Assembly: GCF_022179805.1 (NCBI RefSeq)
Contig: NZ_BPUO01000013.1
Location: forward strand, 1 to 64,000
Reading direction: 5' to 3'
From: Cupriavidus pauculus
GTDB lineage: Bacteria > Pseudomonadota > Gammaproteobacteria > Burkholderiales > Burkholderiaceae
DNA: 64,000 nucleotides
Shown here piece by piece: positions 1 to 64,000 of the stretch. The first letter of the stretch is position 1, and the number at the start of each line of letters is the position of its first letter. Below the pieces are notes generated by a model. The model did not search any database. It saw only the letters and a list, made by a program, of their open reading frames with translations, and had not been told where the DNA came from. The position numbers were made by a program, and so were the translations under genes.

Positions 1-103
1 AGCGAGTTGGAACCACCCCTTCCCATCCCGAACAGGACCGTGAAACGACTTTGCGCCGATGATAGTGCGGACTACCCGTGTGAAAGTAGGTCATCGCCAG
101 GCT
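1..103 (+). rRNA. rrf: 5S ribosomal RNA, 3' part
   Basis: The first ~103 bases match the body and 3' end of a proteobacterial 5S rRNA. The loop region reads CCATCCCGAACAGG, followed by GAAACG, and the 3' strand ends in ATCGCCAGGC, which would pair with a 5' end lying before the window. The 5' end is therefore cut off. It is followed 12 bases later by a strong intrinsic terminator, as expected for the last gene of an rrn operon. Confidence 0.93.
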
Positions 104-114
104 CTTATACCCAG

Positions 115-150
115 AACCCCCAAGCCCGAAAGCTTGGGGGTTTTGCTTTT
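115..150 (+). terminator. Intrinsic terminator of the rrn operon
   Basis: An 11-bp perfect stem (AACCCCCAAGC at 115-125 with its complement at 132-142), a 6-base loop (CCGAAA) and a following T-rich tract (TTTTGCTTTT). It lies just after the 5S rRNA on the same strand. Confidence 0.93.
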
Positions 151-395
151 GCGCGAGCGAAACGCTGCCTGTGTTCCGTGGCAAATCCCCGAAAAGCACC
201 CCTCGTCATGTTGGACTGTTGTATTCAGGGTACCGGAGCATTCCTGCCTCACAGGTGTTCTGATATGTTCTCGTCCAAGCGCTGAAAAATTCAGCACGAA
301 GCAGTCTGCAATACCAAAGCCTCGGCGCCGAATAGCCAGGATGTTGGGATTTCGACGAACGGGTAAGAATCAGGGTCCAGGGGGTTATCGTGGCC

Positions 396-1319
396 ATGAA
401 GTTTCGGCCAGCACTGGCTTGTCTGGTGAGCGCGCTCGCGCTTGCCGGTTGTGCATCATCGACGGTCGCTCCGACCGATCCATCCAAGTTGGCTGCCGTC
501 ACTGACGGCAATTGCGCTCCATTCGCCGCAAAAGGGCTGTTGAACGCGACAGTTAAAAGCGGTGGCGCAGATGCGCTCGAACTGACCAATCGGGCCGCGA
601 AGTTGTCCGCCGAGGCAGAATCAGGCGGTGGCGATGGCGAGGCGGAAGCCGATCCCGCACCGCTTCCCCTGCTGGCACAACTGCCGCTGTTCTCGACGTC
701 CGCTGATTCGACGACGCCTCCGATGGGCTGGCAGCCCTGGAAGGTCAATCGCAACAAGACTCCCACGACTTATTCGCTGACCGAGGTCGACCAGCGCATG
801 GTGCTTCACGCCGTGTCGGATGCCTCGGCGTCGGGCCTGTACGTGCCGCTGGAACAGCGCGATGCCGGCAAATTGCGCTGGATGTGGAAGACCCGTGACG
901 TGATTCGGGTCGCGGACAACGCTGTCAGCCATCGAGAAGATGCACCGCTGCGGATCTTCGTCGCTTTCGACGGTGATCGCGGCAGCCTGCCGCTCAAGGA
1001 CCAGCTGATGTACGAGATGGCCCGTATTACCACGGGCCGTGAGATGCCTTACGCCACGCTGATGTATATCTGGGGCGGCAAGCGTCCGGAAGGCAGTGTC
1101 CTGAACAATCCGCATACCGATCGCGTCCGCATGATCGTAGTGGATTCGGGTACGCGCCACACCAATGAATGGCGTTGTCATGAGCGCGACCTGCGGGCCG
1201 ACTATCGCAAGGCGTTTGGCGAGGATCCGGGCAAGGTTCTGGCAGTTGGACTGATGACCGATACCGACAACACCAAGAGCCGCGCCGAGTCCTGGTACGG
1301 CGATATCGCGCTGGACTGA
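396..1319 (+). CDS. DUF3047-type lipoprotein
   Basis: A protein of 307 aa with a lipoprotein signal peptide. The hydrophobic stretch ACLVSALALAGC ends in an LAGC lipobox, so the mature protein should be lipid-anchored. After an Ala/Glu/Gly-rich linker (to about residue 100) the rest resembles DUF3047 (GWQPWKVNRNKTPTTY, LRWMWKTRDVI, RIFVAFDGDRG, MYIWGGKRPEGS, DTDNT). The molecular function of that family is not known. I chose ATG 396. An in-frame GTG at 390 is possible and has closer spacing to the AGGGGG at 379-384. It stands alone between the rrn operon and a convergent gene. Confidence 0.82.
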   Translation: MKFRPALACLVSALALAGCASSTVAPTDPSKLAAVTDGNCAPFAAKGLLNATVKSGGADALELTNRAAKLSAEAESGGGDGEAEADPAPLPLLAQLPLFSTSADSTTPPMGWQPWKVNRNKTPTTYSLTEVDQRMVLHAVSDASASGLYVPLEQRDAGKLRWMWKTRDVIRVADNAVSHREDAPLRIFVAFDGDRGSLPLKDQLMYEMARITTGREMPYATLMYIWGGKRPEGSVLNNPHTDRVRMIVVDSGTRHTNEWRCHERDLRADYRKAFGEDPGKVLAVGLMTDTDNTKSRAESWYGDIALD

Positions 1320-1322
1320 GCG

Positions 1323-1339
1323 GACCGGCTGCGCCGGTC
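1323..1339. terminator. Short GC hairpin between convergent genes
   Basis: GACCGGC (1323-1329) pairs with GCCGGTC (1333-1339) around a TGC loop. It lies in the 18-base gap between two convergent genes and overlaps the stop codon of the minus-strand gene. There is no T-tract, so a terminator role is only inferred. Confidence 0.4.
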
Positions 1340-2363
1340 AGCCGACGCCCAGGTCTTCCAGCGCCAGCAGGGCAAAGGTGGCGAGCCAGTGCGTGGCCAC
1401 GTAGTGGCCGTCCACCGCCTGCGGCAACGACGCTTCCAGATGATCGGACCACGCGCGCACTGCAAACGACTGCAGCGGCGCCGGCAGTGCCGGGCCTAGC
1501 AGCCGCCAGCACCACGCGCGTGACAGGTTCAGGCCATCCAGGTGCGACATCTTCGGGTCGGTCCGATCCGAAACCGCCACGGGCGTCAGCCACGTGCCAA
1601 GCTCGGCCTGCCCGGGCGAGAACAGATCCCACCATTCCCCGAAGCCGCAGTCGTCCATGACTTGCCGCATCAGCACGGCTTCCATCAGACCACCCGACAG
1701 GAATTCATCCCCACCCGGCTCATAGCGCGCCGGATAACGCATGTCATGCGCGAACCAGCGATGCGCGCGCCGCACGATCGATTTGCGCAGCGCCAGGTGC
1801 TGGTACTGCCGCGCAAATGCGAGCGCCATCACCAGCGCAAACGCGCTATTGAAGTGCGTGCCCGTGCGGACCGGAAAATCGGCAATGTCGATGTAGTCGA
1901 TCAGGCGTTGCGCCAGGTGATCGGAAAGAGGCGCGCAGGCGGCCTCCCATCTGGCCGCCTGTGCATCCTGCTGTGCCAGCGCGCCTAGTTCGGCCTGCAG
2001 GCGCAGCATCCAGGCCCAGCCGTAGGGCCTCTCGAAGGTCCGGGACGTTGGCCGCTCGAAATAGGCCAGTTCCGTCGCGATGGCTTCGGGCCGAAGCTGC
2101 GCATCGAGCGTCTCGCGAATTTGCGCGGCGACGGCCAGGTTCGGCCGCAACGCCAGCAGCCGTACCAGCAGCCAGTGCATGTGCACCGACGAATGCCAGT
2201 CGTAGCTGCCGTAGAAAACGGGATGCAGTTCTGCCGGCGTCGCCAGGTCGCCGGCGTTCGCCATCAAATGGTCGACCTTGTACGGGTATGGACGCACGAT
2301 GTTGTCGAGCGCCACCCGTGCAAAGCGCTCCGCCGTGGCGTCATCCAGCAGCGTATGGGTCAT
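1338..2363 (-). CDS. DUF2891 family protein
   Basis: A 341-aa protein with no signal peptide, so probably cytoplasmic. Conserved-looking blocks include HPVFYGSYDWHSSVHMHW near residue 50, PYGWAWMLRLQAEL near 115, GTHFNSAFALVMALAF near 165 and GGDEFLSGGLMEAVLM near 215. These match my memory of the DUF2891 family, whose all-alpha fold suggests an (alpha/alpha)6 barrel. The activity is unknown. The paired HSSVHMHW histidines could be functional. It starts at ATG 2363, 35 bases after the stop of the M20 gene transcribed in the same direction, so the two may be cotranscribed. Confidence 0.8.
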   Translation of the reverse strand: MTHTLLDDATAERFARVALDNIVRPYPYKVDHLMANAGDLATPAELHPVFYGSYDWHSSVHMHWLLVRLLALRPNLAVAAQIRETLDAQLRPEAIATELAYFERPTSRTFERPYGWAWMLRLQAELGALAQQDAQAARWEAACAPLSDHLAQRLIDYIDIADFPVRTGTHFNSAFALVMALAFARQYQHLALRKSIVRRAHRWFAHDMRYPARYEPGGDEFLSGGLMEAVLMRQVMDDCGFGEWWDLFSPGQAELGTWLTPVAVSDRTDPKMSHLDGLNLSRAWCWRLLGPALPAPLQSFAVRAWSDHLEASLPQAVDGHYVATHWLATFALLALEDLGVG

Positions 2364-2398
2364 CGTGCGTCGCCAGGAAGGGTCAGTTCAGACGCCGA

Positions 2399-3592
2399 TC
2401 AGGCCGGCGCCAGCCACTTTTCCACGAGCTTGACGAAGAACGTCGAGCCCACCGGCAACAGCTCGTCGTTGAAGTCATAGCTGGGGTTGTGCAGCATGCA
2501 CGGGCCCATGCCATGGCCGGCCTCGCGGTGCGAACCTTCGCCATTGCCGATGAAAAGGTAGCAACCGGGCTTTTCCTGCAGCATGAACGAAAAGTCCTCG
2601 GCGCCCATGGTCGGCTCGACATTGCCGTCCACATTGTCGGCCCCCACCAGCTCGCTGGCGATGCCCACGGCGAATTCGGCTTCCGCCGCGCTGTTGATGG
2701 TCGGCGGATAGTTGCGGCGGAATTCGAAGTCGATCGTGCAATCGAACGCCTGTGCCACAGCCCGGGCCACTTCTTCCATGCGGCGCTCGATCAGGTCGAG
2801 TACCTCGACCGTGAAGGTGCGCACCGTGCCGCCTAGCCACGCTTCATTCGGCACGATGTTGGTCGCATCGCCGGCGTGGAACTGCGTCACCGAGATGACG
2901 GCGGTGTCGATTGGTCGCTTGTTGCGGGTGATGATGCCCTGCAGGGCCGACACGATCTGGGCGCCGGTGAACACCGGGTCGCAGCCGTTGTGCGGCATGG
3001 CTGCATGCGCGCCCTTGCCGCGCACGGTGATCTTGAACTCGTTGCTCGACGCCATCAACGGGCCGGCGGTGGTGCCGAACGAACCGACCGGCATGCCCGG
3101 CCAGTTGTGCATGCCGAACACGGCGTCGCACGGAAACCGGTCGAACAGGCCGTCCTTGATCATTTCGCGCGCACCGCCGCCGCCTTCCTCGGCCGGCTGG
3201 AAGATCAGGTGCACGGTGCCGTCGAAATTGCGATGCTCGGCCAGGTAACGGGCCGCGCCCAGCAGCATTGCGGTGTGGCCGTCGTGGCCGCACGCGTGCA
3301 TCTTGCCTTCGTGCTGGGAGCGATGGCCAAAGGTGTTGGCTTCCTGCAGCGGCAGTGCGTCCATGTCGGCGCGCAGGCCGATGCTGCGGTGGCCACTGCC
3401 ATTGCGGATCACGCCGACCAGGCCGGTGGTGCCCAGTCCGCGATGGACTTCGATGCCCCAGGATTCCAGGTTCTTGGCCACCACATCGGCCGTGCGCTGT
3501 TCCTCGAAGCACAGTTCGGGATGCGCGTGAATGTCGCGGCGAATGGTTTTAATTTCGGCTTGCGCCTGCAGGATTTCGGGGATGAGCTTCAT
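2399..3592 (-). CDS. M20 family metallo-amidohydrolase (hippurate hydrolase/aminoacylase type)
   Basis: A 397-aa zinc amidohydrolase predicted to remove acyl groups from N-acyl amino acids or peptides. Family motifs are visible: HAHPELCFEE near the N-terminus, ADMDALP, HACGHDGHTAMLLGAA with the metal-binding Cys/His set, FQPAEEGGGGA with the catalytic Glu, and GAEDFSFML with a C-terminal metal ligand region. ATG 3592 (MKLIPE) gives the usual family length. A longer upstream reading frame exists but adds Arg-rich sequence unlike the family. The gene is divergent from a peptide ABC transporter, which suggests that imported acylated peptides or amino acids may be its substrates. The natural substrate is not known. 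Confidence 0.92.
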   Translation of the reverse strand: MKLIPEILQAQAEIKTIRRDIHAHPELCFEEQRTADVVAKNLESWGIEVHRGLGTTGLVGVIRNGSGHRSIGLRADMDALPLQEANTFGHRSQHEGKMHACGHDGHTAMLLGAARYLAEHRNFDGTVHLIFQPAEEGGGGAREMIKDGLFDRFPCDAVFGMHNWPGMPVGSFGTTAGPLMASSNEFKITVRGKGAHAAMPHNGCDPVFTGAQIVSALQGIITRNKRPIDTAVISVTQFHAGDATNIVPNEAWLGGTVRTFTVEVLDLIERRMEEVARAVAQAFDCTIDFEFRRNYPPTINSAAEAEFAVGIASELVGADNVDGNVEPTMGAEDFSFMLQEKPGCYLFIGNGEGSHREAGHGMGPCMLHNPSYDFNDELLPVGSTFFVKLVEKWLAPA

Positions 3593-3986
3593 GGTGCCGT
3601 CCAGGCGAATGGGGCAGTTGGATGTCCCCCGATCATACGCGGGCTCTGCACGAAGCGCCAAAACAAGGCGTCGCCTGCACCCGCGCACCGTATCGTGCAG
3701 TGCGGCGGCTTGCCGGTGCGCGGGCCAGCCTTTATTCGCCCCGTGTACGGCCTTGCGCGGTGGCGCGGCGCAGCATGCGCCATGCCCCCCGAGCGGGTGG
3801 GTTTCCCCGCATGGCGGACGCCCAGCACTGCTGGAACAGTTCATGCTTGAAGTGCCCGGCCGGTCGCGCGCCACGTTGCCCAGCACGATGTCGCACCAAA
3901 ATGCGGCGCATGTTGATGAGAACTCAACGACGAGCGCGACCGATCCTCAATGTCATTTCAAGACTTCCCACAGGGAGAATCGTGCG
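3593..3986. promoter_or_regulatory. Divergent intergenic region, M20 gene / peptide transporter
   Basis: A 394-base gap that must hold promoters for both directions. It is very GC-rich up to about 3890 and less so after. I see no clear sigma70 hexamer pair. AGGGAG at 3972-3977 is the ribosome binding site of the binding-protein gene, 9 bases before its ATG. No gene is supported here. Confidence 0.5.
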
Positions 3987-5588
3987 ATGTCCCTTCGTCA
4001 CGTCAAGAAGGCCGTAGGCAAGGCAGTTGGTACCGTCCTGCTGACCGGTGCCCTCGGCCTCGGCCTGGCCGCGCAGGCCCATGCGGTCGATCTCAAGATC
4101 GCCATGAGCTCGCCGCCAACCTCGATGGATCCGCATTTCTACAATCTGTTTTCGAACATCAACGTGTCCGAGCACGTGTTCGAGTCGCTGATCAAGCTCG
4201 ACCCCGACAGCAAGGTCGTGCCGGGGCTGGCCGAATCGTGGAAGCTGGTCAATAACCTCACGTGGGAATTCAAGATCCGCAAGGGCGTGAAGTGGCACGA
4301 CGGCACCGAACTGACCACCGAGGACATCGCGTGGTCGCTGGACCGTCCGGCCACCATCGTCAACAGCCCGGGCAAGTTCGACGTGTACACCAAGGCGATC
4401 ATCAACAAGAAGATCATCGACAAGTACACGATTCAGCTAACCACCAACCAGCCTTACCCGCTGATGCTCAACGACCTGACGTCGGTGTTCATGGTGCAGA
4501 AGAAGGCCACGCAGGGCCTGTCTTCCGACGACTTCGCGCAGGGCAAGGGCATGGTGGGCACGGGCCCGTTCAAGTTCGTCAGCTATGCGCGCGACGACCG
4601 GGTCGAACTGGTACGGAATCCCGATTACTGGGGCAGCAAGCCGGCCTGGGACAAGGTGACGCTGCGCTTCATACCGAATCCGGCCACGCGTCTGGCGGCG
4701 CTGCTTTCGGGCGACGTGCAGGCCATCGAGAACGTGCCCACGCCTGACCTGCCGAAGGTGCGCAACGATCCCAAGCTGTCGTTCTTCTCCAAGATCTCGC
4801 ACCGCGTGATCTACCTGTACTTCGACGTCAAGCGCGACAAGTCGCCGTTCGTGACGACGAAGGAAGGCCAGCCGATGGACAAGAACCCGCTGAAGGACGC
4901 GCGCGTGCGCATCGCCATCAGCACGGCCATCAACCGCCAGGGTATCAAGGACCGTCTGATGGAAGGCCTGTCCGAGCCGACCAACAACCTGGTGCCGCCC
5001 ACGCTCTTCGGCCACAACCCGCAGCTGAAGACGCTCAAGTACGACCCGGAAGCGGCCAAGAAGATGCTGGCCGACGCCGGCTATCCGAACGGCTTCGGGC
5101 TGACGCTGCATACGCCGAACAACCGCTACGTGAACGACGAGAAGATTGCGCAGACCATCGCGCAGAACCTGACGCGCATCGGCATCAACACCAAGGTGGA
5201 AGGCATGCCGATGGCCACGTACTCGTCGAAGGCCATCAAGCGTGAATGGTCGTTCGGCCTGGTGGGCTGGGGCGCGCAGACCGGCGAGGTCAGCTCGCCG
5301 CTGCGTGCGCTGGTGGCCTGCGAGGACTCGAAGAAGGGCTTCGGCACCACCAACTGGGGCGAGTACTGCAATCCGAAGATGGATGCGGTTCTGGAAAAGG
5401 CGCTGGCCACCGTGGATGACAACGAGCGCTCGAAGCTGCTGCAGGAAGCCACGGCCATCGTGGTGCTGGACGGCGGCATCATCCCGGTTCACCATCAGGT
5501 GACCACGTGGGCCACGCAGAAGGGCATCACGTACACGCCGCGTACCGACGAACGCACGTACGCGCACCTGTTCAAGCCGGCGCAGTAA
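3987..5588 (+). CDS. Peptide ABC transporter, periplasmic substrate-binding protein
   Basis: A 533-aa solute-binding protein of the SBP_bac_5 (DppA/OppA) family. The Sec signal peptide (positively charged start, hydrophobic core, AHA at 31-33) predicts a periplasmic mature protein. Typical segments follow: MDPHFYNLFSNINVSEHVFE, PGLAESWK, FKIRKGVKWHDGTELTTEDI, GTGPFKF and NPDYWG. It opens a five-gene operon with two permeases and two ATPases. ATG 3987 was chosen because it follows AGGGAG and starts directly at the signal peptide; the reading frame is open further upstream. The ligand is probably a di- or oligopeptide. Confidence 0.93.
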   Translation: MSLRHVKKAVGKAVGTVLLTGALGLGLAAQAHAVDLKIAMSSPPTSMDPHFYNLFSNINVSEHVFESLIKLDPDSKVVPGLAESWKLVNNLTWEFKIRKGVKWHDGTELTTEDIAWSLDRPATIVNSPGKFDVYTKAIINKKIIDKYTIQLTTNQPYPLMLNDLTSVFMVQKKATQGLSSDDFAQGKGMVGTGPFKFVSYARDDRVELVRNPDYWGSKPAWDKVTLRFIPNPATRLAALLSGDVQAIENVPTPDLPKVRNDPKLSFFSKISHRVIYLYFDVKRDKSPFVTTKEGQPMDKNPLKDARVRIAISTAINRQGIKDRLMEGLSEPTNNLVPPTLFGHNPQLKTLKYDPEAAKKMLADAGYPNGFGLTLHTPNNRYVNDEKIAQTIAQNLTRIGINTKVEGMPMATYSSKAIKREWSFGLVGWGAQTGEVSSPLRALVACEDSKKGFGTTNWGEYCNPKMDAVLEKALATVDDNERSKLLQEATAIVVLDGGIIPVHHQVTTWATQKGITYTPRTDERTYAHLFKPAQ

Positions 5589-5657
5589 GTTGGTGCGATA
5601 AACCGGCAACGCAGGCCAGGGCCGTCGCGCGCGAATGACGGCCCGGGTATGATCGCG

Positions 5658-5686
5658 GCCCCGGCTTCTCGGCGAGAGGCCGGGGC
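5658..5686 (+). other. Strong stem-loop between binding-protein and permease genes
   Basis: A 13-bp stem (GCCCCGGCTTCTC at 5658-5670 with the complementary arm 5674-5686, one G-T pair) around a 3-base loop. No T-tract follows. In comparable operons such a hairpin can protect the upstream mRNA from 3' decay, giving more binding protein than membrane subunits. That role is inferred here. Confidence 0.55.
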
Positions 5687-5770
5687 GGTGTCCCCACGAT
5701 GTCCCCCGTGGGTCGCGAATCCGCTGGCGGTGCGTAACCGCGCCCCGGCGAAAGGATAGGCGTCTGGAAC

Positions 5771-6748
5771 ATGCTGGTCTTCATCATCCGGCGACTGATG
5801 CAGAGCGTGGTTGTGCTGCTGGTCATGTCGTTGCTCGTATTTCTTGGCGTATTTGCGATCGGCAATCCGATCGACATCCTGATCAGCCCGCAGGCCGACC
5901 AGGAAGACATCAAGCGCACCATCGCCGCGCTCGGGCTGGACAAGCCTCTCTGGGAGCAATACTGGATCTTCCTGCAGAACGCGCTGCACGGTAACCTGGG
6001 CACGTCGTTCGCGCACGGCACGCCGGCGCTGAAGCTGATCTTCGAACGCATGCCGGCCACGCTGGAACTGGCGGTGTGCGCCATCATGCTGGCCATCGTG
6101 CTCGGTATTCCGCTAGGCCTGTGGGCCGGGCTGCGGCCGAACGGCTTGTCGGGCAAGACCATCATGACCGTGTCGATCCTGGGCTTTTCGTTGCCCACGT
6201 TCTGGGTCGGCCTGATGCTGATCATGGTGTTTGCCGTGCAGCTTGGCTGGCTGCCGTCCAACGGGCGCGGCGAGACCGTCAGCGTGCTGGGCGTGCCGCT
6301 GAGCTTCCTGACCGTCGACGGTATCCGCCACCTGGTCCTGCCCGCGGTGACGCTGTCGCTGCTGAACATCGCGATGGTGATCCGCCTGACGCGCGCCGGC
6401 ACGCAGGAGGCGATGCTGCAGGACTACGTCAAGTTCGCACGGGCCAAGGGCCTGTCCAATTCGCGCATCGTCGGCGTGCACGTGCTCAAGAACATCCTGA
6501 TCCCGATCGTCACGGTGATCGCGCTGCAGTTCGGGTCGATCATCGCGTTCGCCATCGTCACCGAATCGATCTTCGCGTGGCCGGGCATGGGCAAGCTGAT
6601 CATCGACTCGATCCAGTTGCTGGACCGCCCCGTGATCGTGGCCTACCTGATGGTGATCGTGACGCTGTTCATCCTGATCAACCTCGTGGTGGACATTGTC
6701 TACAGCATGCTCGATCCGCGCGTGCGCATTGCCGACAACAAGGGCTGA
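5771..6748 (+). CDS. Peptide ABC transporter permease (DppB/OppB type)
   Basis: A 325-aa inner-membrane protein with about six membrane segments; the first covers residues ~9-30. The BPD_transp_1 signature region with the EAA-type loop is visible as QEAMLQDYVKFARAKGLSNSRI, which docks on the ATPase subunits. The C-terminal end LVDIVYSMLDPRVRI is typical of DppB-like proteins. ATG 5771 follows GAAAGGATAGG. The second permease starts 3 bases after its stop codon, which supports cotranslation of the pair. Confidence 0.93.
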   Translation: MLVFIIRRLMQSVVVLLVMSLLVFLGVFAIGNPIDILISPQADQEDIKRTIAALGLDKPLWEQYWIFLQNALHGNLGTSFAHGTPALKLIFERMPATLELAVCAIMLAIVLGIPLGLWAGLRPNGLSGKTIMTVSILGFSLPTFWVGLMLIMVFAVQLGWLPSNGRGETVSVLGVPLSFLTVDGIRHLVLPAVTLSLLNIAMVIRLTRAGTQEAMLQDYVKFARAKGLSNSRIVGVHVLKNILIPIVTVIALQFGSIIAFAIVTESIFAWPGMGKLIIDSIQLLDRPVIVAYLMVIVTLFILINLVVDIVYSMLDPRVRIADNKG

Positions 6749-6751
6749 GCC

Positions 6752-7684
6752 ATGAGCACATCGACCGTTCCCCAGGAAGCCCCGGTCAAACCGGCCGCCG
6801 CCGCGCGCGAGCAGACGCCGTGGCGCCGCTTTGCGCGGCAATTCTTCGAAAGCAAGCTTGCAGTGGTGGGGCTGGTGACGCTGGCGCTGATCATCCTGAT
6901 CGCGATCTTCGCGCCGCTGCTGGCGCCGCAGAACCCGTATGACCTGGCCACGCTGGACGTGCTGGACGCCCGCATGTCGCCGGGCGAGCAGGCGGGCAGC
7001 GGCATGACGTTTATCCTCGGCTCGGACGAGCAGGGCCGCGACATGCTGTCGGCCGTGATGTATGGCCTGCGCATCAGCGTGGGCGTAGGCGTGGTCAGCA
7101 CCGTGATCGCGCTGCTGCTGGGCGCCACGCTGGGGTTGCTGGCCGGTTTCCTCGGCGGCCGCACCGAGGCGTTCATCATGCGCGTGGCCGACCTGCAGCT
7201 GTCGTTCCCGCCCATCCTGCTGGCGCTGATTCTGCTGGCGTTCCTGCGCCCCGGCATCGGCAATATCGTCATCGCGCTGGTCGCCGTGCAGTGGGCCTAC
7301 TACGCCCGCACCACGCGTAGCGCGGCGCTGGTGGAGCGGCGCAAGGAATATATCGAGGCGGCCACCTGCCTGGGCCTGCCGCCGCGCCGCATCATGTTCC
7401 GTCACCTGCTGCCAAACTGCCTGCCGCCGCTGATCGTGATCGCGGCGCTGCAGGTGGCGTCGGCCATCACGCTGGAGGCCACGCTGTCGTTCCTGGGGCT
7501 GGGCGTGCCGGTGACGGAGCCGTCGCTGGGCATGCTGATCGCCAACGGCCAGCAGTACATGCTGTCCGGCAAGTACTGGATCAGCTTCTTCCCGGGCATC
7601 GCGCTGGTCCTGACCATCGTGGCGATGAACCTGGTGGCCGACCAGCTGCGCGACGTGCTGAATCCGCGCCTGCAGACGCAATAA
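6752..7684 (+). CDS. Peptide ABC transporter permease (DppC/OppC type)
   Basis: A 310-aa inner-membrane protein. The N-terminal cytoplasmic stretch with WRRFARQFFESKLAVVGL precedes the first membrane segment, as in the OppC_N domain. LGSDEQGRDMLSAVMYGLRISVGVG is the usual DppC block, and the EAA-type loop appears as ERRKEYIEAATCLGLPPRRIMFRHLLPN. It forms the transport channel with the preceding permease. The ATPase gene starts 24 bases downstream. Confidence 0.93.
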   Translation: MSTSTVPQEAPVKPAAAAREQTPWRRFARQFFESKLAVVGLVTLALIILIAIFAPLLAPQNPYDLATLDVLDARMSPGEQAGSGMTFILGSDEQGRDMLSAVMYGLRISVGVGVVSTVIALLLGATLGLLAGFLGGRTEAFIMRVADLQLSFPPILLALILLAFLRPGIGNIVIALVAVQWAYYARTTRSAALVERRKEYIEAATCLGLPPRRIMFRHLLPNCLPPLIVIAALQVASAITLEATLSFLGLGVPVTEPSLGMLIANGQQYMLSGKYWISFFPGIALVLTIVAMNLVADQLRDVLNPRLQTQ

Positions 7685-7708
7685 CGGATCGGGGAGCAAG
7701 GAGCCGAT

Positions 7709-8703
7709 ATGACACAGCCAACCCTGGTCGTTGAAAACCTGAAGACGCAGTTCTTCACGCGCGCCGGCGTGGCCAAGGCCGTGGACGATGTCTCGTTCAC
7801 GGTGGGGCGCGGCGAAATCATGGGCCTGGTGGGCGAGTCCGGGTCGGGCAAGTCGATGACCGGTTATTCGATCATGGGCCTGATCGATCCGCCGGGACGC
7901 GTGGTGGACGGGCGCATCGCGCTGACCAGCCGCGATGGCGTCACGCGCGACCTGCGCACGCTCACGCCCGCGCAGCAGCGCGACGTGCGCGGCAACCGCA
8001 TCGCGATGATCTTCCAGGATCCGATGATGACGCTGAACCCGGTCCTGCGCATCGACACGCAGATGATCGAGGCGGTGCGCGCGCATGACGACGTCAGCAA
8101 GGCCGCCGCGCGCGAGCGGGCCCGCAACGCGCTGGCACGCGTGGGCATTCCGTCGCCGGACGAACGGCTGCAGGCGTATCCGCACCAGTTCTCGGGCGGC
8201 ATGCGCCAGCGGGTGGCCATTGCCATTGCGCTGCTGAACAAGCCGGACCTGATCATCGCCGACGAACCCACCACGGCGCTGGACGTCACCATCCAGGGCC
8301 AGATCCTCTACGAGATGCAGACGCTGTGCCGGGAATCGGGTACCGCGCTGATCTGGATCACCCACGACCTGTCCGTGGTGGCCGGCCTGGCCGACAAGGT
8401 CTGCGTGATGTACGCGGGCAAGATTGTCGAATCGGGCGACGTGCGGCAGGTGCTGGAGCGGCCCGAGCATCCGTACACGCACGGGCTGATTGGCTCGGCG
8501 CCGTCGCGCAATCCGCGCGGGGCGCCGCTGCGGCAGATTCCGGGCATGACGCCGTCGCTGCTGAACCTGCCGGGCGGCTGCTCGTTCCGCAATCGCTGCC
8601 CGTATGCCACCGATGTCTGCAAGACCGACCCGCCGCTGGAGATCTTGCCCGACGCACGCCAGCTGCGCTGCTTCCACCCTGTCCAGGCCCAGCAGGAGGC
8701 GGC

Positions 8704-8707
<4 letters not shown>
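7709..8707 (+). CDS. Peptide ABC transporter ATP-binding protein (DppD type)
   Basis: A 332-aa cytoplasmic ATPase. Walker A is GESGSGKS (residues 42-49), the ABC signature is FSGGMRQRVAIA, Walker B is LIIADEPTTALD and the switch region is ITHDLSV. The C-terminal oligo_HPY segment of peptide importers is present (GCSFRNRCPYATDVC with Cys residues). The stop codon overlaps the next ATG by 4 bases (ATGA), so the two ATPases are translationally coupled and probably form a heterodimer. Confidence 0.94.
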
Positions 8708-9765
<1,058 letters not shown>

Positions 9766-9786
9766 GCGGGGATTCGCTTCTTTGTT

Positions 9787-9930
9787 GGGTTTGCTCCCCT
9801 CTCCCACGCAGTGGGAGAGGGGTTGGGGGTGAGGGCAGCACGTCCCTGCTTGCCGAGGCGGTCTGGATTTGAGCCGCCGATCCCTCACCCCCATCCCCTC
9901 TCCCGCATGCGGGAGAGGGGAGCCAATCAA
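9787..9930. repeat. Paired REP-like palindromes (bipartite unit)
   Basis: There are two GC-rich palindromes. The first has a 12-bp stem CCCCTCTCCCAC (9796-9807) closing on GCA. The second (9895-9920) is a perfect 26-base palindrome built on CCCCTCTCCCGCA. They are joined by outward arms: GGGGGTGAGGG (9825-9835) is the reverse complement of CCCTCACCCCC (9882-9892). The whole therefore looks like two repeat units in inverted orientation. It lies between the ends of convergent genes. Related palindromes occur at 17341-17370 and 53377-53401. Confidence 0.85.
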
Positions 9931-9949
9931 AACACAAGGCGACCCGCAA

Positions 9950-11146
9950 CTACCGGATCACCACCCCGCGCGAATTAATGATCGTCATCTCGACGAACTT
10001 CGAACCCACGTGGCTTTCGGGGCCGAACTGGATGATGAAGCCGCCCAGGTCCACGTTGCGCATGCTTTCCAGTGCCATCACAAAGCGCTCGCGCGTCAGG
10101 TCCTTGCCGGCGCGGCGCAGCCCTTCCACGAACGCCTTGGCGGCGATGAAGCCCTCGACGCTGGCGTAGTCGAATTCATTCTGCTTGCCCGCGGCCTGCA
10201 GCAGGCGCAGGTATTCGCGCACCACCGGCAGCGTGGCGTTGCCCGGATGCGGCATCACCTGCGAGATGATCACGCCGCTGCCTTGCGGGCCCACTTCCTT
10301 GGCCAGCGCCTGCGTGCCGACGAACGACACGTTGTAGAACTGGCCGCTGTAGCCACGGCGCAGAGCCTCTTTCACGAAGGCGCCGGCAGTGCGGTAGGCG
10401 CTGATCAGCACCACGGCATCGGGCTTGGCCTTCATGGCTTCCTGCATCGCGTCGCCGATTTCCACGGTGTTGCGGATCACGCTGGACTGGGCCACGAGTT
10501 TCACGCCGCTGTCGGCCGGCAGCACCTTGATGGCGTGCTCGATGCCGGCCAGGCCGGCCTTGCCGTAGCCGTCGTCGTTGTAGACCACCGCCACGCGCTT
10601 CAGGCCCGTGGTGCGGATCTGGCGCACGATGGCCGCCGTTTCCTCGTCATAGCCGGCGCGCACGTGGAATACGTAGCGGCTGTTGGGCTCGCGCAGGGTC
10701 TGCGCGCCGCTGAACGGTGCGAAGAACGGAATGCGCGCCTGGTTCACCAGCGGCAGCGCGGCCTGGCTGGTGGGCGTGCCCACATAACCGAACAGGGAAA
10801 AGACACGGTCTTCCTCGATCAGCTTCTTCGTGTTCTTGACGGCCTCGTCGGGTTCGTAGGCATCGTCCAGCGCCTTGAGCTCGATCTTGCGGCCGAACAC
10901 GCCGCCATGGGCGTTGATGTAGTCGAAGTAGAGGCGGGCGCCGGCGTTCATCTGCTTGCCCAGCACGGCCGTGGGGCCGGTCAGCGCGGCCGATTGTCCC
11001 AGCAGGATCGAGTCGGCGGTCACGCCGGCCTCGGCGGCCGTGGTATTGGCGGCAAACGCGGCGCCTGGTGCGCCGCTGGCCGCGAGCGCGGCCGCCATCA
11101 TCAGGCCGACGAACTGCCGGCGCTTGACCCCAGAAGTGAAACCCAT
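9950..11146 (-). CDS. Branched-chain amino-acid-type ABC substrate-binding protein
   Basis: A 398-aa periplasmic binding protein of the Peripla_BP_6 (LivJ-like) class. A signal peptide with a twin-arginine-like KRRQFVGLMMAAALAASG start and an AFA cleavage region is visible. ILLGQSAALTGPTAVLGKQMNAGARLYFDYIN, LFGYVGTPTSQAALPLVN and VVYNDDGYGKAG are typical of the family. ATG 11146 was preferred over TTG 11161 because GGGG lies 6 bases before it. No permease or ATPase gene is adjacent, so it is an orphan binding protein. The ligand is unknown. Confidence 0.88.
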   Translation of the reverse strand: MGFTSGVKRRQFVGLMMAAALAASGAPGAAFAANTTAAEAGVTADSILLGQSAALTGPTAVLGKQMNAGARLYFDYINAHGGVFGRKIELKALDDAYEPDEAVKNTKKLIEEDRVFSLFGYVGTPTSQAALPLVNQARIPFFAPFSGAQTLREPNSRYVFHVRAGYDEETAAIVRQIRTTGLKRVAVVYNDDGYGKAGLAGIEHAIKVLPADSGVKLVAQSSVIRNTVEIGDAMQEAMKAKPDAVVLISAYRTAGAFVKEALRRGYSGQFYNVSFVGTQALAKEVGPQGSGVIISQVMPHPGNATLPVVREYLRLLQAAGKQNEFDYASVEGFIAAKAFVEGLRRAGKDLTRERFVMALESMRNVDLGGFIIQFGPESHVGSKFVEMTIINSRGVVIR

Positions 11147-11474
11147 GTGAATCCCCGTCAAAAATCCGTCAAACGTCTGTCATTGCATTGTTTGCTGCGG
11201 TGCTGCTTTCGGACCCCGCGGATGCCGTCCGGATCTTGTGCCGGTACGGCTCCCGGCCCCGCGAGGCCGGACAGTTTCCGGGGTGAGCCGGACTGCGCCG
11301 GCACATCATAATCGAATACAATCGGAGCCAAACAAATTCTCCCGGTCAGGAATGTTTGGCCGACGCCACTGCGCCACAGTCATCACGGCCACGCCGTTGA
11401 CAAGCGCCTGGCCGATAGTCCGCCAATGCCCGTGCCGGGCGCCCCACTGCAGTTTCTGCCTGTCGAATCGCACC
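11147..11474. promoter_or_regulatory. Divergent intergenic region, binding protein / oxidoreductase
   Basis: A 328-base gap between divergent genes, so promoters for both are expected. I see a possible -10-like CATAAT near 11306 on the plus strand but no matching -35, and no hairpin or repeat worth naming. Small frames here are shadows. Confidence 0.4.
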
Positions 11475-13580
11475 ATGGCCACCCGCATCGTCCGCGCCGC
11501 CTGTCCTCATGATTGTCCCGATACCTGTGCATTGCTCGTCACCGTCGAGGACGGCCGCGCCGTCAAGGTCGCCGGCGACCCGGAGCATCCCACCACGGCC
11601 GGCGTGCTGTGCACCAAGGTGTCGCGCTACACCGAGCGCACCTACCATGCCGACCGCCTGCTGACGCCGCTGCGGCGCGTGGGCAAGAAGGGCGAGGGCA
11701 GGTTCGAGCCCATTTCCTGGGAAGCCGCGCTCGACGAAATCGCCACACGGCTGTCGGGCATCGCAGCTCGCAACCCGGAGGCGATCATCCCCTACAGCTA
11801 CGCCGGCACGATGGGCCTGGTGCAGGGCGAGAGCATGGCCGCGCGGTTCTTCCACAAGCTCGGAGCGTCGCTGCTCGATCGCACGATCTGCGCCAGCGCC
11901 GGCGCCACGGCGCTGCGCTATACCTATGGCGCCAGCGTCGGCATGGACGTGGAGCACGTGACCGATGCCAAGCTGGTGATCATCTGGGGCGGCAACCCGA
12001 TCGCCTCGAACCTGCATTTCTGGATGCGCGCGCAGGAAGCCAAGCGGCGCGGCGCCACGCTGGTGGCCATCGACCCGTACCGCTCGCTGACGGCCGAGAA
12101 GTGCCACCGCCATATCGCGCCGATGCCCGGCACCGACGGCGCGCTGGCGCTGGCGATGATCCATATCCTGATTCGCGACGGCCTGCTGGACCACGACTAC
12201 ATCGCGCAGCACACGGTGGGATTCGACGCGCTGCGCGAGCGCGCGATGGAATTCCCGCCGGCCAGGGCCGCGGAGATCTGCGGCGTGCCCGTGGAAGACA
12301 TCGAATGGCTGGCCGGCCTGTACGGCCAGCTTGCCGTCAAGGAACGCCAGCCCGTGGCCATCCGCCTGAACTACGGCGTGCAGCGCGTGCGCGGTGGCGG
12401 CCAGGCCGTGCGCGCGGTGGCTTGCCTGCCGTCGCTGGTGGGCGCCTGGCGCCATCCGGCGGGCGGCCTGCAGTTGTCCACGTCGGGCTTCTTCCCGATC
12501 GACAATGGCGCGCTGCAGCGTCCCGACCTGCTGCCCCACTGGCCGGAAGTGCCGCGCACGGTGAACATGAGCACGATTGGCGATGCGCTGCTGGACGACG
12601 GCACGCGCGGCAACGGCCCGAAGATCGAGGCCGTGGTGGTCTACAACAGCAACCCGGTGGCCGTGGCGCCGGAGTCGGCCAAGGTGGCGCAGGGGTTTGC
12701 GCGCGAAGACCTGTTCACGGTGGTGCTCGAACACTTCCGCACCGATACGGCCGATTACGCCGACATCGTGCTGCCCGCCACCACGCAGCTCGAACACGTG
12801 GACGTGCACAAGACCTACGGGCACGTCTACTTCATGGCCAACAACCAGGCCGTGGCGCCGCAGGGCCAGGCGTTGCCGAACACCGAGATCTTCCGCCGCC
12901 TGGCGGCGCGCATGGGCTTCACCGAGCCGTGCTTTGCCGACAGCGACGAAACTATTGCCGGGCAGGCCATTCTGCCCAACGACAAGCGCGCCGAGGGCAT
13001 TAGCTGGGACACCCTGAAGGCCAGCGGCTGGCAGCGGCTCAACATCGCCGCCGCGCCGTTCGCCAATGGCGGTTTCCCGACGCCGTCGGGCAAATGCGAG
13101 TTCTATTCGGAAGCCATGGCCCGTGACGGGCTCGATCCGGTGCCGGCCTACGTGCCGCCGTACGAAGCCCCGTCGTCGGCGCCCGAACTGGCCGCGAAGT
13201 ATCCGCTGGCGATGATCTCGCCGCCCGCGCGCAACTTCCTGAACAGCTCGTTCGTGAACGTCGACAGCCTGCGCGCCACCGAGGGCGAGCCGCACATCGA
13301 CATCCATCCCGCCGATGCGGCGGCCCGAGGCATTGCCCACGGCGACCTGGTGCGCGCCTACAACGACCGCGGCAGCATGCAGGCCCGCGCCCGGGTGACC
13401 GACCGCGCCAAGCAGGGCCTGGTGGTGGGCCTGTCGATCTGGTGGAAGAAGCTGGCCCCGGACGGCAAGAACGCCAACGAGCTGACCAGCCAGCACCTGA
13501 CCGATCTGGGGCGAGCCCCGGTGTTCTACGACTGCCTGGTGGAAGTGGAGACGGTGCGGGCCGAGGCCCTGACGTCATGA
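11475..13580 (+). CDS. Molybdopterin-dependent oxidoreductase (BisC-like)
   Basis: A 701-aa enzyme of the Mo-bis-MGD (DMSO reductase) superfamily. The N-terminal Fe4S4 ligand motif C10-x3-C14-x3-C18, with a fourth Cys in GVLCTKVSRY, binds an iron-sulfur cluster. The core molybdopterin domain includes SYAGTMGLVQGESMAARFFHKLG and IIWGGNPIASNLHF. The C-terminal dinucleotide-binding domain includes LAMISPPARNFLNSSFVNV and HIDIHPADAAARGI. No twin-arginine signal is seen, so it should be cytoplasmic. ATG 11475 gives the normal domain start; upstream frame is low in similarity. The substrate cannot be deduced. The next gene overlaps by ATGA. Confidence 0.9.
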   Translation: MATRIVRAACPHDCPDTCALLVTVEDGRAVKVAGDPEHPTTAGVLCTKVSRYTERTYHADRLLTPLRRVGKKGEGRFEPISWEAALDEIATRLSGIAARNPEAIIPYSYAGTMGLVQGESMAARFFHKLGASLLDRTICASAGATALRYTYGASVGMDVEHVTDAKLVIIWGGNPIASNLHFWMRAQEAKRRGATLVAIDPYRSLTAEKCHRHIAPMPGTDGALALAMIHILIRDGLLDHDYIAQHTVGFDALRERAMEFPPARAAEICGVPVEDIEWLAGLYGQLAVKERQPVAIRLNYGVQRVRGGGQAVRAVACLPSLVGAWRHPAGGLQLSTSGFFPIDNGALQRPDLLPHWPEVPRTVNMSTIGDALLDDGTRGNGPKIEAVVVYNSNPVAVAPESAKVAQGFAREDLFTVVLEHFRTDTADYADIVLPATTQLEHVDVHKTYGHVYFMANNQAVAPQGQALPNTEIFRRLAARMGFTEPCFADSDETIAGQAILPNDKRAEGISWDTLKASGWQRLNIAAAPFANGGFPTPSGKCEFYSEAMARDGLDPVPAYVPPYEAPSSAPELAAKYPLAMISPPARNFLNSSFVNVDSLRATEGEPHIDIHPADAAARGIAHGDLVRAYNDRGSMQARARVTDRAKQGLVVGLSIWWKKLAPDGKNANELTSQHLTDLGRAPVFYDCLVEVETVRAEALTS

Positions 13581-14719
13581 AGCGCTGGCCGGCCCGCCGG
13601 CGCCTGGCGGGTGTCCTCGTGGTACTCGCCGTGGCAGCGCTGGCGGCCGGCTGCGACACGGTCGGCTATTACTATCAGTCGATTGGCGGCCACTTGGGTG
13701 TGATGGCGTCGGCCCAGTCGCTCGACGATGCCATCGCCACCGCGAACACCGCCAACGACGCCCGGCTCGCGCAGCGGCTGGAACTGGCGCGACGCATCCG
13801 CGACTACGCATCGCGCGAACTCAAGCTGCCCGACAACGGCAGCTATCGCAAATACGCCAATCTGCATCGCCCCTATGTGGTGTGGAGCGTGTTTGCCACC
13901 CCCGAGCTGTCGCTGGACCTGCGCAGGTGGTGCTTCCCCATCGTCGGCTGCATCACGTACCGTGGCTACTACAGCCAGGACGATGCCGATCACTACGCCG
14001 CGGGTTTGCGCCGCGATGGCTTCGAAACCTATGTGGCGGGTATTCCGGCCTATTCGACGCTCGGCTATTTCGACGATCCGTTACTGAATACCTTCGTCTA
14101 CCAGCCCGAGGGCGAGCTGGCGCGGCTGATCTTCCACGAACTGGCGCACCAGGTGGTGTACGTGCGCAACGACACCGCGTTCAACGAATCGTTTGCCACG
14201 GCTGTGGAAATGGCCGGCGTGGAGCACTGGCTGGCGCAGGACGGCTCGGTCGACGCGCGCGCCAGCTACAAGATCTACGACGGCCGGCGCCGCCAGTTCC
14301 GCGCGATGCTGCTGAGCACGCGCGACAAGCTGGTGACGCTGTACAAGTCGCCGCTGGACGAGGAAGCCAAGCGCCAGGGCAAGGCGCGCATCTTCGACGA
14401 ACTGCGCCAGGAATACGCGGCCCTGAAAACCGAGTGGGGCGGCTATACCGGCTACGACCGCTGGTTCGACCAGCCGCTGACCAACGCCCACCTGGCCGCC
14501 GTGGCCACCTACCAGCAGTGGGTGCCGGCATTCACGGCGCTGCTGGCGCAGTCGGGGGGCGACTGGGAACGCTTCTACGCCGCCGCCCGCCAGCTCGGCG
14601 ACCTGCCTCCGGCGCAGCGCGAAGCGGCCCTGCGCAAGCTGGCGCCGCCCGCCACTGAAGTGACGCCGCTGACGGCGAGCGGCGGGGCGGGCGCCGCAGC
14701 CGGTACGCCGAAACCCTGA
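13577..14719 (+). CDS. Putative lipoprotein aminopeptidase (COG4324-like)
   Basis: A 380-aa protein with a signal peptide ending in a lipobox (ALAAGC), so probably anchored in the outer or inner membrane facing the periplasm. It carries a zinc-protease-like HELAHQ motif (H187, E188, H191) followed by NESFATAVE, which can supply the third ligand. CITYRGYYSQDDADHYAAGLRRDGFETYV is characteristic of the family annotated as predicted aminopeptidases; I know of no well-defined substrate. The start overlaps the oxidoreductase stop by 4 bases (ATGA). Confidence 0.82.
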   Translation: MKRWPARRRLAGVLVVLAVAALAAGCDTVGYYYQSIGGHLGVMASAQSLDDAIATANTANDARLAQRLELARRIRDYASRELKLPDNGSYRKYANLHRPYVVWSVFATPELSLDLRRWCFPIVGCITYRGYYSQDDADHYAAGLRRDGFETYVAGIPAYSTLGYFDDPLLNTFVYQPEGELARLIFHELAHQVVYVRNDTAFNESFATAVEMAGVEHWLAQDGSVDARASYKIYDGRRRQFRAMLLSTRDKLVTLYKSPLDEEAKRQGKARIFDELRQEYAALKTEWGGYTGYDRWFDQPLTNAHLAAVATYQQWVPAFTALLAQSGGDWERFYAAARQLGDLPPAQREAALRKLAPPATEVTPLTASGGAGAAAGTPKP

Positions 14720-14734
14720 CACGGGAGTTTCCCG

Positions 14735-15439
14735 ATGGTGACGCGCCCCGTGCATGCGAAAATGGCGGCCATGTCCCATGCCCCAAGAAAATCCGGTCAT
14801 CCGCCACGCGCCACCGAGGCCGCCACCCTGAGCGAGGACGGCCCCGCCCGTTCGCACGTGGCCGAGCGCCAGGAAGCACGCCGGCGCCAGATCCTGGATA
14901 CCGCCGCGCAGCTTTTCTACACGAAAGGCTATCCGGGCATGACCATGAACGACCTGTGCCGGGCCTTGGGCGTGACCAAGCCGGCGGTCTACTATTACTT
15001 CGCTGACAAGTACGAGATCTTCGACATCCTGTGCCGTGAATCGGCCCAGACCTGCCTGCCGGTGATTCGCGAGACCGCCAATGCGGCGCTGCCGGTGCGC
15101 GAGCGGCTGCACACGTGCCTGCTGGAAATGGCGCGCCGCTGCGTCCGATGCCACGTGGCCGCCGCGCTGAGCTTCCGCGACAACCAGTACCTGAAGCCGG
15201 AAACCATGGAGTGGCTCAACGCCATGGCGCGCGATTTCTACCGCGACCTGTACGCGCTGCTGGAGGAAGGGCGCGCGGCGGGCGTGTTTACGTTTGGCGA
15301 TGCCCGGGTCACGGCCCATTCCATGGGCGGCGTGATCGGCTTCATGTACACGTGGCATGAGCCCGGACGCATGGACCCGGAAGTGTTGGCACAGGAGCTG
15401 GCGCAGAACATGATGAAGCTGGTGTTGCCGCCGGCTTGA
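14735..15439 (+). CDS. TetR/AcrR family transcriptional regulator
   Basis: A 234-aa DNA-binding regulator. The TetR_N helix-turn-helix lies near residues 48-94 (RRRQILDTAAQLFYTKGYPGMTMNDLCRALGVTKPAVYYYFADKYE in outline), followed by an all-helical ligand-binding part with a Cys pair (RRCVRCHV). GGGAG at 14723-14727 is 7 bases before ATG 14735. ATG at 14762 and 14771 are alternatives. It lies just upstream of the acyl-CoA ligase gene on the same strand and may control it, as TetR proteins often do for fatty-acid genes. That link is inference. Confidence 0.9.
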   Translation: MVTRPVHAKMAAMSHAPRKSGHPPRATEAATLSEDGPARSHVAERQEARRRQILDTAAQLFYTKGYPGMTMNDLCRALGVTKPAVYYYFADKYEIFDILCRESAQTCLPVIRETANAALPVRERLHTCLLEMARRCVRCHVAAALSFRDNQYLKPETMEWLNAMARDFYRDLYALLEEGRAAGVFTFGDARVTAHSMGGVIGFMYTWHEPGRMDPEVLAQELAQNMMKLVLPPA

Positions 15440-15634
15440 TCGTCGCCAAGGTTTGCCGCAGTCGTTGCCCGGATCGTCAGGGTATTCCCTCGATACCCCC
15501 ATTGGGTGGCGCATAATCCACGATTTCCACGGTCCAATTCGTGGAGGACTTCGTCTAACGGGTTGTCTTCGGAGGGGGCACGCGTTTAGCATTCCCCAAA
15601 AATCGAACGACCATTCAGAAATTCAGGAGACGGT

Positions 15635-17317
15635 ATGGAAAAGCTGTGGCTGAAACATTATCCGGCAGGCGTACCGGCAGAGATCGACGCCAGTCAGTTC
15701 CGTTCGCTGGCCCAGTTGCTCGAGCATTCGTTCCGTACCTACGCCGACCGCCGCGCGTTCATCTGCATGGACAAGGCCATCACCTACGGTGAGCTGGACC
15801 AGATGTCGCGCCAGTTTGCCGCCTGGCTGCAGTCGCGCGGGCTGCGCCCGGGCGCACGCGTGGCCATCATGATGCCGAACGTGCTGCAGTATCCGGTGGT
15901 GCTGGCCGCCGTGCTGCGCGCCGGCTACGTGGTGGTCAACGTCAATCCGCTGTACACGCCGCGCGAGCTGGAGCACCAGCTCAAGGACAGCGGCGCCGAA
16001 GCCATCGTCATCCTGGAAAACTTTGCCGCCACGCTGCAGGCCGTGCTGCCGGCTACCCCGGTCAAGCATGTGGTGGTGGCCAGCATGGGCGACATGCTGG
16101 GCGGGCTGAAGGGCTCCATCGTCAATTTCGTGGTACGCAACGTCAAGAAGATGGTGCCGGCGTGGGAGCTGCCCAACTGCGTGCGCTTCAACGACGTGCT
16201 GGCCGAGGCGCGCGGCATGGGGCTGAAGCCCGTGAGCACCGGCCCGGACGATATCGCGTTCCTGCAGTACACGGGCGGTACCACGGGGGTGTCGAAGGGC
16301 GCCACGCTGCTGCACCGGAACATCGTGGCCAACGTGCTGCAGTCGGAGGCGTGGATGCAGCCGGCGCTGGCCAAGGGCGCCCATATCGACCAGGTCATCA
16401 CGATCACTGCGCTGCCGCTGTATCACATCTTCGCGCTGACGGTCTGCTGCCTGCTGGGCATGCGTAGCGGCGGCCTGAGCATCCTGATTCCGAACCCGCG
16501 CGATATTCCGGGCTTCATCAAGGAACTGCAGAAGTACAAGTTCCACATGTTCCCGGCCGTGAACACGCTCTACAACGCGCTGCTGAACCACCCGGATTTC
16601 AGCAAGGTCGACTGCTCGGGCCTGCGCGTGGCCAATGGCGGCGGCATGGCCGTGCAGGAAGCCGTGGCCAAGAACTGGCTGGCCAAGACCGGCTGCCCGA
16701 TCATCGAGGGCTACGGCCTGTCGGAAACGTCGCCGTCGGCCACCTGCAACCCGACCGATTCCGAGGCGTTCTCGGGCACCATCGGTCTGCCGCTGCCGTC
16801 GACCGAAGTCTCGATCCGCGACGACGATGGCGTTGAACTGCCGCTGGGGCAGCCCGGCGAGATCTGCCTGCGCGGCCCGCAGGTGATGGCCGGCTACTGG
16901 AACCGCCCGGACGAGACCGCCAAGGTCATGACCCCGGACGGCTTCTTCAAGACCGGCGATATCGGCGTGATGGACGAGCGCGGCTACACCAAGATCGTCG
17001 ACCGCAAGAAGGACATGATCCTGGTGTCGGGCTTCAACGTGTATCCAAACGAGGTGGAAGGCGTGGTGGCGGAATGCCCGGGCGTGCTGGAAGTGGCGGC
17101 CGTCGGCGTGCCCGACCAGCACTCGGGCGAGGTGGTCAAGCTGTTCGTGGTCAAGAAGGACCCGGCGCTGTCGGAAGCCGACGTGATCGCCTACTGCAAG
17201 GATCGCCTGACCGGCTACAAGCGTCCCAAGTACGTCGAGTTCCGCACGGAACTGCCGAAGACGAACGTCGGGAAGATTTTGCGTCGGGAACTGCGGGATA
17301 GCAGGAAGGCGGCGTAA
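15635..17317 (+). CDS. fadD: Long-chain fatty acid--CoA ligase (AMP-dependent)
   Basis: A 560-aa acyl-adenylate-forming enzyme that activates fatty acids to acyl-CoA using ATP. The AMP-binding P-loop is YTGGTTGVSKGA (about residues 211-222), the adenine site is EGYGLSETSP, the hinge motif is YTKIVDRKKDMILVSGFNVYP and the C-terminal catalytic Lys region is KTNVGKILRREL. Length and motifs fit FadD. ATG 15635 follows CAGGAGA. It ends at a convergent junction with a REP-like palindrome. Substrate chain length is not determined by sequence alone. Confidence 0.9.
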   Translation: MEKLWLKHYPAGVPAEIDASQFRSLAQLLEHSFRTYADRRAFICMDKAITYGELDQMSRQFAAWLQSRGLRPGARVAIMMPNVLQYPVVLAAVLRAGYVVVNVNPLYTPRELEHQLKDSGAEAIVILENFAATLQAVLPATPVKHVVVASMGDMLGGLKGSIVNFVVRNVKKMVPAWELPNCVRFNDVLAEARGMGLKPVSTGPDDIAFLQYTGGTTGVSKGATLLHRNIVANVLQSEAWMQPALAKGAHIDQVITITALPLYHIFALTVCCLLGMRSGGLSILIPNPRDIPGFIKELQKYKFHMFPAVNTLYNALLNHPDFSKVDCSGLRVANGGGMAVQEAVAKNWLAKTGCPIIEGYGLSETSPSATCNPTDSEAFSGTIGLPLPSTEVSIRDDDGVELPLGQPGEICLRGPQVMAGYWNRPDETAKVMTPDGFFKTGDIGVMDERGYTKIVDRKKDMILVSGFNVYPNEVEGVVAECPGVLEVAAVGVPDQHSGEVVKLFVVKKDPALSEADVIAYCKDRLTGYKRPKYVEFRTELPKTNVGKILRRELRDSRKAA

Positions 17318-17340
17318 CGTTCCTCCTGCCTTTGGGTTTG

Positions 17341-17370
17341 CTCCCCTCTCCCGCATGCGGGAGAGGGGAG
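17341..17370. repeat. REP-like palindrome
   Basis: A perfect 30-base palindrome (half site CTCCCCTCTCCCGCA). The left flank TTGGGTTTG is the same as beside the copy near 9787-9795, which shows both are copies of one repeat family. It fills the 62-base gap between convergent genes and could end transcription in both directions. Confidence 0.88.
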
Positions 17371-17379
17371 CTTGGTTCT

Positions 17380-17832
17380 CTAACACTCGTTCGACGGCGC
17401 CATCTGCGGTTGCGTTGTCCCATCGGGATAGATCAACCGCACACAGGCGCCCGGTTCCAGCCCTGGCGCCGCCGGCCCGTTGACTTCCGCCACCAGGCCG
17501 TCCGCGGTCTTGACCCGGTACTGGAACAAGTCCATCTGCACGGGCGGCTGCGGTTTCCTGAACAGTTGCGTCAGGTCCACCGCGAATCCCACACCGACAC
17601 CCCCTCCACCGCCGCCACCGCCTGCGGCCACGCCGCCGACGCTGCTGTAGCCGCCATAGCTCGATGCCTGCGGGATATCCACACGCGACAGGAAATTCTT
17701 CTCGGTAACGCGCCCCAGCTTGACCGTGGCATTGATCGGCGTGACCTGCGGGGCAGAAGGCGTGCTGCTGCACGCAGCCATCAGGCAGGCAACAGCCAGG
17801 GCGGGAACGATACGTAGGGCAGCTTTGGTCAT
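17380..17832 (-). CDS. Gly-rich putative lipoprotein
   Basis: A 150-aa protein that I do not recognise. The signal peptide ends in a lipobox (ACLMAAC), so it should be lipid-anchored. A Gly-rich run with eight consecutive Gly follows the SSVGGVAA segment near the middle, before VGVGFAVDLTQLFRKPQPP. The C-terminal half (QYRVKTADGLVAEVNGP, GACVRLIYPDG) looks like a small beta-rich domain of the kind found in outer-membrane lipoproteins. The ATG overlaps the stop of the upstream MarR gene (ATGA), so they are translated together. Confidence 0.75.
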   Translation of the reverse strand: MTKAALRIVPALAVACLMAACSSTPSAPQVTPINATVKLGRVTEKNFLSRVDIPQASSYGGYSSVGGVAAGGGGGGGGVGVGFAVDLTQLFRKPQPPVQMDLFQYRVKTADGLVAEVNGPAAPGLEPGACVRLIYPDGTTQPQMAPSNEC

Positions 17833-18335
17833 GGCGTGGTCAGGCTCGACTTGAGGCGGCCCAGCAGACGGAAGAGGGCGCGCCTGTCGGTTTCGGCAAG
17901 CCCGGAGAACAATTGTTCCACCCACGTCTCGTGGGCGCGCGCCATGCGCGAGAATGCCTCGCGGCCAGCCGGTGTCAGACGGATCAGATAAGCGCGGCGG
18001 TCAGTGGGTAGCGCTTCGCGCGTGACCAGGCCTTCCTGCTGGAGCTGGTCGGTGATGCCGGTCACATTGCCGCCGGTCACCATCATGCGCCGCGACAGCT
18101 CGCCCATCTTGAGTCCTTCGGGGTGACGGTCGAGCTGGGACATCAGGTCGAAGCGCGGCAGCGTCACCGCAAAGTCCTGGCGCAGGCGCGAGCGGATATC
18201 GCCTTCCACCAGCGTGGTGCAGGTCAGCAGGCGCAGCCAGAGCCGCAGCGCCTCGTGGTCCGATTCGCCGGCACTGGTTTCCAGGTCGACCGGCGATCCT
18301 TCGGCAGCATTGCTGGCGGCGGTGGGATTGGGCAT
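17829..18335 (-). CDS. MarR family transcriptional regulator
   Basis: A 168-aa winged-helix regulator. DLMSQLDRHPEGLKMGELSRRMMVTGGNVTGITDQLQQEGLVTREALPTDRR in outline is the MarR DNA-binding wing region (about residues 62-115), with the typical DRRAYLIRLTPAGREAF strand-loop-strand. It probably binds DNA as a dimer and responds to a small aromatic ligand. It is translationally coupled to the Gly-rich lipoprotein gene, which may be one of its targets or simply cotranscribed. Confidence 0.9.
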   Translation of the reverse strand: MPNPTAASNAAEGSPVDLETSAGESDHEALRLWLRLLTCTTLVEGDIRSRLRQDFAVTLPRFDLMSQLDRHPEGLKMGELSRRMMVTGGNVTGITDQLQQEGLVTREALPTDRRAYLIRLTPAGREAFSRMARAHETWVEQLFSGLAETDRRALFRLLGRLKSSLTTP

Positions 18336-18407
18336 CTTGATTCGGGCAGCTCAAACATTTGATGCCTCAAGTATATGCGCTGCCCGGCCATCTCCCTACG
18401 TGTCGGA

Positions 18408-19409
18408 TCAATCCACCTTGGCGCCCGAATCCTTGACGACCTTGGCCCACTTGGTGGTCTCGGCGCGGATCAGCGCGGCAAACTGTTCGGGCGTGTTGCC
18501 TACCGGATCGGCACCCTGCGCCATCAGGCGCTCGCGCACGGCCGGCGTGTTCAGGCTCTTGGCCACTTCCTGCTGGATGCGGTGGATGATGTCCGGCGGC
18601 GTACCGGCCGGGGCCAGCAGGCCGAACCACGAGCTGGCTTCGTAGTTGGGCAGGTTGGCGGCCTGCGCAATGGTGGGTACGCCGGGCAGGGCGGGCGACG
18701 GCTTGGCGCTGGTCACGGCCAGCGCCTTGAGCTTGCCGGACTTGATCAGTTGCATCGACGACGGCAGGTTGTCGAACATCACCTGCATCGTCCCGCCGGT
18801 CATGTCGGTCAGCGCGGGGCCGCTGCCACGGTACGGGAAATGCACCATGAAGGTCTTGGTCTGCGTCTTGAACAGCTCGCCGGCCAGGTGGATCGACGTC
18901 CCGTTGCCACTCGACGCCATGTTGAGCTTGCCCGGATTGGCGCGCGCATAGGCAATCAGGTCGTTGACCGAATTGATCTTGTTCTGCTGCGCGAAGGCGG
19001 GATTGACCACCAGCACGTTCGGCACCGCGGCCACCAGCGTGATCGGCGCGAAGTCCTTGATCGGATCGAACGGCAGCTTGCCGTACAGCGACTGGTTGAT
19101 GCCGTGCGTGCCGACCGTGCCCATCAGCAGCGTGTAGCCGTCGGGCGCCGCCTTGGCCACGATGTCGGAGCCGATATTGCCGCCCGCGCCGGGTTTGTTG
19201 TCGACCACCACGTTCCAGCCCTGCAGCTTCGACAGCTCCGCCGAGACCGCGCGCGCCATGATGTCAGTGGTGCCGCCCGCCGGGAACGGCACGACCAGGC
19301 GGATCGGCTTGGTCGGATATGCATCGGCGGCAAGGGCCGAGGTCAGGCCGGCCGGGCCCAGGGCAAGCGACAGGAGCAGCGCGACGGTGCGCCGGCGAGG
19401 TTGGTGCAT
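18408..19409 (-). CDS. Bug/TctC family periplasmic solute receptor
   Basis: A 333-aa tripartite tricarboxylate transporter receptor-type protein. The signal peptide ([23 protein letters not shown]) predicts a periplasmic location. Family hallmarks are visible: [53 protein letters not shown] and [23 protein letters not shown]. Such Bug receptors are greatly expanded in Burkholderiaceae and often stand without transporter genes, as here. The ligand, probably a carboxylate, is unknown. ATG 19409 was chosen because it starts directly at the signal peptide. Confidence 0.92.
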
Positions 19410-19524
19410 GGCAATGTCTCCAGGATGAGGCGGCCGGGTGTTCCGGTCTGCAGGCCATTCTAGTCGGCGACACGCCACTTAGCGGATGAGGTGAAACCCG
19501 TTGAGACATTCACGCGCCGGGCAT

Positions 19525-19549
19525 GAAAAAAGGCGCCCGGAGGCGCCTT
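19525..19549 (-). terminator. Intrinsic terminator of the porin gene
   Basis: An 8-bp GC stem (AAGGCGCC at 19530-19537 with GGCGCCTT at 19542-19549) around a CGGA loop. On the minus strand it is followed by a T-run (complement of AAAAA at 19525-19529). It lies 36 bases past the porin stop codon. Confidence 0.88.
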
Positions 19550-19584
19550 GAAGAAAAGGAACAATGTCGAACTTGAAGCGTAGA

Positions 19585-20769
19585 TCAGAACTTGTGGCGG
19601 ATACCGACGGCCACGCCGACCTGGCTGGTCTTGCCTTGCTGCAGCGGGTAGCCGTTGGCAAAGCTCACTGCCGAGGTGTCGAAGTTCAGGCCCGAGTTCT
19701 TCACGTAGCCGGCCGTCAGGTAGACGTCGGTGCGCTTCGAGAAGTTGTAGTCGGCAATGATGCTGACCTGCCACGGGTTCTTCGGGTTGTCCTGCAGGAA
19801 CGCCGAAGAGGCGCGCATCGTGCGCACGTCGTCGTAGTAGTACGCGAGCGTCAGGCCCAACGGCGCGGTAACCTGGTAGTTCACACCGAACCAGTAGTAG
19901 TTGTCGCGCAGCAGTTCGTTGTCGTTGGCGTCGGTGGTACGGCCGTAGCGGTAGCCGGCCATGACCTTGGTCGGGCCGAACTGGTAGCTGGCCGCGGCAC
20001 CCACCTTGCGCGAACGGCCGGGCTGGCCGATCGTGATCGTCGGACGCCATTCGTCGTACGCGATCGTCAGGCCCAGCGGGCCGCTCAGGTACAGCAGGCC
20101 GGCACCGCCGCCCGCATTGTTGTTGAAGTTGCCCGGGGTTTCGCCGGCACCTGCACCAGCCAGCGGCACGGGGCCGATGGCGGCCACGCCGGTGCCGAAG
20201 CTCCAGTGCGCCTCGGCGGTCAGCCCGCCGAACACAGCCGTGTACTTGACCGTGTTGTCCGAACGGAAGTTGGTACCCAGTTGGGCCACCACCGGTTCGT
20301 AGATCGTTGCGTAGCCAGTCGGCGAGAAGTTCGCGAACATGTCGAACATCGTCGTGTACTGGCGACCGAACGTCACGCGTCCAGCCTTGTCGCTTTGCAG
20401 ACCCACGTACGCCTGACGACCGAACAGGCGGCCGCCTTGCTGCGAACGGCCATCGTCAAGGCCGAAACCGCTTTCCAGCACGAACAATGCCTTCAGGCCG
20501 CCGCCAAGATCCTCGGTACCACGCAAGCCCCAGCGCGAGCCGGACAGGCCGCCACCGGTCTGCAGACCGACGCGGCTGCCGCCGCCAGCCAGCGAAGGCG
20601 GACGACCATTCGGGCCCCAGGTGGCGGGGTTGGTGTTGAAGCCGGGTGCCAGGTTGTTGTTGTATTCGATAGGCACGTCAACGACGCCATACAGGGTCAC
20701 GCTCGATTGCGCATTTGCAGCCGTGGCAAAAGCGCTCATCGCGGCAAGCGCGAGTAGCGATTTTTTCAT
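19585..20769 (-). CDS. Outer-membrane porin (Gram-negative trimeric type)
   Basis: A 394-aa outer-membrane porin of the betaproteobacterial Porin_4/OmpC-like family. The signal peptide MKKSLLALAAMSAFATAANA precedes QSSVTLYGVVDV, the family's first beta strand. A loop with GSRWGLRGTEDLGGGLKALFVLE and DKAGRVTFGRQY is typical. The protein ends in VGIRHKF with a C-terminal Phe, the BAM recognition signal. It should form trimeric, 16-stranded channels for small solutes. GGAGA lies 9 bases before ATG. A terminator follows, so it is monocistronic. Confidence 0.94.
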   Translation of the reverse strand: MKKSLLALAAMSAFATAANAQSSVTLYGVVDVPIEYNNNLAPGFNTNPATWGPNGRPPSLAGGGSRVGLQTGGGLSGSRWGLRGTEDLGGGLKALFVLESGFGLDDGRSQQGGRLFGRQAYVGLQSDKAGRVTFGRQYTTMFDMFANFSPTGYATIYEPVVAQLGTNFRSDNTVKYTAVFGGLTAEAHWSFGTGVAAIGPVPLAGAGAGETPGNFNNNAGGGAGLLYLSGPLGLTIAYDEWRPTITIGQPGRSRKVGAAASYQFGPTKVMAGYRYGRTTDANDNELLRDNYYWFGVNYQVTAPLGLTLAYYYDDVRTMRASSAFLQDNPKNPWQVSIIADYNFSKRTDVYLTAGYVKNSGLNFDTSAVSFANGYPLQQGKTSQVGVAVGIRHKF

Positions 20770-21109
20770 GCTGGGTGATCTCCACTTAAGAATTATTAGT
20801 TGAAGCTATGCGGAAGGACCTCCTGTCAGCCCTCTTCATCCCTCCGTGCTTGACTTCCTTGGAAGCTGCCGACCACTCTAGCAAGATCTTTATTTTTTTG
20901 ACCCTGTGGTAAACGTCTTGTCTTCTTTTCACAACTCAGGGTTATTGGGGACCCGGACTTAGGCAAAACGCGCGTTGGTGTGCCAATGCGCAAACCTGCA
21001 CAAAATGGCGCGGGTACAATGCGGGAATTCCCGGAACGCGGTCGAGGCAAAGCTCTACCTATCGGTGGGGCATGCGCCGGCTGCGCCCGCAGACCTTCCA
21101 TTGACACGT
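20770..21109. promoter_or_regulatory. Divergent intergenic region, porin / coq7
   Basis: A 340-base gap between divergent genes. The part next to the porin (about 20785-20960) is AT-richer than its surroundings and gives a long porin leader. On the plus strand TACAAT (21015-21020) is a possible -10 for coq7, without a good -35. No gene is supported. Confidence 0.45.
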
Positions 21110-21733
21110 ATGGATACGCTGATCCACGAATTCGATGTCGCGCTGCGCGCGATTGCCGGCGCGACGCGCGCGGACCGAGACAATCCGGCCGACCGGCAGG
21201 CTCCCGATACGGAGCAGATGAGCGCGGAAGAGCGACGCCACGTGGCCGGGCTCATGCGCATCAACCATGTCGGCGAAGTCTGCGCGCAGGCCCTGTACCA
21301 GGCGCAGAAACTGACCGCCCGCACCGCAGCGGTCCGCGCGCAGATGGATGCCGCCGCGCGCGAGGAAGAAGACCACCTTGCCTGGTGCGCGGAACGGCTG
21401 CGCGAACTCGGATCGCGGCCCAGCCTGCTGAATCCGGTCTGGTATGCCGGGGCGTTCGCCATCGGCCTGGTGGCTGGGCGCGCGGGCGACCGCATCAGCC
21501 TGGGCTTCGTGGCCGAGACCGAGCGCCAGGTCGAGCATCACCTGAATGGCCATCTGGACCGCCTGCCCGCCGCCGACGGACGTTCGCGCGCCATTCTCGA
21601 ACAGATGCGCGACGACGAAGTACGGCACGGCGATGCCGCGCGCGATGCCGGCGGCGTGCCGTTGCCGGGCCCGGTCCGCGCGCTGATGCGCACCGCGTCC
21701 AAGGTCATGACCACCGCGGCGTATCGTATCTAG
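21110..21733 (+). CDS. coq7: 2-nonaprenyl/octaprenyl-3-methyl-6-methoxy-1,4-benzoquinol hydroxylase Coq7
   Basis: A 207-aa di-iron monooxygenase that hydroxylates demethoxyubiquinol in ubiquinone synthesis, peripherally bound to the inner membrane. The carboxylate-bridged metal-binding residues are visible in [27 protein letters not shown] and [14 protein letters not shown] (ExxH-type pairs). Hydrophobic [15 protein letters not shown] may contact the membrane. ATG 21110 ([12 protein letters not shown]) gives the family's usual start; upstream in-frame sequence is not family-like. A terminator hairpin follows 36 bases after the stop. Confidence 0.93.
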
Positions 21734-21769
21734 TTAGTGAGTTGGCGCGCCGGTCTGGCGCGGGACGAG

Positions 21770-21808
21770 TGGCGACGGGCGTGTACGCATCGTCGCCATT
21801 TTCGTTTT
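21770..21808 (+). terminator. Intrinsic terminator after coq7
   Basis: TGGCGACG (21770-21777) pairs with CGTCGCCA (21791-21798), with an inner GCG/CGC pairing, followed by TTTTCGTTTT. It separates coq7 from the dcw cluster. Confidence 0.8.
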
Positions 21809-22089
21809 CGCGATGCGGTCGGCCGCTGCCTCGCACAGTTGTGGAAAACTGCTGCGAGCCCTTGCTTCAGCGGGGCTCGCGGCAAAACGTTGTATCCTTC
21901 CCCACGGCGCGGAACCCGATGCGGTTCTGGCTGTCGGCAGTCCTCCCTCAGATTGTTCTCAGGTGGTTTCTCTGCTTTCTTCCCCAAGTGCTTCATTTCA
22001 TTAAGGATTCACTGTTGCGGTGCGTGAAGTCAGCGCGCTAAGTCTTTGTTCTGATTAAAAAAACCCTGATTTCTGCCCCATGACTAGCC
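21809..22089 (+). other. Non-coding stretch upstream of the dcw promoter
   Basis: Between the coq7 terminator and the mraZ promoter. It contains a possible hairpin (GCGAGCCC near 21853 with GGGCTCGC near 21876) and a pyrimidine-rich stretch near 21965-21990. Short reading frames here show no family features. I see no supported gene. Confidence 0.4.
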
Positions 22090-22118
22090 TTGACCGGCCA
22101 AAATGCTTCCTCTAAAGT
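22090..22118 (+). promoter_or_regulatory. Predicted sigma70 promoter of the dcw cluster
   Basis: -35 TTGACC (22090-22095), a 17-base spacer and -10 TAAAGT (22113-22118). The predicted transcription start is near 22125. It overlaps the first MraZ box, which fits repression by MraZ. Confidence 0.7.
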
Positions 22119-22152
22119 GGGAAATAGTGTGAGGAAGTGTATTTTTGTGTGA
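22117..22152 (+). promoter_or_regulatory. Predicted MraZ operator, four 10-bp-phased boxes
   Basis: Four direct repeats start exactly 10 bases apart: GTGGGA (22117), GTGTGA (22127), GTGTAT (22137) and GTGTGA (22147). MraZ is known to bind short TGGGN-type direct repeats with helical spacing upstream of its own gene. The first box overlaps the predicted -10. Confidence 0.75.
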
Positions 22153-22260
22153 TTAACCGGCCAGTGTTTGCGATGATCCGCATCGGACTGGACGGTTTCG
22201 GACAAGGACGAATCGACCTGCCGACCGGGCGAAATGCCGGCGGCTACCGGGGGAAAGAGC

Positions 22261-22689
22261 TTGTTTCAGGGAGCATCGGCGCTGTCGCTCGATGCCAAGG
22301 GCCGGATGTCCATTCCGGCCAGGCACCGCGAGGCGCTGCAATCGCAGGCCGAGGGCCGGGTGACGCTGACCAAGCACCCGGATGGCTGCCTGTTGCTCTT
22401 TCCAAGACCCGAGTGGGAGGTTTTCCGTGGCCGTATCGCGGCGCTGCCAATGGATGCCCATTGGTGGAAGCGGATCTTTCTCGGCAACGCCGCCGACGTG
22501 GAGATGGATGGCGCGGGCCGCGTGCTGATTGCACCGGAACTGCGCACTGCCGCCATGCTCGACAAGGAAGTGATGCTGCTCGGCATGGGCAGCCATTTCG
22601 AAGTCTGGGATGCCGCCACCTACGCCGCCAAGGAACAGGCTGCGATGGCGCAAGGCATGCCGGACGCATTGAAGAATTTCTCATTCTGA
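22261..22689 (+). CDS. mraZ: Transcriptional regulator MraZ
   Basis: A 142-aa DNA-binding protein with two SpoVT/AbrB-like halves: [25 protein letters not shown] near the start and [21 protein letters not shown] from about residue 78. It is known to repress its own dcw operon. I chose the TTG at 22261 because family members start with MF(Q/R)G and GGGGGA lies 6 bases upstream. The in-frame ATG at 22234 would add nine residues that the family lacks. It is the first gene of the dcw cluster; rsmH begins 7 bases after its stop. Confidence 0.92.
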
Positions 22690-22696
22690 AGAGGTC

Positions 22697-23674
22697 ATGA
22701 CCCCTACCGAAACGCCGGGGACCACCGCCCTGCGCCATCGCACCGTGCTGCTGGACGAGGCCGTCGACGCGCTCGTCTGGCGGCCCGACGGCGCCTACGT
22801 GGACGGCACCTTCGGCAGGGGTGGGCACAGCCGCGCCGTGCTGGCGCGGCTGGGGCCGGCCGGCAGCCTCGTCGCCTTCGACAAGGATCCGGCAGCAATC
22901 GCAGAAGCGGGCACCATCAAGGATGCCCGCTTCTCCATTGAGCATGCGAGCTTTGCGGAGATGGGCGACCGGCTGGCCGGCCGCGACCCCGTGGCTGGCG
23001 TGTTGCTCGACCTGGGAATCAGCTCGCCCCAGATCGACGAGGCGGCGAGGGGATTTTCCTTTCGTTTCGAAGGCCCGCTGGACATGCGCATGGACACCAC
23101 GCGCGGCGTCACCGCCGCCGAGTGGCTTGCACAGGCGGACGAGCAGGACATTGCCAGGGTGATACGAGACTATGGGGAAGAACGGTTTGCTGTACAGATT
23201 GCAAAGGCGATTGTTGCTCGCCGGCGCGAACCCGGCGATGGCGGACCAGTCGCCACTACTTCAGAGCTTGCCGCGCTCGTGGCGAAAGCCGTCAAAACAC
23301 GTGAGAAGGGTCAGGACCCTGCGACCCGCACCTTTCAAGCTCTACGGATTCACGTCAATCAAGAGCTTGCGGACCTCGAAAGAGGCCTGACGGCGGCTTA
23401 CGACCTGCTGCAGACCGGCGGCCGCCTCGTGGTGATCAGCTTTCACTCGCTGGAGGACCGCATCGTCAAGCGGTTCATGCAGGCGCACGCCCGTCCGCAG
23501 CAGGACGCCGATCCGGCGCTGCGCCGCGCCCCGCTGCGCGCGGCCGACCTGCCGCAACCCACCATGAAGCTGCTGGGCCGCTTCAAGCCCGGCGCCGAGG
23601 AAGTGGCCGCCAACCCGCGCGCGCGCTCGGCCGTGATGCGCGTGGCGGAAAAACTCGAGGGACGGCCGGCATGA
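22697..23674 (+). CDS. rsmH: 16S rRNA (cytosine(1402)-N(4))-methyltransferase RsmH
   Basis: A 325-aa S-adenosylmethionine-dependent enzyme that N4-methylates C1402 in the ribosomal P site. The SAM site [16 protein letters not shown] lies near residue 35, [18 protein letters not shown] near 100, the inserted helical domain has [18 protein letters not shown] near 160, and [16 protein letters not shown] and [16 protein letters not shown] follow. Codons from roughly 23146 to 23390 (ATA, CGA, GTA, TCA, AAA, CTA, AGA) are unlike the rest of the gene. The stop overlaps ftsL by 4 bases. Confidence 0.95.
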
Positions 23675-23988
23675 ACCGCCTGACCTTCTTCCTGCTTGCC
23701 GCGCTGATGCTGTGCGCGCTGTCCCTGGTCAGCGCGCAGCACCAGGCGCGCACGCTGTTCGTGGCGCTGGAGCGCGCGCAGGGCGAGGAGCGGCAGCTCG
23801 ATATCGACTGGTCGCGCCTGCAGTACCAGCAAAGCTCGCTGAGCAAGAGCGCGCGCATTGCGGACTCCGCACGCGCGCAGCTCAAGATGGCGCCGGCCAT
23901 GGCCGGGCGTACCCAGTACCTGCAAGGCGTGGTGCTGCCCGACACGCCGCCCGATGCCCAGCAACCCCAGGGGGGAGCCGCCAAATGA
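23671..23988 (+). CDS. ftsL: Cell division protein FtsL
   Basis: A 105-aa bitopic inner-membrane protein. A short cytoplasmic N-terminus and one membrane segment (residues ~4-21) precede a coiled-coil periplasmic region ([26 protein letters not shown]). It forms the FtsQ-FtsB-FtsL complex of the divisome and activates FtsWI. Length and position between rsmH and ftsI are typical. The start overlaps rsmH and the stop overlaps ftsI, both ATGA-type. Confidence 0.92.
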
Positions 23989-25805
23989 GCCTGGCCCGCC
24001 CGAGCCTGAACCGCGCCCGCTCCGGCAACAAGCCGCGTGGCGAGGCCGCGCGTCCGCGTACCGGCCAGTTCTCCGCCAGCCCGGTGCTGGGGCTGCGGCT
24101 GCCGATGTGGCGCTCGAAGTTCGTGGTGTTCCTGATGTTCGCAGCGTTCGCGGCGCTGGCCGCGCGCGCCATGTGGATCCAGGGGCCGGGCAACCAGTTC
24201 TATGAGATGGAGGGCAAGAAGCGCTTCCAGCGTACGCTGGAGCTGCCCGCCACGCGCGGCAAGATTCTGGACCGCAATGGCCTGGTGCTGGCCACCAGCC
24301 TGCCGGTCAAGGCGATCTGGGCCGTGCCCGAAGACGTTCCGAACGACCTGGACCCGCAGCGCATGCGCCAGCTTGCCCGCCTGCTGGACATGTCCGAGAA
24401 GGACCTGCGCACCAAGTTCAACGAGGACAAGAGCTTTGTCTACCTGAAGCGCCAGGTGCTGCCGGACGCCGCCGACAAGATCGCCGCGCTGAAGATCGAC
24501 GGCGTTCACCAGACGCGTGAATACAAGCGCTTCTATCCGGAAGGCGAGGCGATGGCGCACATCGTCGGCTTCACCAACGTCGAGGACAAGGGCCAGGAAG
24601 GCGTAGAGCTGGCGCGCGAAAGCGGGCTGGCTGGCAGCCCTGGCGCACGCCAGGTGATCAAGGACCGCCTGGGCCGCGTGGTGGAAGACGTCGGCATCCT
24701 GAAGACGCCGCGCGACGGCCAGGACATGCAGTTGTCGATCGACGCCAAGATCCAGTACCTGGCCTACAACGAGGTCAAGGCCGTGGTGGAGCGTAACAAG
24801 GCCAAGGCCGCCAGCGCCGTGGTGCTCGACGCCCAGACCGGCGAGGTGCTGGCGCTGGCCAACTGGCCCACGTACAACCCGAACGACCGCAGCCGCCTGT
24901 CCGGCGAGCAACTGCGCAACCGCGTACTGACCGATACCTTCGAGCCCGGCTCGATGATGAAGCCGATCACGATTGGCCTGGCGCTGCAGCTCGGCCGCGT
25001 GACGCCGGCCACGACGGTGCAGACCACGGGCAAGTTCACGTTCGAGGGCGCCACGATCTCGGACACCCACAACTACGGCACGCTCACGGTGGGCGGCGTG
25101 ATCCAGAAGTCGAGCAATATCGGCACGACCAAGATCGCGATGATGATGAAGCCGCAGGAAATGTGGGACATGTTCACCAGCGTCGGCCTGGGCCAGGCGC
25201 CGAAGATCGGCTTCCCGGGCGCTGTGGCGGGCCGCGTCCGTCCATTCAAGAGCTGGCGCCCGATCGAGCAGGCCACGATGTCGTATGGCTACGGCCTGTC
25301 GGTGTCGCTGTTCCAGGTGGCGCACGCCTATACGATCTTCGCGCACGATGGCGAGCTGATCCCGGTGTCGATGTACAAGACCAACGGCCCGGTCAGCGGC
25401 GAGCGCATCCTGTCGCCGCAGGTGGCGCGCGACGTGCGCGGCATGCTGGAAACCGTGACGGCGCCCGGCGGTACGGCCCCGGAAGCCCAGGTCATGGGCT
25501 ACCGCGTGGGCGGCAAGACCGGTACCGCATACAAGCACGTGGGCCGTGGCTACGACCGCAGCAAGTACCGCGCATCGTTCATCGGCCTGGCGCCGATGTC
25601 GAACCCGCGCGTGATCGTGGCCGTCAGCGTGGACGAACCCACGGCAGGCAGCCACTACGGCGGCGCGGTGGCCGGCCCGGTGTTCTCGGCCATCACCGGC
25701 GGCGCGCTGCGTTCGCTGAACGTGCAGCCCGATTCGCCGATCCGCCAGCTGATGGTCACCGACAAGGTGCAGGAAAGCGAGCCACCGTGGAGCGCCACGC
25801 AATGA
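23985..25805 (+). CDS. ftsI: Penicillin-binding protein 3, septal transpeptidase FtsI
   Basis: A 606-aa class B PBP that cross-links septal peptidoglycan. A basic cytoplasmic tail (1-43) and a membrane segment (~45-60) precede the pedestal domain starting at TRGKILDRNGLVLATSLPV. Active-site motifs are SMMK with the nucleophile near Ser323 (FEPGSMMKPIT), SSN (QKSSNIGTTK) and KTG (GGKTGTAYK). ATG 23985 overlaps the ftsL stop. The longer upstream reading frame is a shadow of ftsL. It works with FtsW encoded downstream. Confidence 0.95.
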   Translation: MSLARPSLNRARSGNKPRGEAARPRTGQFSASPVLGLRLPMWRSKFVVFLMFAAFAALAARAMWIQGPGNQFYEMEGKKRFQRTLELPATRGKILDRNGLVLATSLPVKAIWAVPEDVPNDLDPQRMRQLARLLDMSEKDLRTKFNEDKSFVYLKRQVLPDAADKIAALKIDGVHQTREYKRFYPEGEAMAHIVGFTNVEDKGQEGVELARESGLAGSPGARQVIKDRLGRVVEDVGILKTPRDGQDMQLSIDAKIQYLAYNEVKAVVERNKAKAASAVVLDAQTGEVLALANWPTYNPNDRSRLSGEQLRNRVLTDTFEPGSMMKPITIGLALQLGRVTPATTVQTTGKFTFEGATISDTHNYGTLTVGGVIQKSSNIGTTKIAMMMKPQEMWDMFTSVGLGQAPKIGFPGAVAGRVRPFKSWRPIEQATMSYGYGLSVSLFQVAHAYTIFAHDGELIPVSMYKTNGPVSGERILSPQVARDVRGMLETVTAPGGTAPEAQVMGYRVGGKTGTAYKHVGRGYDRSKYRASFIGLAPMSNPRVIVAVSVDEPTAGSHYGGAVAGPVFSAITGGALRSLNVQPDSPIRQLMVTDKVQESEPPWSATQ

Positions 25806-27349
25806 CGGCCAAGCCGCTGCTCCCGATCGAGATTGCCACCCAGGCCAGCAACGCGCTGGCCTGGCTGCGTACGCACGCCCCCGCCGGTGCGAAGCTGACG
25901 GGCGATACGCGCCGTCTGCAGCCCGGCGACGTGTTCTTTGCCTACGTGCTGGGCAACGAACGCCTGGCCACCGATGGCCGTCCGCATATCGACAAGGCGA
26001 TTGCCGCCGGCGCTTCGGCCGTGATCTTCGAGGCCGACGGCTTCGACTGGCCGCATGGCGATGCCGTGCCGCACCTGCCGATGTCCCAGTTGCACTGGCT
26101 GGCCGGGCCGATCGCGGCCGGCTGGAATGACATTGGCAGCCGTGCCCTGGCGGTGACCGGCATCACCGGCACCAATGGCAAGACGTCGTGCGCGCAATGG
26201 CTGGCACGCCTGCTGCAGGCCACGGGCACGCCCTGCGCGACCATCGGCACGCTGGGCACGGGCTTTCCGGACGCACTCAAGATCACTGGCTTCACCACGC
26301 CCGACGCGGTGCAGCTCCAGGCCAGCCTGGCCGAGCTGAATGACGCCGGCGCACGGGCCATCGCCATGGAAGTGTCGTCGCATGGCCTGGAACAGGGCCG
26401 CGTGGCCGGCACCGGGTTTGCCGTGGCCGTGCTGACCAACCTGACGCAGGACCACCTCGACTACCACGGCACGATGGCCGAGTACGAGGCCGCCAAGGCA
26501 ATGCTGTTCCAGTGGGACGGCCTGCGTGCCGCCGTGGTCAACCGCGACGATGCGATGGGCCGCCGCCTGCTGGCCGGCAACGCTGCCACGGTGGCCGCGC
26601 CGCAGGTGATCGAATATGGCATCGATGGCAAGGCTGACGCGTCGGCCGCCCGTGGCCAGTGGCTGCGCGCCACCGATGTGCGCGCCACGGCCTCGGGCAT
26701 GGCGTTCCACGTGGACGGCAGTTTCGGCAGTGCCGATGTGAACACGCCGATGATCGGCGCGTTCAACGTCAGCAATCTGCTGGCCGTGCTGGGCGCCGCG
26801 CTGGCGCAGGGCGTGGGCTGGGACGCCGCCATCGGCGCGCTGCGCACGCTGACGCCGGTCGATGGCCGCATGGAACTGTTCGGCGGCCACGACGCGCCGC
26901 TGGCCGTCGTCGATTACGCCCACACCCCCGACGCGCTGGTGCAGACGCTGACCGCGCTGCGCCCGGTGGCCGACGCCCGCCAGGGCCGGCTCTGGTGCGT
27001 GTTCGGTTGCGGCGGCGACCGCGATGCCACCAAGCGCCCGCTGATGGGCGACGTGGCCGAGCGCCTGGCCGACGACGTGGTGCTGACCAGCGACAACCCG
27101 CGCAGCGAAGATCCGCGCGACATCCTCGAACAGATTGCCGACGGCATGCAGGACCGCGCCCACGCGCGCCTGATCGAGGATCGCGCCGCTGCCATTCTTT
27201 ATGCAATCAAGCACGCCGCCCCGGCCGACGTGGTGCTCGTGGCCGGCAAGGGCCATGAAGCCACCCAGGAGATCCAGGGCCGCAAGCGGCCGTTTTCGGA
27301 CCGCGAACATGTGCGCCTGACCCTGGGCACGCGGGGGGTGTCGGCATGA
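25802..27349 (+). CDS. murE: UDP-N-acetylmuramoyl-L-alanyl-D-glutamate--2,6-diaminopimelate ligase MurE
   Basis: A 515-aa ATP-dependent ligase that adds meso-diaminopimelate to the peptidoglycan precursor in the cytoplasm. The N-terminal uridine-binding domain has DTRRLQPGDVFFAY, the P-loop is [34 protein letters not shown] follows, and DNPRSEDP is the diaminopimelate-specific motif (DNPR), which distinguishes it from lysine-adding enzymes. ATG 25802 overlaps the ftsI stop and its own stop overlaps murF (ATGA). Confidence 0.95.
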   Translation: MTAKPLLPIEIATQASNALAWLRTHAPAGAKLTGDTRRLQPGDVFFAYVLGNERLATDGRPHIDKAIAAGASAVIFEADGFDWPHGDAVPHLPMSQLHWLAGPIAAGWNDIGSRALAVTGITGTNGKTSCAQWLARLLQATGTPCATIGTLGTGFPDALKITGFTTPDAVQLQASLAELNDAGARAIAMEVSSHGLEQGRVAGTGFAVAVLTNLTQDHLDYHGTMAEYEAAKAMLFQWDGLRAAVVNRDDAMGRRLLAGNAATVAAPQVIEYGIDGKADASAARGQWLRATDVRATASGMAFHVDGSFGSADVNTPMIGAFNVSNLLAVLGAALAQGVGWDAAIGALRTLTPVDGRMELFGGHDAPLAVVDYAHTPDALVQTLTALRPVADARQGRLWCVFGCGGDRDATKRPLMGDVAERLADDVVLTSDNPRSEDPRDILEQIADGMQDRAHARLIEDRAAAILYAIKHAAPADVVLVAGKGHEATQEIQGRKRPFSDREHVRLTLGTRGVSA

Positions 27350-28746
27350 ACGGACACCAGATGACGAATTTGCAGCAAGCCGCCGGCTGGATGGCCGGCG
27401 CGCGTATTTCAGGCGATGCTACGCGCACGTTCTCGCGTGTGCATACCGACAGCCGCACCGTGGCGCCCGGCGACCTGTTCGTGGCGCTCAAGGGCGAGCG
27501 CTTTGATGCGCATGACTTCCTGGCCGATGTGGTGGCGCGTGGCGCCGCCGCCGTGCTGGTGAGCCGCGACCCGGGGATCGACATTCCGGCGCTGATCGTG
27601 CCGGACACGCGTATCGGCCTGGGCGAGCTGGGTGCCGGCTGGCGCCGCCAGTTCACGCCCCCGGCCGTGGCCGTGACGGGCAGCAACGGCAAGACCACGG
27701 TCAAGGAAATGATCGCGGCGATTTTTGCCGCGGCCGTGGGCGAGGCAGACCGCCTGGCCACGGGTGGCAACCTGAACAACGACATCGGCCTGCCGCTGAC
27801 GGTGCTGCGCCTGCGCGCGCACCACAAGCTGGCGGTGCTGGAACTGGGCATGAACCACCCGGGCGAAACGGTCTACCTGGCCGGTATCGCCCAGCCGACC
27901 GTGGCCGTGATCACCAACGCGCAGCGCGAGCACCAGGAATTCATGGTCAGCGTGGAAGCGGTGGCGCACGAGCACGCGAGCGCGATTGCCGCGCTGCCGG
28001 CCGATGGCGTGGCGGTGTTTCCGGTCGACGCGCAGAGCGGTGGTGAACATGCTGGCATCTGGCGCCAGGCCGCTGGCCAGCGTCGCGTGCTGGCGTTTGG
28101 CCTCGATGCATCGGCCGATGTGCGCGCGACGGTGTCGATCGACGACGGTGTGCAGGTGCTGCAGGTGAGCGCGCCGGGCCAGGCATTCGAGGTTCGGCTG
28201 CAGTTGCTGGGCGCGCACAACGTGCGCAACGCGCTGGCCGCCACGGCGTGCGCGCTGGCAGCCGGTGTTGGCGTGGACGCGATCCAATGTGGCCTGGCGG
28301 GCTTTTCCGCCGTGAAGGGTCGCCTGCAGGTCAAGCACACGCCGGCCGGCACGGTGGTCATCGACGACACGTACAACGCGAATCCGGATTCCATGCGCGC
28401 CGCCATCGACGTGCTGGCCGGCTTTGCCGCGCCGCGCGTGCTGGTGCTGGGCGATATGGGCGAAGTGGGCGACCAGGGTCCGGCCTTCCACCAGGAAATC
28501 GGTGCCTATGCGCGCGAGCGCGGCATCGACACGCTGTGGGCCACGGGCGAACTGGCGCCGCACGCGGTGCAGGCGTACGGCCCGGGCGCGCGGCATTTTG
28601 CCCGCGCGGAAGACCTGGCGCAGGCGCTGCAGGCTAACGAGGAGGGTGTGGTGGCCGGTGCGGCCGCCGTGCTCGTGAAGGGATCGCGCTTCATGCGCAT
28701 GGAACGGATGGTCGATGCGCTGGTCGCATCACCTTCCGCTCACTAA
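27346..28746 (+). CDS. murF: UDP-N-acetylmuramoyl-tripeptide--D-alanyl-D-alanine ligase MurF
   Basis: A 466-aa ATP-dependent ligase that adds D-Ala-D-Ala to the UDP-MurNAc-tripeptide. [25 protein letters not shown] is the N-terminal domain, [13 protein letters not shown] the P-loop, [12 protein letters not shown] and ELGMNHPGE the central domain, and [17 protein letters not shown] the C-terminal substrate motif. All blocks are intact. The ATG overlaps the murE stop. Confidence 0.95.
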
Positions 28747-28759
28747 TAGAAGACACACG

Positions 28760-29929
28760 ATGTTATTGGCTCTGGCCCAGTGGCTGCAAAACGATTACAG
28801 CTTCCTGCGGGTCGTCAACTACCTGACCTTCCGCGCGGTGATGGCCAACCTCACCGCGCTTGTGATCGGCCTCGGATTCGGGCCGTGGGTCATCCGTCGC
28901 CTGACCGAACTGAAGATCGGCCAGGCCGTGCGCACCATCGGCCCGCAGACCCACCTGGTCAAGGCGGGCACGCCCACCATGGGCGGCGTGCTGGTGCTGA
29001 TCTCGATTTGCGTGTCGACGCTGCTCTGGTGCGACTGGGGCAACCGCTTTATCTGGGTGGTGCTGCTGGTGACCATCGGCTACGGCGCGGTGGGCTGGGT
29101 CGATGACTACCGCAAGGTGGTGTACCGCGACCCGCGCGGCATGTCGAGCCGCGAGAAGTTCTTCTGGCAGACCCTGATCGGCATGGTGGCCGCCGTGTAC
29201 CTGGCGTTCTCGGTGTCCGAGGCCAGCAATGTGCGCGTGTGGAGCCTGTTCCTGAGCTGGATCGAAGGCGGCATGTTTGCCGACGTGCCGTACAAGATGA
29301 ACCTGATCGTCCCGTTCTTCAAGGAAATCAGCTACCCGCTGGGCGTGACCGGCTTCATCGTGCTGACCTACCTGGTGATCGTGGGCTCCAGCAACGCCGT
29401 GAACCTGACCGACGGCCTGGACGGCCTGGTGATCATGCCGGTGGTGCTGGTGGGCGGCGGCCTGGGCGTGTTCGCGTACGTGATGGGCAACGCGGTCTAC
29501 AGCAAGTACCTGCTGTTCCCGCATATCCCGGGCGCCGGCGAACTGCTGATCTTCTGCTCGGCCATGGCCGGCGCGGGCCTGGCGTTCCTGTGGTTCAACG
29601 CGCATCCGGCGCGCGTGTTCATGGGCGACGTGGGCGCGCTGGCGCTGGGCGGCGCGCTGGGCACCATCGCCGTGATCGTGCGCCAGGAAATCGTGCTGTT
29701 CGTGATGGGCGGCATCTTCGTGGTGGAAACGCTGTCGGTGATGCTGCAGGTCACGTGGTTCAAGTTCACGAAGAAGCGCTATGGCGAAGGGCGGCGGCTG
29801 TTCCGGATGGCGCCGCTGCATCACCATTTTGAACTGAGCGGCTGGAAGGAAACGCAGGTCACCGTGCGGTTCTGGATCATCACGATGCTGCTGGTGCTGA
29901 TTGGCCTGTCGTCGCTGAAGCTGCGCTGA
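28760..29929 (+). CDS. mraY: Phospho-N-acetylmuramoyl-pentapeptide transferase MraY
   Basis: A 389-aa integral membrane enzyme that transfers phospho-MurNAc-pentapeptide to undecaprenyl phosphate, making lipid I. About ten membrane helices are evident. Catalytic motifs are [22 protein letters not shown] and [12 protein letters not shown] with the conserved Asp residues, and [14 protein letters not shown] is the usual loop. ATG 28760 (MLLALAQWL) matches the family start; an upstream in-frame ATG at 28715 falls inside murF. Confidence 0.95.
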
Positions 29930-29978
29930 CCGGATCGGCCCCGACGAACCCCCTCTATATAGAACAGGAAAAAACGAA

Positions 29979-31490
29979 GTGTTTGGCGTGTTGCAGAAAC
30001 CTCATGTGCTGGTACTTGGCCTCGGCGAATCGGGGCTTGCCATGGCACGCTGGTGCGGCCTGAACGGCTGCCGCGTGCGCGTGGCCGACACACGCGAGGC
30101 GCCCGCCAACCTTGCCCTGCTGCAGGCCGAGCAAAGCGCGGCCCGCTTTGTCGGCGGGGCGTTCGCCGAAAGCCTGCTCGACGATATCGGCCTGGTGGCG
30201 ATCAGCCCGGGCCTGTCGCCACTCGACCCCGATACCAGGGCACTGCTCGATGCGGCGCAGGCGCGCAACATTCCGGTCTGGGGAGAGATCGAACTGTTCG
30301 CACAAGCGCTTGGCTACCTGGAAGCCACGGCGGGTTACGCCCCCCGCGTGCTGGCCATCACCGGTACCAATGGCAAGACCACGACTACCGCACTGGCCGG
30401 CCGCCTGGTCGAACGTGCAGGCAAGACGGTCGGCGTGGCTGGCAACATCAGCCCGTCGGCACTGGACAAGCTCTCGGCATGCATTGCCAGTGCCACGTTG
30501 CCCGATGTCTGGGTGCTCGAACTGTCGAGCTTCCAGCTTGAGTACACATTCTCCCTGGCGCCGCACGCGGCGACTGTGCTGAACATCACACAAGACCACC
30601 TGGACTGGCACGGCAGCATGGAAGCCTACGCCGCCGCCAAGGCCCGAATCTTCGGGCCGGCCGGCAAGGGCTGCATCCAGGTGCTGAACCGCCAGGACAA
30701 GCTGACGCTGGACATGGCCCGCCCCGGCGCGGTGCCGGTGACCTTTGGCACCGACCTGCCCGAGACGGCTGGCAGCTATGGCGTGCTGCGCGACGGTGGC
30801 ATGCCGTGGCTGACCGTGGCCGAGCCCGATCCGGAGATGGAGTCGGAGCAGAAGCCGCGCCGCCGCAAGAAGGACGAAGTGGTCGAGGAAGCCGTGCCGG
30901 TGCGGCACAAGCGCCTGATGCCGGCCGACGCGCTGCATATCCGTGGCATGCACAACGCCACCAACGCCATGGCGGCGCTGGCGTTGTGCCGCGCCATCGA
31001 CCTGCCGCTCAACGCGCTGCTGCACGGCTTGCGCGAGTACCGCGGCGAGCCGCATCGCGTGGAGTGGGTGGCGACCATCGACGAAGTCGAGTACTTCGAC
31101 GACAGCAAGGGCACCAACGTGGGCGCCACGGTGGCCGCGCTGAACGGGCTGGACAAGCGCGTGGTGCTGATCGCCGGGGGCGAGGGCAAGGGGCAGGACT
31201 TCTCGCCGCTGGCCACGCCGGTGGCGCAGTACGCCCGCGCCGTGGTGCTGATCGGCAAGGATGCCGGCGCCATCCGCGAGACGCTGGCCGGCACCGGCAA
31301 GCGGATTGTGGACGCGGCGTCGCTGGAGGAAGCGGTCGAAAAGTCGGCCAGCCTGGCTGAAGCGGGCGATGTCGTATTGCTGTCGCCTGCCTGTGCCAGC
31401 CTCGACATGTTCAAGAACTACGTCCATCGCGCCCAGGTGTTCCGTGGCGCGGTGGAGGAACTGGCCCTGTCCCGGGGGATCATGCCATGA
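29979..31490 (+). CDS. murD: UDP-N-acetylmuramoylalanine--D-glutamate ligase MurD
   Basis: A 503-aa cytoplasmic ligase that adds D-glutamate to UDP-MurNAc-L-Ala. [14 protein letters not shown] is the N-terminal nucleotide fold, [18 protein letters not shown] the P-loop, [13 protein letters not shown] the central motif, and [17 protein letters not shown] the C-terminal motif. The start is GTG 29979, after AGGA. At 503 aa it is longer than the usual ~440-470 because of a charged insertion near residues 285-312 ([16 protein letters not shown]). The stop overlaps ftsW. Confidence 0.94.
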
Positions 31491-32728
31491 GCGACTCGCA
31501 GGTCAAGCGCAGCGGATTCATCGGCGCCACCATCGGCAATGCCTGGGGTGGCCTGCGTGACGCGGTGTCGGGCGTCAAGCCCACGCGTTCGCGCATGATG
31601 GAGTACGACCAGCCCCTGCTGTGGGTGGCGATCGTGCTGCTGACGTTCGGCCTGGTGATGGTCTACTCGGCATCGATCGCGCTGCCCGACTCGCCGCGCT
31701 ACGCCAACTATCGCGAAGTGCACTTCCTGATGCGCCACGCGTTTGCGCTGTTCATCGGGTTGTCGATGGGCCTGGTGGCGTTCCAGATCCCGGTCAAGGT
31801 GTGGGACAAATACGCGCCCAAGCTGTTCATCATCGCGCTGGTGCTGCTGGTACTGGTGCTGGTGCCGTTCGTGGGCAAGGGAGTGAACGGCGCGCGGCGC
31901 TGGATTCCGCTGGGCGTCATGAACTTCCAGCCGTCGGAGCTGATGAAGCTGGCCGTGGTGCTTTACGCCGCCAACTACACGGTGCGCAAGCAGGAATGGA
32001 TGCAGACCGTGGCCAAGGGCTTCCTGCCGATGGGCGTGGCCGTGGTGGTGGTGGGCATGCTGCTGCTGCTGGAGCCGGACATGGGTGCGTTCCTGGTGAT
32101 CGCGGCCGTGGCGATGGGCATCCTGTTCCTGGGCGGCATCAACGGCAAGCTGTTCGCCGGACTGGTGGGCGTGGCGGTTGGCGCGTTCGCGCTGCTGATC
32201 ACGGCGTCGCCGTGGCGCCGCGAGCGGATCTTCGCCTATCTGAACCCGTGGGAAGAGAGCAACGCACTGGGCAAGGCGTACCAGCTCACGCACTCGCTGA
32301 TCGCGTTCGGCCGTGGCGAATGGACCGGCGTGGGCCTGGGCGGCAGCATCGAGAAGCTGCACTACCTGCCCGAAGCGCATACCGACTTCATCCTGGCCGT
32401 GATCGGCGAGGAATTCGGCTTTATCGGCGTGATGGTGATGATCGTGCTGTTCTACTGGCTGGTGCGCCGCTGCTTCAACATCGGCCGCACGGCGCTGCAG
32501 CTCGACCGCACGTTCGCCGGCCTGGTGGCCAAGGGCATCGGCGTCTGGGTCGGCTGGCAGACCTTCATCAACATGGGCGTGAACCTGGGCCTGCTGCCCA
32601 CCAAGGGGCTGACGCTGCCGCTGGTGAGCTACGGCGGCTCGGGCATCCTGATGAATTGCGTGGCGCTGGCCATCGTGCTGCGCGTGGACTACGAGAACCG
32701 GGTGATGATGCGCGGAGGCAAGGTATGA
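31487..32728 (+). CDS. ftsW: Peptidoglycan glycosyltransferase FtsW
   Basis: A 413-aa SEDS-family membrane protein that polymerises glycan strands at the septum with FtsI. About ten membrane segments are visible. [63 protein letters not shown] and the C-terminal [18 protein letters not shown] are hallmark regions. The start overlaps murD (ATGA) and the stop overlaps murG. Confidence 0.95.
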
Positions 32729-33795
32729 CCGCACGCACCCTGCTCGTCATGGCCGGCGGCACCGGGGGGCATGTCTTCCCGGGGTTGGCGGTCGCGCATG
32801 CACTGCGCGACGAGGGCTGGCGCGTGGTCTGGCTGGGCAACCGGTCGGGCATGGAAGCCACGCTGGTGCCCAAGCACGACATCCCGATGGAGTACATCCA
32901 GTTTGGCGGGCTGCGCGGCAAGGGCACGATGACCAAGCTGCTGCTGCCCCTGAACCTGCTGCGTGCGTTCTGGCAGAGCATCGGCGCGCTGCGCCGCGTG
33001 AAGCCGGACGTGGTGCTGGGCATGGGTGGGTACATCACGTTCCCGGCCGGCATGATGGCGTCGCTGCTGGGGCGTCCGCTGGTGCTGCACGAGCAGAACT
33101 CGATCGCCGGCCTGGCCAACAAGGTGCTGGCCAGGGTGGCGGATCGCGTGCTGTGCGCGTTCCCGGACGCGCTGCCGGGCGGCGAGTGGACCGGCAACCC
33201 GGTGCGGGAAGAGCTGGCCTCGATTCCGGCGCCGGAGGCGCGCTACGACCATCGCACCGGGCCGCTGCGCATCCTGGTGGTGGGCGGCAGCCTGGGCGCG
33301 GCGGCGCTGAACGACGTCGTGCCGAAGGCGCTGGCGCTGCTGCCGGAGGCAACCCGGCCGGTGGTGAAGCACCAGGCCGGTGCCAAGCAGATCGACCAGC
33401 TGCGCGCGAACTACGCGGTGGCGGGCGTGGCCGGCGAGACCGTGCCATTCATCGACGACATGGCGGCGGCTTATGCCGACGCCGACCTGGTCATCTGCCG
33501 CGCAGGCGCGATGACGGTATCCGAAGTGGCGGCCGCCGGTGTGGCCGCGCTGTTCGTGCCGTTTCCGCACGCGGTGGACGACCACCAGACCACCAACGCG
33601 AAGTTCCTGTCGAAACAGGGTGCCGCGTTGCTGGTGCAACAGAACGCACTGACCGCGGAAGGGCTGGCGCAAACGATCGCCGGGCTGGACCGAGGACAGT
33701 TGAAGGACATGGCGCGCACCGCGCGCAGCCTGGCCAGACCTGAGGCAACCCGGCGTGTCGCCGAGATCTGCCGTCAGATGGCCGGTGAAAAGTGA
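32725..33795 (+). CDS. murG: Undecaprenyldiphospho-muramoylpentapeptide beta-N-acetylglucosaminyltransferase MurG
   Basis: A 356-aa GT28 glycosyltransferase on the cytoplasmic face of the membrane; it converts lipid I to lipid II. Motifs are [16 protein letters not shown] (G-loop 1), [47 protein letters not shown] (G-loop 3), [15 protein letters not shown] and [20 protein letters not shown] 32725 overlaps the ftsW stop; the longer upstream frame is an ftsW shadow. Confidence 0.95.
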
Positions 33796-33805
33796 AACGA
33801 ATTCA

Positions 33806-35221
33806 ATGAAGCATATCGTCAAGAACATCCATTTCGTAGGCATCGGCGGGGCCGGCATGAGCGGCATCGCCGAGGTCCTGCTGAACCTGGGCTACAAGGT
33901 CTCGGGCTCGGACATGGGCAGCAACGCCGCCACGCGGCGCCTGGCCTCGCTGGGCGCGCGCGTCTGCCACGGCCATGATGCCGCCAATGTGGAAGGCGCC
34001 AACGCCGTGGTGGTGTCCACCGCCGTGACCAACGACAACCCCGAAGTCCTGGCCGCGCGTGCCAAGCGCATTCCCGTGGTGCCGCGCGCCGTGATGCTGG
34101 CCGAGCTGATGCGCCTGAAGCAGGGCGTTGCCATTGCCGGCACGCATGGCAAGACTACGACCACGAGCCTGGTGGCCTCGGTGCTGGCCGAGGGCGGGCT
34201 GGACCCGACCTTCGTGATCGGCGGCCGTCTGAACTCGGCCGGCGCCAACGCGCGCCTGGGCACGGGCGACTTCATCGTGGCCGAGGCCGACGAATCGGAC
34301 GCGTCGTTCCTGAACCTGTTCCCGGTGATGGAAGTCATCACCAACATCGACGCCGACCACATGGACACCTACGGGCATGACTTTGCCCGGCTCAAGCAGG
34401 CGTTCGTGGAATTTACCCAGCGCCTGCCGTTCTACGGCATCGCCGTGGTGTGCGTGGATGACCCGAACGTGCGCGAGATCTTGCCGTTCGTGTCCAAGCC
34501 GGTGGTGCGCTACGGCTTTGCCGAGGACGCCCAGATCCGCGCCATCAATGCGCGGGCCGTGGACGGCCAGATGCATTTCACGGTGCTGCGCCAGCTCAAC
34601 GGCCATGCGGAGCCGCCGCTGGACGTGGTGCTGAACCTGCCCGGCGAGCACAACGTGCAGAACGCGCTGGCCGCCATCGCCATTGCCACCGAACTGGAAG
34701 TGCCGGACGCCGCCATCGTCAAGGCACTGCGCGAATTCCACGGTGTGGGCCGCCGCTTCCAGCGCTACGGCGAGGTTGCCACGCCGGACGGCACCGGCAC
34801 GTTCACGCTGGTGGACGACTACGGCCACCACCCGGTGGAAATGGCCGCCACGCTGGCCGCCGCGCGCGGCGCGTTCCCGGGCCGCCGCCTGGTGCTGGCG
34901 TTCCAGCCGCACCGGTACACCCGTACGCGCGACTGCTTCGAAGATTTCGTGAAGGTGCTGGGCACCGTCGACGCGCTGCTGCTGGCCGAGGTCTACGCCG
35001 CGGGCGAAGCCCCGATCGTGGCCGCCGACGGCCGCGCCCTGACCCGCGCGCTGCGCGTGGCCAACAAGGTTGAACCCGTATTTGTCGAGCAGATGGAAGA
35101 CATGCCCCAGTCGATCCTGGATGCCGTGCGACCCGGCGATGTGGTCGTGACGATGGGTGCCGGCACGATCGGCACCGTACCGGGACAACTGGTGTCGCAC
35201 CAGACGGGAGGCCAGCAATGA
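33806..35221 (+). CDS. murC: UDP-N-acetylmuramate--L-alanine ligase MurC
   Basis: A 471-aa ligase for the first amino-acid addition to UDP-MurNAc. [28 protein letters not shown] is the N-terminal nucleotide fold, [17 protein letters not shown] the P-loop, [14 protein letters not shown] and [14 protein letters not shown] the central domain, and [15 protein letters not shown] the C-terminal motif. ATG 33806 starts directly at the family's N-terminus, 11 bases after the murG stop. The stop overlaps ddlB. Confidence 0.95.
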
Positions 35222-36201
35222 GCTTCGTGGCCCATCCCAATATCGATCCGAAGTCGCTGGGCAAGGTTGGCGTGCTGCTGGGCGGCCGCTCCGCCGAGCG
35301 CGAGATTTCGCTGATGTCCGGCAACGGCGTGCTGGCCGCGCTGAAGTCGCGCGGCGTGGATGCCCACGCGTTCGATCCTGCCCTGCAGTCCGTGGCCGAG
35401 CTGGCCGCGGCCAAGTTCGACCGCGTTTTCATCGCGCTGCACGGCCGCTACGGTGAGGACGGCACCATGCAGGGCCTGCTGGAACAGCTGGGCGTGCCCT
35501 ACACGGGCAGCGGCGTGCTGCCGTCGGCGCTGGCCATGGACAAGCAGGCCACCAAGCGCCTGTGGATCACGCACGGCCTGTCCACGCCGCGCTTTGCCAT
35601 GCTGCATGCCGATACCGATTTCGACGCCGTGGTGCGCGACCTGGGCCTGCCGCTGATCGTCAAGCCGGCCCGCGAAGGGTCGTCGATCGGGCTGACCAAG
35701 GTCACCGAAGCGGGCCAGATGCGCGAGGCTTTCGAGAAGGCCGCCGGCCTGGATGCCGACGTGATTGCCGAGGAATTCATCGACGGCGACGAGCTGACTT
35801 GCCCCGTGGTGGGGGAGGGCGCAGCGGCCGAAGCGCTGCCCGTTATCAAGATTGTCGCGCCCGAGTCGAACTACGACTATCAAAATAAGTACTTTACTGA
35901 CGTTACCCAATACCTGTGCCCTTCAACTTTGCCGCAAACGCTTGAGGACGAAGTCCGGGCGCTGGCTGTTGAAGCGTTCCGGGTGCTGGGTTGCCGTGGC
36001 TGGGCCCGCGCGGACGTGATGCTGACGCGCGCCGGCAAGCCGTACCTGCTCGAAATGAATACGTCGCCCGGCATGACCGGCCATTCGCTCGTGCCGATGG
36101 CGGCGCGCGCGGCGGGCATCAGCTACGAGGACTTCGTGATGCAGGTACTGGCCGCCGCTACGCTGGACCTGCATCCGAACGAGCACTGGAAACCCGAATA
36201 A
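35218..36201 (+). CDS. ddlB: D-alanine--D-alanine ligase (DdlB)
   Basis: A 327-aa ATP-grasp ligase making D-Ala-D-Ala for Mur[27 protein letters not shown] is the N-terminal domain, [15 protein letters not shown] the substrate loop, [18 protein letters not shown] the ATP-grasp loop, and [28 protein letters not shown] the metal-binding end. Codon use around 35868-35960 (CAA, AAA, AAT, ACT, TTT, GTT, CCT, TTG) is AT-richer than the rest. The start overlaps murC. Confidence 0.94.
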
Positions 36202-36240
36202 CCGCAGTACCAAACGGCTGACCGCCCGACTGAACCGACC

Positions 36241-37137
36241 ATGTGGCACAACACGCGCCTGCTCAACCTGATCGCCTCAGCGCTCTATGCGCTGGTGGCG
36301 CTCATGGCGCTGGGCGCTGGCCTGCTGTGGCTGGCCCAGCGGCCCGTGTTCGCCATCACCCACGTCGAGCTGACGTCGATGGACGGCGCCCAGCTGCGCC
36401 ACGTGAACGCGCCGAGCGTGCGGGCCAACGCGCTGAACAAGCTGTCCGGCAACTTCTTCACGCTGGACCTCAATGCCGCGCGGCAGGCGTTCGAGTCGGT
36501 GCCCTGGGTGCGTCATGCCAGCGTGCGGCGCGAATGGCCGAACGGCCTGGCGGTGCAGGTGGAAGAGCACGAGGCGCTGGGTACCTGGGGTGGGTCGGAC
36601 AGCGGCCGGCTGATCAACACCTATGGCGAGGTGTTCGTGGCCAACACCGCCGAGGCCGAGGAAGACGCGCAGCTGCTGGCGCTGGACGGGCCGCCGGACA
36701 GCGAGGAAGACGTGGTTGAGAAGCTGGAAACCATGCGGGAGTGGTTCCGGCCGATCAAGGCCGAGCCGCTTTCGGTGGCGCTGTCGGGCCGCTACGCCTG
36801 GCGGGCCAAGTTGTCGAACGGGGTGGTGATCGAGTTCGGCCGCGAGCAGAACGACGACGACCGGACGGCCATGGAGGCGCGGGTCAAGCGCTTCGTGGCG
36901 TCGTGGCCGCAGTTGACGCAGCAGTGGGGCAAGCAGATCGAGAGTGCGGACCTGCGCTATCCCAACGGATTCGCGATCCGCACGTCCAGCGTGCGCTTCC
37001 TGACCGACGCCCAGGCCCAGGCCGCGGCCAAGGCGGCAGCCAAGGCGGCAGCGGGTGGTGCCCAGGCGGCCTCGGCCGGCAATTCCAACAACAATCCGAC
37101 GCGACTCAAGAGTAAGAACGCGGAGAAAACTCGATGA
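36241..37137 (+). CDS. ftsQ: Cell division protein FtsQ
   Basis: A 298-aa bitopic divisome protein. One membrane segment (residues ~8-29) is followed by a POTRA domain (FAITHVELTSMDGAQLRHVN) and the FtsQ domain (NFFTLDLNAARQAFESVPWVRHASVRREWPNGLAVQVEEHEALGTW in outline). The C-terminus is Ala/Lys-rich (QAQAAAKAAAKAAAGGAQAA) and probably disordered. It bridges early and late division proteins with FtsL and FtsB. Its stop overlaps ftsA. Confidence 0.92.
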   Translation: MWHNTRLLNLIASALYALVALMALGAGLLWLAQRPVFAITHVELTSMDGAQLRHVNAPSVRANALNKLSGNFFTLDLNAARQAFESVPWVRHASVRREWPNGLAVQVEEHEALGTWGGSDSGRLINTYGEVFVANTAEAEEDAQLLALDGPPDSEEDVVEKLETMREWFRPIKAEPLSVALSGRYAWRAKLSNGVVIEFGREQNDDDRTAMEARVKRFVASWPQLTQQWGKQIESADLRYPNGFAIRTSSVRFLTDAQAQAAAKAAAKAAAGGAQAASAGNSNNNPTRLKSKNAEKTR

Positions 37138-38366
37138 GCAAGGAATACAAGGACCTTCTGGTCGGTCTCGATATCGGCACCTCGAAGGTGGCGGCCGTGG
37201 TGGCGGAACTGCGCCCCGACGGCAGCTACGAGGTCATCGGGATGGGCCAGTCAGAGTCCAAGGGTTTGAAGAAAGGGGTCGTGGTCAACATCGAGGCTAC
37301 CGTGCAGTCGATCCAGCGCGCGCTGGAAGAAGCCGAGCTGATGGCCGACTGCAAGATCGCGGAGGTGTTCACGGGCATTGCCGGCAGCCATATCCGCAGC
37401 TTCAACTCCAGCGGCATGGTGGCGATCAAGGACAAGGAAGTCACGCAGACGGACGTGGCCCGCGTGATCGAGACCGCCAAGGCGGTGAATATCCCGACCG
37501 ACCAGCAGATCCTGCACATCCTGACGCAGGAATTCATCATCGACGGCCAGGAAGACGTGCGCGAGCCCATCGGCATGAGCGGCATCCGCCTGGAAGTGAA
37601 GGTGCATATCGTGACCGGCGCGGTCAGCGCGGCGCAGAACATCGTCAAGTGCGTGCGCCGCTGCGGGCTGGAAGTGCACGACCTGATCCTGCAACCGCTG
37701 GCATCGAGCCTGGCCGTGCTGACCGAGGACGAGAAGGAACTGGGCGTGGTGCTGGTGGATATCGGCGGCGGCACCACCGATATCGCCATCTTCAGCGAAG
37801 GCGCGATCCGCCATACGGCCGTGATCCCCATCGCCGGCGACCAGATTACGAACGACATCGCGATGGCGCTGCGCACGCCGACGCCCGATGCCGAGGACAT
37901 CAAGATGCAGTACGGCATTGCCAAGCAGGCGATTGCCGACCCGGAAGACATGATCGAGGTGCCTGGCGTGGGTGACCGTGGCACGCGCACGCTGAGCCGC
38001 CAGGCGCTGGCCGCCGTGATCGAGCCGCGCATCGAGGAACTCTATTCGCTGGTGCACCAGGTGGTGCGCGAATCGGGCTACGAGGAACTGCTGTCGTCGG
38101 GCGTGGTGATCACCGGCGGCACGGCGATGATGCCGGGCATGGTGGAGCTGGGCGAGGACATTTTCCTGAAGCCGGTACGCGTGGGCGTGCCTGAATATCG
38201 CGGCAACCTGCACGAAGTGGTCAAGAGTCCGCGCTATTCGACCGTAATGGGTCTGCTGCAGGAAGGCTGCGTCCAGCGCATGCGCGGCCGCAAGGTGGCG
38301 GTGCAGAGCGGCCAGGTCAAGCAGGTATGGACACGCATGAAGGAATGGTTTGTCGGCAACTTCTGA
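37134..38366 (+). CDS. ftsA: Cell division protein FtsA
   Basis: A 410-aa actin-like ATPase that tethers FtsZ to the membrane. LVGLDIGTSKVAAVVAEL is the phosphate-1 region, the 1C domain lies at ~84-165, VVLVDIGGGTTDIAIFSEGAIRHT is phosphate-2 and GVVITGGTAMMPGMVELGE the adenosine motif. The C-terminal amphipathic helix (QVWTRMKEWFVGNF) is the membrane anchor. All are intact. Confidence 0.95.
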   Translation: MSKEYKDLLVGLDIGTSKVAAVVAELRPDGSYEVIGMGQSESKGLKKGVVVNIEATVQSIQRALEEAELMADCKIAEVFTGIAGSHIRSFNSSGMVAIKDKEVTQTDVARVIETAKAVNIPTDQQILHILTQEFIIDGQEDVREPIGMSGIRLEVKVHIVTGAVSAAQNIVKCVRRCGLEVHDLILQPLASSLAVLTEDEKELGVVLVDIGGGTTDIAIFSEGAIRHTAVIPIAGDQITNDIAMALRTPTPDAEDIKMQYGIAKQAIADPEDMIEVPGVGDRGTRTLSRQALAAVIEPRIEELYSLVHQVVRESGYEELLSSGVVITGGTAMMPGMVELGEDIFLKPVRVGVPEYRGNLHEVVKSPRYSTVMGLLQEGCVQRMRGRKVAVQSGQVKQVWTRMKEWFVGNF

Positions 38367-38563
38367 GCCGCATGTGTGTCAGGAATTCTTCAGTGCAACG
38401 GTTTTGATGCAGTCAGCGGATCGGATCGTGGCACGTTGAGCAGGGTTTAGCAGTTTCGTTTGCCTTATTGGCTAGTAGTTCTTTGATGGTTTCTTGTTCA
38501 GGAACCAAGGGTTGCGGCGGGGAGGCTGCAGCGTTTGGGGACTGATTTTTCTCGGAGGCAGTG
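38367..38563 (+). promoter_or_regulatory. ftsA-ftsZ intergenic leader
   Basis: A 197-base gap, the longest within the otherwise packed dcw cluster, with T-rich patches near 38450-38495. It probably contains an additional ftsZ promoter, but I see no hexamer pair I trust. GGAGG at 38554-38558 is the ftsZ ribosome binding site and selects ATG 38564 over GTG 38561. Confidence 0.45.
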
Positions 38564-39757
38564 ATGGACTTTGACATGATCGAAACGGAGATTCAGGACG
38601 GCACCATCATCAAGGTGGTGGGCGTGGGTGGTGCGGGCGGCAACGCCGTGCAGCACATGATCAGCCGGGGCGTGCAGGGCGTGGAATTCATCTGCATGAA
38701 TACCGATGCCCAGGCACTGAAGCGTTCCACCGCTTCGCGCGTGCTGCAGCTCGGCAACACCGGTCTGGGAGCCGGCGCCAAGCCTGAAGTGGGCCGTAAT
38801 TGCGCAGAGCAGGCGCGCGAGCAGATTGCTGACTCGCTGCGCGGCGCCCACATGGTCTTCATCACTGCCGGCATGGGCGGCGGTACCGGTACCGGTGCCG
38901 CGCCGATCGTGGCGCAGGTGGCCAAGGAAATGGGCATCCTGACCGTGGGCGTGGTCAGCAAGCCGTTCGACTTCGAAGGCGCACGCCGCGCCAAGGTGGC
39001 CGAACACGGCTCGGGCGAGCTGGAATCGTCGGTGGACTCGCTGATCGTTGTGCTCAACGAGAAGCTGTTCGAGGTGATGGGCGACGATGCCGAGATGGAC
39101 AAGTGCTTCCAGTGCGCCGATGACGTGCTGCACAACGCCGTGGCCGGTATCGCCGAAATCATCAATGTCGATGGTCTGGTGAACGTCGACTTTGAAGACG
39201 TGAAGACGGTGATGGGCGAGCAGGGCAAGGCCATGATGGGCACGGCGACCGTGTCCGGCGTGGATCGCGCCCGCCTGGCTGCCGAACAGGCCGTGGCCAG
39301 CCCGCTGCTGGAAGGCGTGGACCTGTCCGGCGCGCGTGGCGTGCTGGTCAACATCACGGCCAGCCGCTCGCTGAAGCTGTCGGAAACCAAGGAAGTCATG
39401 AACACGATCCGCAGCTATGCCGCGGAAGACGCGACCGTGATCTTCGGTACGGTGTACGACGATTCGATGGGCGACGCGCTGCGCGTGACCGTGGTGGCCA
39501 CGGGCCTGGGCCGTTCGGCCAAGAAGCAGCAGCCGATGACGCTGCTGAAGACCGGCACGGACAACATCCCGATGCAGATGATGGCAGGCCTGACCGCCGC
39601 GCCGGCTCACCATGCCGCGCCGGACTACAGCAACCTGGACACGCCGGCCGTGTGGCGCAGTTCGCGTGAGTCGGCATCGGCCCACGTGGCGGCGCTGCAG
39701 GAAAAGGGCGTGGACACGTACGACATCCCGGCCTTCCTGCGCAAGCAGGCGGACTGA
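38564..39757 (+). CDS. ftsZ: Cell division protein FtsZ
   Basis: A 397-aa tubulin-like GTPase that forms the cytokinetic ring. IKVVGVGGAGGNAVQHMI is the N-terminal nucleotide site, AGMGGGTGTGAAPIVAQVAKEMG the tubulin signature, and NVDFEDVKTVMGEQGKAMMG the T7-loop region. The C-terminal peptide YDIPAFLRKQAD binds FtsA and other partners. ATG 38564 is 5 bases after GGAGG. The linker is short. Confidence 0.96.
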   Translation: MDFDMIETEIQDGTIIKVVGVGGAGGNAVQHMISRGVQGVEFICMNTDAQALKRSTASRVLQLGNTGLGAGAKPEVGRNCAEQAREQIADSLRGAHMVFITAGMGGGTGTGAAPIVAQVAKEMGILTVGVVSKPFDFEGARRAKVAEHGSGELESSVDSLIVVLNEKLFEVMGDDAEMDKCFQCADDVLHNAVAGIAEIINVDGLVNVDFEDVKTVMGEQGKAMMGTATVSGVDRARLAAEQAVASPLLEGVDLSGARGVLVNITASRSLKLSETKEVMNTIRSYAAEDATVIFGTVYDDSMGDALRVTVVATGLGRSAKKQQPMTLLKTGTDNIPMQMMAGLTAAPAHHAAPDYSNLDTPAVWRSSRESASAHVAALQEKGVDTYDIPAFLRKQAD

Positions 39758-40147
39758 GTTGTACGCCGGCAGGGCAGTGGCTTCCGGCCGCGCGCCTGAC
39801 TGGGTGTTCGAAGTCCATCACGCATCGACACGGCGCTCCCTATCCGCCCGTCGATAGCCAGGACTGACATCGACCCGTCAGTGCGTACGGCTGCGCCGCT
39901 GCCGCGCCGCATGTCGTCCGTCGCATCCCGTTGCCGGGCAGGCAGGCCATCGGCCGCCTCCCCGGACTGGTTTCCCGCCCTCCCGGCGCGGGATGTCTCC
40001 GTCCGCGCGGCGCGTTTATCCAGACGCGCCGCGTTGGCGTTTTGAATCCAAGGTATTCCCTGCTGCACCCGCACACCGGCCCGCTTGGTTGCGGCGGCAT
40101 CCGCCCCTATGATGCAGGCAGGTTTTCTCCGCTTGAGGACAGTTCAA
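39758..40147 (+). other. ftsZ 3' region and peroxiredoxin upstream region
   Basis: A 390-base GC-rich stretch without a supported gene. It contains the hairpin at 40006-40033, which may end the dcw transcript, and then the leader of the peroxiredoxin gene. Confidence 0.45.
40006..40044 (+). terminator. Probable terminator of the dcw cluster
   Basis: A 10-bp perfect stem (CGCGGCGCGT at 40006-40015 with ACGCGCCGCG at 40024-40033) and an 8-base loop, followed by TTGGCGTTTTG. The T-tract is imperfect. It lies about 250 bases past the ftsZ stop. Confidence 0.6.
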
Positions 40148-40654
40148 ATGATCGCCGTTGGCCAGCGCGTCCCGGACGCCACGTTGTACGAGTTTTTCGA
40201 AACGGAAGCCGGCGGCTGCTCGCTCGGTCCCAATGCATTCCCCGTGGCCGAGCTGGTCAAGGGCAAGAAGATCGTGGTGTTCGGCCTGCCTGGCGCGTTC
40301 ACGCCCACCTGCTCGGCCAAGCATGTGCCGGGCTTCGTCACGCTGAACGACCAGCTTCGGGCCGCCGGTGTGGACGAAGTGTGGTGCCATTCGGTCAACG
40401 ACGCCTTCGTGATGGGCGCCTGGGGTCGTGAACAGAACACCGGCGGCAAGGTTCGCATGATGGCCGACGGCGCAGCCCAGTGGGCCCGCGCGCTGGGCCT
40501 GGACCAGGACCTGAGCCAGCGTGGCCTGGGCGTGCGCGCCAAGCGCTATGCCATGGTCATCGACAATGGCGTGGTGACCCACGTGGCCGTCGAAGAGCCC
40601 GGTGAATTCAAGGTCAGCAGCGCCGAGGCAGTTCTGGAAGCGTTGCGCGCCTGA
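40148..40654 (+). CDS. Peroxiredoxin (Prx5 type)
   Basis: A 168-aa thiol peroxidase expected to reduce hydrogen and alkyl peroxides in the cytoplasm. PGAFTPTCSAKHVPGF contains the peroxidatic Cys and its Thr/Pro pocket, and CHSVNDAFVMGAWGREQ is the Prx5/AhpE-like block. Further Cys residues are GGCSLG near the N-terminus and VWCHSV. It sits between ftsZ and lpxC on the same strand, which does not imply a role in division. ATG 40148 gives the usual family start. Confidence 0.92.
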   Translation: MIAVGQRVPDATLYEFFETEAGGCSLGPNAFPVAELVKGKKIVVFGLPGAFTPTCSAKHVPGFVTLNDQLRAAGVDEVWCHSVNDAFVMGAWGREQNTGGKVRMMADGAAQWARALGLDQDLSQRGLGVRAKRYAMVIDNGVVTHVAVEEPGEFKVSSAEAVLEALRA

Positions 40655-40808
40655 CACGAAGCGTGTCAGTAAAAGTGATGTATTGGGCGATTCATTAACA
40701 TTGCATAACACCCGGACACAAAGTGGTGCAGCGCAATACAGCGACTGGTGGTAGTATCGCGTTATTGGATTTTTCGCCCAATAGCTTTTAATAATAGTTG
40801 AGGCCGTC
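40655..40808 (+). promoter_or_regulatory. lpxC promoter/leader with inverted repeat
   Basis: An AT-rich gap. TATTGGGCGA (40681-40690) recurs as its exact reverse complement TCGCCCAATA at 40774-40783. A second TATTGG (40763-40768) can pair with the same right arm. TGGTAGTAT (40749-40757) resembles an extended -10. The arrangement could be an operator pair or alternative RNA folds. Confidence 0.5.
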
Positions 40809-41726
40809 ATGCTCAAACAGCGCACTATCAAATCCGTGGTGAAGACGGTCGGTATCGGTTTGCACTCGGGTCGCAAGGTGACGCTGTCGCTGAGGCCGGC
40901 CCCCGCCGATACCGGCATCGTGTTCACCCGCGTCGATCTACCGGAAGCGGTGGAGATTCCCGTTGCCGCATCGGCAATCGGCGACACGCGTCTGGCGTCG
41001 GTCCTGCAGAAGGACGGCGCCCGCGTTTCCACGGTCGAACACCTGATGTCGGCTTGCGCCGGCCTTGGCATCGATAACCTCTACGTCGACGTCGACGCCG
41101 AGGAAATTCCGATCATGGACGGCAGCGCCGCTTCGTTCGTGTTCCTGTTGCAGTCTGCAGGGATCGAGGAGCAGCCGTCGGCCAAGCGTTTCATCCGCGT
41201 GAAGAAGGCCGTGGAAGTGCGCGAGGGCGACAAGCTGGCCCGCCTGGAGCCGTTCTTCGGCTTCAAGCTCGCATTCACGATCGACTTCCGCCATCCGGCC
41301 GTCGACAAGACTGGCCAGACTTTCGAGATCGATTTTGGCGATACGAGCTATGTGCGTGAAATCGCCCGTGCTCGCACGTTCGGTTTTGCCCACGAAGTGG
41401 AAGCACTGCGCGAGATGGGCCTGGCACGCGGCGGCAGCCTCGACAACGCCATCGTGCTCGACGAGCACCGCATGCTGAACAACGAGGAACTCCGCTACGG
41501 CGACGAGTTCGTCCGCCACAAGATTCTCGACGCGATCGGTGACCTCTACGTGGTGGGCCATCCGCTGATCGGCTCGTATATCGCGCATAAGTCGGGCCAC
41601 GGCCTGAACAACCAGCTGCTGCGCGCACTGCTGGCGGATCAGGAAGCCTACGAGATCGTGACGTTCGACAAGCTGGAGGAAGCGCCCACGGCGTTCCTGC
41701 CGCAGGTCCAGCCGGCGTTTGCCTGA
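40809..41726 (+). CDS. lpxC: UDP-3-O-acyl-N-acetylglucosamine deacetylase LpxC
   Basis: A 305-aa zinc enzyme for the committed step of lipid A synthesis. [25 protein letters not shown] is the start of domain 1, [18 protein letters not shown] holds the zinc-binding His, and [28 protein letters not shown] and [19 protein letters not shown] (further His and Asp ligands) follow. It lies just beyond the dcw cluster, as in many proteobacteria, and ends at a strong terminator. Confidence 0.96.
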
Positions 41727-41755
41727 TCGTCGGCCAACGCGCCGAGTAGAAGATA

Positions 41756-41790
41756 AAAGTCCCGCGTTCGAGAGAACGCGGGACTTTTTG
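41756..41790. terminator. Bidirectional intrinsic terminator after lpxC
   Basis: A 14-bp perfect stem (AAAGTCCCGCGTTC at 41756-41769 with its complement at 41774-41787), a 4-base loop (GAGA) and a T-run; A-rich bases on the other side let it work for the convergent gene too. Confidence 0.93.
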
Positions 41791-41804
41791 TTTCTACCGC
41801 GCCG

Positions 41805-42515
41805 TTAGACCGCTTGCGTCTCGGGCATCGTGGGCTTGGGGCCCGCAATGGCCAGCACGATCCCCAGCGCGACGCCAAGCAATGCCGCAAACAGGATCTG
41901 GGAGTCGGGCGGCAGCAGGAACGTCAGGCAATGGGCGGGAATCCAGAAGAACGGAATCGTCTTCTTGAAGACAAAGCCCCACTGGGTTTGCCAATCGAGT
42001 GCCTTCAGGTGTTCCGCGACAGCGACCGGCCGATATAGCGCACGCACCGATCCCTGGTGCCGGGCAATATGCATGTCGGTGATCTTGTGGGTCGCCATCA
42101 TGACGGGAGAGAAAATCAGGTTCATCAGCGTACTGATGAACAGCGCCCCCACCAGTTTCAACGTCGTGAATTCACTGGCCATCGCGGCGACGACGCCGTC
42201 GACGCCAAGGTATTCCGCGAAATAGGGCGAGCCGACAGCGAAAACCTTGAAGGCGGCGCTGATGGCCAGGCCGAGAAGCCCCCATACGACCATTCTCGGC
42301 ACGAGGCCAAAACCCTTTCCCGGATAACGGCCGATGCGTATGCGCTGCCCAATCACCTCGCCCAACGTCGCCAGCACGCCGAACTTGATGAAGGCCATCA
42401 CCATCCCGTGGTCCGCATTGAAGTCCTTGTGGACGGCGAGTAGCTCCAGCAACAAGGAAAACGGCAGGAGGATCAGGCAGAGCAGCGCCGCTAGCGCAAG
42501 GTCCTGGATTTTCAT
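41805..42515 (-). CDS. Hypothetical integral membrane protein, possibly Mpv17/PMP22-like
   Basis: A 236-aa inner-membrane protein with about six hydrophobic segments (approximate residues 6-26, 38-56, 70-92, 120-140, 190-205, 210-228). Blocks such as KFGVLATLGEVIGQRIRIGRYPGKGFG and PRMVVWGLLGLAISAAFKVF and FFWIPAHCLTFLLPPDSQILFAALL recall bacterial proteins sometimes labelled Mpv17/PMP22-like, but I am not certain of the family. The function is unknown. It lies 14 bases downstream of the M20 gene on the same strand, so the two likely form an operon. Confidence 0.75.
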   Translation of the reverse strand: MKIQDLALAALLCLILLPFSLLLELLAVHKDFNADHGMVMAFIKFGVLATLGEVIGQRIRIGRYPGKGFGLVPRMVVWGLLGLAISAAFKVFAVGSPYFAEYLGVDGVVAAMASEFTTLKLVGALFISTLMNLIFSPVMMATHKITDMHIARHQGSVRALYRPVAVAEHLKALDWQTQWGFVFKKTIPFFWIPAHCLTFLLPPDSQILFAALLGVALGIVLAIAGPKPTMPETQAV

Positions 42516-42529
42516 GGGCTGCGGCAGCG

Positions 42530-43699
42530 TTACTTCAGGTAGCTCTCAGCCATCGCACACCAGTAGGCGGCGGGCACGAGGCACTTGTCGTTGAAGTCGT
42601 AGCCCGGGTTATGGACCATGCAATAGCCCGGTTCGTCGCCACTGCCGATCAGCATGTAGCAGCCGTTCGGATTCGCTTCCAGCATGAACGCGAAATCCTC
42701 GCTGCCCGGCAGTTGCGGTGCGTCGGTATGGACCCTGTCTTCCCCGAACATGTCCCGGGCTACCTGCACGGCAAATCGGGTGGCATCGCTGCCATTCACC
42801 AGTACCGGACTGCCGTTGACGTGCTTGACCTCGGCCGTGGCGCCAAAACTTTCCGCCTGCAGCCGGGCCACTTCGCCAATGCGCTTGAGCAGCAAGGTCC
42901 GGACGGCCGGGTTCAGCGAGCGGACGCTCAGCTTCATCAGCGCCTTGCTGTTGATGATATTGGGCGCCTGGCCAGACTGGATACTGCCGATCGTGATGAC
43001 GGCTGCCTCGAATGGGGAGACGTTGCGCGAGACGATGCTTTGAAGGGCGGTGCCAATGTGGCAGGCGATGAGCGTGGCATCGATGGCTTTCTCGGGAATC
43101 GCGCCGTGGCCGCCAACACCGTTGATTTCAATATGCAGCGTATCGGACGACGCCATGAATGGGCTATCCCGGAAATAGAACTCGCATTCCCGAAATCCCG
43201 GCATATTGTGCATGGCGAAAATGGCGTCGCAGGGAAACTGCTTGAATAATCCATCGTCCAGCATTACCTTGCCGCCGTACAGCAATTCCTCGGCCAGCTG
43301 GAATAACAAATGCAGCGTGCCGTCGAAATTCCGCGTTTTCGCGAGATACTCGGCGGCACATAATAAAATCGCCGTATGCCCGTCATGGCCGCAGCCGTGG
43401 AATCTGCCCGGGACGGTGCTGCTCCATTCCTTGCCACTGTTCTCGGTCATCGGCAAGGCATCCATATCGGCGCGAATCCCTAGGCGCTTGCTGCCGTTGC
43501 CGCACTTCAACGTGCCGACCACGCCGGTCTTGGCCAGGCCGCGATTGACCTCGTAACCCCACCCGGCGAGCATCTCCGCCACCAGGTCGCTGGTGCCGGA
43601 TTCCTCGAATCCCACTTCCGGGTGCTGGTGAATCTGGCGTCGGATTTTGACGAATTTCTCCCCGCTCTCCGCGATTGCTTTCAGGATGTTCTGGTGCAT
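42530..43699 (-). CDS. M20 family metallo-amidohydrolase (second copy, divergent motif)
   Basis: A 389-aa relative of hippurate hydrolase/aminoacylase. RRQIHQHPEVGFEESGTSDLVAEML, GIRADMDALPM, RFHGCGHDGHTAILLCAAEYLAKTRNFDG in outline and PGSEDFAFMLEANPNGCYMLIG keep the metal ligands. The usual FQPAEEGGGGA loop reads FQLAEELLYGGK, retaining the catalytic Glu pair but losing Pro and Gly residues. Parts of the gene and its leader are less GC-rich than the neighbours. ATG 43699 follows AAAGGAG. The substrate is unknown. Confidence 0.9.
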   Translation of the reverse strand: MHQNILKAIAESGEKFVKIRRQIHQHPEVGFEESGTSDLVAEMLAGWGYEVNRGLAKTGVVGTLKCGNGSKRLGIRADMDALPMTENSGKEWSSTVPGRFHGCGHDGHTAILLCAAEYLAKTRNFDGTLHLLFQLAEELLYGGKVMLDDGLFKQFPCDAIFAMHNMPGFRECEFYFRDSPFMASSDTLHIEINGVGGHGAIPEKAIDATLIACHIGTALQSIVSRNVSPFEAAVITIGSIQSGQAPNIINSKALMKLSVRSLNPAVRTLLLKRIGEVARLQAESFGATAEVKHVNGSPVLVNGSDATRFAVQVARDMFGEDRVHTDAPQLPGSEDFAFMLEANPNGCYMLIGSGDEPGYCMVHNPGYDFNDKCLVPAAYWCAMAESYLK

Positions 43700-43940
43700 G
43701 GCAATTCTCCTTTGATCTTTGGCAAAAAAGATTTTCGATGGAGGCGCAATGACCATTATGCTGTCAACCCGCGCGAGCGGATTGATGTGCGGCAATTCAG
43801 GGGAAACGATTTGAACGGCGGGAAAAATCAGCGGGCAGACGTTGTTTTGGAATCCGAGCGCGCGCTCGGAAGGTAATCGTCGCGGAAAGTGAGAATCCTC
43901 TGATTACAAATACCGATGGCGCGCCATCGGTTGCGATCAG
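43700..43940. promoter_or_regulatory. Upstream region of the M20/membrane-protein operon
   Basis: A 241-base gap, AT-richer than its surroundings near 43700-43800 and 43880-43915, expected to hold the promoter of the minus-strand M20 operon. No confident hexamers, no gene. Confidence 0.35.
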
Positions 43941-44450
43941 TCAGCCCTTGCGATGATGCGCGAGCAGTGCCTGCACGGCGTCTTTCAGCGGGGAGTCTTC
44001 CAGGTTGTGGGCCAGCACATCCATGCTCTGCAGGCCGGCCGGCGACATGTTCTCCGCGCGCGGCTTGCGCTCGGCGGGGCCGGTGTCCCAGTCGCCACGT
44101 CCTACCTCGGGTTGTACCCGTACACGGATTGCAGTAATCTGCGAGCCACGTTGTTGCAGCCGGGAAAGCAAAGTGGGCACCACTTGCCTGACCCGGGCGG
44201 CCGCCGCGCCATGGGCAGCCAGCAACAGCAGCGTTTGCTCCGCCTGCGGGCCGCGGCTGTCGGTCTTGATGCCGCCCACGGCGATGCCGGACCGCAAGGC
44301 CGGTGGCAGCAACGCGAAGACTTCCGCCTCCAGAGACGCCAGATGCCGTGCGGTCTGCATCAGCGCAGAAACCGGCCCGGCCTTGGCCAGCCAGTCATTC
44401 AACGGCTTGGCGTTCGGGGTCTTGTGAGCGTGGTGGGTGAACAAGCGCAT
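43941..44450 (-). CDS. dciA: DUF721 protein, probable helicase loader DciA
   Basis: A 169-aa protein with the DUF721-like pattern LNDWLAKAGPVSALMQTARHLASLEAEVFALLPPAL near the N-terminus and LLLLAAHGAAAARVRQVVPTLLSRLQQRG followed by the strand SQITAIRVRVQPEV, then a likely disordered tail. DUF721 proteins (DciA) assist loading of the replicative helicase DnaB in bacteria without DnaC or DnaI. A place between lpxC and secA is common in beta- and gammaproteobacteria and supports the call. It is divergent from the M23 peptidase gene. Confidence 0.75.
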   Translation of the reverse strand: MRLFTHHAHKTPNAKPLNDWLAKAGPVSALMQTARHLASLEAEVFALLPPALRSGIAVGGIKTDSRGPQAEQTLLLLAAHGAAAARVRQVVPTLLSRLQQRGSQITAIRVRVQPEVGRGDWDTGPAERKPRAENMSPAGLQSMDVLAHNLEDSPLKDAVQALLAHHRKG

Positions 44451-44556
44451 GCGTGCATTCTAGCGCGCAATCCTTGCCCGTCCGAGAGCCGGGATGCGAT
44501 GCCTGCATGCGCGCCGGAGCCAATGGCTCCGTCCTTGGGAACTGTGGGGGTAGGTC

Positions 44557-45501
44557 ATGCAAATCATCGTGCTGCATCCGCGCGAGCCGCGGGTGTTCCG
44601 CTTTCAATTGACGCGTATGCGCGTCGTGCTGCTGGGCCTGGCGCTGTGTGCGCTGGTGGCCATGGCATCGTCGGGGCTGACCTGGCTGGTCGCCCGCAAC
44701 CAGGCCACGCCCGAGGTGTCGCGCCAGGCTCGCGACAGTGCCTACCTGCGCGAAAACGTGGCCGTGCTGGCCACACGCCTTGGCGAACTGCAGGCGCAGA
44801 TGGTGCGGCTGGACGCGCTCGGCGAGCGGGTGTCCGGACTGGCCGGCATCGCGCCCCAGGATTTCGATTTTCGCCATCGGCCGGCACGTGGCGGTCCTGC
44901 CCGCCCGGCCCCGGCCGGCGAGCTGACGCTGCCCGAACTGCAGGACGAACTGAACCAGCTGGGCAAGCAGGCCCAGCACCGGGTCGATTATTTCGACGTC
45001 ATCGAAACGGCGCTGATGGACCGCCAGCTGCGCGAACGCCGCCAGCCCAGCGTGCTGCCGGTGGCCACTGGCTACGATGGGTCGAGCTTCGGCACGCGCA
45101 TCGATCCCTTTACCGGCCGCCGCTCCCAGCATGACGGGGTGGACTTCGTGGCGCCGGCCGGCACGCCGATCGTGGCGGCCGCCGGTGGCGTTGTGGTGGC
45201 TTCGGAATGGCACCACGAGTACGGCAACATGATCGACGTGGACCATGGCGACGGGGTCAAGACGCGCTATGCCCACGCATCGAAAGTGCTGGTCAAGGTG
45301 GGCGATCTGGTCCGCGCGGGCCAGCAGATCGCCCGCGTGGGCAGCACCGGGCGGTCTACGGGCGCCCATCTGCATTTCGAAGTCCATGTGAATGGCGTGC
45401 CACGCAACCCCGGCGCGTTCCTGGTGGCCGCGGCACCCGCGCCGGCCCAGGCCGCCCTGGCGGCCGCGCCGGTGCCGACCGACCGCACCGCCATCCGCTG
45501 A
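44557..45501 (+). CDS. M23 family (LytM) peptidoglycan peptidase
   Basis: A 314-aa envelope protein. One membrane anchor (~21-45) and a coiled-coil region (~55-110 and 125-155) precede a C-terminal LytM domain. Zinc ligands appear intact in SQHDGVDFVAPAGTPI (HxxxD) and TGAHLHFEVHVNG (HxH), together with the catalytic-site region RYAHASKV. It should cleave peptidoglycan cross-links in the periplasm or regulate a cell-wall enzyme. The gene lies between dciA and secA, as often seen. Confidence 0.9.
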   Translation: MQIIVLHPREPRVFRFQLTRMRVVLLGLALCALVAMASSGLTWLVARNQATPEVSRQARDSAYLRENVAVLATRLGELQAQMVRLDALGERVSGLAGIAPQDFDFRHRPARGGPARPAPAGELTLPELQDELNQLGKQAQHRVDYFDVIETALMDRQLRERRQPSVLPVATGYDGSSFGTRIDPFTGRRSQHDGVDFVAPAGTPIVAAAGGVVVASEWHHEYGNMIDVDHGDGVKTRYAHASKVLVKVGDLVRAGQQIARVGSTGRSTGAHLHFEVHVNGVPRNPGAFLVAAAPAPAQAALAAAPVPTDRTAIR

Positions 45502-45731
45502 CAACATTGCGCTTCACCGGAACATTGAAGGTGGCGCACCTGTCCCAACCTGCTGCAAAGGCTGCCCGTCAAAGTGGCCGAGGCTGTTGCACCTGTACAG
45601 AATCTGTGCTGGCAACAGGCCCGGTCAGGACATCGGCACATGATAAACTCGGCGTTTCGCGCCAATCTACCCATTCCTCGCGCGTGTCTGGCCGGTCTTG
45701 CGCCGGTCTGCCGCGCAGGTGAAAGCACTCG

Positions 45732-48521
<2,790 letters not shown>

Positions 48522-48550
48522 AGCCAGCCGCGACATAGCAGTCAACCAGA

Positions 48551-48588
48551 CATGCCCGCTTGAGTTGGTGCTCAAGCGGGCATGTTCG
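48551..48588 (+). terminator. Hairpin after secA
   Basis: A 14-bp perfect stem (CATGCCCGCTTGAG at 48551-48564 with its complement at 48571-48584) around TTGGTG. It is followed by only a short TTCGT, so termination may be partial and let some secA transcript reach argJ. Confidence 0.7.
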
Positions 48589-48629
48589 TCAGAAGCATCG
48601 GAAGTATCAGAGATTTAGAGGAAACGCAC

Positions 48630-49853
48630 ATGCCCGTGAACTTGCCCCTGCCGCAGGCAGAAAACCTGAAATCCGTCGCTGGTGTCGAGCTCGGCTGGGC
48701 CGAGGGCGGCATCCGCAAGGCCAATCGCAAGGATGTGCTGGTGGTGAAGGTGGCCGAAGGCAGCACGGTGGCGGGCGTGTTCACGCAGAACCGATTCTGC
48801 GCCGCGCCGGTGCAGGTTTGCCGCGAACACCTGGCAGCAGGTGCCATCCGCGCGCTGGTGGTCAATACCGGCAATGCCAACGCGGGCACTGGCGAGCCGG
48901 GCCTGGCAGCGGCGCGGGCCACGTGCGACGCGCTGGCCAAGCAACTGGGCATCGCCGCCAACCAGGTGCTGCCGTTCTCGACCGGCGTGATCCTGGAGCA
49001 ACTGCCGGTGGACCGCCTGACCGCAGCGCTGCCTGCCGCCATCGGCAACCTGCGCGCCGACAACTGGCTGGCCGCCGCCGAGTCGATCATGACCACCGAC
49101 ACGCAGCCCAAGGCGGCATCGCGCACGGTGCAGATCGACGGCAAGACGGTGACGATGTCCGGCATCAGCAAGGGCGCCGGCATGATCCGCCCGAACATGG
49201 CGACGATGCTGGGTTTCATCGCCATGGATGCCGCCGTGGCGCAGCCTGTGCTGCAGAAGCTGGTGTCGCACGCCGCCGACCATTCGTTCAACAGCATCAC
49301 GATCGATGGCGACACGTCGACCAATGACTCGTTCGTGCTGATCGCGTCGGGCAAGTCCGGCGCTACGGTGAACAGCGCCGAAGGCCCGGCCTTCGAGGCA
49401 CTGCGCGACGCGGTGACCGCGCTGGCGCAGGAACTGGCGCAAATGATCGTGCGCGATGGCGAAGGTGCCACCAAGCTGATGACGATCCGCGTAGAAGGCG
49501 GCAAGGATGTGGCCGAATGCCGCCAGATCGCCTATGCCGTGGCCCACTCGCCTCTGGTCAAGACCGCATTCTTTGCGTCGGACCCCAACCTGGGCCGTAT
49601 CCTGGCGGCCGTTGGATACGCTGGCGTGAACGACCTCGACGTCGACCGCGTGAACCTGTGGCTGGACGACGTCTGGGTGGCACGCGACGGTGGCCGTAAC
49701 CCCGACTACCGTGAGGAAGACGGCCAGCGCGTGATGAAGCAGGCCGAGATCACGGTGCGCATCGCGCTGGGCCGTGGCAATGCCGACGCGACGGTATGGA
49801 CCTGCGACCTGTCGCATGACTACGTGTCGATCAACGCTGACTACCGTTCGTAA
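48630..49853 (+). CDS. argJ: Glutamate N-acetyltransferase / amino-acid acetyltransferase ArgJ
   Basis: A 407-aa enzyme that recycles the acetyl group in arginine synthesis. [49 protein letters not shown] and the self-cleavage site [18 protein letters not shown] are typical. Autocleavage is expected between Ala191 and Thr192, Thr becoming the nucleophile. Whether it is mono- or bifunctional cannot be told from sequence. ATG 48630 follows AGAGGAAA. The next gene starts 66 bases later. Confidence 0.95.
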
Positions 49854-49919
49854 GCCGGCTCGCAAGCCCGGCTCGTAAATTCCGGAACCCTTTCGTTTTC
49901 GCCTGAGAAGAAGCGCCCC

Positions 49920-50810
49920 ATGTCCGATCTTGCTACACGCCTCGATGGCTTCCTTGCCCGCCTTGAACAATGGCTCCCGCCCGAACTGACCGAGGCGGAC
50001 TGGAAGGAGGCGGTAGCGTTTCGCTGGCGCAAGCGGCAAAGCCTGTTCGGCAACATCGGCTATCTGCAGGCGATTCGCCAACTGCCGCCGATCCATCTGG
50101 GCGACCTGAAGAACATCGATCGCCAGAAAGATGCCATCGTCCGCAACACGCGCCAGTTCGTGAAGAACCTGCCGGCCAACAACGTGCTGCTGACGGGCGC
50201 GCGCGGTACCGGCAAGTCGTCGCTGATCAAGGCGTGCCTGAACGAATTCGTGCAGGATGGCCTGCGCCTGGTGGAAGTGGACAAGGACGACCTGGGTGAC
50301 CTTGGCGACATCGTCGAGAACCTGGCATCGCGTCCGGAGCGCTTTGTGATCTTCTGCGATGACCTGTCGTTCGAGGAAGGCGAATCGGGCTACAAGTCGC
50401 TGAAATCGGCGCTGGACGGATCGGTGGCCGCGCAGTCGGACAACGTGCTGATCTACGCCACGTCGAACCGCCGCCATCTGCTGCCCGAGTACATGAAGGA
50501 CAACGAGACGTACCAGCACACGGCCGATGGAGAGATCCATCCGGGCGAGGTGGTGGAAGAAAAGATCTCGCTGTCGGAGCGCTTCGGCCTGTGGTTGTCG
50601 TTCTACCCGCCGAAGCAGGACGAATACCTGGCGATCGTCGGTCACTGGCTGTCGCACTTTGGTTGCTCGCCGGCCGATATCGAGGCCGCGCGCGGCGACG
50701 CGCTGGTGTGGGCGCTGGAACGCGGGTCCCGCTCGGGCCGTGTGGCCTGGCAATTCGCGCGCGACTGGGGCGGCAAGCATGGCCAGCCGTTCGTCGCGGA
50801 CAAGGCATAG
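49920..50810 (+). CDS. DUF815 family AAA-type ATPase
   Basis: A 296-aa predicted cytoplasmic ATPase. Walker A is LLTGARGTGKSSLIKACL (about residues 86-97), Walker B is RFVIFCDDLSFEEGE, and a sensor-like NVLIYATSNRRHLLPE follows with FGLWLSFYPPKQDEYLAIV. This matches DUF815, a poorly characterised AAA family. In my memory argJ-DUF815-mutT is a common order in betaproteobacteria. The Nudix gene starts 1 base after its stop, so the two are cotranslated. Confidence 0.88.
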   Translation: MSDLATRLDGFLARLEQWLPPELTEADWKEAVAFRWRKRQSLFGNIGYLQAIRQLPPIHLGDLKNIDRQKDAIVRNTRQFVKNLPANNVLLTGARGTGKSSLIKACLNEFVQDGLRLVEVDKDDLGDLGDIVENLASRPERFVIFCDDLSFEEGESGYKSLKSALDGSVAAQSDNVLIYATSNRRHLLPEYMKDNETYQHTADGEIHPGEVVEEKISLSERFGLWLSFYPPKQDEYLAIVGHWLSHFGCSPADIEAARGDALVWALERGSRSGRVAWQFARDWGGKHGQPFVADKA

Positions 50811-50811
50811 C

Positions 50812-51255
50812 ATGACGAGTCAGGTGGATACCGTGACGACCGCCGACGGACAGACGCGCAAGGTCACCGAGGTGGCCGTGGGCGTGATGATCCAGCCCGA
50901 TGGCCGCTTTCTGCTGGCGCAGCGCCCGGCCGGCAAGCCGTACGAAGGCTACTGGGAATTCCCGGGCGGCAAGCTGGAGCCGGGCGAAACCGTGGAGGCC
51001 GCGCTGGCGCGCGAGCTGCACGAGGAGCTGGGGCTCGACATCCTGCGCAGCGAACGTTGGCATACGCTCGAACACGACTATCCGCACGCCTATGTGCGGC
51101 TGTATTTCTGCAAGATCACCGATTGGCGCGGCGAGCCGGTCGGCAGGGAAGGCCAGGCGTTTTCCTGGCAGGCGGTGCCCGTTGATGTGGGGCCGCTGCT
51201 ACCGGCGACGATTCCGGTCGTCGACTGGCTGGCGGAGGAATCCCGCACCAACTGA
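50812..51255 (+). CDS. mutT: Nudix hydrolase, MutT-like 8-oxo-dGTP diphosphatase
   Basis: A 147-aa Nudix enzyme. The Nudix box GGKLEPGETVEAALARELHEELG fits the G-x5-E-x7-REUxEExGU consensus fully. Flanking VAVGVMIQPDGRFLLAQRPAGKPYEGYWEFPGG is typical of MutT, which removes oxidised dGTP to prevent mutation. ATG 50812 was preferred; the longer upstream frame is a shadow of the DUF815 gene. An intrinsic terminator follows. Confidence 0.9.
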   Translation: MTSQVDTVTTADGQTRKVTEVAVGVMIQPDGRFLLAQRPAGKPYEGYWEFPGGKLEPGETVEAALARELHEELGLDILRSERWHTLEHDYPHAYVRLYFCKITDWRGEPVGREGQAFSWQAVPVDVGPLLPATIPVVDWLAEESRTN

Positions 51256-51268
51256 TGCAGAGAAAGCG

Positions 51269-51298
51269 TGCCCGGCAAATTAGCCGGGCATTTTCGTT
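51269..51298 (+). terminator. Intrinsic terminator after mutT
   Basis: An 8-bp stem (TGCCCGGC at 51269-51276 with GCCGGGCA at 51283-51290), loop AAATTA and the T-tract TTTTCGTT. Confidence 0.9.
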
Positions 51299-51328
51299 AA
51301 CCGGCCAGAAAACGAATCAGGAGGCTCC

Positions 51329-53362
51329 ATGCAACGTGTCGATCGTATCGATGACGCTGTCTCGCTGCCCGAACTGACAATACGCGGCATCATCCTCGGT
51401 GCACTGATCACGGTAGTGTTCACCGCTTCGAATATCTACCTTGGTCTCAAGGTGGGGCTGACCTTCTCGTCGGCCATTCCCGCCGCCGTGATCTCGATGG
51501 CCGTGCTGCGGCTGTTTCCCGGCGCGAACATCCTCGAAAACAACATGGTGCAGACGCAGGCGTCGGCGGCCGGCACCCTGTCCTCGATCATTTTCATCCT
51601 GCCCGGCCTGGTCATGCTGGGCCACTGGCAGGGGTTCCCGTTCTGGCAGACGCTGGCGATCTGCGCGGCCGGCGGCATGCTGGGCGTGATCTTCAGCATT
51701 CCGCTGCGCCACGCGATGGTGGTGCAGAGCGACCTGCCGTACCCCGAAGGCGTGGCCGCGGCGGAAATCCTGCGCGTGGGTAGCGCCGCCGGCCAGGACG
51801 CCACGGGCAAGAAGCAGGCTACCGGCCTGGCGGACCTGATGGCTGGCGGCTTGGCGGCCGGACTCTTCAGCTTTGCCGCCGGGGGCCTGCGATTGCTGGC
51901 CGAAGGCGCCAATGCCTGGTTGGCGGCGGGTGCGTCGGTGGTGCGCCTGTCGATGGGCTTCTCGCTGGCACTGGTGGGCGCGGGTTACCTGGTGGGCATC
52001 GTCGGCGGGCTGGCCATGCTGCTCGGGCTGATTCTGACCTGGGGGATCGCGGTGCCGTGGCTGACGGCCATCACGCCGATGCCGTCGGGTGCCACGCTGC
52101 AGAGCTTTGGCACATCGGTCTGGAGCTCGCAGGCGCGGTTCATCGGCGCTGGCACCATCGGTATCGCGGCGATCTGGACGCTTGGCACGCTGTTCAAGCC
52201 GATGGTGGAGGGCGTGCGCGCGTCGATGGGCGCGCTGCGCGGCGGCGCGGGCAATAGCGGCGGCGAGATTCCGCGCACGCAGCGGGACATGCCGGCCATG
52301 TGGATCGGCATCATCACATTGGTGCTGCTGGTGGTGCTGGCCATCACGTTCGGCCACTTCCTGGCGCCCGCGCCGCTGGACGCCAGTGCCAGCTGGAAGC
52401 TGGTGGCGTGCGCCGTGCTGTTCGCGTTCGTATTCGGGTTTCTGGTCGCGGCGGCGTGCGGCTACATGGCGGGCCTGGTCGGATCTTCCGCCAGCCCGAT
52501 CTCGGGCATCGGCATCATTGCGGTCATCCTGGTGTCGCTGCTGATCCTGGGGCTGGGCACGCTGGAAGGGCTGCTCGACACACCGGAAGGCGGCAAATTC
52601 GCGATTGCGCTGGCGATCTTCACGACATCGGCCGTGGTGGCGGTGGCGTCGATCTCGAACGACAACCTGCAGGACCTGAAGACGGGCTGGCTGGTCGGTG
52701 CCACGCCTTGGCGCCAGCAGGTGGCGCTGCTGATTGGCTGCGCCGTGGGCGCGGCGGTCATCCCGCCGGTGCTGGAGTTGCTCTATCACGCGTACGGCTT
52801 TGCCGGCGCCTTGCCGCGTGCGGACATGGACCCCAACGCCGCACTGGCCGCGCCCCAGGCCACGCTGATGACGGCAATCGCCACGGGCATTTTCACGCAC
52901 CAGCTCAACTGGACGATGATCCTGATTGGCGTCGGCCTGGGCGTGGTGCTGATCTCGATCGACGAGATGCTGCGGCGGCGCGGTGGCGTGGCGCGCCTGC
53001 CCGTGCTGGCGGTCGGCATCGGCATCTACCTGCCGCCGACGATCAGCTCGGCACTGGTGGTGGGCGCGGTGCTGTCGTGGTGGCTGCTGCGTACGGAACG
53101 CCGCCGTGCCGAGGCGCGTGGCGACGACGTGAAGACAGTGCTCGACCATGCCGAACGGCGTGGCACGCTGCTGGCGTCGGGACTGATTGTCGGGGAAAGC
53201 CTGGTGGGCGTGGCGCTGGCCGCGATCATCGGCCTGTCGGGCAAGGAAGTACCGCTGGCCGTGGTGGGCGAGGGGTTTGCCGCTACGTCACAGTGGCTGG
53301 GACTGGCGGCGTTCGTGCTGGTCTGCGTGGGATTCTGCCGCAGGGTGCTGGCCGCACGTTGA
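51329..53362 (+). CDS. OPT family oligopeptide transporter
   Basis: A 677-aa inner-membrane transporter with roughly 15 hydrophobic segments. LTIRGIILGALITVVFTASNIYLGLKVGLTFSSAIPAAVISM near the N-terminus, NNMVQTQASAAGTLSSIIFILPGLVMLG, SDLPYPEGVAAAEILRVG and GLVGSSASPISGIGIIAVI are typical of the bacterial OPT group. Members move peptides or peptide-derived metal chelators with protons. AGGAGG lies 5 bases before ATG. It stands alone and ends at a convergent junction with a REP-like palindrome. Confidence 0.92.
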   Translation: MQRVDRIDDAVSLPELTIRGIILGALITVVFTASNIYLGLKVGLTFSSAIPAAVISMAVLRLFPGANILENNMVQTQASAAGTLSSIIFILPGLVMLGHWQGFPFWQTLAICAAGGMLGVIFSIPLRHAMVVQSDLPYPEGVAAAEILRVGSAAGQDATGKKQATGLADLMAGGLAAGLFSFAAGGLRLLAEGANAWLAAGASVVRLSMGFSLALVGAGYLVGIVGGLAMLLGLILTWGIAVPWLTAITPMPSGATLQSFGTSVWSSQARFIGAGTIGIAAIWTLGTLFKPMVEGVRASMGALRGGAGNSGGEIPRTQRDMPAMWIGIITLVLLVVLAITFGHFLAPAPLDASASWKLVACAVLFAFVFGFLVAAACGYMAGLVGSSASPISGIGIIAVILVSLLILGLGTLEGLLDTPEGGKFAIALAIFTTSAVVAVASISNDNLQDLKTGWLVGATPWRQQVALLIGCAVGAAVIPPVLELLYHAYGFAGALPRADMDPNAALAAPQATLMTAIATGIFTHQLNWTMILIGVGLGVVLISIDEMLRRRGGVARLPVLAVGIGIYLPPTISSALVVGAVLSWWLLRTERRRAEARGDDVKTVLDHAERRGTLLASGLIVGESLVGVALAAIIGLSGKEVPLAVVGEGFAATSQWLGLAAFVLVCVGFCRRVLAAR

Positions 53363-53376
53363 GTGTCATTCTGATT

Positions 53377-53401
53377 CCCTCTCCCGCGGGGCGGGAGAGG
53401 G
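53377..53401. repeat. REP-like palindrome
   Basis: CCCTCTCCCGC (53377-53387) pairs perfectly with GCGGGAGAGGG (53391-53401) around GGG. It is the same core as the copies near 9895 and 17341, and again lies between convergent genes. Confidence 0.85.
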
Positions 53402-53423
53402 GAGAAAGACAGTCGGTGGAGTT

Positions 53424-53615
53424 CTAGTCTTCCTCGTCCGCCGGCAGGTCCGGCGACGGTGTCTCGTCCGGCTTGCCACCGATGACGTACTTCTCGGACG
53501 CCCAGGCGCCAAGATCGATCTGCTTGCAGCGGTGGGAACAGAACGGGCGGAACTTGTTTTCCGGCACCCAGGAAACATCCTTGCCGCAGGTGGGGCACTT
53601 GACGACAGCTGGCAT
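53424..53615 (-). CDS. yacG: DNA gyrase inhibitor YacG
   Basis: A 63-aa zinc-binding protein. The four-Cys zinc site is complete: C7-x2-C10 (KCPTCGKDV) and C26-x3-C30 ([19 protein letters not shown]). The acidic C-terminus (DLPADEED) is normal for the family. YacG inhibits gyrase in Escherichia coli. ATG 53615 starts the conserved domain; it lies 8 bases downstream of zapD in the usual order coaE-zapD-yacG. Confidence 0.93.
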
Positions 53616-53623
53616 TGCGAACT

Positions 53624-54382
53624 TCAGAAATTGCAGAGTTTGAGCAGGAACGGGATGTCCGCGTCGACCGAGCGCGGACGCATATCGCCGTCCTGCTGGG
53701 TAAAGCGCACCCAGAGCATGTACTTGTTGGCGCTCATCTCGGGGATGAAGGCCAGCAGCGATTCGTCCAGGTACACCTGCATGAGCTGGTAGCTGCGGCC
53801 GGACAGCATCTGCTGGTAGCTGCCGCCCGTGGCGATCACCTTGCCGCTCTGGCCGGATTCGCGCAGCAGGCGCAGCACGATGGTGGCGCCCATGCGCAGC
53901 GAAGCCAGCGGCCGGGCCCACTTGAGAATGTCGGCACGGCGGTCGTCGGCGGGGCGGTGTTGCCAGGCGTAGTACGCAGGCAGGTCGAATTCGCAGGTAC
54001 CGCCAGGAATGATCGCGCGGCTGCGGATGCTGGTGAGCCACTCGTTGTCGGTCAGCAACTGGCCGGCCTTGCCAACGGTCTGGCTCAGGGCCGCAATGCC
54101 TTGCTCGATTTCGCCGATCACGCTGACCAGCGCATCCTGGTCGATCTGCGGATTGGCACGCAGCGGTGCCAGGGCCTGGCGCTGGCGCTCCAGTTCCTTG
54201 ATCAGGTCGGTCTTGAGGTCGGCACGGCCAGCCACGTCGATGATCTCGAAGATCGTGGTGATGGCAACGTGGTGCTGCAGCGGATGTTCCTGCCCGAGGA
54301 AATAATCCAGCCGATCGAACAGGTCCTCCAGGCGCAGGAGTGTCCTGATGCGTTCGTTGAAAGGATATTCGTACAGGATCAA
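53624..54382 (-). CDS. zapD: Cell division protein ZapD
   Basis: A 252-aa FtsZ-associated protein that bundles FtsZ filaments. [29 protein letters not shown] starts the family domain; [24 protein letters not shown] and [13 protein letters not shown] continue it. I chose TTG 54382, placing (M)ILYEYPF at the N-terminus as in relatives, with a GGA 7 bases upstream. Longer in-frame starts add 48 residues unlike the family. Confidence 0.9.
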
Positions 54383-54644
54383 GTCGGTATCCGTGCTACG
54401 CGCCGTATGGCGGTTCGTTTCAGTCGAGGGCGCCGGGCGGGCCCACTGCCGGTTCCCGCGTGTGCGTTGGTGGTCCGGCCAGGGCACTGGGCCACCAACC
54501 GTCATGCAACGCACCTTTTCCGGCATGTTTCAGCGCATTCTATGCGAGTCGAGGCCCGAGGACAAATCGAATGTTCCCGGGGATAGCCCGTACTGGGCGC
54601 GACACGTCGCCCGCGGTGCCTGCCGCGTGGCATGCGCTTCCGAT
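54383..54644. other. zapD-coaE intergenic region
   Basis: A 262-base gap between two same-strand genes. I see no gene, and no confident promoter or terminator. Confidence 0.35.
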
Positions 54645-55268
54645 CTAAACGCCCGCTTGCTTTGCCGACAGCGTTCGATACAGCGCATCGAGCCGCTCCA
54701 CCTGCGGCGCAAGTGCGTCGGGCGGTCCATCGTTGTCAATGACGTCGTCGGCCACGGCCAGCCGTGCCGCACGCGTGGCCTGCTTCTGCATGATGGCCTG
54801 GACCTGGTCCCGCGTGAACCCGTTGCGGGCCATGACGCGCGCCACCTGTGTGTCTTCCTGGCAATCGACCACGAGCACACGGCCCACGCGTGCGCGCCAC
54901 GTGCCCGATTCCACAAGCAGCGGCACCACGTAGATCAGGTACGGATGTTGCCCGGCAGCCCGGACGGCGGCGGCGCGCGCCTCGGTCAGCTGGCGGATCA
55001 ATGGATGCGTGATGCCTTCGAGCCGGGCCTTGGCGTCAGGGTCGGAAAACACCAGCGCGCGCATGCCGTCGCGGTCCATCGCGCCATCGGGCCTCAGGCA
55101 GCGCGGGCCGAAGGCTTCCAGTAACGGTGCGATGGCGGACCCGCCGGGCGCGGTGATTTCGTGGGCGAGCAGGTCGGTATCGATCAGCGCGGCACCGCGG
55201 GCGGCAAACATGTCCGCGACGCGGGTCTTGCCGGAGCCGATGCCGCCGGTCAGGCCGATTTCCAGCAT
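54645..55268 (-). CDS. coaE: Dephospho-CoA kinase CoaE
   Basis: A 207-aa P-loop kinase for the last step of coenzyme A synthesis. The Walker A motif GLTGGIGSGKTRVADMF lies near residue 8, ALIDTDLLAHEIT and ITHPLIRQL are substrate-site regions, and YVVPLLVESGTWRARVGRVLVVDC is the CoA-domain motif. The gene is placed downstream of pilD as in many proteobacteria (pilB-pilC-pilD-coaE). Confidence 0.95.
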   Translation of the reverse strand: MLEIGLTGGIGSGKTRVADMFAARGAALIDTDLLAHEITAPGGSAIAPLLEAFGPRCLRPDGAMDRDGMRALVFSDPDAKARLEGITHPLIRQLTEARAAAVRAAGQHPYLIYVVPLLVESGTWRARVGRVLVVDCQEDTQVARVMARNGFTRDQVQAIMQKQATRAARLAVADDVIDNDGPPDALAPQVERLDALYRTLSAKQAGV

Positions 55269-55320
55269 GAGCAGATGTCGTTGGTCGTTGGCGATGCCGC
55301 CAACGATACCAGTTTTACGG

Positions 55321-56214
55321 TCAGTGGCCGGGCGTCAGGCCCAGCGGCAGCACGTCCGGCCCGAAGAACAGCACGATCAGGCCAGCGCCGGCGATATACG
55401 GGCCAAACGGGAACGTGGTCTCGCTGCCCTTGCGCTGGATCAGCAGCATCGCGCCGCCGATGACGGCGCCCACGATCGACGACATCAGGATCAGTGCCGG
55501 CAGCGCCTGCCATCCGAACCATGCGCCCAGCGCGCCCATGAGCTTGAAGTCGCCGTAGCCCATGCCTTCGCGGCCGCGCACGAGCTTGAAGATCCAGTAG
55601 ACCATCCACAGCACCAGATAGCCCGCCGCCGCGCCGATCACGGCCTCCGCCAGCGGTGCAAAGTAGCCCTGCAGGTTCAGCAGCAGGCCCAGCCACAGCA
55701 ATGGCAGCGTGATCTGGTCAGGCAGGAGCTGGGTGTCGGCATCGATCATGAACAGCGCCACCAGCGACCAGATCAGGGCAATGGCGGCCAGTGCCTGGAC
55801 GGTTGGCCCGAAATGCCACATCGCCAGCGCGGTCAGCACGCCGGTCACGGCCTCCACGAGCGGATAGCGCGCGCTGATAGGGGCCTTGCAGGACGAGCAC
55901 TTGCCCCGCAGGAACAGGTAGCTGACGATCGGCACGTTCTCCCACGCCGCGATCTGGTGCCCGCAGTGTGGGCATGCCGAACGCGGCACCATCAGGTTGT
56001 ACCGGTCGGGGTGCGGCAGCGGTTCGCCACGCACTTCAGCGATGTAGTTGGCCTCGTCGTAGTCCATCATCTTCGGCAGGCGATGGATCACGACATTGAG
56101 GAAACTGCCCACCAGCAGGCCGACCAGGCCTGCCACGACGATCAGGAAAGGCGCCGGAAGCGCCGCCAGCGAATCCAGCGTGACGGCGCCCACCGGTCCA
56201 AAAACGGCTTGCAT
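55321..56214 (-). CDS. pilD: Prepilin peptidase / N-methyltransferase PilD
   Basis: A 297-aa membrane aspartic protease that cleaves and methylates type IV pilins. GSFLNVVIHRLP near residue 38, a four-Cys zinc site (CPHCGHQ and CSSCKAP), MIDADTQLLPDQITLPLLW with one catalytic Asp, and GREGMGYGDFKLMGALGAWFG with the second (GxGD) are all present. ATG 56214 follows GGGTGG. pilC ends 18 bases upstream. Confidence 0.95.
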   Translation of the reverse strand: MQAVFGPVGAVTLDSLAALPAPFLIVVAGLVGLLVGSFLNVVIHRLPKMMDYDEANYIAEVRGEPLPHPDRYNLMVPRSACPHCGHQIAAWENVPIVSYLFLRGKCSSCKAPISARYPLVEAVTGVLTALAMWHFGPTVQALAAIALIWSLVALFMIDADTQLLPDQITLPLLWLGLLLNLQGYFAPLAEAVIGAAAGYLVLWMVYWIFKLVRGREGMGYGDFKLMGALGAWFGWQALPALILMSSIVGAVIGGAMLLIQRKGSETTFPFGPYIAGAGLIVLFFGPDVLPLGLTPGH

Positions 56215-56232
56215 GCGAAAGACCACCCGTTG

Positions 56233-57498
56233 TTAAACCACCTGGCCAAGCTTGAAGATCGGCAGGTACATTGCCACCACCATGCCCCCGATCAACACGC
56301 CCAGGATCACGATGATCAGCGGCTCGATCAGGCTGGAAATGGCTGCCACGGCATCGTCCACCTCGCGCTCGTAGAACTCCGCCACCTTCAGCAGCATGTT
56401 GTCCAGCGCACCGGATTCCTCGCCGATCTGCGTCATCTGCAGCACCATGTTGTCGAACAGGTGCGTGGCCTGCATGGCGTTGGTCAGGCTGGTACCGATA
56501 CGCACGGCTTGTTCGATCTCACGCGTGGCATCGTAGTACAGCCAGTTGCCGGCGGCGCCCGCCACCGACTCCATCGATTCCACCAGCGGCGTACCCGCGG
56601 CGAACATCGTGGCCAGGGTACGCGTCCAGCGTGCCACCACGGCCTTGCGGAACAGGCTGCCGAAGATCGGCATCTTCAGCAGCGCCTTGTCGTGCCAGCG
56701 CTGCACCTTTTCCGAAGTCTTGCGCGCCCGGAAGTAGGCAATGATGGAGAAGACCGGGGTGCCGACGATCAGGTACCAGTACTGGACAAAGAAGTCGGAC
56801 AGGCCGATCACTACCTGGGTCGGCGCGGGCAGGGCGGCGCCAAAGCTCGAGAACACGCCCTTGAAGGCCGGGATCACGAACAGCATCAGCACCACGGTCA
56901 CCGCGAAGGCCACGGTCAGCACGGCGATCGGGTAGATCATCGCGGACTTGATCTGGCTCTTCAGCGCGATGCTCTTTTCCATGTACAGCGACAGCCGCTC
57001 GAGCAGTGCATCGAGAATACCGCCCTGTTCACCGGCATCGATCAGGTTGCAGTACAGCGTGTCGAAGTACTTCGGTTGGCGCCGGAACGCCTGGGCCATG
57101 CTGCTGCCGGACTCGATATCGAAGCGGATGTCGTTGAGCAGCTGCGTGAAATTCGGATTGGAGTGGCCGCGCGCGATGATGTCGATCGATTGCAGCAGCG
57201 GAATGCCCGCCTTGAGCATCGTCGAAAGCTGGCGCGTGAAGTAGGCGATGTCCTTCTCGGTGATCTTCTTGCCGCGCGCCGCCTTGCGCTTCTTCATCTT
57301 GACGACGGTCAGCCCTTGCTTGCGCAGGGTGGCGGTCACTTCCGACTGGCTCTCGGCCCGCTGCTCGCCCTTGAAGGTCTTGCCCTTGCGGTCCTTGGCT
57401 TCCCACTCGAAGATGTACTGCGTGGGCGCCTTCCGCCCTGTCCTGGCCCGCGACGGCGCTGCCGTCCGGGCGCCCGCCGCTGGTGCGCGCGTCGCCAT
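56233..57498 (-). CDS. pilC: Type IV pilus inner-membrane platform protein PilC
   Basis: A 421-aa GspF-family protein. A basic N-terminus and YIFEWEAKDRKGKTFKGEQRAES lead into two repeated T2SSF domains, seen in AYFTRQLSTMLKAGIPLLQSIDI and WTRTLATMFAAGTPLVESMESVAGAAGN. Three membrane segments (near 190, 240 and 400) are visible. It anchors the PilB motor. Confidence 0.94.
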   Translation of the reverse strand: MATRAPAAGARTAAPSRARTGRKAPTQYIFEWEAKDRKGKTFKGEQRAESQSEVTATLRKQGLTVVKMKKRKAARGKKITEKDIAYFTRQLSTMLKAGIPLLQSIDIIARGHSNPNFTQLLNDIRFDIESGSSMAQAFRRQPKYFDTLYCNLIDAGEQGGILDALLERLSLYMEKSIALKSQIKSAMIYPIAVLTVAFAVTVVLMLFVIPAFKGVFSSFGAALPAPTQVVIGLSDFFVQYWYLIVGTPVFSIIAYFRARKTSEKVQRWHDKALLKMPIFGSLFRKAVVARWTRTLATMFAAGTPLVESMESVAGAAGNWLYYDATREIEQAVRIGTSLTNAMQATHLFDNMVLQMTQIGEESGALDNMLLKVAEFYEREVDDAVAAISSLIEPLIIVILGVLIGGMVVAMYLPIFKLGQVV

Positions 57499-57654
57499 GA
57501 TATGACCCCCGAATTATTTATTTGATACTGATATTGCTATTGTTTTTCCGGCGCCTGCAACCCGATGCGGGCACCCTTTTGCGCAGCCTGTCTCAACGGT
57601 GCACTGTCCCCGGCCGCGCGCCTGGTCAGTCCCACTTCAATACGTTCGATACGG
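57499..57654 (-). promoter_or_regulatory. pilB-pilC gap with AT-rich pilC leader
   Basis: A 156-base gap; 57505-57550 is strikingly AT-rich for this genome (TTATTTATTTGATACTG on the plus strand) and may carry an extra pilC promoter. No clear hexamer pair. Confidence 0.35.
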
Positions 57655-59376
57655 CTAGCTGTTCGTGGTCGCCAGCACTTCCTCAAGCGACGTGACGCCC
57701 TGTTTTACCTTCTTCAGGCCAGCTTCGCGCAACGATAGCACGCCTTCTTTACGGGCCTGTTCGGCGATCTGCAGCGCCGTGCCATGCGACAGGATGATCT
57801 GCTGCATGGCCTCGGAAATCGGCATGACCTGGTAGATGCCACACCGGCCCTTGTAGCCGCTGCCGTTGCAACGCTCGCAGCCAACCGGGTGGTACGGCTT
57901 CCAGCTGCCGTCGATATCGTCCTGCGTGAAACCGGCGTCCAGCAGCACCTGCGGCGCCAGGTCGCCCTCGCGCTTGCAGGTGCAGAGCCGGCGCGCCAGG
58001 CGCTGCGCCGTGATCATCAGCACCGACGACGCGATGTTGAACGGCGCCACGCCCATGTTCATCAGGCGCGTCAGCGTGGTGGGCGCATCGTTGGTGTGCA
58101 GCGTGGACAGCACCAGGTGGCCGGTCTGCGCGGCCTTGATCGAGATGTCGGCCGTTTCCAGGTCACGGATTTCGCCGACCATGATGATGTCCGGATCCTG
58201 CCGCAGGAACGACTTCAGGGCCGCCGCGAAGGTCAGCCCCGCCTTGTCGTTGACGTTGACCTGGTTGATGCCCGGCAACTGGATTTCCGCCGGATCCTCG
58301 GCCGTGGAAATATTGATGTCGCCCTGGTTCAGCATGTTCAGGAACGTATAGAGCGACACGGTCTTGCCGCTGCCGGTGGGGCCGGTGACCAGCACCATCC
58401 CGTACGGCCGCTTGATGACGTCGAGCAGCAGTTCCTTCTGCTGCGGCTCGTAGCCGAGCTGATCGATATCGAGCTTGTCGGTGGACGAATCCAGAATCCG
58501 CATCACGATCTTCTCGCCAAACAGCGTCGGCAGCGTCGAGACACGGAAGTCGATGGCCTTCTCGGTGGTTTCCTTGCTGTCCTTGTCCTTGGGGATAGAG
58601 ATCAGCAGCTTCATCCGGCCGTCCTGCGGCACGCGCTTTTCCGAGATGTCCAGCCGCGACAGCACCTTGATGCGGGTGGCGATCTTGTCGCGGATGTCCA
58701 GCGGCGGGCGGGCGACTTCCTCCAGTACGCCGTCCACGCGGAAGCGGATGCGATAGAAGAACTCGAACGGTTCGAAGTGAAGGTCCGACGCGCCGCGGTT
58801 GAAGGCTTCGTTGAGCAACTTCTGCAGGAAGCGCACCACGGGGGCGTCGTCGATCTCGTTGCCCGGACCCTTGCGCGCGGCTGCCGCGGCCGCCGGGTCG
58901 TATTCGATCATCTTTTGCGCGGTGGGCGTGACCGGCGATATGTTCTTGAGCGTGCCAAGCGCTTCGCTGGCCGAGCGCACATGCTTCATGAGCTTGTCGT
59001 GCTCGACCACGACGGTTTCCACCGGCAGGTTCATCTTCTGCCGGATGGCCTCGATGCCCGCCTGATTGGCCGGGTCGGACATCGCCACGATCAACCGGTT
59101 CTCGCGGCGCCCGAGCGGCAGCAGCCGGTGCGCATGGAATTCGCGGTTGCCGGCCAGCGCCGGCGGCACACGCGCAAGGTTGTACTGGGCGAGGTCGAGC
59201 AGCGGCAACTGGTACTTGTCGGCAGCAAAGATGGCCACGTCGTGCGCGGACATCGTGCCGCTGCCGATGATCTCGTCAATCAGCTGCGTTTTCTTTTCCC
59301 GTGCCGATTGCTCCAGTTGGGCGAGCAATGCCGGTGCGATCCGCCGGCTCTGGGCAAGCGCTAGACCTAGTGTCAT
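57655..59376 (-). CDS. pilB: Type IV pilus assembly ATPase PilB
   Basis: A 573-aa hexameric ATPase that drives pilus extension. The N-terminal T2SSE_N domain (~1-150) is followed by the core ATPase: Walker A is LVTGPTGSGKTVSLYTFLNML, the Asp box TAEDPAEIQLPG, Walker B FLRQDPDIIMVGEIRDLETADISIKAAQTGH in outline, and the His box STLHTNDAPTTLTRL. A four-Cys zinc site (CTCKREG and CERCNGSGYKGRCG) is intact. It forms an operon with pilC and pilD. Confidence 0.95.
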   Translation of the reverse strand: MTLGLALAQSRRIAPALLAQLEQSAREKKTQLIDEIIGSGTMSAHDVAIFAADKYQLPLLDLAQYNLARVPPALAGNREFHAHRLLPLGRRENRLIVAMSDPANQAGIEAIRQKMNLPVETVVVEHDKLMKHVRSASEALGTLKNISPVTPTAQKMIEYDPAAAAAARKGPGNEIDDAPVVRFLQKLLNEAFNRGASDLHFEPFEFFYRIRFRVDGVLEEVARPPLDIRDKIATRIKVLSRLDISEKRVPQDGRMKLLISIPKDKDSKETTEKAIDFRVSTLPTLFGEKIVMRILDSSTDKLDIDQLGYEPQQKELLLDVIKRPYGMVLVTGPTGSGKTVSLYTFLNMLNQGDINISTAEDPAEIQLPGINQVNVNDKAGLTFAAALKSFLRQDPDIIMVGEIRDLETADISIKAAQTGHLVLSTLHTNDAPTTLTRLMNMGVAPFNIASSVLMITAQRLARRLCTCKREGDLAPQVLLDAGFTQDDIDGSWKPYHPVGCERCNGSGYKGRCGIYQVMPISEAMQQIILSHGTALQIAEQARKEGVLSLREAGLKKVKQGVTSLEEVLATTNS

Positions 59377-59696
59377 GGCGAAATACGATGCAAGGTGCGC
59401 AGGCTGCCGAAGGCTGGTCGGAAAACGGCGGGCGGCGCGGTTGACAGCGGCGGGACGGCACAGGGCGGAGATCCCGGATCGGGGCAGTTTGCCGCCGGGG
59501 TCACTTTTTGTAAAGCTGGCCCGCGCGCGCGTTGGCGTTTGCGCGACACGGCTGCAACCCTACTTGCGCGGGGCACGGAATCGGAGGCGGGAAGGGAGGG
59601 CGCGCGAAGCGGCGGGGGAAAACAAAAAGGCCGCACATTGCTGTGCGGCCTTTCCGTCGATACTTGTGATGTCCGGCGTTGCCGTGCATCGAAATC
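59377..59696. other. pilB upstream region
   Basis: A 320-base gap between pilB and tRNA-Pro, both on the minus strand. The part nearest the tRNA holds its terminator (59618-59653). The rest must contain the pilB promoter, but I see no reliable hexamers and no gene. Confidence 0.4.
59618..59653 (-). terminator. Intrinsic terminator of tRNA-Pro
   Basis: A 12-bp perfect stem (plus-strand AAAGGCCGCACA at 59626-59637 with its complement at 59642-59653), 4-base loop, and on the minus strand the following TTTTTGTTTTC. It ends the tRNA transcript. Confidence 0.92.
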
Positions 59697-59773
59697 TGGT
59701 CGGGGTGAGAGGATTCGAACCTCCGGCCTCTACGTCCCGAACGTAGCGCTCTACCAGGCTAAGCTACACCCCG
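59697..59773 (-). tRNA. tRNA-Pro, anticodon CGG
   Basis: A 77-base tRNA including encoded CCA. Acceptor stem CGGGGTG/CACCCCG (7 bp), D-arm GTAGCTTAGCCTGGTAGAGC, anticodon stem CTACG/CGTAG with loop TTCGGGA (anticodon CGG), and T-arm with GGTTCGAATCC. It has its own promoter and terminator. No duplicated 3' end that would show use as an attachment site was seen within the window. Confidence 0.96.
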
Positions 59774-59828
59774 ATTTCTGTTGCTGCTCGTTGCTACTGG
59801 CAGTGCGTCGTCAGCAGCAAAGAACAAA

Positions 59829-59857
59829 ATTCTAGCGACGTTTGCGCGGGTTGGCAA
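59829..59857 (-). promoter_or_regulatory. Sigma70 promoter of tRNA-Pro
   Basis: Minus strand: -35 TTGCCA (59857-59852), a 17-base spacer and -10 TAGAAT (59834-59829). The start would be near 59822, about 49 bases before the tRNA 5' end. Confidence 0.82.
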
Positions 59858-59888
59858 GCGCCATCTAAAGAAAATGTATGCGGGACCG

Positions 59889-60866
59889 TCAGCTCTGTCG
59901 CTGCAGCGAGAACGCGCACAGTTCGATCAGTGTGTTCTTGAGCGGCGAATCCGGAAGCAGCATGGCGGCGCGCTCGGCGGCTTCGGCCTCTTTTTGCGCG
60001 GCGGCGAAGGTTACCTCCAGGGCGCCGCTGGCATGGATGGCCGAGAACACGGCATCGAAGTGCTCGGTGCCGCCCTGGACGATGGCGTCGCGGGCAAGTT
60101 CGCGCTGTTCGCTCGTGCCGTGCTCCAGCAGGTGCAGCAGCGGCAGCGTGGGTTTGCCTTCGCGCAAATCATCGCCGGCATTCTTGCCCATCTGCTCGGC
60201 GCTGGCCGTGTAGTCGAGCATGTCGTCGATCAGCTGGAAGGCGGTGCCGATGCGGCGGCCGTATTCGGCGGCAGCTTCTTCCATGGTGGCATCGGCGCCG
60301 GCCAGCACCGCGCCGAGTTGCGCCGACGCCTCGAACAGCTTGGCCGTCTTGTAGCGGATCACCTGCAGGTAGCGTTCCACGGTGACGTCGGGGTCGTGCA
60401 TGTTCAGCAACTGCAGCACTTCGCCCTCGGCGATCACATTGGTGGCGTTGGAGAGAATCTCCATGATGCGCATGCTGCCGGCATCCACCATCATCTGGAA
60501 GGCGCGCGAATAGAGGAAGTCGCCCACGAGCACGCTGGCGGCGTTGCCGAACACGGCATTGGCCGTCTGGCGGCCGCGGCGCAGCTCGGATTCGTCCACC
60601 ACGTCGTCGTGCAGCAGGGTGGCGGTGTGGATGAACTCCACCACGGCGGCCAGTTCATGATGGCGATGGCCTTCGTAACCGAACGCGCGCGCCGACAACA
60701 GCAGGATTACCGGGCGCAGGCGTTTGCCGCCGGCGCTGATGATGTATTCGCCAATCTGTTCGACCAGCGGGACTTCGGACGACAGGCGTCGGCGGATGAC
60801 TGCGTCAACGGCGCGCATGTCGGCAGCGACCGGGGCAAGCAAGGCAGTGGCGGAAGACTGGGACAA
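59889..60866 (-). CDS. ispB: Octaprenyl (polyprenyl) diphosphate synthase
   Basis: A 325-aa all-trans prenyltransferase that makes the ubiquinone side chain. The first Asp-rich motif is LLHDDVVDESELRRG, the second is FQLIDDMLDYTAS, with ISAGGKRLRPVILLLSARAFGY and TAKLFEASAQLGAVL between or before. I chose TTG 60866 (MSQSSATALL), with GGTGA 7 bases upstream. The frame stays open further upstream, but that sequence is the 3' end of a group II intron (its domain V), so a 357-aa start is not real. The leader is interrupted by that intron, inserted in the same orientation. Confidence 0.92.
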   Translation of the reverse strand: MSQSSATALLAPVAADMRAVDAVIRRRLSSEVPLVEQIGEYIISAGGKRLRPVILLLSARAFGYEGHRHHELAAVVEFIHTATLLHDDVVDESELRRGRQTANAVFGNAASVLVGDFLYSRAFQMMVDAGSMRIMEILSNATNVIAEGEVLQLLNMHDPDVTVERYLQVIRYKTAKLFEASAQLGAVLAGADATMEEAAAEYGRRIGTAFQLIDDMLDYTASAEQMGKNAGDDLREGKPTLPLLHLLEHGTSEQRELARDAIVQGGTEHFDAVFSAIHASGALEVTFAAAQKEAEAAERAAMLLPDSPLKNTLIELCAFSLQRQS

Positions 60867-60925
60867 GATGAGATCACCGTTTCGGGAGGGTAGGAGGAAC
60901 CCATTGCTGGATCCCTCCCCCCTAA

Positions 60926-60960
60926 GAACCGTACGTGCGAGTTTTCCCCGCATACGGCTC
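60926..60960 (-). ncRNA. Group II intron domain V (catalytic hairpin)
   Basis: On the minus strand it starts GAGCCGTATGCGGGG and ends CACGTACGGTTC. Complementary arms GAGCCGTATGCG and CGCACGTACGGTTC form the 34-35 base hairpin with the AGC catalytic triad and the 2-base bulge. This identifies a splicing-competent type intron. Confidence 0.92.
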
Positions 60961-60982
60961 AAGCCTCTACAAAATGTATGAG

Positions 60983-62683
60983 TTACTCAAACACCGGCTT
61001 CACTGCGACTCTGCCGTAGTGATGAACCTGGACATGGCAGTCGGGATGTACCAGTACACGATTGCTTAGAGCGTCGGACCCGCCTACTACTCTGGGTTCG
61101 ATGTGGTGGTCATGCCACCCGGTCTCTTTGCTTATCGCGCTGTGACACACCGCGCACAAGCCTCGCTGGGACATGAACAGCTTTGCCCACTGCTTCCGGT
61201 ACGCCATGCTTTCTGCCATGCGTTCCTGCCGCAGCGTTTCGCCATACATTTCCTGCGCTGGGTCGAAAGGGTTGTAGTCCCCCCGCACCTTCTTGTGCCT
61301 CCGGATAGGCGTACTCGGGATCGAATACAGTCCTTTCCAGTAGCGTTCGCCAGCCTTGTTCACTTCCGTGGAACCGAACACCCAATTCCGATCATCGATT
61401 GATGCGAAGTATTTCTTTCGCACCCATTCAACTTTCTTTCTTCGATGCCGCCGTTTTGCCCACCTCCATAGCGCCCTAAATATCAGGTGCTCCATTCGGG
61501 TGAACGTCGCCTTCGCAACCACTGGGCTGTGATACTGCGCCCAGCCCCTGAGCATCGGGTTAAGCGTTTGGACTAGGTCCGCCTGCTTTCGTCCGCTGTG
61601 AGCACTGATGACCTCCTTGACCTTGCAATAAAACGTTTGTGCATTCTTCTTGCTCGGTTTGATGAGCAGGGTTCCCGAGTACTTCCGGAAATTCCACCCA
61701 AGGAAGTCAAAGCCTTCGGCGATGTTGACGATTCGCGTTTTCTCCGTGGACAGCGAAAGCCCCCTTGTTGCTAGGAACTGTTCCACCCACGGCTTCACTT
61801 CGTTTTCTAGGACTTCCGGCGTGTTGCCGGTGATCACGAAGTCATCCGCATACCGTACGACATTCACTTTCAGCTTCTTCGTGTTGGCTACTCCCAGCTT
61901 TGCCCGTAGGGACTCGGCCAGTTGTTGTTCCAACCCATTCAGTGCCACGTTAGCCAAGGTCGGGGAAATGATGCCCCCCTGTGGCGTTCCAGCGTTGGTC
62001 GCCTGAAACTGGCCCTGAAATACCACGCCAGCTTTCAGCCACTTCCACAGGATTGCTTTGTCCATCGGGACATTGCGCTCCAGCCAGTCGTGGCTGATAT
62101 GGTCGAAACACCCTTTGATATCCGCTTCTAGGATCCATTGGGCCGAAGCCTTTCTGGACAAATTGACGAATAGCTGGGACATGGCATCCGCCGTGGATCG
62201 ATTGATCCGGAACCCATAGGAGTTTGGATCGCTCGTCCCTTCGGACACTGGTTCCAGCGCCAGCAGATACAACGCCTGCATGACTCTGTCCAACATGGTC
62301 GGGATGCCCAGAGGGCGCTCCTTTCCGTTGGCCTTGGGGATGTAGACCCGCCTTAACGGCAGCGGGCGGTACCCCCGGTGCTTCAACCGCCCGATGGCTT
62401 CCCATCGGGCTTCGGGCGATTTCCACTTTTCGCGGTCGACTCCTGCCGTCCGCGCACCCTGGTTCATCGCCACTCGCCTTACCGCCGATGCTTTGGCGGA
62501 AAACGAGCGGGTCAGGGATCGTTGCAGGGCTTTCACCCGGCGCCAATCTCTGTCCTGTGTTGCCTTCGCAATTCGAATCTGCATTGCTCGAACATTCCGT
62601 TCGACGCGGCGCCAATTGATGTCGCCCCATCGTTGCGGGATGCCAGAGGGCGCAGATTCATCCTCTCGGATCAATACTTCCAT
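60983..62683 (-). CDS. ltrA: Group II intron reverse transcriptase/maturase with HNH endonuclease domain
   Basis: A 566-aa multifunctional protein that assists splicing and drives retrohoming. Reverse-transcriptase blocks are intact: PKANGKERPLGIPTMLDRVMQ, LEADIKGCFDHISHDWL, GTPQGGIISPTLANVALNGLE and VRYADDFVITG with the YADD active site. The maturase X domain (GFDFLGWNFRKY, then LNPMLRGWAQYHSPVVAK) follows at ~320-440. The C-terminal HNH domain has CAVC near the start, the pair DHHIEPRVVGG, and HPDCHVQVHH. No frameshift or stop. ATG 62683 follows AGGAGAG. The domain set and YADD suggest a chloroplast-like (CL) class intron. Confidence 0.95.
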   Translation of the reverse strand: MEVLIREDESAPSGIPQRWGDINWRRVERNVRAMQIRIAKATQDRDWRRVKALQRSLTRSFSAKASAVRRVAMNQGARTAGVDREKWKSPEARWEAIGRLKHRGYRPLPLRRVYIPKANGKERPLGIPTMLDRVMQALYLLALEPVSEGTSDPNSYGFRINRSTADAMSQLFVNLSRKASAQWILEADIKGCFDHISHDWLERNVPMDKAILWKWLKAGVVFQGQFQATNAGTPQGGIISPTLANVALNGLEQQLAESLRAKLGVANTKKLKVNVVRYADDFVITGNTPEVLENEVKPWVEQFLATRGLSLSTEKTRIVNIAEGFDFLGWNFRKYSGTLLIKPSKKNAQTFYCKVKEVISAHSGRKQADLVQTLNPMLRGWAQYHSPVVAKATFTRMEHLIFRALWRWAKRRHRRKKVEWVRKKYFASIDDRNWVFGSTEVNKAGERYWKGLYSIPSTPIRRHKKVRGDYNPFDPAQEMYGETLRQERMAESMAYRKQWAKLFMSQRGLCAVCHSAISKETGWHDHHIEPRVVGGSDALSNRVLVHPDCHVQVHHYGRVAVKPVFE

Positions 62684-63850
62684 GCTGCTCTCCTATCTTG
62701 AGGACTTCCCCAAACAGCAGAGACAACATGCCCCTTTGGGGGGGCATGTCACCCCCCAAAGGGAAGAAAATTAAACAAGCGAGTTCAGTCAGCCGTCTTG
62801 CGACGAAAGACCAGTTGGAAGTCTGCCCGCTTTCGCGTGAGATGATGTTTCAACCCCTATCCAGACAATTACAGCCTGGCGTTCGCTTTTTCCAACCTCC
62901 CATACCCGCACAGCCAACAGCGTCCCTTACGGTTCGCTTGCCTGAGTCAACTACACTCCGGCAGCTATACGGGCTTACCACGTTCCCTGCGCATTACACG
63001 ACTGGGTTAGAGTCTGCCTCTCCGCCGGTGGTCATACTAGCGACGTGTCCCGAGTTTTGAGCGGGGCATCCGACCACGTACCTTTTGGTTAGTGCCTATC
63101 AGCAGCTTTGGCACCGCAATCCTTACGACGTTTATCAGCAGTTCACTTTCGTTACCCATACCAGCCAGCCCGCACCTCGACCCCTTTGCTGCTGGGAGCC
63201 TCTACATCCCCACCTCACGGCGTGGACGCACCCTTACGGGGGGCAGCGTTGTCAGGAGAGCTTCACACCCCACCGTTACCAGTGACGCATGTCTCCTTAG
63301 GCTACTGCTAGTCGCATAGCAGGTTCTCTATCGAGGCACCCTCTCGGGTGTACTCGACCGAACCATAACGCGCAGAGCTATCCGCTCCGGGAACCTCACT
63401 TCATTACTTCAGTGCCTCCATACTGGCAGGCGCTTGACGGCAGACGGACTCCTGCGAGCCCGTGATCTGCGTCCCAAAGAACGTAGCGCCGACCCAATTG
63501 GGTCGGTTCAAATGCTATGTAGCAGTGATGCAGCAAAATTTCGCCGCACACCGACCCGCACCTACCGAAGTAGGGCGCCTACAGAGAATCTGCCCAAAGG
63601 CAAGACTCCCCGCCTCTGGGCAATGGCTGGACATCCATCCAGCAATAGCAAGCTGCAAGTCAGCCGATCCGCTGGCCTTCCCGTAACACGAAGACGCGCT
63701 CCAGCCTGATGGCTGGTGCTTGTCGCAGTAAGAAATGGTCGAGATTAGACGGTTCAGGACGAAGCCTTCCCCTTGTCTCAACAAAGGTCGATGCTCAATT
63801 GAGCCTGCTCGCTCATAGGCGAGCTAACGGACACGAAGTACGTGTCGCAC
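62684..63850 (-). other. Group II intron domains I-III
   Basis: The 5' 1167 bases of the intron carry no gene. They contain many local stems (GCTCG/CGAGC near 63823-63806, GCTCA/TGAGC near 63802). The inverted stretch at 62728-62765 (GCCCCTTTGGGG type) is probably part of domain IV. All short reading frames here in either direction are shadows of structured RNA. CAAAAC (minus strand 63059-63054) is complementary to the last six 5'-exon bases GTTTTG and is a candidate EBS1. Confidence 0.75.
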
Positions 63851-63862
63851 CAAAACCGGTGG

Positions 63863-63868
63863 ATTATA
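63863..63868 (-). promoter_or_regulatory. Candidate -10 element of ispB
   Basis: A perfect TATAAT on the minus strand, 12 bases before the intron 5' end. No convincing -35 (GCCATG at 17-base spacing), so support is moderate. Confidence 0.5.
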
Positions 63869-63985
63869 TGCGATGCGGGTGGGGCCATGGCCCTCGGCCG
63901 GTCGCGGTGGAAGGGATTGTCAGGTCGACGGGTGTCGCGTATCCGCTGCACGGTCGCCGCATGTCCAATTCGGATGGTGCGTACC

Positions 63986-63991
63986 TATAAT
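63986..63991 (+). promoter_or_regulatory. Candidate -10 element of the gene beyond the window
   Basis: A perfect TATAAT on the plus strand near the window edge, without a clear -35. In related genomes the gene divergent from ispB is rplU (ribosomal protein L21), which would start beyond 64000. This is inferred. Confidence 0.4.
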
Positions 63992-64000
63992 GTCGCCATG

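Follow-up and report, generated by a model that had tools for sequence, protein, structure and literature searches.

The DNA analyzed here, a window of 64,000 nt from Cupriavidus pauculus, carries ispB on its minus strand (59889..60866), with a TTG start codon (60866-60864) that is TTG in relatives as well. The product, an octaprenyl diphosphate synthase, matched NF008140 with 425.3 bits against a cut-off of 412, and the one other IspB match in the genome is 32% identical, so ispB looks to be single copy. These matches agree with an earlier note on this DNA, which had taken the normally essential ispB as the host gene. Upstream of ispB and on the same strand, a full-length group II intron of 2,966 nt occupies 60885..63850, as delimited by the Rfam matches RF02012 and RF00029, the junction table, and the empty site. 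The intron begins with GTGCGACACG (first base, 63850) and ends with CTACCCTCC (last base, 60885), as read from the empty site in relatives; of the two junctions proposed earlier, 63850 stands, and the 3' one moves from 60888 to 60885. RF00029 (group II catalytic intron) matched 60885-60962 with 63.3 bits and RF02012 (group-II-D1D4-7) matched 63173-63323 with 115.1 bits; the two matches lie on the minus strand and exceed the gathering score, so that group II RNA is recognized at either end of the element. The first bases, at 63850, conform to the GUGYG start of group II introns, and the last bases, TCC, depart from the AY 3' end. Over 59 copies, the 3' ends are TCC (33), TAC (19), AAC (5), and GCC (2), with AY found in 24. 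The non-AY end is a deviation within the intron family; EBS3 supports the boundary, and the other group II features are present.

The intron-encoded protein (IEP; 60983..62683, minus strand) has 566 amino acids, with RVT_N, RVT_1, maturase (GIIM), and HNH domains and a YADD motif, and its score against TIGR04416 (377.7 bits; cut-off, 300) identifies it as a reverse transcriptase/maturase; IEPs of at least 565 amino acids are present in 54/59 Cupriavidus copies. Domain V (60926..60960, minus strand) has a GAAAA loop, which is also found in two other ispB copies, with GAAA in 55 of the 59 copies. Domain VI (60885..60925, minus strand) offers a candidate branch A at 60891, the seventh base from the 3' end, and the RF00029 match ends at 60885. 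Because of the GAAAA loop in domain V and a 3' end in CC rather than AY, splicing of the ispB copy could be impaired.

The -10 hexamer of the ispB promoter, TATAAT (63863..63868, minus strand), contributes its last three bases (AAT) to IBS2, and the 12-nt stretch between it and the intron, CCACCGGTTTTG (63851..63862, minus strand), contains the CC that completes IBS2 and GTTTTG as IBS1. Given the usual spacing after a -10 element, transcription of ispB would be expected to start near 63857-63856, and about 6 nt of 5' exon would then be present in ispB RNA. On the other side, the 3' exon leader CGAAACGGTGATCTCATC (60867..60884, minus strand) separates the intron from the TTG start by 18 nt and holds a Shine-Dalgarno-like GGTGATC; this leader is also found in relatives with an empty site, and the ribosome site and start codon of ispB lie wholly inside the 3' exon. 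A pattern scan found no promoter-like site between intron and ispB; this is a weak test, because the ispB promoter itself, whose -35 is poor, escapes it too. Pattern scanning also returned two terminator-like hairpins on the intron strand (62764-62731 and 63623-63590) that might impede transcription through to ispB; with 4 such hairpins in all, the number is not above the expected 3.1.

Empty sites and mobility

In relatives, the empty ispB site reads CATATAATCCACCGGTTTTG joined directly to CGAAACGGTGATC. Among the 30 best-scoring ispB loci of 60 genomes, 29 were readable and 23 of these lack the intron, with TATAAT present in all 23. Sets of 30 loci drawn in the same way for ribF and erpA showed the intron absent from 27/30 ribF loci and 26/30 erpA loci, with the TANNNT hexamer in place. 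Together with the Rfam matches, the empty sites bear out the earlier placement of the intron downstream of the -10 element and ahead of the ispB start codon, on the same strand. In intron-free relatives, an identical TATAAT immediately precedes the empty site, so that the outcome which that note had named as speaking against its reading, an ispB promoter inside domain I, did not arise. Pairwise comparison of six ispB carriers revealed 94.3-99.8% identity for the intron and 86.7-97.3% for ispB, the intron being the more similar in 15/15 pairs, and on this ground it was rejected that the ispB copy had simply been inherited vertically.

Insertion position behind the -10 pattern

In a search confined to the intron's strand, the -10 pattern TANNNT was found 10-12 nt before the intron start in 59/59 Cupriavidus copies whose 5' end could be read and 10-12 nt before GTGCGA at 19/19 target sites grouped by downstream gene; related introns do not provide independent sites in these counts. 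The background at the same spacing is 394/57,147 flanking positions (0.69%), or 27/2,470 positions (1.1%) close upstream. The ispB copy, 12 nt after its TANNNT and with EBS2 GGATT facing AATCC, belongs by these features to the proposed promoter-targeting lineage. No -35 consensus emerged from the 19 aligned sites. The target genes include ispB, gltX, ribF, secB, erpA, rpiA, and ahcY, and the gltX group has two insertion positions one base apart; downstream genes scoring above the NCBIfam cut-off were gltX, ribF, hflK, argC, secB, rpiA, erpA, ahcY, argF, lpxO, secA, uvrC, tig, guaB, ndk, ubiE, argH, ppsA, and ubiX. A sense open reading frame (ORF) of at least 109 amino acids starts within about 235 nt at 18/19 Cupriavidus sites. 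Downstream of site L094, no recognized gene was found; this copy, whose EBS1 and EBS2 are the same as those of the fkpB copies, looks newly moved, and it again follows TANNNT. A lucky single insertion at ispB was rejected, since 19 sites show the same position, and what the earlier note had regarded as an unusual location is the rule across this intron lineage.

The pattern extends beyond Cupriavidus. In a proteobacterial clade of the IEP tree, TANNNT lies 9-12 nt upstream in 64/66 readable rows (61 at 10-12 nt and 3 at 9 nt), compared to 0/15 readable rows outside it (Fisher P 1.7e-14, ignoring relatedness); the clade has modest support in a quick tree (SH-aLRT 84), and L065 and L066, which belong to another intron family and whose boundaries could not be set, were left out of the controls. 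The two clade rows without TANNNT are L141, just behind the rpmG stop codon, and L178, which has CACAAT instead and a sequence fitting EBS2 there. Two Acidovorax records place the junction 5-6 nt before a tRNA-Leu gene. Five of the 15 outside introns sit in groEL stop codons. Clade members have 900-1289 nt between the first intron base and the IEP, versus 628-650 nt in six outsiders.

Pairing of the intron with promoter sequence

In the ispB copy, EBS2 (GGATT, 63118..63122, minus strand; intron nt 729-733) pairs with AATCC, that is, -10 positions 4-6 plus two bases; EBS1 (CAAAACT, 63053..63059, minus strand; nt 792-798) pairs with GGTTTTG at -7..-1; and EBS3 (G, 63020, minus strand; nt 831) pairs with the +1 C of the 3' exon. 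In a covariation scan of 30 introns (first 1200 nt against exon -20..-1), only EBS1 and EBS2 rose well above noise. EBS1 covaries with exon -6..-1, EBS3 with +1, and EBS2 with the last three hexamer bases and the next two. Over 47 sites, a set in which T1, A2, and T6 are fixed by selection, so that only the 59-copy and 66-row counts above are free of it, EBS2 pairs with hexamer position 4 at 46 sites, with position 5 at 47, and with the two bases after the hexamer at 47 and 45, counts reached by none of 2,000 shuffles. A constant EBS2 that reads TATAAT was rejected, as EBS2 varies with these same four bases. Where the spacing is 11 nt (10 sites), an EBS2 register locked to the hexamer pairs 5.0 of 5 bases and one locked to the junction 1.5; at 12 nt (2 sites), the values are 5.0 and 1.0. 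A constant distance between IBS2 and the junction, which fails at both spacings, was thus rejected. EBS3 forms a Watson-Crick pair with +1 at 43/44 sites versus 16.8 expected, which assigns the introns to group IIB.

Interpretation and relation to known group II introns

The insertion position, the empty sites, the EBS/IBS covariation, the lineage-wide pattern, and an intron more alike between species than its host gene are what we observe, and they make it quite probable that these elements form a promoter-targeting lineage of mobile group II introns that home to the start region of sigma-70 promoters. In the mechanism that we propose, the ribonucleoprotein (RNP) would recognize promoter DNA by pairing of EBS2 with the 3' half of the -10 hexamer and two further bases, of EBS1 with the six bases before the junction, and of EBS3 with +1, and T1, A2, and T6 of the hexamer would be demanded by something else, either the IEP or sigma/RNA polymerase. 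Reverse-splicing into the sense strand would take place about 4-6 nt past the expected transcription start; the intron would then be transcribed from the host promoter, and its excision would restore the native short leader, for ispB a joined GTTTTG-CGAAACGG. Unspliced RNA, too, would keep the host ribosome site and start codon. Since neither the promoter nor the ribosome site is lost, host genes should remain expressible, and we infer that insertion costs an essential gene little, with the leader restored by excision and the ribosome site and start codon kept when unspliced. With insertion at about +4 to +6, IBS2 would be part of the DNA target but never transcribed, leaving a 5' exon of 4-6 nt. 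We rate as an even chance the further proposal that a promoter-finding RNP has evolved in which EBS2 in effect serves as the guide to the -10 element, perhaps where RNA polymerase has opened the DNA, and in which homing and splicing draw on different exon information.

It is nearly an even call whether T1 and A2 (and T6) are read by the IEP as plain DNA and the rest by EBS2 and EBS1, with RNA polymerase uninvolved. Pairing with EBS1, EBS2, and EBS3 explains 12 of the bases that are read, and a few distal exon bases are read by the IEP in known introns, according to the accessible part of PMC8914252. However, TANNNT is not rare, with 205 occurrences on both strands of the window (which extrapolates to about 20,000 per genome), yet 18/19 Cupriavidus sites shortly precede a sense ORF; and T6 lies inside a helix whose neighboring bases covary, so that RNA pairing alone leaves its constancy unexplained. 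That the RNP instead enters DNA already melted by RNA polymerase is a tentative reading, to which the span from IBS2 to the junction (about -9 to +4..+6, nearly matching the open-complex bubble), the hexamer-locked IBS2 register at varying junction distances, and the constancy of T1, A2, and T6 all lend weight. These three are the bases of the -10 hexamer that sigma needs most, and A2 and T6 are flipped out by sigma. Sigma-held bases would, however, need release for EBS2 pairing, and a polymerase role would have to be read from the pattern, most of which sequence-only recognition predicts as well.

We consider it unlikely that the ispB copy no longer splices and that ispB is expressed from an intron-internal promoter or from the unspliced leader: the GAAAA loop shared by three ispB copies and the placement of ribosome site and start codon in the 3' exon would fit, but the IEP is intact, domains V and VI are otherwise regular, EBS/IBS pairing is kept, and the same weak scan that misses the ispB promoter found no promoter-like site in the intron. 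Far less credible is that introns insert widely and persist only just after a -10 element, where promoter and reading frame stay unbroken; intact signals on both sides and related introns in likewise harmless places at stop codons accord with such survivor bias, but gene ends, spacers, and dispensable genes would be harmless too, yet 19/19 Cupriavidus sites lie behind TANNNT, as does the seemingly newly moved copy at L094.

According to PMC4424553, the majority of bacterial group II introns are located outside housekeeping genes, and the promoter lineage does the opposite, standing in front of ispB, gltX, secA, erpA, guaB, and a tRNA gene. If promoter targeting is true, it would add a new kind of safe harbor beside terminators and stop codons, provide a natural case of RNA-guided promoter recognition, and make the exon sequence for homing separable from that for splicing; the introns would also serve as natural start-site markers. 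A CL1 subset with a 5' insertion, including a groEL member, was described by Michel et al. (2007), as relayed in the accessible parts of PMC4465626 and PMC4028801. The promoter lineage resembles this subset in its 5' insertion of extra hundreds of nucleotides, its IIB-type EBS3, and its HNH protein, and differs from it as there described, since those parts mention the insertion and the groEL member but not promoters. Because the lineage fits the subset of Michel et al. (2007), priority for it is uncertain; searches of the accessible open-licence literature, whose scope excludes that paper, turned up no mention of promoter targeting by group II introns, and in the accessible text of PMC8919778, distance to terminators is measured and the word promoter is absent.

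Group IIC (class C) introns insert after intrinsic terminators (PMC4424553, accessible part) and, like the promoter lineage, home to a transcription signal and not to one gene, which provides safe sites in any host; as described there, they lack an En domain and go to terminator or attC motifs, unlike the ispB intron. Here, the signal is a -10 element, part of which is read by EBS2, and an HNH domain is present in the protein, and class C/terminator insertion was rejected for the presence of both. An intron in the termination codon of Azotobacter groEL was reportedly described by Ferat, Le Gouar, and Michel in 2003. That intron is similar in having an essential host gene and doing little harm if unspliced, but it is inserted at the end of the reading frame and not at a promoter, and the five groEL stop-codon introns in our tree fall outside the promoter clade. 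The IBS1/IBS2/IBS3 logic is that of the standard retrohoming intron RmInt1, in which IBS2 is needed for homing and not for excision, helping when IBS1 is weakened (PMC3123198, accessible part). In RmInt1, IBS1 and IBS2 are both in the RNA, whereas IBS2 of the ispB intron lies upstream of the expected start and would be present in DNA only.

Promoter-leader junction at ispB and its empty sites

The window, part of contig 13 in a 6.8-Mb genome, carries a group II intron at 63850-60885 on the minus strand, delimited by Rfam matches and the empty site. Its protein (62683-60983, minus strand) contains RVT_N, RVT_1, maturase, and HNH domains and, at 377.7 bits, exceeds the 300-bit cut-off of the group II RT/maturase model. 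The intron ends in CC, with ispB 18 nt 3' of it, starting at the TTG (60866) used in relatives. The loop of domain V (60926-60960) reads GAAAA in the window, as in two other ispB copies (G022 and G053), and GAAA in the remaining three of the six and in 55 of 59 family copies; GAAAA pentaloops are able to mimic GNRA loops. A pattern scan detected no promoter at ispB; on the strand of the intron it flagged two hairpins resembling terminators, with all such hairpins in the scan numbering 4 versus 3.1 expected. A strong one (62731-62764, minus strand) lies right upstream of the intron protein start.

The best-scoring 30 ispB loci from 60 Cupriavidus genomes were collected and 29 were read (L025 excluded), of which 6 contained the intron and 23 did not. 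Coordinate comparison of intron and ispB matches, with the best five or fewer intron candidates scored per genome, put the intron at ispB in at least 6 of the 60. The empty site of genome G041 reads CATATAATCCACCGGTTTTG|CGAAACGGTGATC, and the occupied site of the window reads CATATAATCCACCGGTTTTG|GTGCGAC...CTACCCTCC|CGAAACGGTGATC. The placement of the intron between TATAAT (63868-63863) and the ispB start, proposed in the earlier note from the window alone, was borne out by this comparison, with TATAAT upstream of the junction in 23/23 empty loci. Because the hexamer is kept in all of these, the predicted ispB promoter and leader are, by this comparison, older than the intron. The promoters of ribF and erpA are likewise judged older, as 27/30 and 26/30 loci, respectively, are empty, and a TANNNT hexamer is in place in every empty one.

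Divergent from ispB is a 32-aa ORF (MDKPHASQRRVRRTAWWVAFAALAGFLLADLT; 63998-64000 of the window, continuing in locus L001). Since it starts only 6 nt after TATAAT, it is probably expressed from a leaderless mRNA and would encode a small membrane protein. ORFs of 31-36 aa arranged in this way were seen in 24 of 30 ispB loci, the remaining six being the intron carriers.

Among the six carriers, identity was 94.3-99.8% for the intron, 86.7-97.3% for ispB, and 77.8-96.4% for the 500 nt upstream, and intron identity exceeded ispB identity in 15/15 pairs. Carriers G046 and G047 share 99.1% intron identity and 91.7% ispB identity, and the closest ispB relative of G046 among the compared loci is the intron-free G041 (95.8%). 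These values fit a spread of the intron between species into the same site.

Probable promoter sites in Cupriavidus and the wider lineage

A whole-intron search matched 35 of the 60 Cupriavidus genomes. We analyzed 61 of the 63 listed matches of at least 1,700 bases (G040:C182 and G014:C86 were left out) and dropped L102 and L103 because their 5' ends were unreadable. In all 59 remaining copies, 54 of them with an encoded protein 565 aa or longer, the GTGCGA start lies 10-12 nt behind a TANNNT hexamer. By chance, this pattern occurs at that spacing at 394 of 57,147 positions in the flanks and at 27 of 2,470 lying close upstream, giving for the site pattern a binomial P of <1e-37 that assumes independent sites, which is true only in part. 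No -35 consensus was found in the aligned Cupriavidus sites. Grouped by downstream gene, the copies represent 19 sites; at 18 of them, a sense ORF spanning 109 aa or more begins within ~235 nt. The genes include ispB; gltX, ribF, hflK, argC, secB, rpiA, erpA, ahcY, lpxO, argF, and a TRAP substrate-binding protein above NCBIfam cut-offs; alanine-aminotransferase-like and FKBP-type proteins below them; and lapA, GDT1, MFS, and EamA proteins by Pfam. The genome of the window itself has two further long copies on contigs 6 and 7, L074 upstream of rpiA and L104 upstream of ahcY, each behind its own -10 hexamer. Copy L094, with no recognized gene in its downstream region, has the EBS1 and EBS2 guide bases of the fkpB introns but a different site (TACTATGCCCATGTTC), and from its sequence appears to have moved recently to a new promoter-like site.

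An alignment of 18 intron proteins served as the query in a genome scan for relatives, and a quick tree was built of 90 proteins, i.e., L117-L186 from the best 80 loci (L107-L116 excluded) and 20 Cupriavidus copies. In one clade of 68 rows (SH-aLRT, 84), some rows representing one same site, TANNNT lies 9-12 nt upstream in 64 rows (46 at 10, 12 at 11, 3 at 12, and 3 at 9), is missing in 2, and could not be read in 2. Outside this promoter clade, it was found at that spacing in 0 of 15 readable rows, with 7 unreadable. The site genes given for 9 of these 15 show five insertions within the groEL stop codon (L162, L165, L170, L184, and L186), two behind the stop codon of an ETF-ubiquinone oxidoreductase gene (L157 and L158; domain-scanned, L158), and two following the stop codon of an OmpA-family gene (L142 and L143; domain-scanned, L142). 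The exceptions within the clade are L178, which has CACAAT, and L141, directly behind the rpmG stop codon. With L141 inside the clade and L142 and L143 adjoining it, the tree suggests target switches between stop codon and promoter.

Clade hosts include Burkholderia, Paraburkholderia, Pandoraea, Caballeronia, Duganella, Collimonas, Acidovorax, Leptothrix, Roseateles, Stenotrophomonas, Pseudomonas, and Stutzerimonas, and downstream genes beyond Cupriavidus include secA, uvrC, tig, guaB, ndk, ubiE, argH, ppsA, and ubiX, with ptsN-like and lptD-like proteins below cut-off. In two Acidovorax records (L152, 6849; L153, 4556), a -10 hexamer precedes the intron and a tRNA-Leu gene begins 5-6 nt after it.

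Pairing with the -10 hexamer

In a complementarity scan of 30 introns against exon positions -20 to -1, just two regions stood out clearly from the noise: intron nt 792-798, matching -7 to -1, and nt 728-734, matching approximately -14 to -8. Pairing was then counted at 19 Cupriavidus sites and 28 from elsewhere, all 47 selected for TANNNT, a choice that fixes T1, A2, and T6 in this set but not in the unfiltered counts of 59 copies and 66 rows. IBS1 (-6 to -1) was paired at 43-47 of the 47 sites per position. EBS2 paired with hexamer positions 4, 5, and 6 at 46, 47, and 47 sites, respectively, and with the two bases that follow at 47 and 45. EBS3 (nt 831) paired with +1 at 43 of 44 sites, supporting the 3' junctions. 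At the 10 sites with 11-nt spacing, a register locked to the hexamer paired 5.0 of 5 positions versus 1.5 for one locked to the junction; at the two sites with 12-nt spacing, the values were 5.0 and 1.0. By this measure, EBS2 tracks the promoter and the IBS2-IBS1 gap floats. Because position 6 is always T while its neighbors in the helix vary along with their partners, a factor other than RNA pairing seems to hold T6, and the same factor would also demand T1 and A2, both outside the helix.

In the mechanism we propose, the RNP would find the promoter, reading either naked DNA or the open complex, with EBS2 pairing to the second half of the -10 element and EBS1 to the next stretch. Reverse splicing into the sense strand would occur ~4-6 nt past the expected transcription start, and the HNH domain, which generally cuts the second strand in group II introns, would cleave the opposite strand. 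The new copy would be transcribed from the host promoter; excision would yield host RNA with its old leader, and unspliced RNA would keep the ribosome site. If transcription starts at the usual promoter spacing, IBS2 would never be transcribed and the 5' exon in RNA would be only 4-6 nt.

Relation to known group II introns

An untranscribed IBS2 appears workable, since in RmInt1, according to PMC3123198, IBS2 is required for homing and dispensable for excision. A literature search that worked from partial texts and had Michel et al. 2007 outside its coverage returned no statement of group II introns targeting promoters; there is a real chance, well short of even, that Michel et al. 2007 already reports promoter sites. 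PMC4465626 and PMC4028801 credit that study with an intron subset with a large 5' insertion, which PMC4028801 places in CL1/IIB1. In the promoter clade and nine of the introns outside it, the stretch ahead of the protein is ~250-660 nt longer than in six other outsiders, which makes their membership in this subset very likely.
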